Source: Roseinatronobacter thiooxidans (GTDB lineage: Bacteria > Pseudomonadota > Alphaproteobacteria > Rhodobacterales > Rhodobacteraceae). From it: 64,000 nt of DNA. The stretch spans positions 186,001-250,000 of the forward strand of contig NZ_MEHT01000044.1 in the NCBI RefSeq assembly GCF_001870675.1, given 5' to 3'. The position numbers and the translations under genes are program-made. Positions 1-64,000 of the stretch are shown here, piece by piece. The notes under the pieces are model-generated. The model did no database searches. It saw only the letters and a program-made list of their open reading frames with translations, and was not told the DNA's origin. Numbering within the stretch: position 1 is the stretch's first letter; the number at the start of each line of letters is the position of its first letter.

Positions 1-810
1 CAGCGACAAGGTGAAAGCGCCAGTGAAACTGTCGCCTGCGCCAACTTTGCTGCGTACTGCGACATCGGGCGCGCGGCAGTGGAACACCCCGGCCCCACCG
101 GCCAGAACTGTCCCATCTGCCCCGCGCGCGATACACACATGCTCTGCCACCCCGCGCGCGACCAGCGCTTGTGCAAATCCGCTGGTATCTGTGGCCTCGG
201 CAAGGACGTGGCCTGCCTGTGCCTCTGCCTCGGCCTGATCCAGCCGCAAGACAAGCGGGCGCGCCTGCGCCAAGGGTTGTTCCATCAGCCGCGCAAGTGC
301 GGCGCCGGATGTGTCCACAATCAGCCGCCCCGCGCCCAGTTCCTGCGCCAGCTCTTGCGCGAAAGCGGCCCCGACGCCATCGGGCTGACTGCCAGACAGC
401 ACGACAAACCCCGTCGCTTGCGCCACAATGTCGCGGCGCGCCTGCACGGCCAGCCCCTCTGGCCAATCTTCGCCCGGCAGTTGCAGGCGGAATTGCTGGC
501 TGTCGTTATCGGTGATTGCCCAGCTTTGGCGCGTGTCGCCGGGCGCATCAAACACATGCGGGACAATCCCTTGCTGGTGCAACAAGGCTTGATGCTGCGC
601 GCCACTTGCCCCGCCCAAGGCAACCCATGCCTGCACCGAGCCACCCAGCGCATGAATGGCACGCGCAACATTGACGCCACCGCCGCCGGGTTCCCACACA
701 GGTGCGGACAGGCGCAGCTTGGGGCCAGCCTGCATGCGAGAGACCCGCGCGGACAAGTCCAGCGCGGGGTTCAGAGTGACTGTCAGAATTGGGTCTTGGG
801 CCTGCTGCAT
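1..810 (-). CDS. PfkB-family sugar/phosphosugar kinase (3' end off the left edge)
   Basis: The frame reads from an ATG at 810-808 and runs without a stop through base 1, so 270 residues are visible and the C-terminal tail is missing. The N-terminus has the TLNPALDL signature (residues 12-19) of the 1-phosphofructokinase / 6-phosphofructokinase-II / tagatose-6-phosphate kinase branch, followed by a GGGGVNVAR substrate loop (42-50). The ATP/anion-hole motif GAGDSFTGAF starts at residue 257, with the expected catalytic base Asp260. It phosphorylates a sugar or sugar phosphate in the cytoplasm. The LNPALD start favours a phosphosugar substrate, but whether that is fructose-1-phosphate or another sugar cannot be told here, and no PTS or sugar transporter gene is visible. 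It lies 36 bases downstream of folE2 on the same strand and may be co-transcribed with it. Confidence 0.85.
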   Translation of the reverse strand, partial: MQQAQDPILTVTLNPALDLSARVSRMQAGPKLRLSAPVWEPGGGGVNVARAIHALGGSVQAWVALGGASGAQHQALLHQQGIVPHVFDAPGDTRQSWAITDNDSQQFRLQLPGEDWPEGLAVQARRDIVAQATGFVVLSGSQPDGVGAAFAQELAQELGAGRLIVDTSGAALARLMEQPLAQARPLVLRLDQAEAEAQAGHVLAEATDTSGFAQALVARGVAEHVCIARGADGTVLAGGAGVFHCRAPDVAVRSKVGAGDSFTGAFTLSL

Positions 811-846
811 GGCGCGAGCCTAGCAAGGCCCGCGCCAGATGCAAGA

Positions 847-1938
847 TCAGCCAACGTGAAACAGCGTGCTGAACAGGCGCGGGTCCAGTGAGGCGGCTTC
901 AAAACTGGGGCCGCGTGTCAGCACGCTGACCGCGTCATGGCTGTGCAGACTTTCCTGATGGCTGGCAACCACACGGAAATCACCAATGCGTGCATCACCT
1001 TCCAACTGTGCACAGAAACTACGCGCGGCATCTTCGACAAAGATCGGATTGGCGGCGTTCAATTCGGCAAAAGCCTGTTCATCTTCGCGCTTGACCATGA
1101 CTTGCGTCTCGGTGGGTACAGCCGCACGGCACAGCTCGACCAGATCTTCAAACCACAAGGTGCCCCCCGCCAGTACCTCGACCGAGACACGCGCCACAGA
1201 TCGCTGCGAATGCGGCGTGGCCAGCTGGCCGCGCGTTGCGCGGGCATGCTCGCTCAACTCCAGCGAACAGGGGCAGGTTGAAGAATACACATAGTCCAGA
1301 TGCATGAACACCTGCCGCGACCCGCCCAGATCGACCAGTTCCAGCGCGATATCGTAATACTGATACCCCGACAGGCCCGACCGCAGGCTTTGCACCTTCA
1401 GCGGGAAGGAGAAACGCATCATGATGCGCGCATCGAAACTTTCCAGATCGGCTTTGTAATCGTCAAGCGCGGCTGTAATCACATCGGTGCTGAATGTGCG
1501 TTCGGCATGCGCGTAAAAACTGCGCATGATCCGCGACATGTTAATGCCCTTTTTCTCGGCTTCCAGACTGACCGTGCCTGTGACCGAAGTTTCCAGCGTC
1601 AGATCGCCATTGTCGCGGGTGTGATAGCGGATCGGCAGGCGGAAATTGGAAATGCCCACATGCTGGATCGCGGCTTTCGCGCCCACAATCAGGCTGGCTG
1701 GCCCGTTCTGCAAATCTGGCAGACCGTCTTTATAGGCACCATCCACCGCAAAATCGCTTGGGTAATCGCGGTTCAACACAGGGTATCCGGCGGCGGGCAA
1801 CAGGCTGGTCACCGCTGTTTCCAGTTCTACACGCTCGGCCTCTGGCGCCGTGTCGGTGAAACGGCGCAACAGATCAAGCGCGGCCTCTGCCTCTTCACGG
1901 CTGGGCGTTTTCTCTAGACTGGAGACATGCAAGTTCAT
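847..1938 (-). CDS. folE2: GTP cyclohydrolase FolE2 (type IB)
   Basis: The 363-residue protein matches the FolE2/MptA family (COG1469), which converts GTP to 7,8-dihydroneopterin triphosphate, the first step of tetrahydrofolate synthesis. Family landmarks are the KGINMSR segment (130-136), the metal-binding TCPCSLELSEH segment (221-231) and TPHSQRS (241-247). FolE2 enzymes are structurally related to the type IA enzyme but less dependent on zinc, and in many bacteria they are used under zinc limitation. I see no convincing Zur palindrome upstream, so here it may simply be the housekeeping enzyme. An AAGGAA ribosome site lies about eight bases before the chosen ATG. It follows metZ on the same strand after 82 bases, linking folate supply with methionine synthesis. 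Confidence 0.92.
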   Translation of the reverse strand: MNLHVSSLEKTPSREEAEAALDLLRRFTDTAPEAERVELETAVTSLLPAAGYPVLNRDYPSDFAVDGAYKDGLPDLQNGPASLIVGAKAAIQHVGISNFRLPIRYHTRDNGDLTLETSVTGTVSLEAEKKGINMSRIMRSFYAHAERTFSTDVITAALDDYKADLESFDARIMMRFSFPLKVQSLRSGLSGYQYYDIALELVDLGGSRQVFMHLDYVYSSTCPCSLELSEHARATRGQLATPHSQRSVARVSVEVLAGGTLWFEDLVELCRAAVPTETQVMVKREDEQAFAELNAANPIFVEDAARSFCAQLEGDARIGDFRVVASHQESLHSHDAVSVLTRGPSFEAASLDPRLFSTLFHVG

Positions 1939-2020
1939 TGTGGGAGTTCCTTCCTGTCTGCCAAGTGAAATATAGGCAGAGGTGTTTGCTTTTCCACATC
2001 TATACGCTCGTAAACCGTAA

Positions 2021-3202
2021 TCAGATCATATCGAGTGCGGCGCGAATGTCACCAATCAGATCCGCCGCATCTTCCAGCCCGACCGACACACGGATCAACC
2101 CCTGTGTGATACCCAGCGCCTCTTTCTGGTCTTCTGGCAAGCGTTGATGGGTTGTTGTGGCGGGATGGGTGACAATACTGCGCGCATCGCCCAGATTATT
2201 CGAGATGACAGCCACTTGCAGCGCGTTCAGGAAACGGAACGCCGCCTCCTTGCCCGCCTTGATGTCCAGTGCCAGAACCGTGCCGAACCCATCCATCTGC
2301 GCCGATGCAATGGCATGCTGCGGATGGCTGGCAAGGCCGGGATAGATGACGCGCGCAAGGCGGGGGTCACCGTCAAGCGCCTCTGCGATGGCCTGCGCGC
2401 TTGCCGCCTGCGCACGCACGCGCAGATCCAGCGTGGTCATCCCGTTCAGCATGACCCAAGCGTTAAAGGGCGAAAGCGCGCCGCCTGTGTGTTTCATATA
2501 AGGCTCGATCGTGCCGCGGATAAACTCGCGTGTGCCACAGATCACGCCGCCCAGCGCGCGGCCCTGCCCGTCAATATGCTTGGTCGCCGAATAGATGATG
2601 ACATCCGCGCCCAGTTCCACCGCACGGCTGAACACGGGCGTGGCAAAGACATTGTCGACCACCACTTTCGCGCCCACCTCATGCGCCAATGCGGCAACCG
2701 CGCGCAGGTCGATCACTTCCAGTGTGGGGTTCGAGATCGACTCGAGAAACACCACCTTGGTATCTGGCCGGATCGCGCCGCGCCACTGGTCCAGATCCAG
2801 CCCATCGACGAAACTGACCTCGACCCCGTAGCGGGTTAAAACCTCTTCCAGAATATACAGGCAAGACCCGAACAGCGCGCGCGACGACACCACATGATCG
2901 CCCGCGCGCAACATGGCTGTCATCGCGCCCGACACAGCCGCCATGCCAGAGGCCGTGGCGAAGGCGTCCTCTGTCCCCTCCAGCGCCGCGATCCGGTCCT
3001 CGAACACCGCCACAGTGGGGTTGCCGTAACGGGCATAGATGAATTCGTCGGGCGATGACTTCAAAAACCGCGCTTCGGCGGCTTCGGCATTGGGGTAGAC
3101 GAAGCCTTGTGTCAGGTAAATCGCCTCGGCCACCTCGCCATATTGGCTGCGCCGTGCGCCGTGATGCACCATTTTGGTGCGCTTGCCCCAGTCTTGCGTC
3201 AT
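2021..3202 (-). CDS. metZ: O-succinylhomoserine sulfhydrylase MetZ
   Basis: This is a 393-residue PLP enzyme of the Cys/Met metabolism family. The internal aldimine lysine is K208 in YSATKHIDG, and the cofactor-contacting segments YARYGNPT (56-63) and SGMAAVSG (85-92) are present. It makes homocysteine directly from O-succinylhomoserine (possibly O-acetylhomoserine) and sulfide. The frame stays open upstream to 3331, but that stretch is occupied by the SAM-II aptamer and terminator. I therefore start at the ATG at 3202, just past the terminator T-tract, which gives the usual MTxxWxxRT-type N-terminus. Expression should fall when S-adenosylmethionine is abundant. It is transcribed in the same direction as metF upstream and folE2 downstream. 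Confidence 0.93.
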   Translation of the reverse strand: MTQDWGKRTKMVHHGARRSQYGEVAEAIYLTQGFVYPNAEAAEARFLKSSPDEFIYARYGNPTVAVFEDRIAALEGTEDAFATASGMAAVSGAMTAMLRAGDHVVSSRALFGSCLYILEEVLTRYGVEVSFVDGLDLDQWRGAIRPDTKVVFLESISNPTLEVIDLRAVAALAHEVGAKVVVDNVFATPVFSRAVELGADVIIYSATKHIDGQGRALGGVICGTREFIRGTIEPYMKHTGGALSPFNAWVMLNGMTTLDLRVRAQAASAQAIAEALDGDPRLARVIYPGLASHPQHAIASAQMDGFGTVLALDIKAGKEAAFRFLNALQVAVISNNLGDARSIVTHPATTTHQRLPEDQKEALGITQGLIRVSVGLEDAADLIGDIRAALDMI

Positions 3203-3229
3203 CTCTGCCCTGCCCCGGCCCATTCGGCC

Positions 3230-3270
3230 AAAAGAAAACCCCCGGACCAATTTGAAAAAGGCCGGGGGCT
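3230..3270 (-). terminator. Intrinsic terminator in the metZ leader
   Basis: On the minus strand a CCCCCGG arm (3269-3263 region) and a CCGGGGG arm (ending near 3238) form a strong hairpin, followed by a T-rich run TTTTCTTTT ending at 3230. It sits between the SAM-II aptamer and the metZ start, so it is the natural expression platform for attenuation of metZ. Confidence 0.8.
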
Positions 3271-3277
3271 GCGCCCT

Positions 3278-3336
3278 GACCTCTTTAGCGGTGTCTTTAA
3301 CGTGGCCCGCAATCCGGTAACAAAGCGCCACGGGTC
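3278..3336 (-). promoter_or_regulatory. SAM-II riboswitch (metA-type RNA) upstream of metZ
   Basis: Read on the minus strand, the leader has the conserved SAM-II blocks in order: a GTGGC arm then TTTG, CCGGATTGC, the complementary GCCACGTTAAAG block, and ACCGCTAAAGAGG at the 3' end. GTGGC (3331-3327) pairs with GCCAC (3306-3302), and the 3' block supplies the H-type pseudoknot strand. SAM-II RNAs are largely alphaproteobacterial and sit before methionine biosynthesis genes, exactly as here. SAM binding should favour the downstream terminator and lower MetZ. The boundaries are approximate by a few bases. Confidence 0.88.
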
Positions 3337-3394
3337 ATGCTGACCACGCGCAGTCGATACGGCCTAATTTCCAGCCGGTCAATGGCGCGATTGC

Positions 3395-4261
3395 TCAGGC
3401 GACCTTTTCCAAGCCCGCTTGCGGCTGCACCCCCAACGCATGGCACACATCGCGCGTCAGGTGCGGGCGGTTCAGGGTATAGAAATGCAGGTCTTCCACC
3501 CCTTCGCGTACCAGCTTGTCGCATAATTCAGTGCACAAAGCGGTGGCCAACAAATCCTCGCGCCCGTCGCGTGTGGCTTTCTCGAACGCATCATCCAGCC
3601 ATGCAGGCACGGTGGCCCCTGTGGCCAGCGCGAATTTGCGAATGCCCTTCCAATTCTCGATCGGGATGATGCCGGGAATGATGCGCCCTGTGATCCCTTC
3701 GCGCGCGCAGGTGTCGCGGAAGCGCAGGAAAGTGTCTGCCTCGAAGAAAAACTGGGTGATGGCACTATCCGCACCGGCTGCAAATTTCTGCTTCAGCCAG
3801 CGCACATCGGCCAGATCATCTGCGGCTTCTGGATGCGGCTCTGGGTAGGCGCCCACGCGCAGCTTGAAATTTCCAGTTGCTGCCAGCGCCTCGATCAACT
3901 CGACCGAATGGGCGAATCCTTCGGGGTTGGGGGTGAAGCGCCCCTGCCCTTTGGGCGGATCGCCCCGCAGCGCCACAATCTCGGTCACGCCTGCTTTGGT
4001 GTAGCTGTCGGCAATCGCCAATGTTTCCGCGCGCGTCGCATCCACACAGGTCAGATGCGCGGCCACATTCAGCCCGAATTGCGCGCCAATGGTGGTGACC
4101 GCCTCATGCGTCAATTGCCGCGTGGTGCCCCCTGCGCCATATGTCACCGACACGAAACTGGGCGAGAGTGGCGCCAGCATGCGCACCGTGTCCCACAGCC
4201 GAAAGCTGGCATCCAGCGTTTTGGGGGGGAAGAATTCGAACGAGACGCGCGGTGTGGACAT
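3395..4261 (-). CDS. metF: 5,10-methylenetetrahydrofolate reductase MetF
   Basis: The 288-residue flavoprotein reduces 5,10-methylene-THF to 5-methyl-THF, the methyl donor for homocysteine methylation. The N-terminal SFEFFPPKT signature (residues 7-15) carries the catalytic glutamate; the FVSVTYGAGG and LRGDPP motifs and the central FFFEADTF stretch are typical of the TIM-barrel family. The length is normal. The ATG at 4261 is preferred over an upstream in-frame start because GGAG lies seven to ten bases before it and the family N-terminus begins there. It is divergent from metR, and the MetR box at 4309-4321 lies between them, so MetR activation in response to homocysteine is likely. Confidence 0.94.
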   Translation of the reverse strand: MSTPRVSFEFFPPKTLDASFRLWDTVRMLAPLSPSFVSVTYGAGGTTRQLTHEAVTTIGAQFGLNVAAHLTCVDATRAETLAIADSYTKAGVTEIVALRGDPPKGQGRFTPNPEGFAHSVELIEALAATGNFKLRVGAYPEPHPEAADDLADVRWLKQKFAAGADSAITQFFFEADTFLRFRDTCAREGITGRIIPGIIPIENWKGIRKFALATGATVPAWLDDAFEKATRDGREDLLATALCTELCDKLVREGVEDLHFYTLNRPHLTRDVCHALGVQPQAGLEKVA

Positions 4262-4308
4262 TGGACAGGCTCCATTTCTGTTGCCCCCTTGTGCCATGCC
4301 TACGAATG

Positions 4309-4321
4309 TGAAACCAATTCA
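4309..4321. promoter_or_regulatory. Candidate MetR-binding site
   Basis: The sequence TGAA-ACCAA-TTCA matches the enterobacterial MetR consensus TGAA-N5-TTCA exactly and lies in the 88-base divergent space between metF and metR. This is the expected position for an operator that controls both genes. The assignment rests on consensus and context only. Confidence 0.7.
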
Positions 4322-4349
4322 TTATCTTCAACACCATTATGAGTATCGC

Positions 4350-5255
4350 ATGCATATCGAATTCCGCCACCTGCGCACGATCAAGGCGATTCACGAGGCG
4401 GGCGGGCTGGCGCGCGCGGCCGATCTGCTGAACATGACGCAATCGGCGCTGTCGCATCAGGTGAAAGGGATCGAGGAACAGGCGGGCGTGGAACTTTTCG
4501 TGCGCCGCTCCAAGCCGCTGAAACTCTCCTCGGCCGGCATGAAGATGCTGCGCGCCGCCGAAGACATTCTGCCGCGTGTGGCGGCACTGGAAGAAGAATT
4601 CACAGGGCTGGTCAAGGGCAGCTCTGGCCGGTTGCATATTGCCATTGAATGCCACGCCTGTTTCGACTGGCTGTTTCCGGTGCTGGAGCAGTTTCGCAAG
4701 GCATGGCCTGAAGTCGATGTCGATATCCGCCCCGGTCTGGCCTTTGACGCCCTGCCCGCCCTGCGCCGCGAGGAAGTGGACCTTGTCATCTCGTCCGACC
4801 CCGAGAAGCTGGAAGGGGTCAGCTTCCTGCCGCTATTCGACTACGAGCCGGTCTTTGTTGCCGCCGCCACCAACCCGCTGGCGCAAAAACCCTATATCGA
4901 AGCTGCCGATTTCCGCGACCAGACGCTGATCACCTATCCGGTAGAGCGCACGCGGCTGGATGTGTTCACCCAACTCCTGACTCCCGCCAAGATAGAGCCG
5001 CGCGCGATCCGGCAGGTGGAACTGACAGCGGTGATCCTGCTGCTGGTGGCCTCTGGGCGCGGCGTGTCGGTCCTGCCCGACTGGGTGCTGCGCGATATCC
5101 GCTACCATTCCGACTATGTGACAAAACCCCTGACCGCAGCGGGGCTGACCCGGCGGCTTTATGCGGCCGTGCGCGAAGAGGATGCGGGCAAACCGTTTAT
5201 GTCGCATGTGCTGCGACTGGCGCGGACGGAGCCGGTGAAGTTGCAGCGGGGGTGA
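4350..5255 (+). CDS. metR: LysR-type regulator MetR
   Basis: The 301-residue protein has an N-terminal winged helix-turn-helix (roughly residues 1-60, with AADLLNMTQSALSHQ as the recognition region) and a LysR substrate-binding domain after about residue 90. Strong similarity to MetR in the DNA-binding domain, the divergent metF and the perfect MetR box support the name. MetR activates methionine genes with homocysteine as co-inducer. The ATG at 4350 gives the standard MHIEFRHLRT start; the frame is open further upstream, but that would overlap the operator. Its stop lies only 18 bases from the convergent AT-rich gene at 5274-6179. Confidence 0.88.
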   Translation: MHIEFRHLRTIKAIHEAGGLARAADLLNMTQSALSHQVKGIEEQAGVELFVRRSKPLKLSSAGMKMLRAAEDILPRVAALEEEFTGLVKGSSGRLHIAIECHACFDWLFPVLEQFRKAWPEVDVDIRPGLAFDALPALRREEVDLVISSDPEKLEGVSFLPLFDYEPVFVAAATNPLAQKPYIEAADFRDQTLITYPVERTRLDVFTQLLTPAKIEPRAIRQVELTAVILLLVASGRGVSVLPDWVLRDIRYHSDYVTKPLTAAGLTRRLYAAVREEDAGKPFMSHVLRLARTEPVKLQRG

Positions 5256-5273
5256 GAAGTTCTATAGGGGTCA

Positions 5274-6179
5274 CTAAAGTCCGATAGCTTGGGCAAATGC
5301 TCTGCCTAGAGTATTCAAGCCAAAATTTGTGCCCTTATGTCCTCCTTCGACCGAAAAAAATGCACGTCGCCCATGATCTGTTCTGGCATCAACTAATTCA
5401 TATATACTATCTTGCAAATCAGACAGAACTTTATCTAGCCCGTGAGGACTAACTGCATATCCGCGTCGAAAAGGCTCTGGATCAAAATAGTGGAGATTAC
5501 GATGAGCCTCTATAAGATTCAGCCTTAACAACTCATTTTTCACCAAATCAAGGTGCTCTAAAGAAAAGTTACGCTCATCAAATATATACTCCCAGCCTGA
5601 TACAACTTCTGATTTAACATTATCTAGCTCTTGTCTTATCTCTTCTTCATCTATTTTGTTTTCCTCGTCAGAGAGGGGAAAAAACTCTTTATGATTGAAC
5701 CGAGAAATTAATTTATTTACTTCATTTAATCGATCCTCTTTAGCCAGCTGTATAAAAACTCTTGCAACATCAGCGCTCATCTGTTCAAGAATAATTGCAG
5801 CTGACTTTTTTGATAAGCCGGATACATTTCGAACCGACATTGCATCGGCCAGTAGACTTGCCCAAAGATCAGATAAACTATCTTCTTCAGCTTTGGACAT
5901 GCCATCAAATATTGCCAACATCTCTCCATACGGAAGCGCTTTTGCTTTCTCTAATGGAATCCCTTTATCTTTGAGCTTACCAGCGGTTTTTGTCAGACCA
6001 ATACAAAACCGCTCAATTCGCCAAAATCTAATTCTATCACCGACAATTCCACCCCAGACATCACCGCCACTCTGCTTTATTCCATCCAGCATACCACCTG
6101 CCGCAGCAACTGCGACTTTAGCCGCCACATCGCTAGCAGGGTCGCCAAGACCGGTTAAAAAACCCTTATTTTCGTTCAT
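5274..6179 (-). CDS. Abi-alpha / DUF4393-like protein, candidate phage-defence gene
   Basis: The 301-residue protein resembles the Abi-alpha (DUF4393) family. It has a glycine/alanine-rich N-terminus with a possible membrane-associating helix (about 16-34), a GDRIRFWRIERF motif (47-58), the KLKDKGIPLEKAKALPYGEMLAIFDG segment region (68-93), and a D-L-WA-LLA-A block (104-113) followed by an all-helical part. DUF4393 proteins are annotated as abortive-infection proteins, but the mechanism of this one is unknown. The gene is far richer in AT than its neighbours and uses many TTA, ATA and AAA codons. It sits alone between metR and the inositol-phosphatase gene, which suggests horizontal acquisition. 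GAGGT lies six bases before the ATG. No integrase, tRNA or flanking repeat was found. Family assignment is from memory of motifs. Confidence 0.72.
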   Translation of the reverse strand: MNENKGFLTGLGDPASDVAAKVAVAAAGGMLDGIKQSGGDVWGGIVGDRIRFWRIERFCIGLTKTAGKLKDKGIPLEKAKALPYGEMLAIFDGMSKAEEDSLSDLWASLLADAMSVRNVSGLSKKSAAIILEQMSADVARVFIQLAKEDRLNEVNKLISRFNHKEFFPLSDEENKIDEEEIRQELDNVKSEVVSGWEYIFDERNFSLEHLDLVKNELLRLNLIEAHRNLHYFDPEPFRRGYAVSPHGLDKVLSDLQDSIYELVDARTDHGRRAFFSVEGGHKGTNFGLNTLGRAFAQAIGL

Positions 6180-6343
6180 AAGACCTCATAATAATTAGAC
6201 TAAGATAATATTTAATTAAGATTGCCATACTCGACTGAGGCTCGCAACTTAAAAAATCTCTGCGTGATTGTGCCTCAAATCCCCTTCACATCCCCCCCAT
6301 CCCGGCGTATAGCGCCCCCTGACCCAATCTAGGAGCCGTTCGG

Positions 6344-7138
6344 ATGCAAGGCAGTGCAAACCTCAACCTGATGATCAAGGCCGCGCGCAAGGCGGGCCGG
6401 GCTTTGGTCAAGGACTTCCGCGAGGTCGAAAATTTGCAGGTCTCCAGCAAGGCCGCAGGCGATTTCGTCACCCGCGCGGACATTGCCGCCGAAAAGATCA
6501 TCCGCGAAGACCTGATGGAGGCGCGCCCCAATTACGGGTTCCTTGGCGAAGAATCAGCGGAGCATATCGGCACAGACCCCACCCGCCGCTGGATCGTCGA
6601 CCCGCTGGATGGCACCACCAATTTCCTGCACGGGTTGCCGCATTGGGCGGTGTCCATCGCGCTGGAATTCAAGGGCGAGATCGTCTCGGCCGTGGTGTTC
6701 GACCCTGCCAAGGATGAATTGTTCGTGGCCGAAAAGGGCATGGGCTGTTTCATGAATGACAAGCGGCTGCGCGTGTCGAACCGTAACACCATGATCGAAT
6801 GTATTTTTGCCACCGGCGTGCCCTTTGCCGCCAAGAAAACCCTGCCCGCCATGCTGCATGATCTGGCGCAGTTGATGCCTGCTTGTGCAGGGGTCCGGCG
6901 CTGGGGCGCGGCCTCGCTTGACCTCGCCTATGTTGCGGCGGGGCGCTATGACGGGTTCTGGGAACGGGAATTGCAGCCTTGGGACATGGCCGCCGGTCTG
7001 TTGCTGGTGCGCGAGGCGGGTGGTTTCACTGGCCCCATCCGCGAGGGTGAGGGGATTTTCGAGCGCGGCGAGGTGATTGCCGCGAATACCGAGATTTTCC
7101 CCAATTTCGCCAAGCTGATCCGCAAGAGGCCCGAGTAA
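6344..7138 (+). CDS. Inositol monophosphatase family protein (SuhB-like)
   Basis: The 264-residue enzyme belongs to the Li+-sensitive Mg2+-dependent phosphatases. It carries the metal site GEES (residues 68-71), the WIVDPLDGTTNFLHG motif (83-97) and the C-terminal WDMAAGLLLVREAGG signature (about 214-228). It should hydrolyse inositol-1-phosphate or a related phosphate monoester in the cytoplasm. In alphaproteobacteria such proteins are also named SuhB or, for some paralogues, histidinol phosphatase HisN, and the exact substrate is not decided by the sequence. A GGAG site lies nine to twelve bases before the ATG. Its stop codon lies in the loop of a hairpin terminator. Confidence 0.9.
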   Translation: MQGSANLNLMIKAARKAGRALVKDFREVENLQVSSKAAGDFVTRADIAAEKIIREDLMEARPNYGFLGEESAEHIGTDPTRRWIVDPLDGTTNFLHGLPHWAVSIALEFKGEIVSAVVFDPAKDELFVAEKGMGCFMNDKRLRVSNRNTMIECIFATGVPFAAKKTLPAMLHDLAQLMPACAGVRRWGAASLDLAYVAAGRYDGFWERELQPWDMAAGLLLVREAGGFTGPIREGEGIFERGEVIAANTEIFPNFAKLIRKRPE

Positions 7139-7154
7139 CCTCGGGCCTGATTGG
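7127..7154 (+). terminator. Hairpin overlapping the stop codon of the inositol-phosphatase gene
   Basis: AGGCCCGAG (7127-7135) and CTCGGGCCT (7140-7148) form a perfect nine-pair stem with a four-base loop TAAC that contains the TAA stop codon. The downstream sequence is only mildly T-rich, so it may work as a terminator or as a 3' end stabiliser. Confidence 0.6.
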
Positions 7155-7166
7155 GCCTGCCCTGCG

Positions 7167-7973
7167 TTAGCGGCGGATAAACGCGTCCGAAAACCCCATC
7201 CCCCGCACCGAGGCGAGGGCGTATTGCGCCTCGCTCGGGTGGGCGAATGGGCCAAGCGTCACCACATTATACTCCCGCGCCCGATGCACCTGCGCAGGCA
7301 GGCCAGAGCGCTGCAATCTGGCCCGCAGCCGCGTGGCATTTTCCGCAACCGCGAAGCTGCCCACCTGAACCCTGCGGCCCGACATGCCTGCGGGGCGGTC
7401 TGGCGCAACCTGACTGCGCCGCGCGCCCCCATCAGGCAGGGCGATCGGGGCATGCGGGGCAAGAGAGGGGCCATTCTGGATCGGGTCCAGAAACAGCGCG
7501 GGGCTGGTCACACAGCGCACCAAAGGGCGGCCCAAGGTGGTGTCCACCAACTGCCCGAACGGCGCGCTGGCAGGGCAAGAGGGGTGACGCCCCGACGCAT
7601 CCGCGCGTGGCAGGGCGGGACGGCGCGGTGTGCGCGCGGGCGCTGCGGCGGCGCGTGGCTGTGCCACGCGCGCAGCAGGCGCAGGCCGCGGGGCCTCACG
7701 CGGGGCCGCTGCCGCTTGGGGCGCGACCTCTGCCTGTGCCGCCATGCTGGGCGTGCCATCACATACAGGCTGGCGGTCAGGCCCGTAGCGCGGAACCCAA
7801 GCCACCTCGCCCCCGAAGGTTGAACGCAGGAACACGCATCCGCGACTGTCCGTATATTCGCGCCCGTCAAATCCGGCAGCTGGCAGTTCTGCCGGACCAA
7901 GTCCGTTTGTCTGGGCCTGCCCCATTGTCGCAACACCCATTGCGACACCGCAGATCATCAAAAATTGTTTCAT
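7167..7973 (-). CDS. Secreted SPOR-domain protein
   Basis: The 268-residue protein starts with a cleavable-looking signal peptide (MKQFLMICGVAMGVATMGQAQ). A low-complexity Ala/Pro/Arg region follows (roughly 80-130), then a conserved middle segment with two cysteines in the SCPAS and RCVTS contexts, and a C-terminal SPOR domain (about 200-268, RVQVGSFAVAENATRLRARL). SPOR domains bind glycan strands stripped of stem peptides at division sites, so a periplasmic role in septal peptidoglycan is likely. The start at 7973 is set by AAGGGG seven bases upstream; an in-frame start at 8006 lacks a good site. It is transcribed toward the inositol-phosphatase gene, convergently. Confidence 0.82.
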   Translation of the reverse strand: MKQFLMICGVAMGVATMGQAQTNGLGPAELPAAGFDGREYTDSRGCVFLRSTFGGEVAWVPRYGPDRQPVCDGTPSMAAQAEVAPQAAAAPREAPRPAPAARVAQPRAAAAPARTPRRPALPRADASGRHPSCPASAPFGQLVDTTLGRPLVRCVTSPALFLDPIQNGPSLAPHAPIALPDGGARRSQVAPDRPAGMSGRRVQVGSFAVAENATRLRARLQRSGLPAQVHRAREYNVVTLGPFAHPSEAQYALASVRGMGFSDAFIRR

Positions 7974-8050
7974 CAAATTCCCCTTCGCAACGCGATCAGG
8001 ATGCACCCGAAGGGGGATGAAAGTAAAGTCTATTCACAGGGCGACACACT

Positions 8051-8686
8051 CTATACTGTGCCAAAAATGCGATCACCCGCATCCCCTAGCCCCGGAACGA
8101 TGTAACCCTTCTCGTTCAGGTGCGAATCGACCGAGGCTGTGACGATGCGCACATCAGGGTGTTCGCGCGCCATACACGCCACCCCTTCAGGGGCCGCAAG
8201 CAGACAGATCAGGCAGATATCCGTTGCGCCCGCCTCTTTCAGCAAGTCGACAGCCGCCGCCGAGGAATTGCCTGTCGCAAGCATCGGGTCCACGGCGATG
8301 ACCAGCCGCCCCGATAGCTCTGGCGGCAGTTTGCAGTAATACTGCACCGGCCGCAGGGTTTCTTCATTGCGGTACAGCCCCACGAACCCCACTTTCGCAG
8401 TCGGGATCACATCCAAAACCCCGTCCAGCAGCCCATTGCCCGCGCGCAGGATCGACACAACAACCGGGTCAGCGCCCGCCAGCATGGGGGCCTCCATCTC
8501 GGTCAGGGGGGTGGTGATGGTCTGGGTCTTCAGGGTCAGGTCGCGCGCGGCTTCATAGGTCAGCAGCAGGCTGATTTCGCGCAACAAGCGGCGGAAATCC
8601 GGCCCCGGCGTGCGCGCGTCGCGCATCAGCGACAATTTATGCTGCACCAGCGGATGATCAACGAGGGTTAGCTTGGGGTGGGTCAT
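8051..8686 (-). CDS. upp: Uracil phosphoribosyltransferase
   Basis: The 211-residue enzyme forms UMP from uracil and PRPP. The PRPP-binding loop [11 protein letters not shown] and the uracil-binding C-terminus [17 protein letters not shown] are both clear, and the length is typical for Upp. Its ATG overlaps the stop of the adenosine deaminase gene by four bases (ATGA), so it is the last gene of the cdd-deoB-add-upp salvage operon. Together these enzymes deaminate nucleosides, recover ribose or deoxyribose phosphate and salvage uracil. Confidence 0.96.
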
Positions 8687-9672
8687 CTGGCCTCCAGTTT
8701 CTTGGCGATGGCCGCGCGGGTCCGGGTGTCACAGAACGCGGCGTTCAGGGCGGTTTGGTGCATCTGCGCGAAATCTTCATCCTGCCAGTCGAAGGTATCG
8801 GCCAGCATCTGGTATTCGCGCGTCATGTCGGTGTGGAAAAACGGCGGGTCATCGGTCGAGACGGTAACCAAGACCCCCTTGCGCCGCAGCGTCTCGATGG
8901 GATGCGCAGACATGTCGGGATAAAGGCCCAAGGCGATATTCGAGCCGGGACAGACTTCCAGCACGATCCCGCGTTCCGCCAGATGGGCGATCAGCGCCTC
9001 ATCCTCGACCGCGCGCACCCCGTGCCCGATGCGCGTGACGTGCAGATACTCCAACGCGGCGCGCACAGACTCTGGCCCGCCCCATTCGCCCGCATGCGCG
9101 GTCAGGCCCAAGCCCGCTTCGCGTGCGGCGTCAAAAGCATAGGCGAATTCGCGCGGGTGAAACTGCGCCTCATCCCCCGCAATGCCGAAACCGGTGATGA
9201 ATGGCCCCGCCGTTTCTTGGGCACAGCGCGCGATCTGGCGCGCCTTTTCAGGGCCGAAATGGCGAATGCATGTAATGCAGCCGCGCAAGGTGATGCCCAT
9301 CTCGGCCTCGGCGGTGGCGGCGGCCGCTTCGATTGCGGCCAGATAGTCGCGCCACGCGATCAGATCCCCGCCGCCGCAAAAATCGGGCGAGAGGAAAGCT
9401 TCGGAATACACCACGCCATGACGGGCCGATTGTTCCAGCACCGCGAGAGTCAGATTATGGAAATCCTGCGGGTTGGTCAGGACTGTGCAGGCGGCCTCAT
9501 AGACGCGCAGGAAATCGGGGAAATCCCGATAGACATAAGCGCCGCTGCCGTCAAAAATCTTGGACAGATCCACTTTCTTGCGCGCAGCAAGACTGCGGAT
9601 AAATGCAGGCGGGGCCGCCCCTTCCAGATGCAGATGCAACTCCAATTTGGGCAGGGTGCGCAGGTCAGTCAT
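8683..9672 (-). CDS. add: Adenosine deaminase
   Basis: The 329-residue metalloenzyme has the HLHLEGA zinc motif near the N-terminus (residues 12-18), [13 protein letters not shown], the RIGHGV motif, CPGSN and the STDDPPFF metal/catalytic Asp motif, all in the standard order. It deaminates adenosine and deoxyadenosine to inosine and deoxyinosine; the related adenine deaminases are a possible alternative. The ATG at 9672 overlaps the deoB stop as ATGA. A longer in-frame start lies inside deoB and is not credible. Confidence 0.9.
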
Positions 9673-10871
9673 GCCAGAAAACTCCGTCCGGGGCCTTGGG
9701 CGGGGATGCCCAGATGCGCGGCGATGCTTGCGGCAACATCCGCGAAGGCGCAATGCCCAATCTCGCCCGCGCCCTTGCCTGCGACCAGCACAGGCACCCT
9801 TTCGCGGGTATGGTCGGTGCCGGGCGCTGTGGGGTCATTGCCGTGATCAGCGGTGATCACCAGCATATCGTCCGGTTGCAGACGCGCCAGCGCCTGGCCT
9901 GCGACAGCATCAAACCGTTCCAGCGCGCGGGCATAGCCAGAGACATCGCGCGGATGGCCGTAAAGCGTATCAAATTCGACAAAGTTGCAAAAGGTAAAGG
10001 AATCCGCCTCTGCCTCGTCAATTAGCCGCAAGAAATGTTGGAAAAGTGCAAGATCATCTTTCCCTTTATGCACCGCGTCAATGCCTTGGCCCGAGAAGAT
10101 ATCATTGATCTTGCCCACCGCATGCACGCGCCCGCCCGCGCCTTGCACCCAGTCGCACAATGTGGGCGCAGGCGGGGCGATGGCGAAATCGCGCCGGTTG
10201 CCGGTGCGGGCAAATCCGCTTTGCGCATCCCCCACGAAAGGCCGCGCAATCACGCGGCCCACGCGCATGTCGTGCAAAAGGGGCGCAAGAGCCGCGCAGA
10301 GGTCATAAAGCCGTTGCAGGCCAAACCCATCTTCATGCGCGGCAATCTGCAACACGCTATCGGCAGAGGTGTAACAGATTGGCCAACCGCTGCGCAGGTG
10401 CTCGTCGCCCAGCGCCGCGACAATCGGAATGCCCGCCGCATGGCAATTGCCCAGAATGCCATCTGTTCCGGCTGCGGCGCAAATCCGCGCAACCAAAGTA
10501 TCAGGGAAACAGGGGGTCGTGTGTGGGAAATACGTCCATTCCCATGGCACTGGCACGCCTGCCAATTCCCAATGGCCCGAGGGCGTGTCCTTGCCGCGCG
10601 ACACTTCCGTGGCCGCCCCCCACAGCCCGCGAGGCACAGAGTGCAAGCCCGGCGTATCCGCCCCCGATGCAAGCCGGATCGCAGCCCCCAGTCCAAGTGC
10701 GTCCAGCACCGGCAGCGCCAGCGGGCCGCTGCGCCCCTCTTCCGCCTGCCCCGCCGCGCAAGCCTGCGCGATATGGGCCAGCGTATTGGCACCCGCATCG
10801 CCAAACTCTGCCGCATCGGGCGCGCCGCCGCAGCCGACGGAATCCAGCACCACCAAAAACGCGCGCGCCAT
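9669..10871 (-). CDS. deoB: Phosphopentomutase
   Basis: The 400-residue protein of the alkaline-phosphatase superfamily interconverts ribose-1-/deoxyribose-1-phosphate and the 5-phosphates. The metal site LDSVGCGGAPDA (residues 9-20), the phosphorylated-threonine segment KDTPSGHWE, and the C-terminal VITADHGNDPT and GTDHTRE motifs are present. Its ATG shares the A of the cdd stop (TGATG), and its stop overlaps add, so translation is coupled throughout the operon. Confidence 0.96.
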   Translation of the reverse strand: MARAFLVVLDSVGCGGAPDAAEFGDAGANTLAHIAQACAAGQAEEGRSGPLALPVLDALGLGAAIRLASGADTPGLHSVPRGLWGAATEVSRGKDTPSGHWELAGVPVPWEWTYFPHTTPCFPDTLVARICAAAGTDGILGNCHAAGIPIVAALGDEHLRSGWPICYTSADSVLQIAAHEDGFGLQRLYDLCAALAPLLHDMRVGRVIARPFVGDAQSGFARTGNRRDFAIAPPAPTLCDWVQGAGGRVHAVGKINDIFSGQGIDAVHKGKDDLALFQHFLRLIDEAEADSFTFCNFVEFDTLYGHPRDVSGYARALERFDAVAGQALARLQPDDMLVITADHGNDPTAPGTDHTRERVPVLVAGKGAGEIGHCAFADVAASIAAHLGIPAQGPGRSFLA

Positions 10872-11263
10872 CAGGCTTGGTCCATATGACCAATACCAAA
10901 GGCCCCCGGCAGTAATTCGGCCACTGTCATAACCTGCCGCGCGCCTTCAAGCGCGCATAGTGTGACCTGCACATCCTGTGCGGCAAATTCCGCGATTTTC
11001 TGGCGGCATCCGCCACAGGGCGGCACGGGTGTGGGGCTGTCGGCCACGACGAGCAACTCCATGATCTGCGTCTCGCCCGCCGCGACCATCGCGGCAATCG
11101 CGCCTGCTTCGGCGCAAGTGCCTTCGGGATAGGCGACATTTTCGACATTGCAGCCCACAAAGACAGCCCCCGAACCAGAGCGCAGCGCCGCCCCCACCTT
11201 GAAATTGGAATAGGGCACATAGGCGTTTTCGCGCACCTTGCATGCAGCATCATAGAGCGTCAT
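10871..11263 (-). CDS. cdd: Cytidine deaminase
   Basis: The 130-residue enzyme deaminates cytidine and deoxycytidine. It carries the CAEAGAI zinc/proton-shuttle motif (around residues 49-55; Glu is catalytic) and PPCGGCRQ with two zinc-ligand cysteines (near 83-90), as in the short homotetrameric class. The ATG at 11263 has GGAGG seven bases upstream and gives the family start MTLYDAA. It is the first gene of the salvage operon and is divergent from maeB across 162 bases. Confidence 0.95.
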   Translation of the reverse strand: MTLYDAACKVRENAYVPYSNFKVGAALRSGSGAVFVGCNVENVAYPEGTCAEAGAIAAMVAAGETQIMELLVVADSPTPVPPCGGCRQKIAEFAAQDVQVTLCALEGARQVMTVAELLPGAFGIGHMDQA

Positions 11264-11389
11264 TCTTCCCTCCAAAGGCTTTTGCGGATTTTGCGCCGCA
11301 AGCGGGCGCATTGCAACCCACGTCCTACATGTTGCACCAAACTTGCCCAAGCCGCGCTGCAAAACCGGACTTGTCGTCGGCACACAATA

Positions 11390-11403
11390 GTTTAATGCTA
11401 AAC
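11390..11403. promoter_or_regulatory. Short inverted repeat upstream of maeB
   Basis: GTTTA-ATGC-TAAAC lies 22 bases before the maeB ATG in an AT-rich patch. It could be part of a promoter or an operator; the arms are only five bases, so the support is weak. Confidence 0.3.
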
Positions 11404-11425
11404 AAACGCTGAGGGAGGGAAAAAC

Positions 11426-13705
11426 ATGCCAGATAATTCAACCGATGACAGCCGCCATCCGGCCCTTTTATACCACGAATTCCCCCGCCCCGGAAAGCTG
11501 GAGGTGCGCCCGACCAAGCCACTCGCCAATGGCTATGACCTGTCGCGCGCCTATTCCCCGGGCGTGGCCGAAGCCTGTCTGGAGATTAAGGCAGACCCCG
11601 AAAACGCTGCCCGCTACACCACACGCGGCAATCTGGTGGCGGTTGTCACCAATGGCACAGCCGTGCTGGGCTTGGGCAATATCGGCGCGCTGGCCTCCAA
11701 GCCGGTGATGGAAGGCAAGGCGGTTCTGTTCAAGAAATTCGCCAATATTGACTGCTTTGACATAGAATTGGACGAACCCGACCCCGAGAAGCTGGCCGCG
11801 ATTGTCTGCGCGATGGAACCCACCTTCGGGGCCATCAATCTGGAAGATATCAAAGCCCCCGATTGCTTCATCGTCGAGAAAATCTGCCGCGAGCGGATGG
11901 GCATTCCTGTCTTCCATGACGACCAGCATGGCACGGCCATCGTGGTCGGCGCGGCGGCCACCAACGCGCTGCGCGTGGTGGGCAAGCGGTTTGAGGATAT
12001 CAAGATCGTCAGCACCGGCGGCGGCGCGGCTGGAATTGCCTGCCTGAACATGCTGGTGAAGCTGGGTGTCAAGCGCGAGAATATCTGGTTATGTGACATC
12101 CACGGGCTGGTCTATGAAGGGCGCGAGGTGGATATGAACCCGCAAAAAGCCGCCTTCGCCCAAGCCACCGACAAGCGCACCCTTAGCGATGTTGTCGCGG
12201 GCGCCGACCTGTTTCTGGGCCTGTCCGGCCCCGGCGTGCTGACTCCTGCGCATGTCCAACAGATGAGCGCGCGCCCGATCATCTTTGCGCTGGCCAATCC
12301 CGCGCCCGAGATCCTGCCTGATGATGTGCGCAAGGTCGCACCCGATGCGATCATGGCCACGGGCCGGTCAGACTTTCCCAATCAGGTCAATAACGTGCTG
12401 TGTTTTCCGTTCATTTTTCGCGGCGCGCTGGATGTGGGCGCAACCGAGATCAATGACGCCATGCAAATCGGTTGTGTCGAAGGCATCGCCGCCCTTGCCC
12501 GCGCCACCACCAGCGCCGAGGCTGCCGCCGCCTATAAGGGCGAGCAACTCAGCTTTGGCCCCGACTACCTGATCCCCAAACCCTTTGACCCGCGCCTGAT
12601 GGGCATTGTGGCCAGCGCCGTGGCCAAGGCCGCAATGGAATCCGGTGTGGCCAAGCGCCCTGTCGCGGACCTTGTGGCCTATAAAGAAGGGCTGGATGCG
12701 TCGGTCTTCCGCTCTGCCATGATCATGCGCCCTGTATTCGAGACCGCGCGCCAGACCGAACGCCGGATCGTCTTTGCCGAGGGCGAGGATGAGCGCGTCT
12801 TGCGCGCGGCCTCTGCCATGCTGGAAGAAACGGTCGAGGTGCCCATCCTGATAGGCCGCCCCGAGGTGATCGAGATGCGACTGGAACGCGCGGGCCTGTC
12901 GATCAAGCCCGGGCGCGATTTCGAACTGGTCAACCCGCAAGATGACCCCCGCTACCGCGATTACTGGCAAAGCTATCACGCGATCATGCAGCGCAGCGGC
13001 GTGACGCCCGACCTTGCCCGCGCGATTCTGCGCACCAACACCACCGCCATCGGCGCGATCATGGTGCACAGGGGCGATGCAGACAGTCTGATCTGTGGGA
13101 CATTCGGGCAATTCCTGTGGCACCTGAATTACGTCACCCAGATTCTGGGCAATGCGGAACGTCACCCCGTGGGCGCATTGTCGCTGATGATCCAGCAAGA
13201 GGGCAATCTGTTCATTGCCGACACTCAGGTTCATCCCAACCCGACGCCCGAGCAGATCGCCGAGACCGCCATCGGGGCCGCGCGCCATGTGCGCCGCTTT
13301 GGCCTTGCGCCCAAAATTGCGCTGTGTTCGCACAGCCAGTTCGGCAATCTTGACACGCCTTCGGGGCGCAACATGCGCGCCGCGCTCGACATCCTGAATG
13401 CAAAAGGCGTCGATTTCGACTATGAAGGCGAAATGCATGTCGATGCCGCCCTTGACCCCGAGCTGCGCGCGCGGCTGATGCCGAATTCCCGCTTTGCAGA
13501 ACCCGCAAATGTGTTGATTTTCGCCAATACCGATGCCGCCAGCGGGGTGCGCAACATCCTCAAAGCGCGCGGCGGCGCGTTAGAGGTGGGACCGATCCTG
13601 ATGGGTATGGGCAACACGGCGCATATCGTCACCCCCTCGATCACGGCGCGGGGCTTGCTGAACATGTCAGCGCTGGCGGGAACACCAGTTGCGCAATACG
13701 GGTAA
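11426..13705 (+). CDS. maeB: NADP-dependent malic enzyme with C-terminal phosphotransacetylase-like domain
   Basis: The 759-residue protein decarboxylates malate to pyruvate. The N-terminal malic domain (about 1-160) includes the Tyr-containing AYSPGVAE motif and the metal site VFHDDQHGT (about 168-176). A Rossmann domain follows (VSTGGGAAGIA near 195-205), and the last third (about 430-759) is homologous to phosphate acetyltransferase (FAEGEDERVLRAA and the GMGNTAHIV end). That domain is normally regulatory, responding to acetyl-CoA, and not catalytic in this class. GAGGGAGG lies before the ATG. A perfect 30-bp palindrome just after the stop may terminate transcription. Confidence 0.95.
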   Translation: MPDNSTDDSRHPALLYHEFPRPGKLEVRPTKPLANGYDLSRAYSPGVAEACLEIKADPENAARYTTRGNLVAVVTNGTAVLGLGNIGALASKPVMEGKAVLFKKFANIDCFDIELDEPDPEKLAAIVCAMEPTFGAINLEDIKAPDCFIVEKICRERMGIPVFHDDQHGTAIVVGAAATNALRVVGKRFEDIKIVSTGGGAAGIACLNMLVKLGVKRENIWLCDIHGLVYEGREVDMNPQKAAFAQATDKRTLSDVVAGADLFLGLSGPGVLTPAHVQQMSARPIIFALANPAPEILPDDVRKVAPDAIMATGRSDFPNQVNNVLCFPFIFRGALDVGATEINDAMQIGCVEGIAALARATTSAEAAAAYKGEQLSFGPDYLIPKPFDPRLMGIVASAVAKAAMESGVAKRPVADLVAYKEGLDASVFRSAMIMRPVFETARQTERRIVFAEGEDERVLRAASAMLEETVEVPILIGRPEVIEMRLERAGLSIKPGRDFELVNPQDDPRYRDYWQSYHAIMQRSGVTPDLARAILRTNTTAIGAIMVHRGDADSLICGTFGQFLWHLNYVTQILGNAERHPVGALSLMIQQEGNLFIADTQVHPNPTPEQIAETAIGAARHVRRFGLAPKIALCSHSQFGNLDTPSGRNMRAALDILNAKGVDFDYEGEMHVDAALDPELRARLMPNSRFAEPANVLIFANTDAASGVRNILKARGGALEVGPILMGMGNTAHIVTPSITARGLLNMSALAGTPVAQYG

Positions 13706-13711
13706 GACCGG

Positions 13712-13741
13712 ACACGGGCAGGTTTGCAAACCTGCCCGTGT
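13712..13741. repeat. Perfect 30-bp palindrome between maeB and prpE
   Basis: The sequence from ACACGGGCAGG to CCTGCCCGTGT is its own reverse complement, with TTTGCAAA at its centre (13723-13730). It could fold into a long hairpin that ends the maeB transcript, although no T-run follows. Its centre matches the half-site motif repeated just downstream, so it could also be a regulator-binding site. Confidence 0.75.
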
Positions 13742-13771
13742 GGCTTCGCAATAGCTTAGCATAGCCTGTGG

Positions 13772-13812
13772 TTTGCATAATTTTGCAACATTTGCAGGTA
13801 AATTCTGCAAAG
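13772..13812. promoter_or_regulatory. Cluster of TTTGCA/TGCAAA half-sites upstream of prpE
   Basis: Within 41 bases there are TTTGCATAA (13772), TTTTGCAA (13781), TTTGCAGG (13791) and CTGCAAAG (13805). Closely spaced TTTGC/GCAAA elements are reported operators of the short-chain fatty acyl-CoA regulator family (ScfR, e.g. PccR in Rhodobacter) that controls propionyl-CoA genes. Their placement before a propionyl-CoA synthetase gene fits that role. No ScfR gene is in this window. Confidence 0.5.
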
Positions 13813-13912
13813 TTTCTTGGAATAACCCGCTGTGTTGCCGGTAACAGCCATTGCAGCAGGCCGCGCCTGTGTTCTATGCCTTGGAACAGCTTGCAAATCG
13901 GGAGGGACACGC

Positions 13913-15805
13913 ATGCGCTACGCACAGCTTCACCAGAAATCGATCACCGACCCCAACGGGTTCTGGATGGACCAAGCGCAAGCGATTGACTGGGTCAAGC
14001 CCCCCTCGAAAGCCCTGTTTGACGACAACGCCCCCCTGTATGAATGGTATAGCGACGGGCTGGTGAATACCTGCTGGAACGCTTTGGACCGCCATGTTGA
14101 AGGCGGGCGCGCGGATCAGGTGGCGGTCATTCATGACAGCCCTGTGACAAACTCCATCACCCGCCTGACCTACCGCGAGATGCGCGATCAGGTCGCCAAG
14201 CTGGCAGGTGCCTTGGCCGCGCAAGGTGTGACCAAAGGCGACCGCGTCATCATCTATATGCCCATGGTACCAGAGGCGCTGATGGCCATGCTGGCCTGCG
14301 CGCGTCTGGGGGCCATTCACTCGGTCGTGTTTGGCGGCTTTGCCGCGCATGAACTGGCCGTCCGGATTGATGATGCGCAGCCAAAATGCATGATCGCCGG
14401 CTCTTGCGGGATCGAGCCGGGGCGCGTGGTCGCCTATAAGCCATTGCTGGACGGCGCCATTGCCGAAGCCACGCACAAGCCCGAATTCTGTGTAATCCTG
14501 CAACGCGACGCGCTTCAGGCCGATCTGATCGAGGGGCGCGACCATGACTGGGCCGAATTCGTCAAAGACGCCACCCCGGCCGACTGCGTGCCGGTAGAAG
14601 GCAACCACCCCGCCTATGTGCTTTACACCTCTGGCACCACAGGCCAGCCCAAAGGCGTGATCCGCGCAACGGCTGGGCATCTGGTGGCGCTGAACTGGTC
14701 GATGAAGAACATCTACAATGTCGATCCGGGCGATGTGTTCTGGGCCGCATCCGATGTGGGCTGGGTCGTGGGCCATAGCTATATCTGCTATGCGCCCCTG
14801 ATTGCAGGCAACACCACCATTGTGTTCGAAGGCAAACCCGTCGGCACCCCCGATGCAGGCACCTTCTGGCGCGTGATATCCGAGCATCAGGTCAAAAGCT
14901 TTTTCACTGCCCCCACAGCATTTCGTGCCGTGAAACGCGAAGACCCGAAAGGCAGCTTTGTGGGCAAATACGATCTGTCTTGCCTGAAAACTGTCTATCT
15001 GGCAGGCGAGCGTGCGGACCCTGACACGATTGTCTGGGCGCAAGACCAGTTGAAAGTGCCCGTCATCGACCATTGGTGGCAGACCGAAACCGGCTGGGCC
15101 ATCGCGGCCAATCCGGTGGGGTATGAGGCGTTGCCGGTCAAGCTTGGCTCTCCTGCTGTGGCCATGCCCGGCTATGACCTTCAGGTACTGGATGAAGGCG
15201 GCCATCCCGTCAGCCCCGGCACACTGGGCGCGATTGCGATCAAGCTGCCCCTGCCCCCCGGCACATTGCCCACCCTGTGGAACGCCGAGGCCCGCTTTCG
15301 CAAAAGCTATCTCGACCAGTTCCCCGGCTATTACGCCACAGGCGACGCGGGCTATATGGATGAAGAGGGCTATGTCTACATCATGGCGCGCACGGATGAT
15401 GTGATCAATGTCGCAGGCCACCGTTTGTCGACAGGGGCCATGGAAGAAGTGCTTGCCAGCCACCCCGATGTCGCGGAATGCGCCGTGATTGGCGTCTCGG
15501 ACGAGTTGAAAGGCCAGTTGCCGCTGGGGTTCTTGTGCCTGAACAAAGGCACTGACCGCCAGAGTTCCGAAATTGTTGCCGAATGCGTCCGGCTGGTGCG
15601 CGACCAGATCGGGCCTGTCGCGGCGTTCAAGCTGGCTGTTGTGGTGGACAGGCTGCCAAAAACCCGCTCTGGCAAAATCTTGCGGGCAACAATGGTCAGC
15701 ATTGCAGACAGCAAAGCGTTCAAAATGCCCGCAACAATCGACGACCCTGCAATTCTTGACGAAATCGCCGCAGCGCTGAAAGACTTGGGCTACGCCACAA
15801 CTTGA
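13913..15805 (+). CDS. prpE: Propionyl-CoA synthetase PrpE-like
   Basis: This 630-residue member of the acyl-adenylate-forming superfamily activates propionate, and probably acetate, to the CoA ester. It shows the P-loop-like YTSGTTGQPKG motif (about 241-251), WWQTETGW (A5), YATGDAGYMDEEGY (A7) and the C-terminal PKTRSGKILR motif carrying the acylation-sensitive lysine. The ACAS N-terminal domain is intact, and sequence features are closer to PrpE than to Acs. GGAGGG lies seven bases before the ATG. The upstream TTTGCA cluster hints at control by propionyl-CoA status. Confidence 0.9.
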   Translation: MRYAQLHQKSITDPNGFWMDQAQAIDWVKPPSKALFDDNAPLYEWYSDGLVNTCWNALDRHVEGGRADQVAVIHDSPVTNSITRLTYREMRDQVAKLAGALAAQGVTKGDRVIIYMPMVPEALMAMLACARLGAIHSVVFGGFAAHELAVRIDDAQPKCMIAGSCGIEPGRVVAYKPLLDGAIAEATHKPEFCVILQRDALQADLIEGRDHDWAEFVKDATPADCVPVEGNHPAYVLYTSGTTGQPKGVIRATAGHLVALNWSMKNIYNVDPGDVFWAASDVGWVVGHSYICYAPLIAGNTTIVFEGKPVGTPDAGTFWRVISEHQVKSFFTAPTAFRAVKREDPKGSFVGKYDLSCLKTVYLAGERADPDTIVWAQDQLKVPVIDHWWQTETGWAIAANPVGYEALPVKLGSPAVAMPGYDLQVLDEGGHPVSPGTLGAIAIKLPLPPGTLPTLWNAEARFRKSYLDQFPGYYATGDAGYMDEEGYVYIMARTDDVINVAGHRLSTGAMEEVLASHPDVAECAVIGVSDELKGQLPLGFLCLNKGTDRQSSEIVAECVRLVRDQIGPVAAFKLAVVVDRLPKTRSGKILRATMVSIADSKAFKMPATIDDPAILDEIAAALKDLGYATT

Positions 15806-15947
15806 CGTTGCGTAAACCTTGGGGGTATGTGTGCCGTCCCGAGGTTGGCATGGATGTCAGCCTAGTGTATTGATGGCGGGTATAGCACGGTCGCGTCTTG
15901 GTTATTGCGTTTTTGATTTACCTGCCCTCTTTCCTGTCAAGGCCGTC

Positions 15948-16298
15948 ATGATAGCGCAAACATACGATGAAAAACAGATGAGCGCGCTCCTGTCTTTGGA
16001 TGGGGGGGCCTTGCGTGAACCGCTGCTGAACGATCTGCAACGGTGTCAAACCCTGCTGGATCAAACCCTGCCGCTTGACGCACGCGACAGCGCCATGGTT
16101 ATGCGAAACGCCTTGCACGAACTGCGCGGGATCGCGTTGACAGTTGGGGCAACTACGCTGGCCCGTCACTGCGCCAAGGCCGAGGCGTTTTGTGACACAG
16201 GCCATCTGGCAGAGGTTCTGGAACAACGCGCCGCGATCCACATCGCCTGCGAAGACCTGCGCGCGCGTCTCAAAGCATTCACCGACGTGGCGGCATGA
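15948..16298 (+). CDS. Small Hpt-domain phosphotransfer protein
   Basis: The 116-residue protein is a single four-helix Hpt-like domain. The likely phosphorylated histidine is H57 in LHELRGIALTVGA, the usual H-x-L-K/R-G-x-x motif. It would relay phosphate between a hybrid sensor kinase encoded elsewhere and a response regulator. Its stop overlaps the start of the next gene by four bases (ATGA), so the partner is almost certainly that regulator, an arrangement like LuxU-LuxO. The ATG at 15948 is chosen; an ATG ten codons downstream is possible. Confidence 0.72.
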   Translation: MIAQTYDEKQMSALLSLDGGALREPLLNDLQRCQTLLDQTLPLDARDSAMVMRNALHELRGIALTVGATTLARHCAKAEAFCDTGHLAEVLEQRAAIHIACEDLRARLKAFTDVAA

Positions 16299-17704
16299 AA
16301 TCAGGCATCCCATCCCACCCGCCGGTCAAGCTGCTTCTGGTTGAAGATACCCCCTCTTTGCAAATGCTGTATCAAACCGTCCTGAACAAGGCCGGCCACC
16401 CCTCGATCACCGCATCAACCGGGGTCGAGGCCCTTGCAAAGTTTGAAGACCACCGGCCAGGCGTTGTGCTGCTTGACCTTACCTTGCCGGATGCGGATGG
16501 CATGGCGATCATGCGCCAGATGCTGGCAAGACAGCCCACAACCCGCGTTATCGTCATCACCGCGAACGGGTCTGTTGACAAAGCGCTGGATGCAATACGC
16601 AACGGGGCGCATGAATATCTGGTCAAACCGCTGGGCGACCAGCGCCTTGTGGCAGCGGTTGCCACTGCGCTGTCGGATTACCGCACACAGAGCGAGGCGG
16701 CAAAAGCGCTGTCGCATTCGCCATATGATCTGCCCGTCGAAGATTTTATGGGCCAGTCCGAGGTGATGCGGCACCTGAATGTGAAAATCAACGCCGTCGC
16801 GCGGTCAACCGCGCCTGTATTCATTCTTGGGGAACGCGGCACAGGCAAGAAAACCATCGCGCGCATGGTCCACCGCAAAAGCCGCCGCGCCGCAAAGCCG
16901 CTGGTTTGTGTCAACTGCTCTGCCCTTACCCCGGCCGAGCTGGAAGCCACATTATTTGCCCCACCCGCGCCATCGGATACAGGCATATCAGATTGCGCAG
17001 GCGCGTTTTACCACGCCAATGGCGGCACATTAGTGCTGGAAAACCCGCAAGACATTCATCTGGATCTGCAGGCGCGGCTTGTTACGGCCTTGCAAGATGA
17101 AAGCCGGATTGCGGCTGCGGGCGCGTCGCCTGCGCCTGTCGATATACGTCTGATATGCTGCGCACGCGCCCATCCCACCGAAGAAATGCGCGCCGGTCGC
17201 CTGAGCGAGGATCTGTATTACCGCCTTTTTGTCATCCCCCTGACCGCCCCGCCCCTGAGCCAGCGCGGCGATGACATCTTGCGACTGGCACTCAACTTTC
17301 TGCACCGGATTGGCAAGCAGGAAGGCAAGATATTCACCTCGGTGGCAGAGGATGCGGCTGCCATCATGAACGCGCATCGGTGGCACGGGAACATGCGCGA
17401 ATTGATCAATGTGCTGCGCCACGCGGTTGTCTTGCATCAGGGGCCGGAATTGACCCGCGCAATGCTGCCCGAAGACATGACAGGCCACGCCCCAAACCAC
17501 GAGGTTTCGGGCCGGCGCCATGCTGCATCGGGCGGGCTGGAAGCGGCAATGAAAGGGCTGACCATGGCCGAGATCGAGCAACGCGCCGTCATGGCGGCCA
17601 TCGAACGGCATGGCGGGTCTATCCCGCAAGCCGCGCGCGAACTGGACATCGCCCCCTCGACCATCTACCGCAAGCGCGATGTCTGGACAAAACCCAAAGC
17701 CTGA
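16295..17704 (+). CDS. NtrC-like response regulator with degenerate AAA+ domain
   Basis: The 469-residue protein has a receiver domain (about 11-125, phospho-acceptor D61, conserved K111), a central AAA+ domain and a C-terminal Fis-type helix-turn-helix (about 440-465, GSIPQAARELDIAPSTIYRK). The Walker A is intact in outline (GERGTGKK, 179-186). The GAFTGA loop that contacts sigma-54 is absent: only GAFYHANGG remains near 236-244. The Walker B acidic pair is altered to LVLEN (246-250). It is therefore unlikely to open sigma-54 promoters and may act as a repressor or with sigma-70, as known for Rhodobacter NtrC. It is coupled to the upstream Hpt gene. Confidence 0.82.
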   Translation: MKSGIPSHPPVKLLLVEDTPSLQMLYQTVLNKAGHPSITASTGVEALAKFEDHRPGVVLLDLTLPDADGMAIMRQMLARQPTTRVIVITANGSVDKALDAIRNGAHEYLVKPLGDQRLVAAVATALSDYRTQSEAAKALSHSPYDLPVEDFMGQSEVMRHLNVKINAVARSTAPVFILGERGTGKKTIARMVHRKSRRAAKPLVCVNCSALTPAELEATLFAPPAPSDTGISDCAGAFYHANGGTLVLENPQDIHLDLQARLVTALQDESRIAAAGASPAPVDIRLICCARAHPTEEMRAGRLSEDLYYRLFVIPLTAPPLSQRGDDILRLALNFLHRIGKQEGKIFTSVAEDAAAIMNAHRWHGNMRELINVLRHAVVLHQGPELTRAMLPEDMTGHAPNHEVSGRRHAASGGLEAAMKGLTMAEIEQRAVMAAIERHGGSIPQAARELDIAPSTIYRKRDVWTKPKA

Positions 17705-18533
17705 ACCTGCGCGCAGCGTTCTGATCACCGGCTGTTCCTCTGGAATCGGCTATCACGCCGCGCATGCGCTGCATGCCCGCGGCTGGCAAGTCTTTGCAAC
17801 TTGCCGCAAAGAGGAAGACTGCGCGCGGCTGCGCAGCGCGGGGCTGCATAGTTTCCAACTGGATTACACCGATACAGCGTCCATACATGCCGCCGTCCAA
17901 CAGGTGCTGGAAGCGACCGGCGGCAGGCTGGATGCGCTGTTCAACAACGGGGCCTACGCCATTCCCGGCGCGGTGGAAGACCTGCCCACCGACGCCTTGC
18001 GCGCCATATTCGAGACGAACCTGTTTGGCTGGCATGAATTGACACGACAGGTTCTGCCGGTAATGCGCGCCCAAGGGCATGGGCGAATTGTGCAGAACTC
18101 TTCCGTGCTGGGCTTGGCGGCGCTGAAATGGCGGGGGGCCTATGTGGCCACAAAATTCGCGCTGGAAGGGCTGACAGATGTACTGCGGCTGGAACTGGCG
18201 GACACCGCCATCCATATCTGCCTGATAGAGCCGGGACCAATCACCTCGCGCATCCGCGAAAACTCGATCCCGCATTTTGAACACTGGATCGACTGGCACA
18301 CCAGCCCCCGCGCCGACCATTACCGCGAAACCCTGCTGGCGCGCCTCTATGACAAGCGCGCGCCGGATTTCTTTGAACTCCCCCCCGAGGCGGTAACCCG
18401 CCGCCTGATTCACGCGCTTGAAGCCAACCGCCCCAAAGCGCGCTACTATGTCACCACGCCCACGCGCCTGCTGGGCAGTATCCGCAGGGTTCTGCCCACA
18501 CGCGCGCTGGACTGGATATTGGGAAAATTGTGA
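17679..18533 (+). CDS. Short-chain dehydrogenase/reductase
   Basis: This 284-residue classical SDR has the cofactor motif TGCSSGIG (residues 17-24), NNGAYAIPG in place of the usual NNAG, a catalytic serine in QNSSVLG and the Y-x-x-x-K pair in YVATKFALEG. It catalyses NAD(P)-linked oxidation or reduction of an unidentified substrate; similarity is to retinol/17-beta-hydroxysteroid-type SDRs. The ATG lies inside the end of the response-regulator gene, overlapping it by 26 bases in another frame, so the two are probably co-transcribed. Confidence 0.82.
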   Translation: MSGQNPKPEPARSVLITGCSSGIGYHAAHALHARGWQVFATCRKEEDCARLRSAGLHSFQLDYTDTASIHAAVQQVLEATGGRLDALFNNGAYAIPGAVEDLPTDALRAIFETNLFGWHELTRQVLPVMRAQGHGRIVQNSSVLGLAALKWRGAYVATKFALEGLTDVLRLELADTAIHICLIEPGPITSRIRENSIPHFEHWIDWHTSPRADHYRETLLARLYDKRAPDFFELPPEAVTRRLIHALEANRPKARYYVTTPTRLLGSIRRVLPTRALDWILGKL

Positions 18534-18619
18534 CTTGGCCCTTGTTTTGGGGTCGCAATCGGGCACAACCTCGCTAGATTGCAGCAAATCCGCGAATTTA
18601 CGCAGAAAAAGGAAAACCC

Positions 18620-18826
18620 ATGCTGTCAGACCCGCTTTTCTTGCTTGCTGCTGCGGCATCGCTTGTGGTGCTGGTTGTTCTTGCCGTGGGAATTGGCGGC
18701 TTTGCGCGCGGCGGTGAATTCAACCGCAAACATGGAAACCGCATGATGCGCTGGCGCATCTATGCGCAGTTCGGCGCTGTCGTGCTGATCATGATTTTTG
18801 TCTATTTCCGATCTAAAGGAGCCTGA
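18620..18826 (+). CDS. HIG1-domain twin transmembrane protein
   Basis: The 68-residue membrane protein has two hydrophobic helices (about 6-28 and 47-64). They are separated by a short polar loop with the basic FNRKHGNRMMRWRIYAQ-type motif of the HIG1 (hypoxia-induced gene) family. In mitochondria, relatives are respiratory supercomplex factors, so a role near cytochrome oxidase is plausible but unproven in bacteria. AAAGG lies ahead of the ATG. The stop is one base before the ATG of the adenosyltransferase gene, indicating an operon. Confidence 0.72.
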   Translation: MLSDPLFLLAAAASLVVLVVLAVGIGGFARGGEFNRKHGNRMMRWRIYAQFGAVVLIMIFVYFRSKGA

Positions 18827-18827
18827 A

Positions 18828-19400
18828 ATGGTCGTGCTGAACCGAATATATACCCGAACAGGCGATGCGGGCGAAACTGCGCTTGGCAATGGTACGCGCG
18901 TGGCCAAGCATGCGCAGCGCGTCACGGCCTATGGCACTGTTGACGAATTGAACGCCGTCATCGGCGTGGCGCGTCTGCATGCCAGCGGCGACACAGTCGC
19001 GGCCTTCTCGCGCATTCAGAATGACCTGTTCGATCTGGGCGCCGATCTGTGCCGCCCCGATATGGAACGGGATGCCGAGGCAGAATATACCCCCCTGCGC
19101 ATGGTCCCTTCGCAGGTGGACAGGCTGGAAGCCGAGATCGACGCCATGAATGCCCGCCTGCAACCGCTGCGCAGCTTCATCTTGCCCGGCGGGTCTGCGC
19201 TTGCGGCGCATCTGCATGTCTGCCGCACGGTCGCCCGCCGCGCCGAGCGTGAAACGGTCGCCCTGTCTGCCATGGAAGCTGTCAACGAATCAGCCGTCAA
19301 ATATCTGAACCGCCTGTCCGACTGGTTCTTCGTGGCGGGGCGTATTGCCAATAATGACGGGCTTGACGACATTTTGTGGGTTCCCGGCGCGAACCGTTAG
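18828..19400 (+). CDS. Corrinoid (cob(I)alamin) adenosyltransferase, PduO type
   Basis: The 190-residue enzyme transfers the adenosyl group of ATP to reduced corrinoid to make adenosylcobalamin. It shows the N-terminal RIYTRTGDAGETALGNG motif that binds ATP (residues 6-22), the GTVDELNAVIG segment, and the C-terminal RAERE...YLNRLSDWFFV motif. The cofactor serves methylmalonyl-CoA mutase in propionyl-CoA metabolism, consistent with prpE nearby. The start at 18828 has AAAGGAG eight bases upstream. Confidence 0.92.
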   Translation: MVVLNRIYTRTGDAGETALGNGTRVAKHAQRVTAYGTVDELNAVIGVARLHASGDTVAAFSRIQNDLFDLGADLCRPDMERDAEAEYTPLRMVPSQVDRLEAEIDAMNARLQPLRSFILPGGSALAAHLHVCRTVARRAERETVALSAMEAVNESAVKYLNRLSDWFFVAGRIANNDGLDDILWVPGANR

Positions 19401-19518
19401 CGCACACAGGTCTGAAAACGCGGCGTCGATATGAAGCAATGCGTCGATTTTGCACTGTTTTCTGCAAAAGCGCGCCGCTACAAACACAGTATGTAAGGAT
19501 ATAGGGAGATACACGCCG

Positions 19519-20280
19519 ATGAAGGTGCTCGTGCCAGTCAAGCGCGTGATCGACTATAACGTGAAAGTCCGTGTCAAAGCGGATGGCAGCGGGGTCGATC
19601 TGGCGAATGTGAAAATGTCGATGAACCCGTTTGACGAAATCGCGGTGGAAGAGGCCATTCGCCTGAAAGAAGCCGGTGTGGTGTCGGAAATCGTGGCCGT
19701 GTCCATCGGGGTGAAACAGGCGCAGGAAACCTTGCGCACAGCGCTTGCAATGGGCGCGGACCGCGCCATCCTTATCGTGGCTGCCGATGATGTGCATACC
19801 GATATCGAACCGCTGGCCGTGGCCAAGCTGTTGAAAGGCGTGATTGCCGAAGAAGCGCCGGGGCTGGTGCTGTGTGGCAAACAGGCCATCGACAATGATA
19901 TGAACGCCACCGGCCAGATGCTGGCAGCGCTGACAGGCTGGGCACAGGCGACATTCGCCTCTGACATCAAGATTGAAGGCGAACACGCGCTGGTCACCCG
20001 CGAAGTGGATGGCGGCTTGCAGACCATCAAGGTCACGCTGCCCGCCATCATCAGCGTCGATCTGCGCCTGAACGAGCCGCGCTATGCCTCGCTGCCCAAT
20101 ATCATGAAGGCCAAGAAAAAGCCGCTCGATGAAAAGACGCCTGCCGATTACGGTGTCGATATCAGCCCGCGGCTCAGCGTGGTCAAAACATCTGAACCGG
20201 CGGCGCGCGCCGCAGGGGTAAAAGTGGCCTCAGTGGATGAGCTGGTCGCAAAACTCAAAGACGAAGCGGGGGTGATCTGA
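19519..20280 (+). CDS. etfB: Electron transfer flavoprotein beta subunit
   Basis: The 253-residue subunit begins [12 protein letters not shown] and contains the AMP-binding segment and the [17 protein letters not shown] region and [12 protein letters not shown] recognition loop typical of group I EtfB. It partners with EtfA to carry electrons from acyl-CoA dehydrogenases to ETF:quinone oxidoreductase. AGGGAG lies before the ATG. The TGA overlaps the etfA ATG by one base, so the subunits are translationally coupled. Confidence 0.96.
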
Positions 20281-21206
20281 TGGCGGTTCTTCTTCTGGCA
20301 GAAGTCACCGATGGCGCGCTGAATATCGATGCAACTTCGAAAGCTGTGACAGCCGCGAAAGCCTTGGGCGATGTGACTGTGCTCTGCGCAGGCGCGTCAG
20401 CGTCGGATGCGGCGGCAGATGCCGCCAAGATTGACGGCGTGGCCAAAGTGCTTTGCGCCGAGGATGCCTCGCTTGGGCACAGGCTGGCAGAACCCACGGC
20501 GGCGCTGATCGTGTCGCTTGCGGGGGATTACAGCCATATCGTGGCCCCTGCGACCACGGATGCCAAAAACATCCTGCCGCGCGTGGCGGCCCTTCTGGAT
20601 GTGATGATCCTGTCGGATGTGTCTGGCGTGGTCGATGCGGACACGTTTCAACGCCCGATCTATGCGGGCAATGCCATCCAGACCGTCAAATCAGCGGATG
20701 CGACGAAGGTCATCTCCTTCCGCACCTCCAGCTTTGAGGCAGCGGGACAAGGCGGATCTGCAAGCGTCGAGGCGATCAGCGCGGCCGCCAATCCCGGCCT
20801 GTCCGATTGGATTGAAGACAAAGTAGCCGCCAGCGACCGGCCAGAGCTGACATCGGCCAAGGTCGTTGTCTCGGGCGGGCGCGGTGTCGGCTCGGAAGAT
20901 GATTTCAAAATCATCGAAGGGCTGGCCGACAAGCTGGGCGCCGCCGTGGGCGCGTCGCGCGCAGCGGTCGATTCGGGCTATGCGCCGAATGACTGGCAAG
21001 TGGGCCAGACCGGCAAGGTGGTGGCCCCGGACCTGTATATCGCCGTGGGGATTTCCGGCGCGATCCAGCATCTGGCAGGTATGAAAGACAGCAAGGTGAT
21101 CGTTGCGATCAACAAGGACGAAGAAGCACCCATTTTCCAAGTGGCCGATTACGGCCTTGTGGGTGACTTGTTTACACTGGTGCCGGAACTGACCGAAAAG
21201 CTGTAA
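20280..21206 (+). CDS. etfA: Electron transfer flavoprotein alpha subunit
   Basis: The 308-residue subunit has an N-terminal domain and a C-terminal FAD domain with [57 protein letters not shown] in segments, and the NKDEEAPIF motif, all diagnostic of EtfA. It forms a heterodimer with EtfB and feeds beta-oxidation electrons into the quinone pool. A good intrinsic terminator follows at 21230. Confidence 0.96.
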
Positions 21207-21229
21207 GCGGACGCGTCAATCACAGTCCC

Positions 21230-21262
21230 AAAGGCAGCCCTGACGGGCTGCCTTTGTCGTTT
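21230..21262 (+). terminator. Terminator downstream of etfBA
   Basis: AAAGGCAGCCC (21230-21240) and GGGCTGCCTTT (21245-21255) make a perfect eleven-pair stem with a TGAC loop, followed by GTCGTTTGTC. It ends the etfBA transcript. Confidence 0.8.
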
Positions 21263-21284
21263 GTCCTGACATGTCGTGCACCAT

Positions 21285-21346
21285 AGTCCCGGGCTTGACC
21301 CGGGACCTCAGGTTTGGCCCAGAGGTCCCGGGTCAAGCCCGGGACT
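21285..21346. repeat. Nested inverted repeat between etfA and the peptidase gene
   Basis: A 24-base arm (21285-21308, containing CCCGGGCTTGACCCGGG) and its exact reverse complement (21323-21346) are separated by 14 bases. Each arm is also a hairpin by itself. It looks like a dispersed intergenic palindrome of the kind common in alphaproteobacterial genomes, and it may stop read-through between convergent genes. Confidence 0.75.
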
Positions 21347-21357
21347 GCGGCGCAGCG

Positions 21358-22341
21358 TCAGGATGCGAAGCGCGCCTGCCAGCTGGGATAGATGTCACCG
21401 GGATACGCTTCGGCCAGATACACCCCCCGCGCAATGGCCCGAGTCAGACAGGTTGCCGCTGCATGCCCGATATCCAGCAGTTCGGACGGACCAGAGACCG
21501 CTTTCACCCCGGTTGAGACAGCAAAGACCAGATCACCATCAAAGGGCGTATGTGAAGGCACTATGGCCCGCGCGATCCCGTCATGAGCGGCAATTGCCAC
21601 GCGGGTCAATTGTGCCTGATCAAGGGCTGCATCTGTCGCCACAATCGCGATGGTCGTCGCCTCTCGGGTGCGTTTCGTCACGGGCACTGCCGCAGCCTTG
21701 CCCATGCCAAGCCCGCCGAATTCCGCGCCCTGCTCGAACGGGGCGGCCCAGAATTCCGGCCCCTGCCCCATTGTCACGCATCCCACAGGGTTCACGGCCA
21801 CCAGCGCGCCCACGCGCACGCCCCCTGCCAGCACCCAAGACGCCGACCCCAGCCCCCCTTTCAGCCGCGCCGTTGTCGCGCCATAGCCCGCCCCCGCGCT
21901 GCCCAAGCCGAAATCAACCATTGCACTGTCAAAAGCCGCCCGACCAAGCGCAGAATAAGGGTTTTGCACCCAATCCTTCGCCCCGCCATTTGCCAGATCG
22001 AACAGGATCGCCGCAGGCACGATGGGCACACGGGTTGCGCCCACAGCAAAGCCCCGCCCTATTGCGCGCAGTCCGTCCATAACCCCTGACGCCGCATCCA
22101 GCCCATAGGCAGACCCGCCCGAGAGCACCAGCGCATCCACCTCTTGCACCAGCCGGTCGGGGGCAAGCAGTTCTGTCTCGCGCGTGCCCGGTGCGCCGCC
22201 CATCACATGCAGCCCTGCGCGCAGGGGCGTATCTGCACACAGCACGCTTACCCCGCTGCGTATCGCGCCATCCTGCGCATTGCCCACCCGCAGCCCTGCG
22301 ACATCTGTGATCAGGTTTCGTGGCCCCGGTGCGCCGTTCAT
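21358..22341 (-). CDS. P1-family (DmpA-like) N-terminal-nucleophile peptidase
   Basis: The 327-residue protein matches the S58/P1 family of self-processing aminopeptidases (L-aminopeptidase/D-esterase). Conserved segments are ITDVAGLRVGNAQD at the N-terminus, VLSGGSAYGLDAASGVM in the middle, PVGCVTMGQGPEFWAAPFEQGAEFGG, and a C-terminal AHDGIARAI-PSHTPFDGD region. These enzymes cleave themselves into two chains, and their physiological peptide or amide substrate is usually unknown. The ATG at 22341 overlaps the upstream small gene by four bases (ATGA). Confidence 0.85.
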   Translation of the reverse strand: MNGAPGPRNLITDVAGLRVGNAQDGAIRSGVSVLCADTPLRAGLHVMGGAPGTRETELLAPDRLVQEVDALVLSGGSAYGLDAASGVMDGLRAIGRGFAVGATRVPIVPAAILFDLANGGAKDWVQNPYSALGRAAFDSAMVDFGLGSAGAGYGATTARLKGGLGSASWVLAGGVRVGALVAVNPVGCVTMGQGPEFWAAPFEQGAEFGGLGMGKAAAVPVTKRTREATTIAIVATDAALDQAQLTRVAIAAHDGIARAIVPSHTPFDGDLVFAVSTGVKAVSGPSELLDIGHAAATCLTRAIARGVYLAEAYPGDIYPSWQARFAS

Positions 22342-22676
22342 GAACTGCCTTCCATGCCGTCCTCGCGGCGCCACAAGGCCAGCAGATCGCCCGCATTTTG
22401 CGCGGCCGCCCCACTAAGGGTCAGGTAATGCACATCCGCCCCAACCATTGCCGCCTGACGCCAGACACGTTGGGCGCGCTGTCCGCTTTCACCCCCCTCG
22501 CCGAACACGGCCTGCACCGCATCCGCCGCCGAGGCCAGCGCCACCGCCAGTTCCAGCGCGGGCGCCTCGGGCCATTGCGCGGCCAGCTGGGCGGGCAGCG
22601 CATCCAGCATCTGCGCCGGATCGCAGATGGACTGCGCCGCACTCTCGATCATCGCATCCAGCCGCGCCACGCTCAT
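22338..22676 (-). CDS. Small conserved-looking protein of unknown function
   Basis: The 112-residue protein (MSVARLDAMIESAAQSICDP at the start) is alpha-helical and acidic, with no membrane segment and no motif I recognise. Its stop overlaps the peptidase start as ATGA, so the two are probably one operon. The ribosome site is poor at 22676; an in-frame ATG at 22745 with a weak AGCGG is an alternative start that would add 23 residues. Confidence 0.6.
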   Translation of the reverse strand: MSVARLDAMIESAAQSICDPAQMLDALPAQLAAQWPEAPALELAVALASAADAVQAVFGEGGESGQRAQRVWRQAAMVGADVHYLTLSGAAAQNAGDLLALWRREDGMEGSS

Positions 22677-22992
22677 CTGGCCGCAGCGCTGCTTTGGACG
22701 CGCACAAGTCGGGCGCGACTGTCCTGGCTGATATGCATATGACAAACCGCTCCAAGCCCGAAAAGACCGATGGCATAGGTAAAACCCCCACAGTCATATA
22801 CAGCACACTTAAGTGGCGCAACTCCCCTTGCGGTGCGCGCCTTTGCCGAAACATCGGCAATTTTCGGAAAATTCCTGACGATTTCAATTGTGAAACTTGT
22901 TCCAAGATGGGAAAAAGCGCCGCGAAGATATAGGTAAAGGGCAGCACCACTGCCGCCCAGGCATGTTCAACCAAAGGAGCCCGACCCCAAAG
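22677..22992. promoter_or_regulatory. 316-base region upstream of the mrp operon with three inverted repeats
   Basis: There is no convincing gene here. Three stacked short dyads lie in an AT-richer patch: TTGCCGA-AACA-TCGGCAA (22843-22860), AATTTTC-G-GAAAATT (22859-22873) and TTTCA-ATTG-TGAAA (22882-22895). They are candidates for regulator sites or promoter structure of the antiporter operon that starts at 22993. AAAGGAG lies thirteen bases before that ATG. Confidence 0.4.
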
Positions 22993-25269
22993 ATGGCGGA
23001 TCATTCGGACCCCAATGCGCCGTGGAAAACTGTTTCCGGTATCGGCACTTCGGCCATAACAGCGCTGCTGTTCGTGTTTTTCCTGCAATACCTGCCCGGG
23101 GTCGCCGCAGGCGACCCGGTGCGCTGGGTGATTCCATGGATACCCAGCCTTGATGTCAATCTGACCTTCTGGATAGACGGCCTTAGCCTGATGTTTGCGC
23201 TGCTGATCACCGGCATTGGCGCGATGGTCATGCTATATGCGGCGAAATATCTGGCAGGCCACCCGCAATATGACCGTTTCGCGCTGTATCTGTTCAGCTT
23301 CATGCTGTCCATGCTGGGGCTGGTGCTGGCGGATAACCTGATCGCGCTGTTCGTGTTCTGGGAACTGACGACCTTCACCTCTTACCTGTTGATCGGGTTT
23401 TCGCATACCGACCCGAAATCGCGGCGCAATGCGCTGCAGGCGCTTTTGCTGACTGCGGCGGGCGGGTTGGCCCTGCTGGCGGGTCTGATCATGCTGGGGA
23501 TCACGCAAGGTACGTTCGAGATGTCGCAGATCAATGCGGCAGGCAGTCTGGAAGGGCAGCGTTTTTATCTGCTGATCCTGATTCTCGTGCTTTGTGGGGC
23601 CTTTACCAAATCGGCGCAGGTGCCGTTCCATTTCTGGTTGCCCAATGCAATGGCTGCCCCCACGCCGGTTTCGGCCTATCTGCACTCGGCCACAATGGTG
23701 AAAGCGGGCGTCTATCTGCTGGCGCGCATGCATCCGTCGCTGTCGGGCAGTGATGTCTGGATCTGGACATTGTCGATTTTTGGCGCGGTCACGGCGGTGT
23801 TTGCCTCTTTCATGGCGCTGCGCCAGACTGACCTGAAACAGACGCTGGCCTATACCACGCTGATGGCGCTTGGCACGCTGGTCATGTTCCTTGCAGGCTC
23901 TACCGGCTACGCGATCACAGCCGCCATGACCTTCTTGCTGGTGCATTCGCTGTATAAAGCGGGCTTGTTCCTGACCATCGGCATTATCGACCACAGCACC
24001 GGCACGCGCGATGCAAACCTGCTGGGCGGTCTGGCCAAGGCCATGCCGATCACGGCTGTCGCTGCGGCGCTGGCGGGGCTGGCCATGGCAGGCATTCCAC
24101 CATTTTTGGGCTTTATCGCCAAGGAAGTTGCCTATGCGGGTGCCTTGGAAGCGCGGCTTCTGGTCTTTGTGGTGCCAATGGCGCTTGTGGCCTTTGCGCT
24201 GATGTTCGCGGTCGCGGGCATTGTCGCCTATAAGCCGTTCTTCGGCCCGCAAGGCAAACTGCCGCATGCCCCGCATGAAGGGCCTTGGCCCATGCTGCTT
24301 GGGCCGGTTGTGCTTGGGGTTCTGGGGCTGGCCTTTGGTCTGCTGCCGGGCTTGAGTGCCTATTACCTGATCGAACCTGCCGTGGCCGCCGTAATGGGTG
24401 CCCCTGACTCTGGCGGGCGGGTCAAGCTGTGGGCCGGGTTCAACATGCCCCTGCTGCTAAGCCTTGTGACCTTTGCTTTGGGCTTTGTGCTGTATCTCAA
24501 GCATCAGTCGCTGCGCGGCCTGCTTGCGCGGATCGAGGCGCGCGGGCCAAATCTGGATGCAGGCTGGGATGTGTTTCTGGACAAGTTCATGGCGCTGGCC
24601 AAAGGGCAGACCAAGCTGATCCAGACAGGGGTTCTGCGCCAGTATATGTTCGCCACCTTTGCTGTCTTTGCCACCACTGTTCTGGTCACGCTGCTGACGC
24701 GCAATGTGGGCGGCATTTCGCTGGGCTTTGCAGGGCTTGGCTTCATGGAATGGGGTGTGGCCGCGCTGATCGTGGCGGGCACTGTGCTGGTCTTGCAGAC
24801 CTCGTCGCGCATTGTGGCACTTGTGGCGCTGGGGGTTGTGGGCATTGGTGTCGCGCTGATCTTCATCATGTATTCCGCACCCGATGTGGCCATAACGCAG
24901 CTGCTGGTGGAATTGCTGGTGGTGGTGTTGCTGGCGCTGGCCTTCCTGAAAATGCCGCATCTGGACCCTAGCGGCACGCAAACCCACAGCTTTGCCAATG
25001 CAGCCCTTGCGGCCACAGTCGGCGTGCTGACCACTATTGTGGTGTTGCTGGTGGTCGATCAACCCTTTGACCGCCGCCTGACCGAGTTCTTCGAGGCCAC
25101 AAGCTGGACCGAAGCCTTCGGGCGCAATATCGTTAACGTTATCCTTGTGGACTTCCGCACGCTGGATACGTTCGGCGAGATTGCAGTGGTTCTGATCGCA
25201 GCACTCGGGGCGTTTGCGCTGCTGAAAGGCGCGACCAAGGCCCGCGCCGCGAAAGGAGATCGGAAATGA
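22993..25269 (+). CDS. mnhA: Mrp Na+/H+ antiporter subunit A
   Basis: The 758-residue membrane protein is homologous to NuoL, with FWELTTFTSYLLIGF (carrying the key glutamate), the FHFWLPNAMAAPTPVSAYLHSATMVKAGVYLLARMHP region in pieces, and LVHSLYKAGLFL. After the NuoL-like core come a DUF4040/MbhD-like domain (IMYSAPDVAITQLLVELLVV) and an MbhE-like tail (about 690-758). This is the standard MrpA architecture. Mrp complexes expel Na+ in exchange for protons and are central to pH and sodium tolerance. Its last bases overlap the next ATG (ATGA). The start was chosen at MADHSDPN; the open frame extends upstream without a better ribosome site. Confidence 0.93.
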   Translation: MADHSDPNAPWKTVSGIGTSAITALLFVFFLQYLPGVAAGDPVRWVIPWIPSLDVNLTFWIDGLSLMFALLITGIGAMVMLYAAKYLAGHPQYDRFALYLFSFMLSMLGLVLADNLIALFVFWELTTFTSYLLIGFSHTDPKSRRNALQALLLTAAGGLALLAGLIMLGITQGTFEMSQINAAGSLEGQRFYLLILILVLCGAFTKSAQVPFHFWLPNAMAAPTPVSAYLHSATMVKAGVYLLARMHPSLSGSDVWIWTLSIFGAVTAVFASFMALRQTDLKQTLAYTTLMALGTLVMFLAGSTGYAITAAMTFLLVHSLYKAGLFLTIGIIDHSTGTRDANLLGGLAKAMPITAVAAALAGLAMAGIPPFLGFIAKEVAYAGALEARLLVFVVPMALVAFALMFAVAGIVAYKPFFGPQGKLPHAPHEGPWPMLLGPVVLGVLGLAFGLLPGLSAYYLIEPAVAAVMGAPDSGGRVKLWAGFNMPLLLSLVTFALGFVLYLKHQSLRGLLARIEARGPNLDAGWDVFLDKFMALAKGQTKLIQTGVLRQYMFATFAVFATTVLVTLLTRNVGGISLGFAGLGFMEWGVAALIVAGTVLVLQTSSRIVALVALGVVGIGVALIFIMYSAPDVAITQLLVELLVVVLLALAFLKMPHLDPSGTQTHSFANAALAATVGVLTTIVVLLVVDQPFDRRLTEFFEATSWTEAFGRNIVNVILVDFRTLDTFGEIAVVLIAALGAFALLKGATKARAAKGDRK

Positions 25270-25688
25270 ATTCCATCATCTTCACCGCTGCGGCCCGTCT
25301 GCTTGTCGCGCTGTTATTCGTGTTCTCGCTGTTCATGCTGCTGCGCGGGCACCATCTGCCCGGTGGCGGCTTTATCGGCGGGCTGATCGGGGCTGTGGCC
25401 TTCATTGTCTATTCACTGGCCACTGGCCCGGCAGAGGCGCGGCTTGCGCTGCGCATCTCGCCCGAAGTCATCGCCATGATTGGGCTTGGCATTGCGCTGC
25501 TTGCGGGCCTGTTCTCGTTCTTCATGGGCGATCCGTTCTTTACCGGCCAATGGTATTGGGTCGGCGGCGACAGCTACGAGACGGCGGCCTTCTCGATCAA
25601 CACTGTGCTGGTGTTCGATATCGGGGTCTATCTGGTGGTTCTGGGCGGTATCCTGTCGCTTACCTACGCATTCGAGGAGGAGACCTGA
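25266..25688 (+). CDS. mnhB: Mrp Na+/H+ antiporter subunit B
   Basis: The 140-residue protein has four predicted membrane helices and the family segment LLRGHHLPGGGFIGGLIGA (residues 25-43), which identifies MrpB/MnhB. It is a required structural subunit of the multi-subunit antiporter. It begins within the mnhA stop and ends one base before the mnhC ATG. Confidence 0.95.
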   Translation: MNSIIFTAAARLLVALLFVFSLFMLLRGHHLPGGGFIGGLIGAVAFIVYSLATGPAEARLALRISPEVIAMIGLGIALLAGLFSFFMGDPFFTGQWYWVGGDSYETAAFSINTVLVFDIGVYLVVLGGILSLTYAFEEET

Positions 25689-25689
25689 G

Positions 25690-26055
25690 ATGGAAGCCCT
25701 CACTGCAATCGTGATCGGCGTTCTGACAGCCGCTTCGGTCTATCTGATGCTGGCACGCAATTTCATGCGCTTTCTGTTTGGCATGATCCTGCTGTCCAAC
25801 GCGGTCAACCTGACGATCTTCGCCTCTGGACGCATGACCAAGGGCGCACCGGCGCTGGTGCCTTATGGCGAAGACGGGCCATTGGGCGTGGTGGGCAATG
25901 CCCTGCCCCAAGCGCTTGTTCTGACTGCCATTGTTATCGGGTTCGGCCTGCTGGCCTTTACCCTTGCGCTGGTGTTTGAAGGGTATCGGCGCATGAATTC
26001 AGTCGATACTGACGAGATGCGTTTTGCAGAACCCAAGGAGGATACGACGAAATGA
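25690..26055 (+). CDS. mnhC: Mrp Na+/H+ antiporter subunit C
   Basis: The 121-residue NuoK-like membrane protein has three helices. It carries LMLARNFMRFLFGMILLSNAVNL near the N-terminus and ALPQALVLTAIVIGFG in the third helix, both typical of MrpC. GAGGAGG precedes the ATG. Its stop overlaps the mnhD start as ATGA. Confidence 0.95.
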   Translation: MEALTAIVIGVLTAASVYLMLARNFMRFLFGMILLSNAVNLTIFASGRMTKGAPALVPYGEDGPLGVVGNALPQALVLTAIVIGFGLLAFTLALVFEGYRRMNSVDTDEMRFAEPKEDTTK

Positions 26056-27551
26056 GTTGGGTTCTTGTACTGCCCATCGCCGTGCCCTTTGCCACGGCGG
26101 TGGTGGCCTATCTTGCGCGCAATTACCCCGCAGGGCGCTGGATTTCACTTGCAGGTTCTGCCCTGTCACTGGTGGTGTCCGCAATCCTTATGGTTGCGGT
26201 GCTCAATGAAGGCGTGATCGCGGCGCAAATGTCGAATTGGAACGCGCCTTTCGGGATCACGCTGGTTGCGGATTACCTCAGCGCGGTCATGGTTGTGATC
26301 ACCGCCATAACCGGCTTGGCCACGGCCATCTATGCGCTGGGTGAAATCCCGGAAGAGACGGAATCTCTGGGCTTCTACGCGCTGTTCCAAGTGCTGATCG
26401 CGGGTGTGACAGGCGCGTTCCTGACAGGCGATTTGTTCAACTTGTATGTCTGGTTCGAGGTGATGCTGATCGCGTCCTTCTCGCTGCTGGTCATTGGCGG
26501 CGGGAAAGAGCGGCTGGATGCAGGCATCAAATATGTCGCTCTGAACCTTGTCTCGACCCTGATCTTCCTGTCGGGCATCGGGCTTTTGTACGGGGTCACA
26601 GGCACGCTGAACATGGCCGATCTGCGCCAAGCCGTTGCCAATGCCGAAAACCAAGGGCTGATTACAGTTATCGCCATGATGTTCATGGTGGGTTTCGGGG
26701 TGAAAGCGGCGGTGTTTCCGTTGTTTTTCTGGCTGCCCGCGTCTTACCATACGCCATATTTCACCATCTCGGCGGTGTTTGCCGGGCTGCTGACCAAGGT
26801 GGGCGTCTATGCCATGATGCGCATGTTCACGCTTGTGTTTGTGGGCGATGTGGGCTTCACACATGAAATCCTGATCTGGGTGTCACTGCTGACCATGTTC
26901 ACGGGCGTTATCGGTGCGGCTGCACAATCCGACTTCCGCAAAATCCTGTCCTTCCACATCATCAGCCAGATCGGCTATATGACATTGGGGCTGGCGCTGT
27001 TCACACCGCTGGCACTGATGGGGGGCGTGTTCTATCTGGTGCACCACATCATTGTGAAAGCAAACCTGTTCTTTGTCGCGGGTCTGGCCAAGCAATATGC
27101 AGGCAGCACAGACCTGAACAAGATTGGCGGGCTTTACAAATCCTCGCCGCTATTGGCCGCGCTGTTCATCATCCCCGCCTTCTCGCTGGCGGGTTTCCCG
27201 CCGCTCTCGGGGTTTTGGGCGAAATACCTGATCGTCAAGGCCGCGCTGGAAATTGACGCATGGTTCATCGCTTTCGTGTCGCTGCTGGTGGGCTTGCTGA
27301 CCATCTTCTCGATGACGAAAATCTGGGGCATGGCGTTCTGGAAACCACACCCCGACGGGATAGACCCGACACCCGACCGCGCACCCGCGCGCGTGACGCG
27401 TGCCATGATGATCCCCATCATCGGGCTTGCGGCCATGACCATCCTGATCGGTTTCTACCCTGAACCCTTTGTGCAATTCGCGCAAACGGCGGCGCAACAG
27501 TTGCTGGACCCAACCGATTATGTCACCACAGTGCTGGGGGTGCAGCCATGA
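26052..27551 (+). CDS. mnhD: Mrp Na+/H+ antiporter subunit D
   Basis: The 499-residue protein is NuoN/NuoM-like, with about fourteen membrane segments. It has LFNLYVWFEVMLIASF with the conserved glutamate, FPLFFWLPASYHTPYF, the lysine-bearing GLLTKVGVYAMMRMF, and LVHHIIVKANLFFVAGL. Together with MnhA it forms the ion-translocating half-channels of the complex. It overlaps both neighbours by four bases. Confidence 0.96.
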   Translation: MSWVLVLPIAVPFATAVVAYLARNYPAGRWISLAGSALSLVVSAILMVAVLNEGVIAAQMSNWNAPFGITLVADYLSAVMVVITAITGLATAIYALGEIPEETESLGFYALFQVLIAGVTGAFLTGDLFNLYVWFEVMLIASFSLLVIGGGKERLDAGIKYVALNLVSTLIFLSGIGLLYGVTGTLNMADLRQAVANAENQGLITVIAMMFMVGFGVKAAVFPLFFWLPASYHTPYFTISAVFAGLLTKVGVYAMMRMFTLVFVGDVGFTHEILIWVSLLTMFTGVIGAAAQSDFRKILSFHIISQIGYMTLGLALFTPLALMGGVFYLVHHIIVKANLFFVAGLAKQYAGSTDLNKIGGLYKSSPLLAALFIIPAFSLAGFPPLSGFWAKYLIVKAALEIDAWFIAFVSLLVGLLTIFSMTKIWGMAFWKPHPDGIDPTPDRAPARVTRAMMIPIIGLAAMTILIGFYPEPFVQFAQTAAQQLLDPTDYVTTVLGVQP

Positions 27552-28027
27552 ACGGGCTATTGCTTAACCTGCTGCTGGCCTTTGCATGGGCCGCGATGAC
27601 CGCCGATTTCAGCTTTGTGTCATTCGCCACAGGGGCTGTTCTGGGCTTCTTCGCGCTATGGATATCGCAACCCCTGACGGGGATAGATGCGATGTATTTC
27701 AAGCGCTTCTGGCGGTCGGTCTATCTGGGGCTGTTCTTTATCTGGGAATTGCTGCTATCCTCGATCAAGGTCGCTTGGGACGTAATCCGCCCCGTACCCC
27801 AGAACAAACCGGCGCTGATCGAAGTGCCGCTATCTGTCAAATCAGATTTTGAAATCCTGCTGCTGACCAACCTCATCTCGCTGACACCGGGCACATTAAG
27901 CGTCGATGTGACCGAGGATCGAGAGACACTGATCGTGCACGCCATGTTCGGCGATGACGCCGAGGAGATTACGCGCGACATCAAAACAGGGTTCGAGCGG
28001 CTGATCATGGGAGTATTCGAGAAATGA
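27548..28027 (+). CDS. mnhE: Mrp Na+/H+ antiporter subunit E
   Basis: The 159-residue protein has an N-terminal pair of membrane helices and a soluble C-terminal part containing LLTNLISLTPGTLSVDV, the hallmark of MrpE. It belongs to the antiporter operon, with ATGA overlaps on both sides. Confidence 0.95.
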   Translation: MNGLLLNLLLAFAWAAMTADFSFVSFATGAVLGFFALWISQPLTGIDAMYFKRFWRSVYLGLFFIWELLLSSIKVAWDVIRPVPQNKPALIEVPLSVKSDFEILLLTNLISLTPGTLSVDVTEDRETLIVHAMFGDDAEEITRDIKTGFERLIMGVFEK

Positions 28028-28350
28028 CGGGATCTGCCTTTCTCACTTTCGCAACACAACTGTCCTTGCTGCTGATCCTGTTGGGGTTGGCGGTGGCCTT
28101 CGTGCGCCTTGCCAAAGGGCCTTCGCTGGCCGACCGTGTTGTGGCGCTTGACATGATGACAGTCACAATCATTTCATTCTGCGGCGTCTATGCCGTGTTC
28201 ATGGACGAGCCATCCTTTCTGGACGTGGCCATCGTTCTGGCGCTGGTGGGCTTTTTGGCGACAGTCGCGCTGGCCCGCTATGCCGAACGCCAGTTCGACA
28301 TAGACAAAACCGCGCAGAAACATGCCAAGCAAGAAGGGCAAGACACATGA
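28024..28350 (+). CDS. mnhF: Mrp Na+/H+ antiporter subunit F
   Basis: The 108-residue protein with three membrane helices shows the MrpF pattern RLAKGPSLADRVVALDMMTV (about residues 28-47) and a charged C-terminal tail. In some bacteria MrpF-like proteins also move bile salts, but the operon context makes the antiporter role clear. It overlaps mnhE and mnhG. Confidence 0.94.
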   Translation: MTGSAFLTFATQLSLLLILLGLAVAFVRLAKGPSLADRVVALDMMTVTIISFCGVYAVFMDEPSFLDVAIVLALVGFLATVALARYAERQFDIDKTAQKHAKQEGQDT

Positions 28351-28655
28351 TCGACGTTATCGTAGGTCTGTTTCTGATCTCGGGCGCGGCATTCGTGCTG
28401 ATCGCTGCAATCGGCATCGTGCGCCTGCCCGATTTGCTGACCCGCATGCATGCCTCAACCAAAGCAGGGACATTGGGCGCGCTGCTGGTGCTGGTGGGGC
28501 TGGCGTTTCACCAAGGGTCTGGCGAAGTTGTCAGCAAGGTTGTGGCCACATCGCTGTTTCTGCTGCTGACCGCGCCCATCGCGGCCCATATGATTGGCCG
28601 CGCCCATGCGCGCGTCATGCGCAAGCTGAAATATAACGACCCGAAAGACAGCTAA
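28347..28655 (+). CDS. mnhG: Mrp Na+/H+ antiporter subunit G
   Basis: The 102-residue last subunit has three membrane helices and the motif GIVRLPDLLTRMHASTKAGTLG (residues 23-44), diagnostic of MrpG. It completes an intact A-B-C-D-E-F-G set. The convergent ggpS-like gene ends 11 bases downstream, leaving little room for a separate terminator; a GC-rich CGCGCGCC stretch lies between. Confidence 0.95.
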   Translation: MIDVIVGLFLISGAAFVLIAAIGIVRLPDLLTRMHASTKAGTLGALLVLVGLAFHQGSGEVVSKVVATSLFLLLTAPIAAHMIGRAHARVMRKLKYNDPKDS

Positions 28656-28666
28656 CCACGCGCGCC

Positions 28667-30187
28667 TCAGGCAGCGGGGCGCGCGTTATCCAAGGTTGCA
28701 TTGCGGGCGTGGTGCAGCGTTTTGAAATGCGCCAGTTCCGCCTGTGTCCATGCCGTTATGTCCCAAGTGCTGGCGCAGCGCCGCAAGGCCGCCATGCGCG
28801 ACGCGGCCTCTTCATGGTCCATTGCCAATGCCTGATCCAGTGCCGCATCCATCGAGGCATGCGAGAAGGGATTGACCGGAATCGCCCCGTCCAGCAACAC
28901 CGCACAGCCCGCAAATTCCGAGAGTATCAGCACACCGGGGCGTGTCAGGTCTTGCGCGGCGCAGAATTCTGACGCCACAAGGTTCAACCCATCCGCCAGC
29001 GGCGTGATCGAGGCAACATCCGCCGCCGCGTAATAGGCCACCAACTGCGCCAGCGGAATCGCCTGCGAAATCAGCGCGACTGGTTGCCATTCCAGACTGC
29101 CATAGGTGCCATTGATCCGCCCGGTCAGCGATTCAATCTTTTCCTGAATCTCGGCATAAGCCGTCATCGCGCGATTGGCCCCGACCGAGACCAGCATCAA
29201 GCGCACTTTGCCATGCAGATCGCGCCTGCGTTCCAGCAGCCGCGCGAAAGCTTCAAGCTGCTCGATATTGCCCTTGGTGTAATCTGTGCGCGAGACGGAC
29301 AGGATCAATTTGCACCCGCCCATCTCGCGGCGGATCGCGTCATATCGCGCGCGCACCTCCCCTTCTTGGGACAGTTGCTCGATATACTCGAAATTCACCC
29401 CCACAGGCCGCGTGTGAATACTGATCTCGTTGCCATAATGGCGCAGCGTCAGGGGCATGCGCCGGTCATTCAGCGCGCCGCCCGCAGCGGCAAGGGTGGT
29501 TGGGGTGGCGCATTCCTCGACCAGTTGCGCGCCTGTCAGGCTGCGCACCACGGCGGCGAAATTCTGCGCATAGCGCGGAATATGAAACCCCACAGAATCG
29601 CAAGCCAGCAAACTGTCAATAATCTCGCCCCGCCACGGCAACACGTTGAACATATCGGGGCCGGGAAACGGGGTGTGGTGGAAAAAACAGATCGTCGCAT
29701 GCGGCTTGAGCTGGCGCAGATAGCCGGGCACCAACCACAGGTTATAATCGTGAATCCAGATCACAGCATCATCAGTGGCCTGTTCGGCGGCAGCTTCGGC
29801 AAAGGCCCAGTTGACCGACCGGAAGGCAGGCCAGTCCACGGGGTCGTAATTATACCGTTCCTTGAACCCGTGCAAAATCGGCCAGAACGCTTCTTTTGAA
29901 GTGACATGGTAGAAACTGCGCACCTGTTCTGCCGTCAAAGGCAGGCGGCTGACATCATAAGTGCCGTAGCTGTCCGAAATCTCGATCACCGGCTCGAAAC
30001 CGGGGGAAGAAGTGTCCTCTGCCTCTTTCCATGCCACCCAAGCCCCGCGTTTGGCCTTGCCCAGAAACCCTTTCAGCGTGGGAACGATCCCGTTCGGGCT
30101 GGAATTTTCGCGGTATTCAACGCCCGCCTCTGTCTCGACTTCTTCATATGGCTGACGGTGATACACGATCACAAGGTCGGATTTCAT
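28667..30187 (-). CDS. ggpS: Glucosylglycerol-phosphate synthase (GgpS-like, GT20)
   Basis: The 506-residue GT20 glycosyltransferase resembles trehalose-6-phosphate synthases but carries the cyanobacterial-type GgpS pattern: LVIVYHRQPY at the N-terminus, SSPNGIVPTLKGF (about residues 31-43), TSKEAFWPILHGF, WIHDYNLWL and ITPLADGLNLVASEF. OtsA enzymes instead have a VVSNR-type start and a different N-terminal loop. GgpS joins ADP-glucose and glycerol-3-phosphate to glucosylglycerol-phosphate, precursor of an osmolyte. The ATG at 30187 overlaps the upstream HAD gene stop (ATGA) and has AAGGAG six bases before it. Substrate assignment is by similarity; trehalose-phosphate synthase remains the alternative. 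Confidence 0.8.
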   Translation of the reverse strand: MKSDLVIVYHRQPYEEVETEAGVEYRENSSPNGIVPTLKGFLGKAKRGAWVAWKEAEDTSSPGFEPVIEISDSYGTYDVSRLPLTAEQVRSFYHVTSKEAFWPILHGFKERYNYDPVDWPAFRSVNWAFAEAAAEQATDDAVIWIHDYNLWLVPGYLRQLKPHATICFFHHTPFPGPDMFNVLPWRGEIIDSLLACDSVGFHIPRYAQNFAAVVRSLTGAQLVEECATPTTLAAAGGALNDRRMPLTLRHYGNEISIHTRPVGVNFEYIEQLSQEGEVRARYDAIRREMGGCKLILSVSRTDYTKGNIEQLEAFARLLERRRDLHGKVRLMLVSVGANRAMTAYAEIQEKIESLTGRINGTYGSLEWQPVALISQAIPLAQLVAYYAAADVASITPLADGLNLVASEFCAAQDLTRPGVLILSEFAGCAVLLDGAIPVNPFSHASMDAALDQALAMDHEEAASRMAALRRCASTWDITAWTQAELAHFKTLHHARNATLDNARPAA

Positions 30188-30966
30188 GCCCACTCCTTTG
30201 GAATTGTCGGGAAAAGCGCATGTGCGCGGATAGCCTCCAGAATACCGCCAGCCCCGAAGGCACGGCAGTGATAGGCCAATGGCAAACCCGCAGTTTGGGC
30301 CAGCAGCTCCACCTCTGCCCCGCCAACCACAGCACCATGCAGGCCGGTCTGGAACATGGACAGATCATTCAACGTGTCGCCCGCCACCAGCACCCGCGCG
30401 CGCGGCAGTTTCAGATGGTCAATCAGGCGCAACAGCGATGGCCCCTTGCTGACACCTTTCGGCAAGATATCGACAAAACACCCGTGCGAGATCAGAATAT
30501 CCACATCCACGCCATCCAGCACATGCAACGCCTCTGCATTGAAGCGGTCATCATACTGATAGGACAGGCGGTGCCGGAAAGATGTTGGCTGCATCCACAG
30601 CCCGCGCACCCCTGCAAGGCGCGTGCGCACCAGATCGGCCTTGCCGTGCCAGCGCCGCACGATCGGGGCTTCCAATGCCGCGATGGGGTGCACACGGCCA
30701 TTTTCAAACCGCGCAATCGTCGTGCCAACATCGCTGATCACATATTCTGGCGCAGGCACACTGCCATCGGCACAAAGTTGGGCTATAAATTCCGGGTCGC
30801 GCCCACTGACAAAGACAAGGCGCACCGCCGGGTGCTGGTCACGCAGCCACTGATACAGCGCGCGCCGATCCGCTTCTGCCCCCCCAAGAAAGGTTCCGTC
30901 AAGATCGGTTGCCAGCACCATTTCGCACTCTGGTGCATGTTTTGAAAACTCGGACAGACTATCCAT
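30184..30966 (-). CDS. HAD-family phosphatase, probable glucosylglycerol-phosphate phosphatase
   Basis: The 260-residue protein is a HAD hydrolase of the sucrose-phosphatase-like type. It has the nucleophile motif DLDGT (residues 21-25), motif II SGRD (54-57), a KGVSKGP motif III lysine and AGDTLND as motif IV. It directly precedes the GgpS-like gene with a four-base overlap. In bacterial GgpPS fusion proteins an N-terminal HAD phosphatase precedes a GgpS domain, so this pair looks like the unfused version: the synthase makes glucosylglycerol-phosphate and this enzyme removes the phosphate. Biochemical specificity is inferred. Confidence 0.75.
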   Translation of the reverse strand: MDSLSEFSKHAPECEMVLATDLDGTFLGGAEADRRALYQWLRDQHPAVRLVFVSGRDPEFIAQLCADGSVPAPEYVISDVGTTIARFENGRVHPIAALEAPIVRRWHGKADLVRTRLAGVRGLWMQPTSFRHRLSYQYDDRFNAEALHVLDGVDVDILISHGCFVDILPKGVSKGPSLLRLIDHLKLPRARVLVAGDTLNDLSMFQTGLHGAVVGGAEVELLAQTAGLPLAYHCRAFGAGGILEAIRAHALFPTIPKEWA

Positions 30967-31035
30967 AGCCCAAGGCTAGCGGGTGCAGGGCCAAAGGCAA
31001 AGCCGCACAGGCAAGACGCGCGTTTAAAACCAGCA

Positions 31036-31066
31036 AAATAAAAAACCGCCCATTTTTTGGGCGGCT
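31036..31066 (-). terminator. Terminator downstream of the cold-shock gene
   Basis: On the minus strand CCGCCC and GGGCGG arms enclose an A-rich loop and are followed by TTTTTTATTTTG. This is a textbook intrinsic terminator for the cold-shock gene. Confidence 0.9.
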
Positions 31067-31103
31067 TGATGTCTTTTCACACAGATTAGGTGTGGTCCCG
31101 GCC

Positions 31104-31310
31104 TTAAGCCAGCGCGATATTGCTCGCGGATTCGCGGCCATCACGGCTTTTTTCCAGATCGAAAGTCACTTTCTGACCATCGTCCAGACCACGCAGGCCC
31201 GCACGCTCGACAGCAGAGATGTGAACAAACACGTCTTTTGAACCGCCTTCGGGCTGGATAAAGCCGTAACCCTTGGTGGCGTTAAACCATTTCACTGTGC
31301 CATTGGCCAT
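31104..31310 (-). CDS. cspA: Cold-shock protein (CspA family)
   Basis: The 68-residue single cold-shock domain has the RNP1 motif KGYGFI (residues 13-18) and RNP2 VFVHI (27-31), which bind single-stranded RNA or DNA. It begins MANGTVKWFN and has the normal CspA length. It is expected to act as an RNA chaperone. A 165-base region between it and the GAPDH gene likely holds its promoter and a structured 5' leader; nothing specific was identified there. Confidence 0.95.
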   Translation of the reverse strand: MANGTVKWFNATKGYGFIQPEGGSKDVFVHISAVERAGLRGLDDGQKVTFDLEKSRDGRESASNIALA

Positions 31311-31475
31311 TGTGAAGTCTCCTGTCTAAACGCTGCCCACACAATGCGGCAGCCCGGCTCAGTCAGTGCAAGATCGAAAGGACTGTGGCCTCGGACAGAG
31401 AACAGTGGTCGATAGTGGTAACGTCGCATTGAAATCATGCCTGTTTCCCTGCAATTTTGCAAGAGCAAACACAGT

Positions 31476-32456
31476 TCACAATTTTGAAATGCGTGCGCCC
31501 ATGTCCAGCATACGGCAGGAAAATGCCCATTCATTGTCATACCATCCCATGACGCGCAGCATGCCTGCCTCGGTCATCTGCGTCTCTGGCAGGGCCATGA
31601 CAATGCTCTCGGGGCGCGCGCGCAGATCGGTGGAAACAAGGGGCCGGTTTGTCCAGCCGATAACGCCGCCCGCATGTTGCAAAGCATGGTTAACCTCGTC
31701 CACCGTGACGGGTTTGGTAAGCATCACACATAAATCAACCGCCGAGACAGAGGCCGTGGGCACACGGACCGCAGCCCCCAGCAAGCGGCCGCGCAGGTCT
31801 GGCAGAACCCGTTCGACAAGACGCTGCGCACTGGTCGTCGTGGGCACCATCGACAACCCCGCAGCACGAGAGCGCGCAGGGTCACCGCGCGGCGCATCCA
31901 CCGTGGGCTGGCTGCCGGTGTAGCAATGCACAGTTGTCATGAACCCTGTCTCGATACCCCAAGTCTGGTGCAACAGCCGCGCCAGCGGCGCAAGCGCGTT
32001 GGTCGTGCAAGATGCGTTCGAGATAAGCCGGTGCCCGGCATCAAGCCGCGCGTCATTGGCCCCGATCACCAGCGTGACTTCCGCCGCATCCGACGGGCCA
32101 GAAATCAGCACACGCCCTGCCCCCGCCTGCAAGCCGCGCTGCGCAACCTCACTGCTGTCTGCGCGGCCGGTGCATTCCATCACCAGATCAATATCTGACA
32201 AATCGAGCTGCGACAGATCTGCCGCATGGCTTAACCGCAAGCGGCGTCCGGCCACACACAGGCTTTCGCCATCCAGACGCACCTCGCCGCGAAAAGGGCC
32301 AAAAACGCTGTCATATTCAAACAGATAAGCGCAATCTTCGGGCGATGCGATGTCATTCACCGCCACAATCTCCACCTCTGGCCAGCCGCCTTGCAACCAT
32401 GCGCGCAAAACTGTCCTTCCGATCCGGCCAAAGCCGTTAATGGCGACTCGCTGCAT
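31476..32456 (-). CDS. gap: Type I glyceraldehyde-3-phosphate dehydrogenase
   Basis: The 326-residue enzyme has the NAD-binding NGFGRIGR motif (7-14), Asp35 in VAVNDI (which favours NAD over NADP), the catalytic Cys150 in SNASCTTN and the base His177 in TTVHCYTG. The C-terminal WYDNEWAFSCRMLDM end is typical. It oxidises and phosphorylates glyceraldehyde-3-phosphate. The sequence is fairly divergent from standard alphaproteobacterial Gap in the middle region, so this may be a second isoenzyme rather than the main glycolytic one. The ATG at 32456 was chosen for the MQRVAINGFG start. Confidence 0.87.
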   Translation of the reverse strand: MQRVAINGFGRIGRTVLRAWLQGGWPEVEIVAVNDIASPEDCAYLFEYDSVFGPFRGEVRLDGESLCVAGRRLRLSHAADLSQLDLSDIDLVMECTGRADSSEVAQRGLQAGAGRVLISGPSDAAEVTLVIGANDARLDAGHRLISNASCTTNALAPLARLLHQTWGIETGFMTTVHCYTGSQPTVDAPRGDPARSRAAGLSMVPTTTSAQRLVERVLPDLRGRLLGAAVRVPTASVSAVDLCVMLTKPVTVDEVNHALQHAGGVIGWTNRPLVSTDLRARPESIVMALPETQMTEAGMLRVMGWYDNEWAFSCRMLDMGARISKL

Positions 32457-32571
32457 CGTTACTCCCCTCCCCAGTGGTCCAGCGCGCACAAGGACCGATT
32501 TTGGCAGCATGTGCAAGCTTATGCAGCGCAGGACCACAAGATCAAGAATCTCCCGAGTGTTTTAGTTGGTC

Positions 32572-32589
32572 TTTACTTTTCCAAGTAAA
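32572..32589. promoter_or_regulatory. Inverted repeat upstream of hemP
   Basis: TTTACTT-TTCC-AAGTAAA, seven-base arms with a four-base spacer, lies in an AT-rich patch 72 bases before hemP, in the divergent space with gap. It may be an operator for iron-dependent control, but it does not match a regulator consensus I can name. Confidence 0.4.
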
Positions 32590-32660
32590 ATACTCATATT
32601 TAGTCGAACAGAGCCAGCGAATCAGCCAGCGCGCCACGCCACTCATCGATGGAGATACTT

Positions 32661-32828
32661 ATGAACGCCATGACCGCGCCTTCGCTTATGCAGCCTGCCG
32701 CAAACACGCCTCCGGTTCATGATGCCTATAGCCTGACCAAAGGCGGCGGGATGGCGCAAATTCTGCTTGATGGAAAAATCTATCAATTGCGGATCACACG
32801 GGCGGGCAAGCTTATCCTGACGAAATAA
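32661..32828 (+). CDS. hemP: Hemin uptake protein HemP
   Basis: The 55-residue protein has a variable N-terminus and then the HemP core: SLTKGGGMAQILLDGKIYQL, then RITRAGKLILTK at the very end. HemP proteins are small iron-regulated factors linked to haem uptake; some bind DNA and activate haem receptor genes. GGAGA lies five bases before the ATG. The gene usually sits beside hmu/hem transporter genes, but none is present here: its neighbours are gap and flagellar genes. Confidence 0.85.
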   Translation: MNAMTAPSLMQPAANTPPVHDAYSLTKGGGMAQILLDGKIYQLRITRAGKLILTK

Positions 32829-32848
32829 GTCGGGCACAGGGTTCGGCG

Positions 32849-33049
32849 CTATTCAAGCGCCCCCATTTCCGCGCGGCGCAGGTCAAGCGGCCGGCCTTGT
32901 GCGAACTGGTATCGCGTCGGCTCAGCCACCCAAACGCGACCAGAACGTAGCGCGTGGCACAGGGTGGCCCGCACCCTGCGCACCTTATGCTTTGCCAAGA
33001 AACCCGGCTCATTCCCGCAGCCCGACCACTGCCGCGCTGTCCACAACAT
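32849..33049 (-). CDS. Possible small gene overlapping the end of flgD
   Basis: On the minus strand an open frame just after flgD gives a basic 54-residue stretch (NEPGFLAKHKVRRVRATLCH, then a tail ending RRAEMGALE) with codon usage like real genes of the window. The only ATG in frame lies 41 bases inside flgD in another frame (33049), and no good ribosome site is seen. It could instead be a decayed or spurious frame. I recognise no family. Confidence 0.3.
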   Translation of the reverse strand: MLWTARQWSGCGNEPGFLAKHKVRRVRATLCHALRSGRVWVAEPTRYQFAQGRPLDLRRAEMGALE

Positions 33050-33665
33050 GCCCCCCTTCCACAACCAACATCACTTGGCCCGCATCGCTGCGCGCTTCCA
33101 GAATGCGGGAATATGCCAGCACGGGCTTTGTCCCGATCTTCGCCCCCTCGCGGAAGCCATCCATTTCGATGCTGTAATATCCGGTTTTAGGGCCGCCCAT
33201 GCTCTGATGCGGCGGCTCGAACATGATTTCAGGTGCAGTCAGGTCCACCCCATAGCGCGCAACCTCCGCGCCAGAGAGGTCGCGCAGCACAAGTTCCGCA
33301 CGCTCTGCCCCTTCAATTCTGGGCGGCACCAGTTTCAGCGGTGTGCCATCAAGGAATTTCGGCGCAGGCGTCAAGGCATCGCGCCCAACCCAATTGGCCA
33401 GTTCCGACAAGCCCAACCTGTCTGTCAAATGCACCAGCAGATCATTTGTTCTAACCTGTTGTTCCACCCCGGAAAAAGTTGCCAGTTGCACCGCGAAATC
33501 TGACGCTGCAATCGGTTCCAGCGGGTTTTGGTTTTGCATTTGCGCGGTCAGCATGCGCAGGAAAGTTTGAAAATCGCTCGATATGCCCGAAGCCTTTGCC
33601 GCGGGCGGTCTGGTTTCTGCGGCACCCGGCCTGTCAGGCATATTCGGGTAAATAGGCATTGTCAT
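33009..33665 (-). CDS. flgD: Flagellar hook-capping protein FlgD
   Basis: The 218-residue protein contains the FlgD N-terminal signature: DFQTFLRMLTAQMQNQNPLEP followed closely by DFAVQLATFSGVEQQVRTNDLL. A FlgD Tudor/Ig-like C-terminal half follows. FlgD caps the growing hook and guides FlgE assembly in the periplasm/outside, being exported by the flagellar type III system without a signal peptide. AAGGGA lies seven bases before the ATG. It is downstream of fliK on the same strand, separated by 165 bases. Confidence 0.93.
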   Translation of the reverse strand: MTMPIYPNMPDRPGAAETRPPAAKASGISSDFQTFLRMLTAQMQNQNPLEPIAASDFAVQLATFSGVEQQVRTNDLLVHLTDRLGLSELANWVGRDALTPAPKFLDGTPLKLVPPRIEGAERAELVLRDLSGAEVARYGVDLTAPEIMFEPPHQSMGGPKTGYYSIEMDGFREGAKIGTKPVLAYSRILEARSDAGQVMLVVEGGHVVDSAAVVGLRE

Positions 33666-33830
33666 AACGAATTTCCCTTTTGAAATAGCGCGGTCATTAC
33701 AGAAAGCCGCCGCGCCGTACTGGCATGGCTTGCGCACCCGCCCGTGTAGCCCCTAGCCCCGCAAGCATGCTGAATGGCTGGCGAAATGTGGTCTTCAATC
33801 AGGCGTAAGCGCGCAGATCTCCGCCACTGC

Positions 33831-35579
33831 TCAGACACGAATATCCATCCCTTTTTCCCCATATCCATGCTGCACCTGGGTCAGGGGCATGGGTGCAAGC
33901 AGGCTGTCAACCGGCGGGCTGGCCGCTTCCCTTGCCCCCCCGGCTTGCGCATGCTGCCCCGAATTCTGGCCGTGCGAAAAAGACAAGTCGAGGTGCTGAT
34001 ACCCCATATCCCGCAAAGACTTTTCAAAATCGGACGCAAATTTTCGCATCAGCTCAAGCGTTTCTGCGCGCTCTGCTGTGATAAGAACCTGCATGCCCGC
34101 CTCTGTCGTGTTCAGGGAAATTTGCACTTTCCCCAACTCTACCGGCGCAAGCTGTATCTGATAAGACCGCTGTGTTGCGTTGCGCATTCCTTCTGCCACT
34201 TGCGCCCATACAAAGGGTGCCAAGCGGTCCCCCAGCGGGCCATGCGTTTTTACAAACAGCGTATCCGCATTCTGCGCGCTGGCTGGTCTGAATGTCGGGT
34301 GTTCACTGCCGGGCCTGTCGAAGGGTGACAAGTCCCCCCCACCCTCTGAAGGGCCGTAACCCGCAATCGATGCTGCGCGCACCCCCCCAAGGGCCACGAC
34401 CGTCTGTCCGGGTGTCCCCCCATGCTGCAAACGCGCGTCAAATCCGGTTTGTCCGAACGCCAAAGGGGGCGCCGCGCCAGTGGCTTCAGCTAAGGGCACA
34501 GAAAATACTGTCCTGTACGGCGCAAGACCTGGACCTTTCTTTTGCGCCAAGCCCGCGTCACCGGTGCTGGCGCGCGGCCCTGTCAGCCCATCGCTGCCAT
34601 GCGCCTCGGTGCTGTGCACAGCCCTTTGCACTGGCGCGAACACAGGGGCGCGCGTCTTTGGCTTTGTCAGTACGGGCGCATCGGCGGCGCGTTGGGGCTG
34701 ATCCGCCAACCTCAAAACGCCCCCCCACGGCCCCTCTGGCAAGGCGCGGGCCGTTGCCTGCAGAGGTGTCACCGCGCCCCCCCCCTCAAGCCCATCGGGC
34801 ACCTGCACATCTGCCCGTTCAACAGGCGCATAGACCGGCTGACCCCTTGCATACAGATCATAACCCTGACCCGCATCCAGATCAGGCGGGCCAGCCACGG
34901 CCCCCTTTGCCCCGACTTCGCGTGACTTCGCGTCAGGCATTTCAGTATCCGCGCTGCCTTGCACCCGCTGCACTGGGTTGTGCCCAGCCCCTTGCGCACC
35001 GGACTTAGGCGCAGGCGATACACGCAGTTCAAGCGCCGGATCATCCGTTTCCTCGCCCGCGCGCATCGGGGGTGCTGCGGCGTGAACTGTTGGCGGCCCC
35101 CCTCCCTCAGAATGACAGGCAGCACCATCCAAGACTTCCCCGTCAGCCGCGATACCCGCCCCCACCACTGACTGGCGTATTGGGAGAGAGACCCCGACAG
35201 GCCCATCGGGCGAGAGATACCCCGCATCCGCGCCTTGGGCGGGGGGGGCGAGGCGTATTAGCTCAACCGGCGCGCTGGCAGCCCCAACAGCTTTAGGGCG
35301 CGGTGCAAAGCCCGATGCGCCAGTGATTTCGGGCGTCTGCAACACAGGCGCATCCCGTGCCTGATTGTCATGCAGGCGGGCCAAAGCCCCGCTAGGACCG
35401 CCTGCCTGCGTCTGGGCAATGGCGTTTTCACTGTGCCAAAACTCCAGAAAAGTCATGTGTGCCTCTGGCATATCGGCCTGTGGCGCACCCTGTTTTGCAG
35501 CGAAATATCGTAGATCAGCCAGAATGACTGCAAGTTGTTCAGACATTGGAAACCCGTGCCTTCTCTCAATTTCTTTCAT
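33831..35579 (-). CDS. fliK: Flagellar hook-length control protein FliK
   Basis: The 582-residue protein is mostly low-complexity, rich in Ala, Gly and Pro, as usual for the FliK ruler domain. Only the C-terminus is conserved: YQIQLAPVELGKVQISL and the helix with LELMRKFASDFEKSLRDMGY, which form the Flg_hook domain that switches export specificity. Two starts are possible: 35579 as listed, or the ATG at 35546 (MSEQLAV), which has AGAAGG about twelve bases upstream. It is divergent from the flgJ-like gene. Confidence 0.85.
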   Translation of the reverse strand: MKEIERRHGFPMSEQLAVILADLRYFAAKQGAPQADMPEAHMTFLEFWHSENAIAQTQAGGPSGALARLHDNQARDAPVLQTPEITGASGFAPRPKAVGAASAPVELIRLAPPAQGADAGYLSPDGPVGVSLPIRQSVVGAGIAADGEVLDGAACHSEGGGPPTVHAAAPPMRAGEETDDPALELRVSPAPKSGAQGAGHNPVQRVQGSADTEMPDAKSREVGAKGAVAGPPDLDAGQGYDLYARGQPVYAPVERADVQVPDGLEGGGAVTPLQATARALPEGPWGGVLRLADQPQRAADAPVLTKPKTRAPVFAPVQRAVHSTEAHGSDGLTGPRASTGDAGLAQKKGPGLAPYRTVFSVPLAEATGAAPPLAFGQTGFDARLQHGGTPGQTVVALGGVRAASIAGYGPSEGGGDLSPFDRPGSEHPTFRPASAQNADTLFVKTHGPLGDRLAPFVWAQVAEGMRNATQRSYQIQLAPVELGKVQISLNTTEAGMQVLITAERAETLELMRKFASDFEKSLRDMGYQHLDLSFSHGQNSGQHAQAGGAREAASPPVDSLLAPMPLTQVQHGYGEKGMDIRV

Positions 35580-35656
35580 TATGCGCCCAATTGCTTACCG
35601 AATCTTTACCGAAGCCGCTGATTCTGGGGGAAGCAGAACAAAATGGATAAACGCAC

Positions 35657-35953
35657 ATGCATATATCACCCGCCCCCCTTCACGCGGCCCCTGCCGTGCC
35701 AGCCCCATCGCGCCCGACCGCCCTTGCGCATGCCGCACAGGAGTTTGAAGCGGCTATTCTGACCGAAGTTTTGCTTGCAGCCGGTGCGGGCAAAACCGAA
35801 ACGCAATTCGCCGGCGGCATTGGGGAAGATCAGTTCGCGTCGCTTTTGGTGAATGCACAGGCGCGCGCCATGTCTGCGGCGGGCGGAATTGGGCTTGCGG
35901 AAATCGTGCTGCGTGGGCTTTTGGCGCAGGACACGCCGGAGCAGGCACCATGA
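35657..35953 (+). CDS. flgJ: FlgJ-like rod-binding protein
   Basis: The 98-residue protein consists only of the rod-binding domain (HAAQEFEAAILTEVLL, then GGIGLAEIVLRGL). The muramidase domain found in enterobacterial FlgJ is absent, which is normal in Rhodobacteraceae, where a separate lytic enzyme is used. It helps rod assembly in the periplasm. Its stop overlaps the next gene by four bases. Confidence 0.8.
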   Translation: MHISPAPLHAAPAVPAPSRPTALAHAAQEFEAAILTEVLLAAGAGKTETQFAGGIGEDQFASLLVNAQARAMSAAGGIGLAEIVLRGLLAQDTPEQAP

Positions 35954-36285
35954 CGGCCCCGACCACACAGTTGCACGCGCTTCTGAAAGAGGAAGAGGCC
36001 GCAGTGCTTTCAGGCAAATATGACCAGCTTGAAGCTTTGGCACAGGCAAAACAGCGCGCGGTTCAGGCGCTGGACACGGCAACCTTGCCGCGCGCCATGC
36101 TGCGGTCCCTGCACGACAGGCTCAGGCGAAACGCAGCGCTTTTGGGGGCCGCCGCGCAAGGGGTGCAGGATGCAAAAGCCGCGCTGGCACAGCTGCGCGC
36201 AGGGCAGCAAACCCATCTCTATCATCAGGACGGAACAAGCAAAACAATGCAGCCCATAGCAAACCGATTGGAGCATAAAGCCTAA
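35950..36285 (+). CDS. FlgN-like flagellar export chaperone
   Basis: The 111-residue protein is almost entirely helical, with LLKEEEAAVLSGKYDQLEALAQAK as a coiled-coil-like start. This pattern is typical of FlgN, the chaperone for hook-associated proteins FlgK and FlgL. Sequence conservation in this family is poor, so the call depends on helical pattern, size and the coupled flgJ-like gene. No flgK or flgL is in the window. Confidence 0.6.
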   Translation: MTAPTTQLHALLKEEEAAVLSGKYDQLEALAQAKQRAVQALDTATLPRAMLRSLHDRLRRNAALLGAAAQGVQDAKAALAQLRAGQQTHLYHQDGTSKTMQPIANRLEHKA

Positions 36286-36502
36286 CAACCCTTAACCAAC
36301 AGCTTCAAAAACGGACTATTGCGGCAAATAAATCTTCGGCGTTCAGTTTCTGTAAATCAGTTGATGTGACACTGAGAGCCAACAGCAAGAACGCTGACAC
36401 CGCGCTCCAAAAGATCGCACTATCCTGCAGAATGCAGCCATCCGCACCCCAAACAGGTGCTCTCTTTACCTGTGCAAAACGCACAAAACGAAAGGCTAAT
36501 TC
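36286..36502. promoter_or_regulatory. Flagellin promoter and 5' leader region
   Basis: This 217-base stretch has no gene. Because FlbT proteins regulate flagellin through the mRNA 5' leader in related bacteria, this leader is a likely target. Short dyads such as CTGCAG-AATG-like and AGGT-AACC-like elements are present, but I found no clear sigma-28 promoter match. An AACGAAAGG site precedes the flagellin ATG at 36503. Confidence 0.35.
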
Positions 36503-37348
36503 ATGTCAAGCATTCTGACAAACTCCGGCGCGATGGTCGCCCTGCAAACTATGCGCGGGATCAACAAGAACATGGCGCAAACCCAGAACGAAATCTCGAC
36601 AGGCAAATCGGTTGCCACCGCGCGGGACAATGCCTCCACTTGGGCAATCTCGAAGGTCATGGAATCCGATGTAGCCGGTTTCAAGGGCATTTCGGAGAGT
36701 CTGGCCCTGGGCAAGGCGACAGTGGGCGTTGCCTCGGCCGCCGCCGAACAGATCGTCAGCGAATTGAACGGCATCAAGCAATTGATCGTCGCGGCACAAA
36801 GCGAGAATGTCGATCATGCCAAAATTCAGGACGATATTGCCGAACGGACAGCACAAATCGCATCAATCGTCGCAGGTGCGCAATTCAATGGGGCAAATCT
36901 ACTCGCAACCGATGTCGATGGAAATGGCGCGACCAGCTTTGGTGTTCTGGCCTCGCTTGACCGTGTCGGCGCTGGCGCGCCAACCGCCTCCATGATCACT
37001 GTCGATACGGTCGATTTCGAGGCAGATCTCGATCTGGTAGCCGATCTGACCGCGATTACAGACACAGCAACAGCCGCAACCGCGCTGGGGGAAATTGAAA
37101 CCTTCATTCAGACAGCAGTGGCCGGGGCGGCTGCACTTGGCGCATCAGCCAGCCGGATCGACAGCCAAAGCGAATTTGTCTCGAAGCTGACCGACTCGAT
37201 GACTGCGGGCATCGGTGCATTGGTCGATGCAGATATGGAAGCGACATCGGCGCGCCTTCAGGCGCTGCAAGTCCAGCAGCAGCTTGCCATGCAATCGCTT
37301 TCGATTGCAAACCAGCAGCCCCAGAATATTCTGGCCCTGTTCCGCTAA
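36503..37348 (+). CDS. fliC: Flagellin
   Basis: The 281-residue flagellin has a conserved N-terminal D0/D1 helix (MSSILTNSGAMVALQTMRGI, then TQNEISTGKSVATARDNAS) and the C-terminal D1/D0 helix ending SIANQQPQNILALFR. The central variable part (about 140-200) is short and acidic, so the outer D2/D3 domains are nearly missing, as in many alphaproteobacteria. It is the filament subunit, secreted through the flagellar apparatus. A strong hairpin follows, and flaF and flbT, its dedicated regulators, are the next genes. Confidence 0.95.
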   Translation: MSSILTNSGAMVALQTMRGINKNMAQTQNEISTGKSVATARDNASTWAISKVMESDVAGFKGISESLALGKATVGVASAAAEQIVSELNGIKQLIVAAQSENVDHAKIQDDIAERTAQIASIVAGAQFNGANLLATDVDGNGATSFGVLASLDRVGAGAPTASMITVDTVDFEADLDLVADLTAITDTATAATALGEIETFIQTAVAGAAALGASASRIDSQSEFVSKLTDSMTAGIGALVDADMEATSARLQALQVQQQLAMQSLSIANQQPQNILALFR

Positions 37349-37356
37349 TTCAGCAA

Positions 37357-37396
37357 GCCGCGAGCCTTGTTTTGCCAAGGCTCGCGGCCCTTTGGC
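37357..37396 (+). terminator. Hairpin after the flagellin gene
   Basis: GCCGCGAGCCTTG (37357-37369) and CAAGGCTCGCGGC (37376-37388) form a perfect thirteen-pair stem with a six-base loop, followed by CCTTTGGCC. It may terminate or stabilise the abundant flagellin mRNA, partly separating it from flaF. Confidence 0.75.
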
Positions 37397-37420
37397 CTCT
37401 AGCATCGAAAGGGTCCGGCA

Positions 37421-37798
37421 ATGAACGCGCAAAGTTTGGCGAGCGCAGCCTATGGGCAAGCAAACACTGCCCAAAAAACGCCGCGTGCGGCAGAATATGA
37501 TGTGATTGCCCGCATCACATCCAGATTGCGAACCGCTGTTGAAACCAGCCCCCGAAACTTTGCCATGCTGGCCGAAGCCATGCATGAAAACAGCAGGCTC
37601 TGGACAGAATTCGCCATCGATCTTGCGGGAACTGGCAATGGGTTGCCCCAAACCTTGCGTGTGCAATTGCTGCAAATCGCACAATTCACGTTGCGCCACA
37701 CAGACAAGGTGCTGTCTGGTCAGGAAGACCCCGCAGTTCTGGTCGATATCAATCTTGCCATTCTTCGCGGCCTGTCGGGCAAGGGAGACGCACCATGA
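37421..37798 (+). CDS. flaF: Flagellar biosynthesis regulator FlaF
   Basis: The 125-residue protein matches the FlaF family (ASAAYGQ near the start; TSRLRTAVE; LWTEFAIDLAG). FlaF is needed for flagellin synthesis or secretion in Caulobacter and relatives, and acts opposite to FlbT. A GAAAGGGT site lies upstream. Its stop overlaps the flbT ATG by four bases. Confidence 0.92.
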   Translation: MNAQSLASAAYGQANTAQKTPRAAEYDVIARITSRLRTAVETSPRNFAMLAEAMHENSRLWTEFAIDLAGTGNGLPQTLRVQLLQIAQFTLRHTDKVLSGQEDPAVLVDINLAILRGLSGKGDAP

Positions 37799-38199
37799 CT
37801 GGGCTTGTCATCCGCCTTGCGCCACGCGAACGCGTGCTGTTGAACGGCGCTGTTATCGAAAACGGCGACAAGCGCGCCAGCCTGTCTATCAAAACGCCCA
37901 ACGCCCATGTGCTGCGCTTGCGCGATGCGATCCGCCCTGAACAGGCGAACACCCCTGTCCGGCGCACATGCTATCTGGCGCAGCTTATCCTTGCCGGTGA
38001 TGCACAACCAGAGGACACGATCACCCCGCTGATCCGCGCCATTGAACAGTTAAGTCAGGTTTTCAGGGACCAAGACAGCCGCCAGCTTTTGCGCAACGCC
38101 TCTGAAACTGCGGTGAAAGGAGAGTATTACCAGACCCTGAAATTCCTGCGCCTGCTTTTGCCCCGCGAGGAGCGGCTGTTTGCGGTGCGCCCGTCATGA
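37795..38199 (+). CDS. flbT: Flagellar biosynthesis repressor FlbT
   Basis: The 134-residue protein has the FlbT pattern: GLVIRLAPRERVLLNGAVIENGD split over the N-terminal 24 residues, AHVLRLRDAI, and a C-terminal YYQTLKFLRLLLPREE. FlbT post-transcriptionally limits flagellin by acting on the mRNA leader in the absence of a completed hook. It is coupled to flaF upstream and the DUF1217 gene downstream, both by ATGA overlaps. Confidence 0.93.
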   Translation: MTGLVIRLAPRERVLLNGAVIENGDKRASLSIKTPNAHVLRLRDAIRPEQANTPVRRTCYLAQLILAGDAQPEDTITPLIRAIEQLSQVFRDQDSRQLLRNASETAVKGEYYQTLKFLRLLLPREERLFAVRPS

Positions 38200-39005
38200 G
38201 CTTTCAGCCGGTTTTGCCCCTATCGGGCTTGGGCGGCTGGGCCTTTCTGACCCGCACGCGGGCACGGCAGGAGGCCAGCTTCAACGCATCCCCGCCGATC
38301 CAGCGCGATGTCGACTATTTTCGCCAGAAATTCGCGGAGATCCAAAGCGCAGAACAGCTGGTCGCGGATCGTCGCGTGCTGCGCGTGGCTTTGGGCGCAT
38401 TCGGTCTGCAAGATGATCTGGATAATCGCGCCTTCATCCGCCAGATTATCGAAGGGGGAACAGATGAGCGCACAGCCCTGGCCAACCGTCTGGCGGATAA
38501 ACGTTATTTCGCGCTCTCCAGCGCGCTGGCGCATTTGGCAGGCCCAGATGCACGCGCCGCCCCGCCAGATCTCGCCGAGCGGCTGAGTGCCAGCTATCAG
38601 GGCCGCGCGTTTGAAATTTCAGTGGGGGACCAAGATCAGACATTCAGGCTTGCGCTAAGTTTACAGCGCGAATTGCCCCAGCTGACCGAGAGTTTTTCAA
38701 CCGATGCCGCGCGATGGTATGCAGCCCTTGGCAACCCGCCCTTGCGAAAAATCCTTGAAACCAGTCTGGGGTTGCCAAAAGAATTCGGCCTGCTTGATAT
38801 CGATGAACAGGCCGCACGCATGAAAACGGCCATGCGCAAACGTTTCGGCACCTCGGACCTGTTGGAGATGTCAGGGGCCAAGCAGTTGGAAAAGCTGACG
38901 CAAAGATTTTTGATCATGTCACAAGTGCAGGACATCCAATCCGGCATGACCGCAAGCAGCACGGCCTTGTTTCTGTTGCAAAACAGTGCAGCCATTCCGC
39001 GATGA
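38196..39005 (+). CDS. DUF1217 flagellar-cluster protein
   Basis: The 269-residue protein has the DUF1217 features IQRDVDYFRQKFAEIQSAEQLVADRRVL and ALGAFGLQDDLDNRAFI in the first third (given as adjacent segments), followed by helical sequence to LEKLTQRFLIMSQVQ. DUF1217 proteins are found in alphaproteobacterial flagellar gene clusters, but their molecular role is not established. Its ATG overlaps the flbT stop. Confidence 0.82.
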   Translation: MSFQPVLPLSGLGGWAFLTRTRARQEASFNASPPIQRDVDYFRQKFAEIQSAEQLVADRRVLRVALGAFGLQDDLDNRAFIRQIIEGGTDERTALANRLADKRYFALSSALAHLAGPDARAAPPDLAERLSASYQGRAFEISVGDQDQTFRLALSLQRELPQLTESFSTDAARWYAALGNPPLRKILETSLGLPKEFGLLDIDEQAARMKTAMRKRFGTSDLLEMSGAKQLEKLTQRFLIMSQVQDIQSGMTASSTALFLLQNSAAIPR

Positions 39006-39268
39006 GGGGTGACCGCGCATACAGGGCTGCAGGGGCCTGGCACGGGGGGCGCGATGGAGGGGGCGATGGGGGGGGGCGATGCAACATGACAGCACATCTG
39101 CGAAACGCGGAACGATCCGGCCGGCGCCCACCTGCGCCCGGCACCCGTCATACCAGCCGGCCAAACTGGCCTGTCAGCAAAGGAAACGCGCCGCAATCGC
39201 GCAGCACGTTTCACAGGATGGGGGCAAAGAATTTCAACGCGACTCGTTCAAGAAAACGCATTTTGCAT
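39006..39268. other. Convergent spacer with G-rich tracts
   Basis: There is no supported gene between the DUF1217 and dabA stops. The plus strand carries runs of four to nine G (39005-39008, 39032-39035, 39044-39049, 39059-39063 and nine G at 39068-39076), which could form a G-quadruplex and may be length-variable. No typical terminator hairpin is obvious. Confidence 0.5.
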
Positions 39269-41641
39269 TCATGCCGCTGTCACAGCCCCAAGGCCCGTCG
39301 ACCACATACCCTGCCAGCTTCCCTGATGGTAACGTTGCGCCAAACGGCCCTCATCATCCATGAGGATCAGATGCAGCCACCCATTGTCGAACAGCGCGCG
39401 CACCTGCGGGTGACGGTCAAGAATAGCGCTGACCGCCCCGGATGGCGCGCGCACGATCACGCTGAGCCGCAACGGGTCATGGAGGGGGCGCACGCCGTCA
39501 TGCACGGATTGCCACGCAAGCCCTGTGCGCGGGGCGTGGCCATTGCCCTCGAATACGCCAAAGCCGCCTACCACGTTATGCAGCAATTTATTGCCAGCGC
39601 CAAATGCCTGCGGCGCAGTGACCGAGCCGTAATATTGCAAGCTGATCCAGCTTGCCACAACGACAGGCGCGGTCAGGATCAACTCCAATGTGCCAAAGCC
39701 TGTATCGCGCTGCCAGTCGTAATCGTGCAAAAAGGCGCGCCCTGCCAGATCGCGGCCACGGCTGGCATCGCGCGGGGCGGCGATGAAGGCCGAACACCCC
39801 GCCAGCCCCCATTCCGGCCGCGTCTCGGCCCAATCCAACGCGCGCGCGGGCAGGTTGCAGCCTTTCTCGCCCGCATGCGGCAGGCTTGTGGCGCGCTCGC
39901 TCCGGGCCAAAGCGCCCGCCTGATCCAGCCAGCGCCGGATCGCGGCTTGATCCGGCCCAAGCGGTTCATAGAGCGCCACATGATCCGCGGTTGTGTCATG
40001 CATTGCGCCCAGAAAACGCGTATCAGCAGGGATGGTGATGCCCTGCTGCGTCAGGATCGCACGCAAGGCCGCGTCATTCAGCAGCCCCGCCAAGGCCCGC
40101 GCGCTGACCTCGCCCGAATGCCCGCCGCACGCCCCGCATTGCAAGGCCGACTGATGCGGGTTGTTGGTGACATGCGCGCCATGCCCCACCAGCAGCACCA
40201 CAGGCGCGAAATCCTGCGTCAGGCCCATCGCGCGCAAGATTTTCGCAGCCAGTTCGGCGCGCTGCGCCAGATCCAGCCCGGTAATATGCGGCGCAGGCTC
40301 CACATGGGCCTTGCTATGCAGGCCAAGGCTGTCGCGGATGATTTTGCCCAAATACAGCGGGCCTGTCGCCTCGACAAAAGCGAAAGAGGAGACAGCGGCA
40401 AGTTTGAACCGCCCCCAAGCCCGCCACGCCCGCGCGGTGATCTGCGCGACATGGGCGGTGCGGGGGTCTGTGTCGGGGCTGGTTTCCAAAGCCGCGTTCA
40501 GCAGCACAGGAAGATGCGCTTCATGCCCGCAGGCCCCCAGCGGTTTATGCGCCAGTGGCAGGCCGAAAAATCCGGCAAATCCAAGGGTCTGGATTGCTGC
40601 ATCGCAGCTTTCCAGCGCCCGGCGGTAGCGCTCGGATCGCACATCGATGCAAAACACTGCCTGAAGGCTTGGCCGCCCCCGCGCACCTGTCTGCACAGGG
40701 GCTGCCAGCCGGTCTTGCAGGCCGCGCTGATGCGCCAGTTCCAGCGCCAGTTGCAAAAGCGCGTCAATTTCCATCTGGTGGCAGGGCATAGCGGGCGTTG
40801 CATGCACGGCCATGATCTGCTGCCACTCCTGCGCGATCTGGTCATGGTACTGCGCCAGAAGGGCCGCATCCCAGATCATACGCAGCGCCAGAAAATCGGT
40901 TACAGTATCGTCGCTTTGCCCGTCCAACTCGGCTTGCCACAGCTTCCAGCGCGCTACCTGCGCCCAACCGCCCAACTCGATCAGCCAGCGATGGGCGGCA
41001 CTCTCTGCACCCTCGGCCCCCAGCCCCAACTGGTCTGCCGCCCACAACAGTGCAAGCGAGGCGGTGTCAGGCGCATCGGCCACATGATTACAAAACCCGC
41101 GCAACCCCATGATTTCAGGCGTAAGGTCATGGCTGGCAAAGGCGCGCCATGCGTCATAGGCACTGCGCCCCTGCGGCGCGGGCCACAGCGCTTGGCCCTG
41201 ATCAAAATACCCCGCCGCCCAAGCGCCGATCCGCGCTGCGACAATCTCGGGCCAGTCTATGCCGCTGGCGCGCGCCGCCAGTTCGGCCACTGTGGGCAAG
41301 GGGTCTGGGTCTGGTGTGTCCTCGGTCAACGCGGCCTCCAGCCGCGCAAGGGTCAGGCCGGGGCGCAACGCCAGCGCCATGCGCAAATCGTCACAGGTCA
41401 GCTGGCCCTGCTCCCATGCCGTACGAAACCCTGCGCGCGCAAGCGTCACGCGCAGCCCGCCTGCGCGGGCCAGTTTCGCGCCCACCTGTGCCAGATCCTC
41501 GCCCGTGTGGCCCAGATAGGGGTTCACGGCAACTGTGGCCGACAAGGGAAATGCTGGCGGGATCAGGCGCGCGGCGCGGCGCGCGCCCTCGATAATGGCC
41601 AAAAAGGGTCTGTCAAAATTGGAGTGGCTTGGCAGTTTCAT
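39269..41641 (-). CDS. dabA: Inorganic-carbon transporter subunit DabA (DUF2309)
   Basis: The 790-residue protein belongs to the DUF2309/UPF0753 family, the beta-carbonic-anhydrase-like subunit of the DAB carbon-accumulation complex. The predicted zinc site is intact: C331 and D333 in FCIDVRSE, H487 in VGHGAH and C502 in ALQCGACGGHSGE. The spacing matches the C351/D353/H524/C539 site known in Halothiobacillus. DabA with DabB is thought to couple cation flow to one-way hydration of CO2 to bicarbonate. It lies 24 bases downstream of dabB on the same strand. Confidence 0.92.
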   Translation of the reverse strand: MKLPSHSNFDRPFLAIIEGARRAARLIPPAFPLSATVAVNPYLGHTGEDLAQVGAKLARAGGLRVTLARAGFRTAWEQGQLTCDDLRMALALRPGLTLARLEAALTEDTPDPDPLPTVAELAARASGIDWPEIVAARIGAWAAGYFDQGQALWPAPQGRSAYDAWRAFASHDLTPEIMGLRGFCNHVADAPDTASLALLWAADQLGLGAEGAESAAHRWLIELGGWAQVARWKLWQAELDGQSDDTVTDFLALRMIWDAALLAQYHDQIAQEWQQIMAVHATPAMPCHQMEIDALLQLALELAHQRGLQDRLAAPVQTGARGRPSLQAVFCIDVRSERYRRALESCDAAIQTLGFAGFFGLPLAHKPLGACGHEAHLPVLLNAALETSPDTDPRTAHVAQITARAWRAWGRFKLAAVSSFAFVEATGPLYLGKIIRDSLGLHSKAHVEPAPHITGLDLAQRAELAAKILRAMGLTQDFAPVVLLVGHGAHVTNNPHQSALQCGACGGHSGEVSARALAGLLNDAALRAILTQQGITIPADTRFLGAMHDTTADHVALYEPLGPDQAAIRRWLDQAGALARSERATSLPHAGEKGCNLPARALDWAETRPEWGLAGCSAFIAAPRDASRGRDLAGRAFLHDYDWQRDTGFGTLELILTAPVVVASWISLQYYGSVTAPQAFGAGNKLLHNVVGGFGVFEGNGHAPRTGLAWQSVHDGVRPLHDPLRLSVIVRAPSGAVSAILDRHPQVRALFDNGWLHLILMDDEGRLAQRYHQGSWQGMWSTGLGAVTAA

Positions 41642-41665
41642 AGGGGTGATCCTTTCAGGCGATAT

Positions 41666-43207
41666 TTAAGCGCGGGAGGCAGGCAGGCGGCCTGTCAGTC
41701 GGTCGATCAGCGGGGCGATATACAGCCCGTTGGCCAGATGTATGCGCAGCCCTTGCGCCGCCGGGTGCCCGGCCCAAAGCGGGAACAAGGCCTGCGCCAG
41801 TGCCACCAGCCCGAAGCTGGCCAGCACCAGCACCATCACCGCCCATTCCAGCGCTTGTGGCGCGGCTGGTCCCGGCAATGTGCCTGCCATCAGCCAGTCT
41901 ATGCCGGCATGCAGCGTGAAATAGCTGGCCGATGTCACCAATGCCGCAACCGAGATGCGCTTTGTCAGGCTGGCGGGCGCGGCATCGGCCAGCCCTTGGG
42001 CGATAAGATAGGCGACCCCGAAAATCAGGATCGCGCCCAAGGCGAAAGCCTGCGGCGGCTTGCCTGCCAGCCCAAAGGCGAACCCCACGGCAGCAAAGAT
42101 CACCAGCGCTAGCCCAAAGGCACGCGCCACATTGCGCGCCGAGGGCACAGCCACAGGGCCGGGCCTGCGCGCTGCCGTCACATGCGCAATCGCGCTGCCG
42201 GAACTCAGGAACGCATGCGCCTTATACAGCGAATGGGCCAGAATATGCAGGGTCGCCAGCGCAAACAGCCCCATCCCGATTTGCAACATCATGAACCCCA
42301 TTTGCGCGATGGTCGACCATGCCAGCGAGGTTTTGACCGCAGGCTGCGCCAGCATTGCAAGGCTGCCAAACAGCGCTGTGAAGCCCCCCAGCAGCGCAAG
42401 AGCGGCCATAATGCCGGGGGATGTCAGCACAATATCGGCCATGCGGATCAGCACAAAGCCACCCGCATTGACAATGCCCGCATGCAGCAGCGCCGAGACC
42501 GGCGTGGGCGCTTCCATCACTTCGGTCAGCCAGCCATGCAGCGGGAATTGCGCGGCTTTCAGCAGCCCGCCCAACACCAGCAGCCCAGCCCCCAGCACTG
42601 CCATTGGGCCTGTGGCGGTGGCGTTCAAAGTTGCAATATCGGCCGTGCCAAAGGCATAGACCAGCACCAGAGTTGCACCAATCAGTGCCGTGTCACCCGC
42701 GCGGCTGGCCATGCGCATTCTTGCCGCCGCGCGCATGGCGCGCGGGCGGTCTGCATAGGTCAGCAGCAACTGGCGCAACCCCATACCCGCGCCGATAAAG
42801 CCCAGAACCAACTGGCCCAGATTGCCTGCCGATACCAGCGCCGTCACGCAGGCAAGCGTCAGCATCAGCCAGCCCATGAACGCGCCCTGACGCGCCTCTC
42901 CGTCCAGATAGGTGGTGGAAAACCGCGTAATCACCCAGCCCAGCAGCCCCACCAGCATCAGCATCACAACCGACAACAGATCCAGCCTGACCGAGAAACC
43001 CAGTGTGGCCACCCCCAGCAAGGATGTTGTTTGCGCCCCGTACAGCCACAGCACACCCCCCGCCCCGAGAGAGAGGACAAGGGCCACCAGACTGGCAAGT
43101 TCGGCCAGAAACAGGGTCATTGTGGGGCGCATTTGCTGGCCCATCAGGCACGCCAGACCAGCGACAGCGAGGATCAGAATAGAAAGGTAAGGTATCAAGG
43201 CCAGCAT
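41666..43207 (-). CDS. dabB: Inorganic-carbon transporter membrane subunit DabB
   Basis: The 513-residue NuoL/MrpA-like membrane protein has about thirteen helices. It includes GGLLKAAQFPLHGWLTEVM, then EAPTPVSALLHAGIVNAGGF with the conserved lysine and histidine, and LHILAHSLYKAHAFLSSG. In DAB systems it supplies the cation-driven energy for DabA. It is distinct from the complete Mrp set at 22993-28655. The operon is divergent from a LysR regulator. Confidence 0.9.
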   Translation of the reverse strand: MLALIPYLSILILAVAGLACLMGQQMRPTMTLFLAELASLVALVLSLGAGGVLWLYGAQTTSLLGVATLGFSVRLDLLSVVMLMLVGLLGWVITRFSTTYLDGEARQGAFMGWLMLTLACVTALVSAGNLGQLVLGFIGAGMGLRQLLLTYADRPRAMRAAARMRMASRAGDTALIGATLVLVYAFGTADIATLNATATGPMAVLGAGLLVLGGLLKAAQFPLHGWLTEVMEAPTPVSALLHAGIVNAGGFVLIRMADIVLTSPGIMAALALLGGFTALFGSLAMLAQPAVKTSLAWSTIAQMGFMMLQIGMGLFALATLHILAHSLYKAHAFLSSGSAIAHVTAARRPGPVAVPSARNVARAFGLALVIFAAVGFAFGLAGKPPQAFALGAILIFGVAYLIAQGLADAAPASLTKRISVAALVTSASYFTLHAGIDWLMAGTLPGPAAPQALEWAVMVLVLASFGLVALAQALFPLWAGHPAAQGLRIHLANGLYIAPLIDRLTGRLPASRA

Positions 43208-43304
43208 TGCGCATCTCCCAAACAGGCGTTCGAGCGCAGATATTTCACCCCGATCATTTATAAAAATACATTGTTTCTGTTGTTTCGTTCCATTAATCAG
43301 AACT

Positions 43305-44180
43305 ATGGCCCCTGTGAATTACAAACATCTGCGCTATTTTCAGGCCGTCGCCCATGACGGTAACCTGACACGCACCGCGCAGACGCTGAACCTGTCGCAA
43401 TCGGCGCTGTCCACGCAGATCCGCACGCTGGAAGACCGGCTTGGCCATAGCCTGTTTGACAGGGTCGGCCGCCAGTTGGTACTGACCGAGGCAGGGCGCA
43501 TCGCGCTGGATTATGCCGATGCCATTTTCAAGACAGGGGATGAGCTGGTCGCAGTGCTGGCGCAAAGCGGCACAGGGCGGCGGGCGGTGCGGGTGGGTGC
43601 ATTGGCCACGCTGTCGCGCAATTTCCAGCTGGATTTCCTGCGCCCCCTGATTGCGCGTGCCGATGTCGAGGTGATCTTGCGGTCAGGCTCTCAGGCGGAA
43701 TTGCTGGGCGATTTGCAGGCGTTGCGGCTGGACATTGTGCTGACCAACACCCCGCCCCCCCGCGACAGGGCAGCACCTTGGTTGGCACAGAAAATATCCG
43801 AACAGCCCGTAAGCCTGATCGCCACGCCAGAGCTTTGCGCCGCAAACACCGACCTGTCCACCCTGCTGGCGCGAGAGGCGTTGGTGCTGCCCACATTGGA
43901 AACGGGTTTGCGCGCGGGCTTCGACCTATGGGCCGCGCGGCGCGGTTTGCGCCCGCAGATCGCCGCCGAAGTGGATGATATTGCCATGATGCGCCTGCTT
44001 GCGCGCGAAGGGGCCGGAATTGCCGTTCTGCCCCCCATTGCCGTGCGCGACGAGCTGGCCTCTGGCCTGCTGGTCGAGGTGGCGCAAATTGACGGGCTGA
44101 CCGAAAATTTCCACGCCGTCACGCTGTCGCGGCGCTTTCCCAACCCCTTGGTCGATGAATTGCTGCATATGCAGGACTGA
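43305..44180 (+). CDS. LysR-type regulator divergent from dabBA
   Basis: The 291-residue protein has a LysR helix-turn-helix (about 1-64, NLTRTAQTLNLSQSALSTQI) and the periplasmic-binding-protein-like effector domain after residue 90. The N-terminus (VNYKHLRYFQAVAHDGN) is closer to the NhaR-like group than to CbbR. It shares a 97-base AT-rich divergent space with dabBA and is the obvious candidate regulator of inorganic-carbon uptake. The effector is unknown. Confidence 0.85.
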   Translation: MAPVNYKHLRYFQAVAHDGNLTRTAQTLNLSQSALSTQIRTLEDRLGHSLFDRVGRQLVLTEAGRIALDYADAIFKTGDELVAVLAQSGTGRRAVRVGALATLSRNFQLDFLRPLIARADVEVILRSGSQAELLGDLQALRLDIVLTNTPPPRDRAAPWLAQKISEQPVSLIATPELCAANTDLSTLLAREALVLPTLETGLRAGFDLWAARRGLRPQIAAEVDDIAMMRLLAREGAGIAVLPPIAVRDELASGLLVEVAQIDGLTENFHAVTLSRRFPNPLVDELLHMQD

Positions 44181-44242
44181 CACTGCCACGCACCTATGCG
44201 GCAGGGCTTGACGCGCCCGCCCAGAGAGGGCAGTTGCAGCGC

Positions 44243-46093
44243 ATGTTGCGCATACAAGAAATCTCTTATTCCGTCGAAGGCCGCCCCCTGTTCGAGGCGG
44301 CCTCCGCCAATATTCCCGATGGCCACAAGATTGGCCTTGTCGGGCGCAATGGCACAGGCAAAACCACGCTGTTCCGCCTGATCCGGGGCGAGCTGACCTT
44401 GGATGGGGGCACCATCTCGCTACCATCGCGCGCGCGCATTGGCGGGGTCGCGCAGGAAGTGCCGTCATCTTCAACCTCGCTGATCAACACAGTGTTGGAA
44501 GCAGATACCGAGCGCGCCGCCCTTATGGCCGAGGCTGAAACCGCGCAAGACGCAGGCGATATCGCCGCCATTCAGGCGCGGCTGGTCGATATTGACGCGT
44601 GGTCTGCCGAAGGGCGTGCCAGTTCGATCCTGAAGGGATTGGGCTTTGACAGCGCTGCACAACAACGCCCCTGTTCCGATTTCTCGGGCGGGTGGCGGAT
44701 GCGTGTGGCGCTGGCAGGCGTTCTGTTTGCCCAGCCCGACCTGCTGCTGCTGGATGAACCAACCAACTATCTGGACCTTGAAGGTGCCTTGTGGCTGGAA
44801 ACCTATCTGGCCAAATACCCGCATACTGTTATCATCATCAGCCATGATCGCGGGCTTTTGAACCGCGCGGTCGACCATATTCTGCACCTCGAAGACCGCA
44901 AACTGACGCTGTATACAGGCGGCTATGACCGCTTTGCCAGCATGCGCGCAGAGCAACGCGCCGTTCTGGCCGCCGAGGCGTCGAAAGTTGCCGCGCAGCG
45001 CGCCCATATGCAGAAATTCGTGGACCGTTTCCGCGCGCAGGCCACCAAGGCGCGGCAGGCGCAATCGCGCCTGAAAATGCTGGAAAAACTGACGCCGATC
45101 ACGCCGCCGTCAGAAGCCGCGCGCCATGTCTTCACCTTCCCCGCGCCAGAAGAATTGTCGCCCCCGATCCTGCGGCTTGAAGGGGCATCGGTCGGCTATG
45201 GCGGCCCGCCTGTGCTGAAAGGGCTGGACCTGCGCATCGATCAGGACGACCGCATCGCCCTTTTGGGCCGCAATGGTGAGGGGAAATCGACCCTGTCAAA
45301 ACTTCTGGCCGAAAAGCTGGAAGGAAGTGGCACCGTCACCCGCGCGGCAAAACTGCGCGTGGGCTATTTCGCCCAGCATCAGGTGGACGAGCTGGAACTG
45401 GACGAAACACCGCTGCAACACCTGCAACGCGCCCGCCCCGGAGAGGCACCGCCGCGCCTGCGCGCGCGGCTTGCGGGCTTCGGGCTGATGGCTGAACAGG
45501 CGGAAACTGTGGTGCAACGCCTGTCGGGCGGGCAAAAGGCGCGGTTGTCGCTGCTTTTGGCCACGCTGGACGCGCCGCATATGCTGATTCTCGACGAGCC
45601 GACAAACCACCTTGATATCGAAAGCCGCGAAGCGCTGGTCGATGCGCTGACCGCCTATACCGGCGCGGTTGTGCTGGTCAGCCATGACATGCATCTGCTG
45701 TCACTGGTGGCAGACCGGCTGTGGCTGGTGTCTGATGGCAAGGTCACGCCCTATGATGGCGATCTGGAAAGCTACCGCAATTTCCTGTTGTCCAGCACCA
45801 CCAAGCCTGTGCGCGAAAAACCTGCACCCAAGGCCAAACCCCGCGCAACGCGCGACGAGGTTCTGGCCCTGCGCAGTGACTTGCGCAAATGCGAAACCCG
45901 CATCAGCAAACTTGAAGAGATGCGCGACAAGCTGGCGAAGAAACTGGCGGATACAGCGCTGTATGACGATACGCGCCTAAGCGAGTTGCAAGTCTGGCAG
46001 GCCAAATATGCCGAAGTCATGGAAGGGCTGGACCGCGCCGAAGCCATGTGGATGAAAGCACAAGCCGCCTTGGATAGCGCGCAAGCAGACTGA
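44243..46093 (+). CDS. ABC-F family ATPase (YheS/Uup-like)
   Basis: The 616-residue soluble protein has two ABC domains and no membrane segments. Domain 1 has Walker A GRNGTGKTT, signature FSGGWRMRVAL and Walker B LLLLDEPTNYLD; domain 2 has GRNGEGKST, LSGGQKARLSL and LILDEPTNHLD. The linker between them is the charged ABC-F P-site tRNA-interaction motif, and a C-terminal coiled coil follows (about 540-616). ABC-F proteins act on the ribosome; those of this type resolve stalled translation rather than transport substrates. Confidence 0.93.
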   Translation: MLRIQEISYSVEGRPLFEAASANIPDGHKIGLVGRNGTGKTTLFRLIRGELTLDGGTISLPSRARIGGVAQEVPSSSTSLINTVLEADTERAALMAEAETAQDAGDIAAIQARLVDIDAWSAEGRASSILKGLGFDSAAQQRPCSDFSGGWRMRVALAGVLFAQPDLLLLDEPTNYLDLEGALWLETYLAKYPHTVIIISHDRGLLNRAVDHILHLEDRKLTLYTGGYDRFASMRAEQRAVLAAEASKVAAQRAHMQKFVDRFRAQATKARQAQSRLKMLEKLTPITPPSEAARHVFTFPAPEELSPPILRLEGASVGYGGPPVLKGLDLRIDQDDRIALLGRNGEGKSTLSKLLAEKLEGSGTVTRAAKLRVGYFAQHQVDELELDETPLQHLQRARPGEAPPRLRARLAGFGLMAEQAETVVQRLSGGQKARLSLLLATLDAPHMLILDEPTNHLDIESREALVDALTAYTGAVVLVSHDMHLLSLVADRLWLVSDGKVTPYDGDLESYRNFLLSSTTKPVREKPAPKAKPRATRDEVLALRSDLRKCETRISKLEEMRDKLAKKLADTALYDDTRLSELQVWQAKYAEVMEGLDRAEAMWMKAQAALDSAQAD

Positions 46094-46094
46094 T

Positions 46095-47183
46095 TTAGCC
46101 GATCATCATCTGTGCATCGCCCATGCGCTGGTAGTGACGGCAGAGGTGTTGCAAAGCGATGCGCAGTACGATCTTGCCCGAACGCGCGGACCATTCCAAT
46201 GCCTGCTCGGCGGATTCAACCCCTTCCAGATGGCAACAACAGCGCAAGGCCATATCGTCAAGCCCCGGCCCCAAAGCGCGCAGCACCGCCAGAACGCGCA
46301 GGCCCGCTGCCTTTGTGCCCGGTGGTGCGATATTCGGCCCGGGTACGGCGCGATTTTCCAGCGCCTCGATCACGTCTTGCGCCGTTGTCAGCGCCACCCC
46401 CTCTAGCTGGGCCATGACGAAATCTTCGCGCAAGCGTTCCGCCGCCTGCACCAGACGCGGTTCCAGAAACGGGCGGCCAGTCTTGTCACGGCGGCGCGCA
46501 AGCACAGTCACAGGGCTTTCTGCGCCACCATAGCGGATGCGCCCTGCGGGTTGCCCCTCTGGCGCGCCAAAGGGTTGAAAGGCAAGCCCCACTCTGGCGC
46601 AATACCGCCGCAGCGCCGCGCGGCCCGATGCGCTGATGACATAAGAGGCCACGCGCCCCTGATTGCGACAGGTGATCCAGTCATTCAGCGCCATGACTTC
46701 GGCCACGCAACGCTCCATCACCGACACACGCTGGGGCATACCATCGGCGTTTTCGCAGGTTACCACAGCTTTGGGCATATCGGGTGCCACGATCAACAAG
46801 GATTTGGGGCGCAACAGATGCTGCAAATTCTGCATTGCCTGTTGTTCCAGTTCGGGGTCAGGGCGCGGTGTGGTCTGAACTGGTGAATACGGAATCATGG
46901 AAAGAGCACCCCTTTCTGGCAAAGTCTCGGACATGTCGCGCAGCGCATGGTCAAGCCGACGCAGCGCCTCGTCTACAAGCGGGTCATCACGGCGGTTTTC
47001 AAAATGGCGGACATGGCGCAGCACGGTCGAGGCATGGCAGCCGTGATCCTTTCCCAGCGCACGCAGCGACTTGCCCGCGCCCACATGCGACAGATACAAC
47101 CGCGCCCCCACAGGAATCAGATCGGCGCGCGCCTGACCACGGCATGGGGGCGTTTCGCCTGCTATACAGCCCTGCGCAGACAT
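46095..47183 (-). CDS. Helix-turn-helix protein of DUF6456 type
   Basis: The 362-residue protein has an N-terminal helix-turn-helix (KSLRALGKDHGCHASTVLRHVR, split around residues 38-59). After a linker comes a conserved C-terminal domain with NDWITCRNQGRVASYVISASGRAALRR-type sequence and the closing motif LGPGLDDMALRCCCHLEGVE. This is the DUF6456 layout of alphaproteobacterial proteins of unknown function. The ATG at 47183 has AAGGGAG upstream and is preferred to the one at 47213. It is divergent from the DUF6477-like gene and probably a DNA-binding regulator. Confidence 0.68.
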   Translation of the reverse strand: MSAQGCIAGETPPCRGQARADLIPVGARLYLSHVGAGKSLRALGKDHGCHASTVLRHVRHFENRRDDPLVDEALRRLDHALRDMSETLPERGALSMIPYSPVQTTPRPDPELEQQAMQNLQHLLRPKSLLIVAPDMPKAVVTCENADGMPQRVSVMERCVAEVMALNDWITCRNQGRVASYVISASGRAALRRYCARVGLAFQPFGAPEGQPAGRIRYGGAESPVTVLARRRDKTGRPFLEPRLVQAAERLREDFVMAQLEGVALTTAQDVIEALENRAVPGPNIAPPGTKAAGLRVLAVLRALGPGLDDMALRCCCHLEGVESAEQALEWSARSGKIVLRIALQHLCRHYQRMGDAQMMIG

Positions 47184-47380
47184 ATCAGCGCGCGCTCCCT
47201 TCACATAAATCAACCTATAAGTGCGAAAGTTACCTGTTTCTTAACCAGACCTCCGACATGCCCAGAATGGTTACAAATTCCTAAATCCAGTTGAATAAAC
47301 CGTGCGCTGCTTTGGAATCTTGCGCAACACCCCCTGTGGGCATGCGATGATCCGCAGGCTTTTCATTTGGGAACAGACGC

Positions 47381-47725
47381 ATGCATATTGCTCATTCGAC
47401 ATTGGACACACTTATCCGCCCTCGCCTTTTGATTGTGTCAGCGCGCTATGCTTTGCGCGATTACAACCGCGCAAACCGGCTGGCGCGCCTGCTGGGCCTG
47501 CCCATGTCGCAACACCTGCCATCAGCGCATATGGCGCTTGCGCAACTGCTGGAATGCGAGCGCGCGCTGGAACATGCCCGCCGCACGCATGACGCCAGCT
47601 GGTCTGCGGCTGCGCATGTGGCGGTCATGACAGCGCTGCTATACGAGGCCCTGCTGGTCCGGCAGACACAGCCCGGCCGCGCGGGGGAACATGTGCCAGA
47701 GGGGGCAGCGCGCTTAGCCCTGTGA
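47381..47725 (+). CDS. DUF6477-like protein of unknown function
   Basis: The 114-residue helical protein has TLIRPRLLIVSARYALRDYNR (in two parts near residues 10-30), LLECERALEHARRTHDASWSAAAHV and a conserved-looking body matching my recollection of DUF6477 from Rhodobacteraceae. No catalytic motif is visible. It is divergent from the DUF6456-like gene, and its 3' end overlaps the convergent dusA by 12 bases. Confidence 0.6.
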   Translation: MHIAHSTLDTLIRPRLLIVSARYALRDYNRANRLARLLGLPMSQHLPSAHMALAQLLECERALEHARRTHDASWSAAAHVAVMTALLYEALLVRQTQPGRAGEHVPEGAARLAL

Positions 47726-48739
47726 GCCAGGCTCTGTCGCCGCCTGCGCCATTGCCGCAAGTGCGTTGTCCAGCACGTCCAACCCTGCCGCAGGGCGATG
47801 TGCCTGTTCAGACAACACCCGCCGCCAATGGCGCGCGCCCGGCTGGCCTGCGAACAGCCCCAGCATATGCCGCGTGACAGAGGCCAGCTTCGTGCCCCCT
47901 GCCAGCTCTTGGGCGATATAGGGGCGCATCGCGTCCAGCGCGGTGTGAACTGTGGTGGTGGCGGGTTGGCCGAAAACCTCGGCATCTGCGCCAAGCAGCA
48001 GATCGGCGGGGCGCTGATAGGCGGCGCGGCCAATCATGACCCCATCCAGCCCCTGATCCAGAAACGCCCGCGCCTGCGCCAGAGAGGTGATGCCGCCATT
48101 GATGCTGATGCGCAGATGCGGAAAGCTGGCCTTCATCGCCAGAACCAAAGGGTAGTCCAGCGGCGGTATCTCGCGGTTATCCTTGGGGGACAGGCCCTGC
48201 AACCACGCCTTGCGGGCATGAATGGTGACATCTTCAACGCCTGCCCGTGACACGGTTTCCAAAAACCGCGGCAGGGCCTCGGCGGGGTCTTGTTCATCCA
48301 CGCCGATGCGACATTTGACGCTGATCCGCGCGGGGCTGGCGGCCAGCATCGCAGCACATATCTCGCCCACAAGAGCAGGCCGGGTCATCAGCACGGCCCC
48401 GAAACACCCCGATTGCACCCTGTCAGAGGGACAGCCGCAATTCAGGTTGATCTCGTGATAGCCTGCCTCCCACCCTAAACGCGCGGCCTGCGCCAGTTCG
48501 GCCGGGTCCGACCCGCCCAGTTGCAACACCAGCGGGTTTTCCTTGGGGTCATGCTTCAGCAAATGCAGCGCACCCCCGCGCACCAGCGCAGGTGCCGTGA
48601 CCATTTCGGTGTAAAGCTGGGTATGGCGCGATAATTGGCGGTGAAAATACCGGCAATGTCGGTCTGTCCAATCCATCATCGGCGCGACGCTCAGGCGCGA
48701 TGATGTCAGGCCCGCCAAATCCGGTGTGGTATCTGCCAT
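47714..48739 (-). CDS. dusA: tRNA-dihydrouridine synthase DusA
   Basis: The 341-residue flavoenzyme reduces uridine to dihydrouridine in the tRNA D-loop (U20/U20a). It has the FMN-barrel start SVAPMMDWTDRHCRYF (residues 16-31), the LNCGCPSDRVQSGCFGA segment with catalytic Cys in NCGCPS, the TIHARKAWLQGLSPKDNR motif (two pieces) typical of DusA, and ISINGGI. It is transcribed separately from the TRAP transporter genes downstream of its promoter region. Confidence 0.95.
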   Translation of the reverse strand: MADTTPDLAGLTSSRLSVAPMMDWTDRHCRYFHRQLSRHTQLYTEMVTAPALVRGGALHLLKHDPKENPLVLQLGGSDPAELAQAARLGWEAGYHEINLNCGCPSDRVQSGCFGAVLMTRPALVGEICAAMLAASPARISVKCRIGVDEQDPAEALPRFLETVSRAGVEDVTIHARKAWLQGLSPKDNREIPPLDYPLVLAMKASFPHLRISINGGITSLAQARAFLDQGLDGVMIGRAAYQRPADLLLGADAEVFGQPATTTVHTALDAMRPYIAQELAGGTKLASVTRHMLGLFAGQPGARHWRRVLSEQAHRPAAGLDVLDNALAAMAQAATEPGSQG

Positions 48740-48863
48740 ATCTGCGGCTTTCCGTTCTGCCTTGCGCGGCTTTGGGGCGTTATCATTTGATCCGCCCCAT
48801 ACCGCGAGTTTCGCTGCATGTGCAAGGCGGCCATATTGCGCCTAGCGCATAGGGGGTCGCGGT

Positions 48864-50252
48864 TCAGAACAGAACCGATGGCAGCCAAAGCACCAGCCCC
48901 GGGAAGATGAACAGCAGCGCTATTGCAACAATTTGCAGAAACACAAACGGGATTGCCCCCTTGTAGATCATGCCGGTGCTGACCGAATTGGGCGCAACGC
49001 CGCGCAGATAGAACAGCGAGAAGCCGAAAGGCGGCGTCAGAAAGGATGTCTGCAAATTCACCCCGATCATCACCCCCAGCCAGACAGGGTCTACCCCAAG
49101 CAGCAGCAATGTCGGCGCAGTGATTGGCAGCACGATGAAGATGATCTCGAATGTGTCAAGGATAAAGCCCAGCACGAACATGATCAGCATGACCACAATC
49201 ATCGCCCCCATCGCGCCGCCGGGCATCGAGGTCAGGAATTCGCGCACCAGATTGTCGCCGCCCATCTGGCGGAAGACGATGGCAAAAACCGATGCGCCAA
49301 ACAGGATGATGAATATCATCGAGGTAATGACAGCCGTGCGCCGCGCCACTTCGGTAAAGACAGAGACCGACAACCGCCAGCGCATGGCTGCCAGAACTGT
49401 CGCACCAACGGCGCCCACGGACGCAGCCTCGGTGGGGGTGGCGATGCCGCCAAGGATCGAGCCCAGCACTGCGGTGATCAGCAGCAAGGGCGGGATCAGC
49501 GCAAACAGGATTTCTTTCCAAAGGCCCTGTCGCTCTTCTGGGGGGACTGGTGTTGCGGGGCAGCTTTCAGGGTCGAAAACTGCCTTGAACAGGATATAGC
49601 CAATATACAGCGCAACCAGCAGCAAGCCGGGGATCATCGCGCCTGCGAAAAGATCACCCACTGACACTGTCTTGGGGGCGAAATTCCCAAGGCTCATCTG
49701 CACCTGAGAGTTCATGCCCGCGATCATATCGCCCATGAAGATCAGCACTGTGGATGGCGGAATGATCTGCCCCAGCGTGCCAGAGGCGCAAATCGCCCCG
49801 CTGGCCAGTTTGGGGTCATAGCCTGCGCGCAGCATTGCGGGCAGCGAGATCAGACCCATTGTCACCACAGTCGCGCCCACAACCCCTGTCGAGGCGGCCA
49901 GAAGCGCGCCCACAAGGATAACCGAAATCCCAAGCCCGCCGCGCATATTGCCAAACAGCCGCCCCATAGTGGACAATAACTGCTCGGCAATGTTGCTGCG
50001 CTCCAGCATCACACCCATGAAAATGAACAAGGGCACGGCCACCAGCACTTCGTTAATCATGTAGCCGGTATAGCGGCCGGCCAAAGCGCGCAGGTTCGAC
50101 ATGTCGAACACGCCGAAATACAGGCCCATATAGGCAAACAGCACGGAGGTGCCCGCCAGCGTAAAGGCCACGGGAAAACCAATCAGCAAGAAGCCGATCA
50201 CCGCAAAGAACATCAGCCCCGCAAGGATTTCGCCAATCAGCACAGGATCCAT
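48864..50252 (-). CDS. dctM: TRAP transporter large permease DctM
   Basis: The 462-residue membrane protein has twelve or more helices and the DctM pattern: FLLIGFPVAFTLAGTSVLF, VPLFIFMGVMLERSNIAEQLL, STGVVGATVVTMGLISLPAML and GTLGQIIPPSTVLIFMGDM. It is the sodium-coupled transport subunit for an organic acid presented by DctP. Its ATG lies one base after the dctQ stop (TGACATG), so translation is coupled. Confidence 0.95.
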   Translation of the reverse strand: MDPVLIGEILAGLMFFAVIGFLLIGFPVAFTLAGTSVLFAYMGLYFGVFDMSNLRALAGRYTGYMINEVLVAVPLFIFMGVMLERSNIAEQLLSTMGRLFGNMRGGLGISVILVGALLAASTGVVGATVVTMGLISLPAMLRAGYDPKLASGAICASGTLGQIIPPSTVLIFMGDMIAGMNSQVQMSLGNFAPKTVSVGDLFAGAMIPGLLLVALYIGYILFKAVFDPESCPATPVPPEERQGLWKEILFALIPPLLLITAVLGSILGGIATPTEAASVGAVGATVLAAMRWRLSVSVFTEVARRTAVITSMIFIILFGASVFAIVFRQMGGDNLVREFLTSMPGGAMGAMIVVMLIMFVLGFILDTFEIIFIVLPITAPTLLLLGVDPVWLGVMIGVNLQTSFLTPPFGFSLFYLRGVAPNSVSTGMIYKGAIPFVFLQIVAIALLFIFPGLVLWLPSVLF

Positions 50253-50253
50253 G

Positions 50254-50811
50254 TCAGGCTGTCTCCGTATCGTATTTGTATTTGTAATCGTCCGGAACCA
50301 GATCGTAGCGCCCCGCAATGATCAGGATCGAGCGGATCGCCATTGCCACGCCTTGCAGCGCGATAACGACTGCGAGAACCAGAATAAAGCTTTTCAGCAC
50401 CCAAAGGCCCGGCATGCCGCCGATATTGGCCGAGGCCTCTCCCAGCCGCCAGGAGCGCTGCACGAAGGTGAAACAATAACTCCAGACCACCCAAGCGAAT
50501 GGCATCAGGAAAATGCACACGCCCAGCAGGTCCAGCCATGCTTTGCGCAGGGTCGAGGCGGGGCGGTAAAAAATGTCCACCCGCACATGATCATTGCGAT
50601 ACAGCGCATAGCCCGCCACGGCGGTAAACATCACCCCGTTCAGCCATGGGTAGAGGTCTTGCATCCACAGGCGGGTATTGAGGAACAGATAGCGTTCCAC
50701 CACCACCGCGAAACAGACCAGCACAATGGCCACGGACAGCCACATGAACAGGTTTCCGATTGCGCGGTTCATCAGATTGATCAGGCGCATCAGATAGGAA
50801 AGCGCAATCAT
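50254..50811 (-). CDS. dctQ: TRAP transporter small permease DctQ
   Basis: The 185-residue protein has four membrane helices and the DctQ motif MVFTAVAGYALYRNDHVRVD-like region (MFTAVAGYALYRNDHVRVDI, residues 66-85), characteristic of the small subunit. It pairs with DctM in the transporter. It is separated from dctP by 105 bases that include a strong hairpin. Confidence 0.93.
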   Translation of the reverse strand: MIALSYLMRLINLMNRAIGNLFMWLSVAIVLVCFAVVVERYLFLNTRLWMQDLYPWLNGVMFTAVAGYALYRNDHVRVDIFYRPASTLRKAWLDLLGVCIFLMPFAWVVWSYCFTFVQRSWRLGEASANIGGMPGLWVLKSFILVLAVVIALQGVAMAIRSILIIAGRYDLVPDDYKYKYDTETA

Positions 50812-50846
50812 GTCATCCTCCGGCGGACGGATTCAGGTGAACAAGA

Positions 50847-50869
50847 GGCCCCGGATCAAGTCCGGGGCC
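50847..50869. repeat. Intercistronic palindrome between dctP and dctQ
   Basis: GGCCCCGGA and TCCGGGGCC arms with a short TCAAG centre form a stable hairpin. It is of the dispersed CCCCGGATCAAGTCCGGGG type common in alphaproteobacterial genomes. Lying within the transporter operon, it could protect the dctP message and attenuate the permease genes. Confidence 0.75.
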
Positions 50870-50916
50870 GTGTCGTGTCGGTAGGACGTGTCAGCTACAG
50901 CCAACCGGCCTGTTGA

Positions 50917-52026
50917 TCAACCAAGATCCGAAACATCAAAATATTTCAGACGGGCCTGCGCGAATGTCAGATCCGTATTCTCGGTGCGCGTGCGCAGCAG
51001 GTTCAGGTTCTGGACAAAGCTTTCTGCTGTCGCTTTGGTTTTCGCGTCGGAACTGTCGAGGATCTCGATCAGCAATTCGCGCGATGCGGCAGCACCGGCT
51101 TCCAGAATGCTCTCGGGCCAGTCGTTATGCACAGTCACTCCATGGTTTTCGACCATGTCATTCAGGGCAATAGGATCATTGGCATAGAATTCGGACGGCA
51201 CCTGATCATATTCTGCCTGACAGGCATCGCGGATGATCGCTTGCAGGTTCGAGGGCAGTTCCTGATACTTGGCCTTGTCCACAACCAGCTCTGTCGCCAG
51301 ACCCGGCTCGATGAAGGACGAGGTGTAGTAATGCTTGCGCACCTGATGGAAGCCCAGCGCGCGGTCATTATAGGGGCCAACGAATTCTGCTGCATCCAGC
51401 GCACCCGATTGCAGGGCTGCGAAAATCTCGCCGCCCGCAAGGTTGGTGACCGATGCGCCCATTTTCTGCCAGACCTGACCGCCAAGACCGGGTGTGCGGA
51501 AACGCATGCCCTGAATATCGTCAATCCCGCCCAGTTCGTTCTGGAACCAGCCACCAGCCTGTGTGCCGGTATCACCCGACAGAAAGGCCTGAACACCGAA
51601 ATCATCATAGATGTCGTCATACAGTTCCTGACCGCCCAGATAGCGCACCCAAGCCGCCAACTCGCGCGAGGTCATGCCGAAGGGCACGCCCGTGAAGAAG
51701 GACAGGCCGACCGACTTGTTCTGCCAGTAATACGCCGCGCCGTGGCTCATTTCCGCCGAGCCGTCGATCACGGCGTCCAGCGATTGCAGCGCGGGCACCA
51801 TTTCGCCTGCGGCGAAGACTTCTACAGTCATGGCACCATCTGCGGCCGCGTTGATCCGGTCGGCCACGCGCTGTGCGCCCGTGCCCAGACCGGGGAAATT
51901 GCGCGGCCATGTTGTGACCATGCGCCATGTGATGCGCCCTTGCGCAACTGCGGGTGCCGCCAGACTAGTGGCCGCTGCCGCGCCGCCACCCAGCGCCGAG
52001 GTTTTCAAAAAAGAACGACGATCCAT
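50917..52026 (-). CDS. dctP: TRAP transporter substrate-binding protein DctP (TakP-like)
   Basis: The 369-residue protein starts with a twin-arginine-like signal (MDRRSFLKTSALGGGAAAAT) and an AxA cleavage region near residue 28. It is a DctP-family periplasmic receptor (WRMVTTWPRNFPGLGTGAQ; AGEMVPALQSLDAV; GLGGQVWQKMGASVTNLAGGEI region). Similarity is to the TakP/mannitol-chloroaromatic branch, which binds 2-oxo acids or similar carboxylates. GGAGG lies six bases before the ATG. It is first in the operon and normally the most highly expressed. Confidence 0.9.
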   Translation of the reverse strand: MDRRSFLKTSALGGGAAAATSLAAPAVAQGRITWRMVTTWPRNFPGLGTGAQRVADRINAAADGAMTVEVFAAGEMVPALQSLDAVIDGSAEMSHGAAYYWQNKSVGLSFFTGVPFGMTSRELAAWVRYLGGQELYDDIYDDFGVQAFLSGDTGTQAGGWFQNELGGIDDIQGMRFRTPGLGGQVWQKMGASVTNLAGGEIFAALQSGALDAAEFVGPYNDRALGFHQVRKHYYTSSFIEPGLATELVVDKAKYQELPSNLQAIIRDACQAEYDQVPSEFYANDPIALNDMVENHGVTVHNDWPESILEAGAAASRELLIEILDSSDAKTKATAESFVQNLNLLRTRTENTDLTFAQARLKYFDVSDLG

Positions 52027-52170
52027 GTATACCTCCCATGGGATTTTTCCTACCTGTACCCTCTCGGGCCGGCGCAGGATTAAAAGCACAGTGCGCCCAT
52101 ACTGTGAACCATTTTCTTTATCGATTTTCTGTGAAACCTGCCAAAAACAGGATAAATTTATGGGAAAGCT

Positions 52171-53100
52171 TTACAAAACTTCGTCAGCGTTTCTTTTGGA
52201 TGGCCGTGTCGGCACGCCTGCGCCACGCAGGTTCAGCCAGTTCGCGAATAAAATCACACCCCCGCCCACAAAGACCAACGGCTCTAGCGCTTCGGCGTAT
52301 AACCAGACGCCCACCAAGGCGATAACCGGCAGGCGCAAGAACTCCATCGGGGCAACAGTCGAGGCGGGCGCAAGCCCCAGCGCCGAGGACAGCGCGTAAT
52401 GCGCGCTTAGGCCAGACAGCCCTACCACCACCAACCAGCCCCATATGGCGGGAGAGGGCCAAGTAAACCCGCCCCATTGCGCCAGAACCAGCCCGAAAAT
52501 GGTTTGCGACAGCGTCATCCAGAACAGCACACACAGCACGCTATCAGCGCGCATGATGCGTTTGGTCAGCATCACATTCATCGCAAACCCGATCGCACAC
52601 AGCATCCCCGCCAGATGACCACTGTTCAGCGGTTGTACCCCCGGTTGCGCCACGATGAGTATGCCCGCAAACCCCAGCACCGCGACGAACAGACGGCGCT
52701 TGGTGAACTGCTCGCCCAACACAAGCGGGGCCAGCAGCGCCACCCAGATTGGCATGGTAAATTCCAGCGCGACAAGCTGCGACAAGGGGATCACCATAAT
52801 GCCGTAAAACCACAGGTTCTGGCCTGCGAAATGGAACAGGTTACGCGTCAGATGCAAGCTTGGGCTTGTGGGCCTGATCTGTGCCCACACGCGCGTCGCG
52901 TTGCGCAAGGTGAACAATACCACCCCCGCGACAATCACAAAGCCAATGATCGAGCGCCAGAACATCAACTCGAACGAATCGAGTTCCTGTTGAATGGCGC
53001 GCCCCGCTATCGCCATTGCCGTAAAGGACAAGATCGCCCCGCACATCCACAGCGCGGCAAGGGCCGGTTTTGTTTGGGCTGCGGGCATATCGGGCTTCAC
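52171..53100 (-). CDS. DMT-superfamily (EamA) transporter
   Basis: The 309-residue membrane protein has ten helices arranged as two EamA repeats, with ELDSFELMFWRSIIGFVIV in the first and GLSAHYALSSALGLAPASTV then PMEFLRLPVIALVGVWLYAE in the second. These exporters move amino acids, nucleosides or other metabolites out of the cell; the substrate here is unknown. An ATG four codons further in (53088) is an alternative start. Confidence 0.88.
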   Translation of the reverse strand: MKPDMPAAQTKPALAALWMCGAILSFTAMAIAGRAIQQELDSFELMFWRSIIGFVIVAGVVLFTLRNATRVWAQIRPTSPSLHLTRNLFHFAGQNLWFYGIMVIPLSQLVALEFTMPIWVALLAPLVLGEQFTKRRLFVAVLGFAGILIVAQPGVQPLNSGHLAGMLCAIGFAMNVMLTKRIMRADSVLCVLFWMTLSQTIFGLVLAQWGGFTWPSPAIWGWLVVVGLSGLSAHYALSSALGLAPASTVAPMEFLRLPVIALVGVWLYAEALEPLVFVGGGVILFANWLNLRGAGVPTRPSKRNADEVL

Positions 53101-53272
53101 ATCTGTCCACTTTCAAAATGCGGCGCGGAACGGTGCCAGAACAGTGGCCCCCCCATACCACCCCACGCACAAAGCCGCAAAAACTTCTGCAATGGGGGGC
53201 AACAATGATCAATCGCAAAGCAGTTGGCGGCCAAACGATGGTATAATTCACAAAGGAGAAGGAGGGCTGAGT

Positions 53273-53548
53273 ATGATAAACGAAACTGACATTCTGGACA
53301 TGACCTGTCTGACCCGCGCACAAATCGACGCGATTTCAAAACATGAACATATCGACGCTGTGTCAGCGGCGGAACTTGGTGAATACATGATGCACATCCA
53401 TCATGGCCCGCAAAAGGTGCAACAGATGATCTGCGAAGATATCGCCACTGCGCTGCACAATGATGACCTGTCGGGCGCGCGGGAACTGTACAAAGCGCTG
53501 AAAGAATTTCTAGCCGACCACCCAGAGGCATTGCGCGGGAATGGCTGA
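53273..53548 (+). CDS. Small acidic protein of unknown function
   Basis: The 91-residue protein is helical and acidic (TDILDMTCLTRAQIDAISKH near the start; YMMHIHHGPQKVQQMI in the middle), with no signal peptide or membrane helix. It has a very strong ribosome site, AAGGAGAAGGAGGG, upstream of the ATG, suggesting high expression. The mid-part HIHHGP is histidine-rich enough to consider metal binding, but that is speculation. The stop is three bases from the convergent NDUFS4-like gene. Confidence 0.7.
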   Translation: MINETDILDMTCLTRAQIDAISKHEHIDAVSAAELGEYMMHIHHGPQKVQQMICEDIATALHNDDLSGARELYKALKEFLADHPEALRGNG

Positions 53549-53551
53549 AAT

Positions 53552-53863
53552 CTAGTGCGTCCAGACCTGCCGCCGGTTCGTCGCAAAATTGTCACCATAG
53601 CCCCCGGGGCGCAGATTGGCACGGCGTGTCTTGGGGGCGATCACGTTATACTCGATCCCATGGGCGCGGGCATAGGCTTCGGCGGCGGCCTGATCTTCAA
53701 AGCGCAGCTTGACCTGCGAATCCATGTCGCCCGAACTGGTCCAGCCCATCAACGGGTCAATCTGGCGGGCCTGCGCGGGCGAGAATTCCAGCACCCATGA
53801 CTTGGTCTTGGAATTTCCAGACTGCATTGCGTTGCGGGCGGGCTTGTAGATGCGTGCGCGCAT
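53552..53863 (-). CDS. NDUFS4-like complex I accessory subunit
   Basis: The 103-residue protein is the bacterial homologue of the mitochondrial 18-kDa (NDUFS4/AQDQ) complex I subunit. It has [14 protein letters not shown] at the start, [19 protein letters not shown] with TSSGDM following, and the C-terminal [15 protein letters not shown]-like ([14 protein letters not shown]) end. It binds the peripheral arm of NADH:quinone oxidoreductase and is restricted to alphaproteobacteria and mitochondria. AAGGAG lies ahead of the ATG at 53863. Confidence 0.92.
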
Positions 53864-54128
53864 GAAAGAATGCTCCTTGCGAATTCGATGTCTTATGGAA
53901 AAAATTCTCGTCAAAGACAAGGGTGCAGACAGGAAAGGGTCACCCGAAAGGAGGGGACGAGGAGTAAGTCTCTCGGGCTGCGGCCTTTTCCTGCCTGCTT
54001 TTCTCGATTTAGGCCCATAAGGAGCGTCCGGCAACTTATTTTGCATCTCAAGTATATCTTTTTAAAACGGTTGTGCCCTTTTGTGGCTGCAAACAGATTA
54101 CCCCAGACACTTTCCCGCAGCGGTGCGA

Positions 54129-54731
54129 TTAGCCCAAGTCGCGCGACGGAATGACAGGAAAGAACACACCGCCCGACCATAGCCCGAACCAGCTGTCATC
54201 ATCATGTGGCGCATGGGTGCCCAGCTCGACCAGCCGGTAGAAACTTTTGCGGTCGATCAATGCCTCCAGCCCCGCACGGATCATGACATAGGGCGCAGGC
54301 TCGCCGGTTGCGGCGTCACGCTCTACCCGGATCGGGTGCAAGGTGCCTGCCCGCGCCTCATCGCCCAGATTGGTGGTGAAGACCAGTTCCTGCCCACGCC
54401 CCGCCCCTTCAACACGGAAATCCACAGCGACGAAGGGCGCGTCATCCACGGTAATGCCAACCTTCTCGACAGGTGTGACAAGAAAATACTTGCCCCCCTC
54501 CAGCTTCAGGATATTGGCGAACAGCTTGACCAATGCGGGCCGCCCGATGGGCGTGCCTTCATAAAACCATGTCCCGTCCCGCGCGATCCGCATGTCTATG
54601 TCACCACAAAAAGGCGGGTTCCACAAATGCACAGGCGGCAGGCCTTTGCCCTTTGCAGCGGCACTTGCCGCCTGTGCCAGTGCATCTGGCGTGGGTGTCA
54701 CGGTTTTTTGTTCACTCATGATTTTTGCCAT
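54129..54731 (-). CDS. DUF1285 protein
   Basis: The 200-residue protein has the DUF1285 pattern: PPVHLWNPPFCGDIDMRIA, DGTWFYEGTPIGRPALVKLF, KYFLVTPVEKVGI and the C-terminal SFYRLVELG. The structure is a two-domain soluble fold; the function is unknown. It is divergent from the MoxR operon, a common neighbour arrangement in alphaproteobacteria that suggests a link. The ATG at 54731 has AGG seven bases upstream; a second ATG four codons in (54719) lacks a ribosome site. Confidence 0.85.
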   Translation of the reverse strand: MAKIMSEQKTVTPTPDALAQAASAAAKGKGLPPVHLWNPPFCGDIDMRIARDGTWFYEGTPIGRPALVKLFANILKLEGGKYFLVTPVEKVGITVDDAPFVAVDFRVEGAGRGQELVFTTNLGDEARAGTLHPIRVERDAATGEPAPYVMIRAGLEALIDRKSFYRLVELGTHAPHDDDSWFGLWSGGVFFPVIPSRDLG

Positions 54732-54805
54732 TGGCTGCCTATGCGATATGTCTAAGCTACCATATAAGAGGCCTAAGCCAAATTTCACCCCGACGAGGAG
54801 CGCGC

Positions 54806-55813
54806 ATGAGCACCGAGACCGACCTGATCGCCGAGATCGAAACGCTGGGCGAAAAACTTGCCCTTGCGCGCGCCAGCATCAACCGCCGCTTTATCGGCCA
54901 GAAAAATGTGGTTGACCTGACGCTGACAGCCATGCTGTGCGGCGGGCATGGGTTGCTGATCGGCCTGCCCGGTCTGGGCAAGACGCGGCTGGTGGATACG
55001 CTGTCCACTGTCATGGGGCTGAAAGGCAACCGCATCCAGTTCACGCCAGACCTGATGCCCGCAGATATTCTGGGGTCAGAAGTGCTGGACGTGGCCGAAG
55101 ATGGCCGCCGCGCCTTTCGGTTTATTCAGGGGCCGATTTTCTGCCAGCTTCTGATGGCTGATGAAATCAACCGTGCCAGCCCGCGCACGCAGGCCGCATT
55201 GTTGCAGGCCATGCAGGAAGGCGAGGTCACTGTCGCAGGCGACCATCACAAGCTGGAACGCCCCTTTCATGTGCTGGCCACCCAGAACCCGATCGAGCAG
55301 GAAGGCACCTACCCCCTGCCCGAAGCGCAGCTTGATCGCTTTCTGGTGCAGATCGACGTTGAATACCCCGACCGCGCCACCGAACGTGACATCCTCATCG
55401 CCACCACGGGCGAGGGTGAGGATCGCGCACATGAAGTCTTCACCGCAGCCGAGTTGATGGCCGCGCAACAGCTTTTGCGCCGCATGCCCGTGGGCGAAAA
55501 GGTGGTCGAGGCGATTCTCGATCTGGTCCGCGCCTGCCGCCCCGACGAGGCAGAGGCCCATGACGCAGTCAAAGGCGCCGTAAGCTGGGGGCCGGGGCCG
55601 CGTGCGGCCCAAGCGCTGATGCTGACCGTGCGCGCCCGCGCGCTGCTGGACGGGCGGCTTGCCCCGTCGGTGGAAGACGTGGCCGCAATGGCGCGCCCTG
55701 TCCTAAGCCACCGCATGGCGCTTGGCTTTGCGGCGCGCGCGCGCGGTGAGAACCTTGGCGCAATCATCGACCGTGTGGCAGCATCCGCCACACGGATGGA
55801 GGTGGCGGCTTGA
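54806..55813 (+). CDS. MoxR-family AAA+ ATPase
   Basis: The 335-residue MoxR ATPase has Walker A GLPGLGKT (residues 54-61), Walker B LMADEINRA (about 115-123), the sensor 1 ATQNPIEQEGTYPLPEAQLDRF region in two parts, and a C-terminal lid. MoxR proteins act as chaperones that activate partner complexes. GAGGAG precedes the ATG. The next three genes follow with four-, one- and four-base overlaps and form one operon of the Bat/aerotolerance-like type. Confidence 0.93.
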   Translation: MSTETDLIAEIETLGEKLALARASINRRFIGQKNVVDLTLTAMLCGGHGLLIGLPGLGKTRLVDTLSTVMGLKGNRIQFTPDLMPADILGSEVLDVAEDGRRAFRFIQGPIFCQLLMADEINRASPRTQAALLQAMQEGEVTVAGDHHKLERPFHVLATQNPIEQEGTYPLPEAQLDRFLVQIDVEYPDRATERDILIATTGEGEDRAHEVFTAAELMAAQQLLRRMPVGEKVVEAILDLVRACRPDEAEAHDAVKGAVSWGPGPRAAQALMLTVRARALLDGRLAPSVEDVAAMARPVLSHRMALGFAARARGENLGAIIDRVAASATRMEVAA

Positions 55814-56688
55814 TCACACCCGCCACCCTGCGCACCAATGCCGAGGCCCTCGCCGCCCCCCTGCCCGCCCTGCTGGCACAGGCCGAGCAACTGGCCGCGT
55901 CGGTTCTGCCCGGCGCGCATGGGCGCAGGCGCGCAGGCATGGGTGATGAATTCTGGCAATACCGGCAGGCGACATCCTCGGATGGGGGCGCGCGCATCGA
56001 CTGGCGGCGCTCTGGCCGCGCCGATGTGCATTTCGTGCGCGAAACCGAATGGCAGGCCGCGCAGGCCGTGACATTATGGGTGGACCGCTCTCAGGCGATG
56101 GGCTTTAGCGGCGACAAGGCCCGCTTGCCCAAAGCCGCGCGCGCGAAACTGCTGGCGCTCGCACTCTCGGTCCTGCTGCTGAAAAGTGGCGAACGTGTGG
56201 GGCTGTTGCCCGACCTGCCGCCGCGCACAGGGCGCGCGCAGCTGGACCCGCTGGCGCTGGCCCTGTCAGACAATGACATGGCAACCGATTATGGCACGCC
56301 GCCCACCGCCCCCCTGCCCGCCTATTCCCAAGCAGTGTTCCTGTCGGATTTCCTTGGCGACCCTACCGCCCTGCAAGAGGCCGTGGGCCGCGCCGCAGAT
56401 CGCGGCGTCAAAGGTGCGCTGGTGCAAGTGCTTGACCCGGCAGAGGAGGAATTTCCCTATCAGGGCCGCTCGATCTTTGAATCCATGGCAGGTGGGCTGC
56501 GCCACGAGACTTTGCGCGCAAGTGATCTGCAAACGCGCTACCGCGCCCGACTGGCCGAGCGTAAGGATATGCTGGCCACTTTGGCCCGCGTCACCGGCTG
56601 GCAAGTGCTGACCCATCACACCGACCAGCCCGCCGCTGCTGCGCTGATGTGGCTTTGGCATGAACTCGATGCGGGGCGGGGGCGCTGA
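55810..56688 (+). CDS. DUF58 protein (vWA-like), MoxR partner
   Basis: The 292-residue soluble protein contains the DUF58 core: the GMGDEFWQYRQATSSDGGARIDWRRSGRADVHFVRE region (given in the family as D-x-R-x-I-D-W-x-x-x-A-R), the vWA-like VTLWVDRSQAM strand and ADRGVKGALVQVLDP. DUF58 proteins are predicted MoxR-activated components with a degenerate metal-adhesion site. It overlaps moxR by four bases and the next gene by one. Confidence 0.9.
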   Translation: MITPATLRTNAEALAAPLPALLAQAEQLAASVLPGAHGRRRAGMGDEFWQYRQATSSDGGARIDWRRSGRADVHFVRETEWQAAQAVTLWVDRSQAMGFSGDKARLPKAARAKLLALALSVLLLKSGERVGLLPDLPPRTGRAQLDPLALALSDNDMATDYGTPPTAPLPAYSQAVFLSDFLGDPTALQEAVGRAADRGVKGALVQVLDPAEEEFPYQGRSIFESMAGGLRHETLRASDLQTRYRARLAERKDMLATLARVTGWQVLTHHTDQPAAAALMWLWHELDAGRGR

Positions 56689-59444
56689 TGTTCACACTTG
56701 GCCCCATCGGTTTTGCAACCCCTGCCCTGCTGCTGGCGCTGGTCGCGCTGCCCGCGTTGTGGTGGCTGCTGCGCGCTGTGCCGCCTGCGCCCGTGATCCG
56801 CCGCTTTCCCGGTGTGGCGCTGCTGATCGGGCTGACGGATGAAACCACCGAGACGGACAAAACCCCGTGGTGGCTTTTGTTGCTGCGCGCGGTCGCGGTT
56901 GCGGCGCTTATCGTGGGATTTTCCGGCCCTGTGCTGAACCCGCAAGCTGCGCGCGACGGCTCTGGCCCGCTTTTGATTGCGCTGGATGCAAGCTGGGCCA
57001 GTGCCGCCGACTGGCAGCGCAGGCAAGCCCGTGTCGAAGACCTGCTGGCAGAGGCGCAGCGCGCCAGCCGCCCCGTGGCCGTTGTCGCGCTGACCGATCT
57101 GCCCTCGGGCGAGACACCTTTTCGCGCGGCGGAATTCTGGGCCGAACGTGTGCCCGGCCTTGTGCCTGCCCCCTTCACTGCGCAAAGCGCCCAACTGGCC
57201 GACTGGCTGGAAACCTTGCCCGATGCGTTCGACACCTACTGGCTGTCGGACGGGCTGGCGCATGACTACCGCAATGCGCTGACCGCCGCCTTTCAGGCAC
57301 GCGGCACCCTGACCGCGTTCGAGACATCGCGCGCGCCGCTTGCCCTTGCGCCGCCTGCCTTGCGCGAAGGGGTCATTTACCTGACTGCCCATCGCCCCGC
57401 AGGATTGCCCGCGCAAGAGATCGAAATCACCGCCACAGGCCGCGACCCCGCAGGGGTGGAACGGATGCTGGCACGCGGCACCACCAGTTTTGAGGCAGAC
57501 GCCACAACAGCCACACTGGATTTCACCTTGCAACCAGAGTTACGCAACCGCATCACCCGATTCCAGATCGCGGGCGAACGCAGCGCAGGGGCAGTGGCAC
57601 TGACCGATGACGCGCTGCAACGGCGCAAGGTGGCGCTACTGGCAGGGCGCGACGGGCGCGAAGGGTTGGACCTGCTCTCGCCCTTCTTCTACCTGCGGCA
57701 AGCGCTGGAGCCTGTGGCCGAACTGATCGAAAGCCCCTCGGTTGATGATCTGCTGCTGACCGCGCCTGATGTTCTGATCCTCGTCGATGTGGCGCAGCTG
57801 GGCGAATTGGAAACCGCGCAGATTCTGGATTTCGTCAATGATGGTGGGCTTTTGCTGCGCTTTGCAGGCCCGCGCCTTGCCGCCAGCGATGTCGCCCGCA
57901 CCGATGAAGACCCGCTTTTGCCTGTGCGCCTGCGCATCGGCGGGCGCACTGTCGGCGGCGCCATGAGTTGGGGAGAGCCGCGCCGCTTGCGTGAATTCGG
58001 GCAGGACTCGCCCTTTGCGGGGCTGTCCATCCCGCAGGAAGTGACCATCAGCGCGCAGGTTCTGGCGCAACCAGACCCCACCCTTGGCGAACGCACCATC
58101 GCCTCGCTCGCCGATGGCACGCCACTGGTCACGCGCAAATTCTCGGGCGATGGGCAGGTGGTGCTGATCCATACAACTGCCAATGCCGAATGGTCCACCC
58201 TGCCGATATCGGGCCTGTTTGTGGATATGCTGGAGCGCTTGGCCGTCTCGACCCGCCCTGCCGCCCCCACATCCGAGGCGCTGTTGACCACGCAATGGCA
58301 ACCCGAACGTGCGCTTGACGGGTTCGGGCAGGTGGTGGATGCCAGCACCCGCCCTGTTGTTGCCGGTGCCACACTGGCCGCAGCGCGCTTTGGCCCAGAC
58401 CTGCCGCCCGGTGTCTACCGCAGCGCGATTGGCACGCTGGCCCTGAATATCGGGCAAGACGAGATGGACTTGCGCCCCGCGATATGGCCCGCCTCGGTGG
58501 TGGTGGAGCGGGACACGATCCGCGAAGAACGCGACCTGACCGCAATTTTCCTGACACTTGGCCTAGGGGCACTTATGATCGACATTCTCGCCGCACTCTG
58601 GGTTTCGGGGCGGCTGCGCGGGGCCACGGCAGTGCTGGCGCTTGCTGCATTTGCCCTTCACAGCCCCCCTGCACAGGCCCAAAGTGACGACCGGCTGGCG
58701 CTGCAAGCGACCGCAGAGATGGTGCTTGCGCATGTGCTGACGGGCGATGCCCGCGTCGATGATATGGCCAGTGCGGGGCTTCTGGGGCTGGGGCGCACGC
58801 TGTTTGCGCGCACCTCGGTCGAGCCGGGCGCGCCCATCGGGGTTGATCTGGAACGCGACGAGCTGACTTTCTTTCCCTTCCTGTACTGGCCCATCACCGA
58901 AACCACACCCATCCCGTCGGATGCGGCCTATGCCAAGCTCAACCGCTACTTGCGCGGCGGCGGGATGATCATGTTCGACACGCGCGATGCGGAACTTGCG
59001 GGCCTGACCCGCACCACGCCAGAGGCCCGACGCCTGCAAGCCATCGCGCGCCCCCTTGACATCCCCCCGCTAGAGCCGGTGCCCGAAGACCATGTTCTGA
59101 CCCGCACCTTCTATCTGTTGCAGGAATTTCCGGGCCGCTTCTCTGGCCGCGATGTCTGGGTCGAAGCCGCGCCCCCCGATGCCGAGATCACCGAAGGCAT
59201 GCCATTCCGCAACCTGAATGACGGGGTAACGCCAGTCATCATCGGGGGGCATGACTGGGCCTCTGCATGGGCTGTGGATGATGCGGGCCGCCCGCTGGTG
59301 CGGCTGGGCATGGGCGTCACCGGCGAGCAGCAGCGCGAAATGGCCTATCGCTTCGGCATTAACCTGATTACCCATGTGCTGACCGGCAATTACAAATCCG
59401 ACCAAGTGCATGTGCCAGCGCTTCTCGAAAGGCTGGGCCAATGA
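56688..59444 (+). CDS. Large membrane protein with BatA-type N-terminus and DUF4159 domain
   Basis: The 918-residue protein begins with the BatA-type double helix (FATPALLLALVALPALWWLL, about residues 9-28) and a second helix near 66-84. A long periplasmic region follows, then two helices around 620-660 and a C-terminal DUF4159 domain (about 690-918: FPFLYWPITETTP, YLRGGGMIMFDTRD, MGVTGEQQREMAYRFG). DUF4159 is a GATase1-like fold with no known activity. It is probably a cell-envelope component controlled by the MoxR/DUF58 pair. Confidence 0.88.
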   Translation: MFTLGPIGFATPALLLALVALPALWWLLRAVPPAPVIRRFPGVALLIGLTDETTETDKTPWWLLLLRAVAVAALIVGFSGPVLNPQAARDGSGPLLIALDASWASAADWQRRQARVEDLLAEAQRASRPVAVVALTDLPSGETPFRAAEFWAERVPGLVPAPFTAQSAQLADWLETLPDAFDTYWLSDGLAHDYRNALTAAFQARGTLTAFETSRAPLALAPPALREGVIYLTAHRPAGLPAQEIEITATGRDPAGVERMLARGTTSFEADATTATLDFTLQPELRNRITRFQIAGERSAGAVALTDDALQRRKVALLAGRDGREGLDLLSPFFYLRQALEPVAELIESPSVDDLLLTAPDVLILVDVAQLGELETAQILDFVNDGGLLLRFAGPRLAASDVARTDEDPLLPVRLRIGGRTVGGAMSWGEPRRLREFGQDSPFAGLSIPQEVTISAQVLAQPDPTLGERTIASLADGTPLVTRKFSGDGQVVLIHTTANAEWSTLPISGLFVDMLERLAVSTRPAAPTSEALLTTQWQPERALDGFGQVVDASTRPVVAGATLAAARFGPDLPPGVYRSAIGTLALNIGQDEMDLRPAIWPASVVVERDTIREERDLTAIFLTLGLGALMIDILAALWVSGRLRGATAVLALAAFALHSPPAQAQSDDRLALQATAEMVLAHVLTGDARVDDMASAGLLGLGRTLFARTSVEPGAPIGVDLERDELTFFPFLYWPITETTPIPSDAAYAKLNRYLRGGGMIMFDTRDAELAGLTRTTPEARRLQAIARPLDIPPLEPVPEDHVLTRTFYLLQEFPGRFSGRDVWVEAAPPDAEITEGMPFRNLNDGVTPVIIGGHDWASAWAVDDAGRPLVRLGMGVTGEQQREMAYRFGINLITHVLTGNYKSDQVHVPALLERLGQ

Positions 59445-61519
59445 CCGGATGGGATGGAATTGTCTTTGCCCCCCGGCTGGACTGGCCGATCCTGTGGGCG
59501 CTGATGGGGTTTTCTGCCCTGATGGTGGCCTTGGCGCTGTGGCAGGGCCTGCGCGGCTGGTGGCTGCGCGGTCTGGCCGCAGTGGCGCTGATTGCCGCCC
59601 TTGCCAACCCCTCGCTGCAATCCGAAGAACGGGACAGCCTGACCGATATCGCGCTGATTATGGTCGATGACACAGCTTCAAACCGGCTTGGGGTGCGCGG
59701 GGAACAGACCGCCGCTGCCCGCGACCATCTGGAAGGGGAACTGGCGCAAATCGGCGGGCTGGAGACACGCATCATCACCCTGCCCGATGGTCCGCGCAAC
59801 ACCGGCACCGAATTGAACACGGCCTTGGCCGAAGCGCTGTCCGACCTGCCGCGCGACCGGCTGGCAGGTGTGTTTGCCATCACCGACGGGCAGGCCCATG
59901 ACGAGGCGCTGAACCTGTCCATTCCCGCCCCCTTCCACCAGTTGCAAACCGGCGAGGCGCGCGATTGGGACAGGCGGTTGATCATCCGCAACGCCCCTGC
60001 CTTTGCCATTCTGGGGGAACCCGTCACCCTTGGCCTGCGGGTCGAGGATCAGGGCGCGGTGCCACAAGGCCAAAGCCGCTTTGCAACCCTGAACTATTCC
60101 ATCGACGGCGAAGCCCCCAACACTGCCATGGTCCCTGTGGGCGAGGATATGGAAATCACCGTCACGCTGGATCGTGGCGGCATGAACGTGCTGCAATTCG
60201 AGCTGGAAGAGGCCGAGGGCGAACTGACCACACGCAACAATTCCGCCATTGTCCAGATCAACGGGGTGCGCGACCGCCTGAGTGTGCTGCTGGTCTCGGG
60301 GGAACCCAATGCCGGACAGCGCACATGGCGCAACCTGCTGAAATCCGACCCTGCTGTGGATCTGGTGCATTTCACCATCCTGCGCCCGCCCGATCGCCAT
60401 GACGGGGTGCCGGTGAATGAACTCTCGCTTATCGCCTTTCCCACGCGGGAATTGTTCGTCGACAAGATCGATGAATTCGATCTGATCATCTTCGACCGCT
60501 ACCGCCGACGGGGCATTCTGCCCAACAGCTATTTCAGCAATATTGCCCGCTATGTTCAGGAAGGCGGCGCGTTACTGGTTGTGGGCGGGCCGGAACTGGC
60601 CAGCGCCGACAGTATCTGGCGCTCGCCCTTGGGCGATGTCTTTCCCGCACGCCCCACCGCGCGCGTGATGGATGAAGGATTCCGCCCCGAGGTGACAGAA
60701 CTGGGGCGGCGCCATCCGGTCACCTCTGGGCTGGAAGCGCTTGTGCCTGCGCTGGAAGATGGTGGGCCGGGCTGGGGCCGGTGGTTCCGCCAGATCGAGT
60801 TGGAAGCCCTGCAAGGCCAGACTGTCATGAGCGGCATTGACGAACGCCCGCTGCTGATGCTGGACCGTGTGGGCGAGGGGCGGCTGGCGCTGCTGGCCTC
60901 GGATCAGACATGGCTGTGGGATCGCGGCTTTGAAGGGGGCGGGCCACAACTGGAACTGCTGCGCCGCCTTGCCCATTGGATGATGGGCGAACCCGACCTT
61001 GAAGAAGAAACCCTGACGGCCACGGCCGAAGGGCAGCGCGTCACCATCCTGCGCCGCACCCTGCAAGACGCGGTGGGCGCGGTGACGGTTACTGGCCCTG
61101 ATGGCGAAAGCATAACACTGGACCTGACCGAGGAAGCACCGGGCGATTACCGCGCGGAATTTGACGCCCCAGAGATCGGACTCTACCGCCTTAGCGAAGG
61201 GGATCTGGATGCCGTGATCGCCCTTGGCCCGCAAGCCCCTCGCGAATTCGAGGAAACGATCGCCACCGCAGACAAGCTGCGCCCAACGATCACCGCGTCG
61301 CGCGGCGGTGTGCAGCGTGTCGAAGATGGCCTGCCCGAATTGCGGCTGGTGCGCGAAGGTCGCGCGGCCTCCGGGCGCGGCTGGCTGGGTCTGACCCCGC
61401 GCGAGGCCTATGTCACAACCGAATTGCGCACCGCAGCCCTGCTGCCGGGCTGGGTCTGGCTACTGCTCGCAGCGGGGTTCGCACTGGGCGCATGGCTGCG
61501 CGAAGGGCGCGGCGGCTGA
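59441..61519 (+). CDS. Membrane protein with glutamine-amidotransferase-like domain, MoxR operon
   Basis: The 692-residue protein has two N-terminal membrane helices (about 14-30 and 38-55) and a vWA-like stretch (TDIALIMVDDTASN). A GATase1-like domain in the middle contains YVQEGGALLVVGGPELAS, and a single C-terminal helix (about 668-688, GWVWLLLAAGFALGAWL) ends the protein. No catalytic Cys-His-Glu triad is evident. It overlaps the upstream gene by four bases. The 3' end of this gene takes part in the tandem duplication at 61452-61858. Confidence 0.85.
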   Translation: MTGWDGIVFAPRLDWPILWALMGFSALMVALALWQGLRGWWLRGLAAVALIAALANPSLQSEERDSLTDIALIMVDDTASNRLGVRGEQTAAARDHLEGELAQIGGLETRIITLPDGPRNTGTELNTALAEALSDLPRDRLAGVFAITDGQAHDEALNLSIPAPFHQLQTGEARDWDRRLIIRNAPAFAILGEPVTLGLRVEDQGAVPQGQSRFATLNYSIDGEAPNTAMVPVGEDMEITVTLDRGGMNVLQFELEEAEGELTTRNNSAIVQINGVRDRLSVLLVSGEPNAGQRTWRNLLKSDPAVDLVHFTILRPPDRHDGVPVNELSLIAFPTRELFVDKIDEFDLIIFDRYRRRGILPNSYFSNIARYVQEGGALLVVGGPELASADSIWRSPLGDVFPARPTARVMDEGFRPEVTELGRRHPVTSGLEALVPALEDGGPGWGRWFRQIELEALQGQTVMSGIDERPLLMLDRVGEGRLALLASDQTWLWDRGFEGGGPQLELLRRLAHWMMGEPDLEEETLTATAEGQRVTILRRTLQDAVGAVTVTGPDGESITLDLTEEAPGDYRAEFDAPEIGLYRLSEGDLDAVIALGPQAPREFEETIATADKLRPTITASRGGVQRVEDGLPELRLVREGRAASGRGWLGLTPREAYVTTELRTAALLPGWVWLLLAAGFALGAWLREGRGG

Positions 61520-61858
61520 AAGTTTGGCGCGCCCATATAAGCCTGCGCACCATCGTTCCGGCCTTGCGCCGGAACCTCGACCCGCGATCACCTTCGCATA
61601 GCCCCCACAGGGCCACGCGCGGCGGGTACCGCGCAAGGGTCATGTGACACCCGAGTTGCGCCCTACTGTAGCGTAGGGTCTGGCTGCTGATCGCTGTGGG
61701 GGGCGTACCGCGCGGGGGGCGCGGCGGAAAGCGGGGCGCGCCCATATAAGCCTGTGCCCCATCGTTCCGGCCTTGCGCCGGAACCTCTCCTTGCGGTTAT
61801 CTTCGCAGAGCCACGCGCGGCGGGTACCGCGCAAGGGTCATGTGACGCCCGAGTTGCG
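61452..61858. repeat. Diverged tandem duplication (about 200 bp per unit)
   Basis: Unit 1 (about 61452-61660) and unit 2 (about 61676-61858) share GGGTCTGGCT, GCGCGGCGG, GCGCGCCCATATAAGCCTG, ATCGTTCCGGCCTTGCGCCG, the CCACGCGCGGCGGGTACCGC block and its continuation GCAAGGGTCATGTGAC, and CCGAGTTGCG, in the same order with small indels (offsets 224, 209 and 198). Unit 1 includes the last 68 bases of the upstream membrane-protein gene; the equivalent part of unit 2 is a decayed copy. Each unit contains the GTTCCGGC-CTTGC-GCCGGAAC hairpin. Confidence 0.85.
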
Positions 61859-61980
61859 CATCACATCCCCGCATTCTGTCGCTTTCATGCTGCAATGCGG
61901 CGTTGCGGCAAGGGACGCATCATCCGGCCTGTGCCATCGCTAACCGAAAGGGCGATGCACTCCGCAGGAAAGGCAGTTCC
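61520..61980. other. Intergenic region of 461 bases without a gene
   Basis: Apart from the duplicated segment, I see no credible coding sequence. Two hairpins (61555-61575 and 61763-61784, both GTTCCGGC...GCCGGAAC) and a CCCTAC-TGTAGC-GTAGGG dyad (61661-61678) are present. AGGAAAGG at about 61967-61974 is the ribosome site for the MFS gene. Short frames on the minus strand repeat because of the duplication and are not genes. Confidence 0.6.
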
Positions 61981-63246
61981 ATGGTCAAGGTTTTTTCCGG
62001 CGTCTGGCCGCTTATGCTGGGCATCTTGCTGATCATGCTGGGCAATGGCATGCATTTCACACTTATCGGTCTGCGCGGCGGGATCGAGGGGTTTTCTTCC
62101 GCCGAACTGGCCATTGTCACCTCGGCCTATTTCCTTGGCTTCTTATCCGGTGCGCGTATCACGCCTGTGATGATCCGCAGCGTCGGCCATGTGCGCGTAT
62201 TCGCGGCGCTTGGCAGCTTCATGTCCGCAGGGCTGATCGCGTTTCCCCTGCTGACAGAGCCGTGGGCCTGGACAATTCTACGCATCCTGATCGGGTTTTG
62301 CATGTCGGGTATTTATGTGGCGGCTGAAAGCTGGCTGAACAATGCCGCCACCAACGAGACGCGCGGCAAGGTGCTGTCAGCCTATATGATTGCGCAGACG
62401 CTGGGAATTATCGGGGCGCAGGGCCTGCTGACTTTGGGCGATGCGGCAAATTCGGTGCTGTTCATCGGGGCCTCGATCCTTGTGTCGATCTCTTTCGCGC
62501 CAATCCTGTTATCGGCCACACCCGTACCTGCTGCTGAGGTTGCGCGCGCCATGCCTTTGAAAAAGCTGTTCACGGAATCCCCCCTCGGGACTGTTGGAAT
62601 TTTCCTGCTGGGCAGCATCTACGCCACGCAATCGGGCATGGGCGCGGTGTTTGGCAGCCAGATCGGAATGGCCGCGCCACAGATCGCGCTGTTTGTCGCA
62701 ATGCTGTTTGCGGGGGCATTGCTGCTGCAATACCCTATCGGCTGGTTGTCTGACAGGATGGACCGCCGCAAGCTGATCTTCGGTGCCTCGATTGTCGGCA
62801 TGATATTCTGCACGATGGGCTGGGCCACGGCAGGCGGGGTGTGGTTCTTGATGATTTCGGCCTTCTTCGCGGGCGGTGTGACGACGCCGCTTTATGCCCT
62901 GTTTCTTGCCTATACCAACGACACGCTTGCGACCGAGGATATGCCAGCGGCTTCGGGGGGGCTGGTGTTCACCTTCGGGCTGGGTGCGATTGCAGGCCCG
63001 CTGGTGACAGGTTGGGCTATGCAAGTATTCGGCCCTTTCGCGTTCTGGCTGGTGCTGGGCGCAACCTTTGCCGCCATAGCACTATATGCCCTGTACCGCA
63101 TGACCCAGCGCGCCGGTGTTCCAGCCACAGAAACGGACAGCTATCTCGGCGTGCTTCCCACTGCCTCGCCCGTCGCTATCGAGGCTGCCGCCACTTGGTC
63201 TGCGGAACAGGCAGAGGCAGAACGGGAGGATGACGCTGTCCCATAA
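61981..63246 (+). CDS. MFS transporter
   Basis: The 421-residue protein has twelve membrane helices and a hydrophilic C-terminal tail of about 40 residues. The loop motif between helices 2 and 3 is the short SGARITPVMIRSVGHVRVF type, and LLQYPIGWLSDRMDRRKLIF is the conserved cytoplasmic loop between helices 8 and 9. It resembles YcaD-like major-facilitator permeases with unknown substrate. AGGAAAGG precedes the ATG. Confidence 0.88.
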   Translation: MVKVFSGVWPLMLGILLIMLGNGMHFTLIGLRGGIEGFSSAELAIVTSAYFLGFLSGARITPVMIRSVGHVRVFAALGSFMSAGLIAFPLLTEPWAWTILRILIGFCMSGIYVAAESWLNNAATNETRGKVLSAYMIAQTLGIIGAQGLLTLGDAANSVLFIGASILVSISFAPILLSATPVPAAEVARAMPLKKLFTESPLGTVGIFLLGSIYATQSGMGAVFGSQIGMAAPQIALFVAMLFAGALLLQYPIGWLSDRMDRRKLIFGASIVGMIFCTMGWATAGGVWFLMISAFFAGGVTTPLYALFLAYTNDTLATEDMPAASGGLVFTFGLGAIAGPLVTGWAMQVFGPFAFWLVLGATFAAIALYALYRMTQRAGVPATETDSYLGVLPTASPVAIEAAATWSAEQAEAEREDDAVP

Positions 63247-63315
63247 AGCTTGCCTGCAGTCTTGAGAAAGGATCGTACCCTCAAACAGCGGGGGGGGCGT
63301 ATTCCCGCCAAACTC

Positions 63316-63344
63316 CTGCGCCGCGGGCCTACCCCGTGGCGCAG
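63316..63344. terminator. Hairpin between convergent MFS and secreted-protein genes
   Basis: CTGCGCCGCGGG (63316-63327) and CCCCGTGGCGCAG (63332-63344) form a twelve-pair stem with one wobble. It can fold from either strand and may end both convergent transcripts, though no T-run follows. Confidence 0.55.
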
Positions 63345-63345
63345 C

Positions 63346-63702
63346 TCAGCGAAGACGCAAATCCGCCTGATCGCCCCGCCCCTGATCCGAGATGAAACGC
63401 AAGGTGTCGCCATCTTGCAGCACAAGCTGGCAATTATACGGGTCGCCCGACTGGCCAAAAACCAGTGTCCGGCAGAAATACCCCTCGCGCCATTCCCATT
63501 CACCGCCCACACGCATGCCAAAGCCGCGTCCGGTGATCTGGCCTTGTGGCAGCACTTGCAGCCGCACTCCGAAGCGCGTCAGCTCCCGCCCTTCCACAAG
63601 GGCACGAAAATTGCTTTCCTCATGTACAGGCTGGAAATCCGCAAGCGCGGGTGTCGCACCCAGCAGGGCGGCCAGCACATATCCTGTCATCATCCGCATC
63701 AT
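63346..63702 (-). CDS. Small secreted protein of unknown function
   Basis: The 118-residue protein has a signal peptide (MMRMMTGYVLAALLGATPAL, with ALA-D as cleavage site) and a small beta-rich mature domain. It contains two cysteines (EGYFCRTLVFG and PYNCQLVLQDG) that could form a disulfide in the periplasm. It matches a family of short dihydrodipicolinate-neighbour or MFS-neighbour proteins only in general appearance; I do not recognise it. The start at 63702 has GGAG five bases upstream; several ATGs follow closely. Confidence 0.68.
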   Translation of the reverse strand: MMRMMTGYVLAALLGATPALADFQPVHEESNFRALVEGRELTRFGVRLQVLPQGQITGRGFGMRVGGEWEWREGYFCRTLVFGQSGDPYNCQLVLQDGDTLRFISDQGRGDQADLRLR

Positions 63703-63758
63703 CCACACTCCACCATTTACTTAGACACATACGCAACTCTACCGCGACTGGATTAGTT

Positions 63759-64000
63759 TCACAGCCCCAACACGTCGAGCATGGAATATTCGCCGGGCGC
63801 GGCACTCTGCGCCCAAATCGCGGCCCGAACGGCCCCGCGCGCAAATAACGCCCTGTCGGAGGCGACATGGCGTAGCACGATCCGCTCGCCCTCGCCTGCG
63901 AAGATCACATCATGTTCGCCAATATAGTCGCCGCCGCGGATGGCGTGAAACCCGATTGCGCCCTGCGCGCGCGCGCCGGTGATCCCGTCGCGCGCCCTGT
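63759..64000 (-). CDS. dapB: 4-hydroxy-tetrahydrodipicolinate reductase, C-terminal part
   Basis: Only the last 80 codons are in the window; the 5' part lies beyond base 64000. The visible region has [20 protein letters not shown] (the GARxxxxIG segment that binds tetrahydrodipicolinate), [33 protein letters not shown] and the closing YSMLDVLGL, all typical DapB. DapB reduces 4-hydroxy-tetrahydrodipicolinate in lysine and diaminopimelate synthesis. Confidence 0.9.

Follow-up and report, generated by a model that had tools for sequence, protein, structure and literature searches.

A lone AT-rich Abi_alpha gene in a slot of changing contents between metR and imp of Roseinatronobacter thiooxidans

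The window analyzed here, a stretch of 64,000 nucleotides of the Roseinatronobacter thiooxidans genome, carries a metR-like gene for a LysR-family regulator (4353..5255, plus strand; PF00126 and PF03466) as the left core flank of the locus and imp, a gene of the inositol-monophosphatase family (6344..7138, plus strand; PF00459, 3.2e-60), as the right one. Divergent from metR lies metF (3395..4297, minus strand), identified from its translation as a methylenetetrahydrofolate reductase gene and marking the conserved gene order. An AT-rich segment (5259..6280, delimited by the junctions in nine genomes with both flanks) is inserted downstream of the metR stop and ahead of a conserved imp leader (6281..6343, plus strand; CCCCTTCACATCC...CGTATAGC...), which was recognized by comparison of relatives and forms the right boundary of the slot. 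The segment carries an Abi_alpha (PF14337) gene (5274..6179, minus strand), convergent with metR and divergent from imp. Its open reading frame is unbroken and runs from an ATG over 301 codons; as read from the sequence, a GAGG ribosome-site-like motif lies 4-7 nt 5' of this ATG. A scan for sigma-70 promoters was uninformative, with 0 found where 2.4 were expected.

An earlier note on this DNA had pointed out the odd base composition and codon use of the gene, and both are confirmed. Its GC content is 0.414 against 0.611±0.029 in the conserved genes of the window (z -6.7), its GC3 is 0.309 against 0.700±0.044 (z -8.9), and a codon-adaptation-like index gives 0.40 compared with 0.69±0.05 (minimum 0.56). 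When the window is divided into 1-kb bins, the only bin below 50% GC is the one holding the Abi_alpha gene. In the metR-imp gap of the window, which measures 1.09 kb, we found no transposase or integrase ORF and no second ORF of cargo composition beside the Abi_alpha gene; searches for repeats near the gap returned no direct or inverted repeats at its ends, only short, chance-like matches. For this gap the lack of mobility genes and flanking repeats that had been remarked upon before thus holds.

The proposed resemblance to Abi-alpha (DUF4393) is borne out by an HMM search with the PF14337 profile, which matched at 44.6 bits (curated cut-off 29, E 2.1e-11) over nearly its full length (profile 7-195 of 196, protein 63-298). 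Judged by its sequence, the 301-aa protein is a genuine member of this rare family, which at E <= 0.001 was detected in 9 of 395 genomes of the bacterial family and in 11 of 398 of the phylum. The GDRIRF and WA-LLA motifs on which the resemblance had been based are real as well: G47, D48, R54, W106, A107 and L109 are invariant across 8 homologues, and conservation of the GD...R and WA-LLA motifs is looser in a set of 24 homologue rows. The nearest relatives (43-44% identity) are three AT-rich genes of other Rhodobacteraceae (L003, L150 and L151) in intergenic sites unrelated to metR-imp; one of them, L003 of Natronohydrobacter thiooxidans (G031), lies downstream of guaD. Among the 36 other genomes of the genus, here taken as Roseinatronobacter/Roseibaca/Natronohydrobacter, homologues occur only in G031 (43%) and in G025 (24%, weak). 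The subfamily of the window protein was not found in the phages, viral contigs and plasmids searched, no close relative was confirmed in the GTDB contigs searched, NCBIfam gave no match and PHROGs gave only weak matches to families of unknown function. The PADLOC profile PDC-S47 matches weakly, at best with 20.8 bits (5.3e-5) and only over residues 88-179, the central helical part, and the same weak match is present in the closest homologues. Being partial and low-scoring, the likeness falls short of the strong full-length match expected of a PDC-S47 member; PDC-S47 is itself a candidate system for which our literature search found no activity.

Comparison of relatives places the gene in a site of frequent change. 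Named genomes of other Rhodobacterales genera repeat the order metF-metR-imp, an old one in the Rhodobacterales. The metF-metR gap is almost constant in relatives, and of the 50 contigs on which both metR and imp were found, 25 have a metR-imp gap no longer than 234 bp. Wider gaps in these genera (for example with a 650-aa gene, in Yoonia and Loktanella) were not regarded as the same phenomenon and were left uncounted, since their GC content is about 0.51 or higher and they look like resident genes. Within the genus, imp is present in 36 of 37 genomes (E <= 1e-50), and both flanks lie on one contig in nine. Three of these sites are empty (63 bp in G029, 65 bp in G015 and 123 bp in L071), and six are filled with five unrelated AT-rich cargoes: Abi_alpha in the window's genome (G000), an FRG-domain/PDC-S15 gene (1.5e-88) in Natronohydrobacter thiooxidans, a PDC-S42-like gene (5e-12) in G020, a pentapeptide-repeat protein in G011 and G021, and in G019 a 218-aa protein for which no family was found. 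In some of the genomes where imp was not found after metR, AT-rich genes still follow metR: a HEPN_AbiU2 gene (1e-22) in Roseibaca domitiana, a gene of 228 aa (L065) and a gene beside a transposase-like ORF (L083), the last two assigned to no family. Even G000, G019 and G021, with imp proteins of about 92% identity, have different contents in the slot.

With the site empty or otherwise filled in close relatives, the gene is indeed a lone acquired one, as the earlier note had proposed, and the alternative of an old core gene with the same position and composition in all relatives is ruled out. In every filled genome the left end of the cargo lies right after the metR stop, and its right end lies where the conserved leader starts, about 63 bp ahead of imp, so that both core genes are spared; this leader is near-identical in G000, G019 and G021 and close in G020 and G011. 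We conclude that in this genus the metR-imp gap is a turnover slot in which related soda-lake bacteria carry various foreign single genes, several of which are defence candidates. 400-bp windows below 50% GC occur directly after metR in 8 of 20 genomes compared with 1 of 582 control windows from the rest of the stretches examined on contigs of the genus (Fisher 3e-12), a statistic that is descriptive, since neither the windows nor the genomes are independent of each other. When 36 other spacers of the window were compared with those of G021, a relative with the same gene order, a single one differed by more than 300 bp (G031 and G020 were left out as synteny controls, their gene order breaking just after imp). 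That spacer (37349-37420) measures 72 bp in the window and 1005 bp in G021.

Our preferred explanation, to which we give a probability of roughly 0.55, is that the acquired Abi_alpha gene is a solo abortive-infection effector and a cargo of the slot, exchanged through homologous recombination of the flanking sequences, for which gene transfer agents (GTAs) or transformation are the likely carriers. The founding member of the family, Abiα (ef2833) of prophage 6 in Enterococcus faecalis V583, is a one-gene abortive infection system that causes premature lysis and loss of phage; infection kills the cells, and lysis comes about 10 min ahead of time, possibly because holin timing is altered or proton motive force is lost (PMC6356687). 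The window gene belongs to the same Pfam family and is likewise a single gene, of similar size (301 against 272 aa) and with no partner, and most likely it would work like this founding system. The sequence identity between the two is remote, and whereas the E. faecalis gene is prophage-borne, ours sits in a chromosomal slot of an alphaproteobacterium and its activity is putative. By analogy, we infer an antiphage activity and a mode of killing in which the protein would stay inactive up to a late stage of phage infection and would then upset lysis timing or cell integrity, killing the cell ahead of the maturation of progeny. Alternatively, the gene might play no role in defence and be a foreign gene in a permissive gap, neutral or useful in some other way. 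Few members of Abi_alpha have a known function, and the slot also houses the pentapeptide-repeat protein and unknowns; however, several independent cargoes come from Abi or PADLOC-candidate families, and the ORF is unbroken with all family motifs kept, which makes a non-defensive gene the rather less probable case.

As to its arrival, the gene would have entered as a single-gene cargo of the slot, whose contents may be replaced via double homologous recombination in the flanks, carried by GTA particles or by transformation. We infer this mechanism and its carriers from several observations. Hotspots that lack mobile elements and are renewed by recombination in the core genes on either side have been described as a class (PMC5635113). 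The metR-imp slot resembles these hotspots (Oliveira et al. 2017, PMC5635113) in its conserved core flanks, its unrelated contents and, in the window's copy, the lack of an integrase, and is unlike them in that it holds mostly single, AT-rich, defence-rich genes and is seen between species of one genus. On the other hand, an identity profile of the two core genes did not demonstrate raised recombination: no gradient stands out clearly, and only the imp leader is well conserved; in G020 this leader is more conserved than the imp coding sequence. The GTA marker GTA_TIM is present in 35 of 37 genomes of the genus, and comEC is present in the window's own genome. RcGTA delivers pieces of about 4.5 kb that lead to allelic replacement (PMC9690577), and the fills of the slot (0.9-2.8 kb), together with flanks, are compatible with such pieces. 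GTA is thus a plausible carrier of slot cargo. In G024, GTA_TIM matches at up to six places, and in G033 at four; given these extra copies, some may be prophage-like, and related prophages or duplicated GTA clusters do occur in the genus.

A different route would be insertion at the 3' end of metR by a site-specific or transposon-like element that has escaped recognition, with the lone genes as remnants that have lost their mobility genes. The constant left boundary right after the metR stop would fit such an element, as would the ISL3-like transposase, identified from its translation, that breaks the G021 cargo and the transposase near the L083 cargo. However, no recognisable mobile element occurs in the window's copy or in four others, there is neither an integrase nor a direct or inverted end repeat, the unrelated cargoes share no common end sequences, and both transposases seem to have inserted into cargo at a later time. 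We therefore consider an element of this kind unlikely.

An AlphaFold2 model of the Abi_alpha protein was built from 24 homologues (mean pLDDT 83.5, pTM 0.78). Helices make up most of the model, which has a beta-hairpin and a helix at its C-terminus and is unreliable at residues 1-14 and 33-44. Searches of the PDB by sequence and by fold gave no convincing relative; the PDB rows from VIA-align were rejected as long-helix matches whose best Z of 8.3 is at chance level for helical models. In BFVD two viral proteins matched with a probability of 0.99 but E values of 0.01-0.16. The idea that an A/G-rich N-terminal helix inserts and kills, making the protein a membrane-permeabilising effector, appears doubtful. 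In its favour, the A/G-rich segment 19-47 is conserved, model confidence is low at the two N-terminal stretches just named, and the authors of the Abi-alpha study could not exclude loss of proton motive force. However, the hydropathy of the Abi_alpha protein over 19 residues (1.09; maximum 1.1-1.2) lies under the usual transmembrane threshold, so no transmembrane helix is indicated; shuffling at equal composition gives p 0.06 and 0.21 for the GxxxG spacing of the N-terminus, no excess over chance, and a transmembrane-like helix is also missing in most family members. The membrane-active, glycine-rich helix of the earlier note is hence not supported.

The window gene is an ordinary member of Abi_alpha, and the slot for single genes enriched in defence is the added finding. 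Through it, a poorly understood family of suicide defence reaches into Alphaproteobacteria, where the gene stands alone in the chromosome. Of more use is the slot, since a single fixed pair of core genes can be read across species to find new one-gene defence candidates, among them the genes of 218 aa and 228 aa and the PDC-S42-like gene. The slot would also be a clean place to test whether defence genes are moved by GTAs. A bolder proposal would be that haloalkaliphilic Rhodobacterales reserve the metR-imp gap, in the manner of a cassette, for one-gene Abi systems that GTA particles exchange as allelic replacements of about 1-3 kb. We regard this as improbable; if true, GTAs would distribute phage immunity between species.

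Some minor observations concern Abi_alpha genes at other sites. In three genomes, small proteins with HEPN-like R-x4-H motifs, noted by eye, adjoin Abi_alpha genes (L150, 2185-2826, with no Pfam match; L169, 2169-2510; L177, 2017-2328). Possibly such a protein is a partner of Abi_alpha that is missing at the window's locus. Two different Abi_alpha genes from two genera (L148 and L149) each lie directly downstream of a pccB-like carboxylase subunit gene, and the site after this gene is possibly another recurrent Abi_alpha site. The window's own genome has, on contig C34, a second lone AT-rich gene (L189; 260 aa, GC 0.39, with a hydrophobic N-terminus) downstream of guaD. Since it shares this spot with the Abi_alpha gene of Natronohydrobacter thiooxidans, a second slot may exist downstream of guaD.
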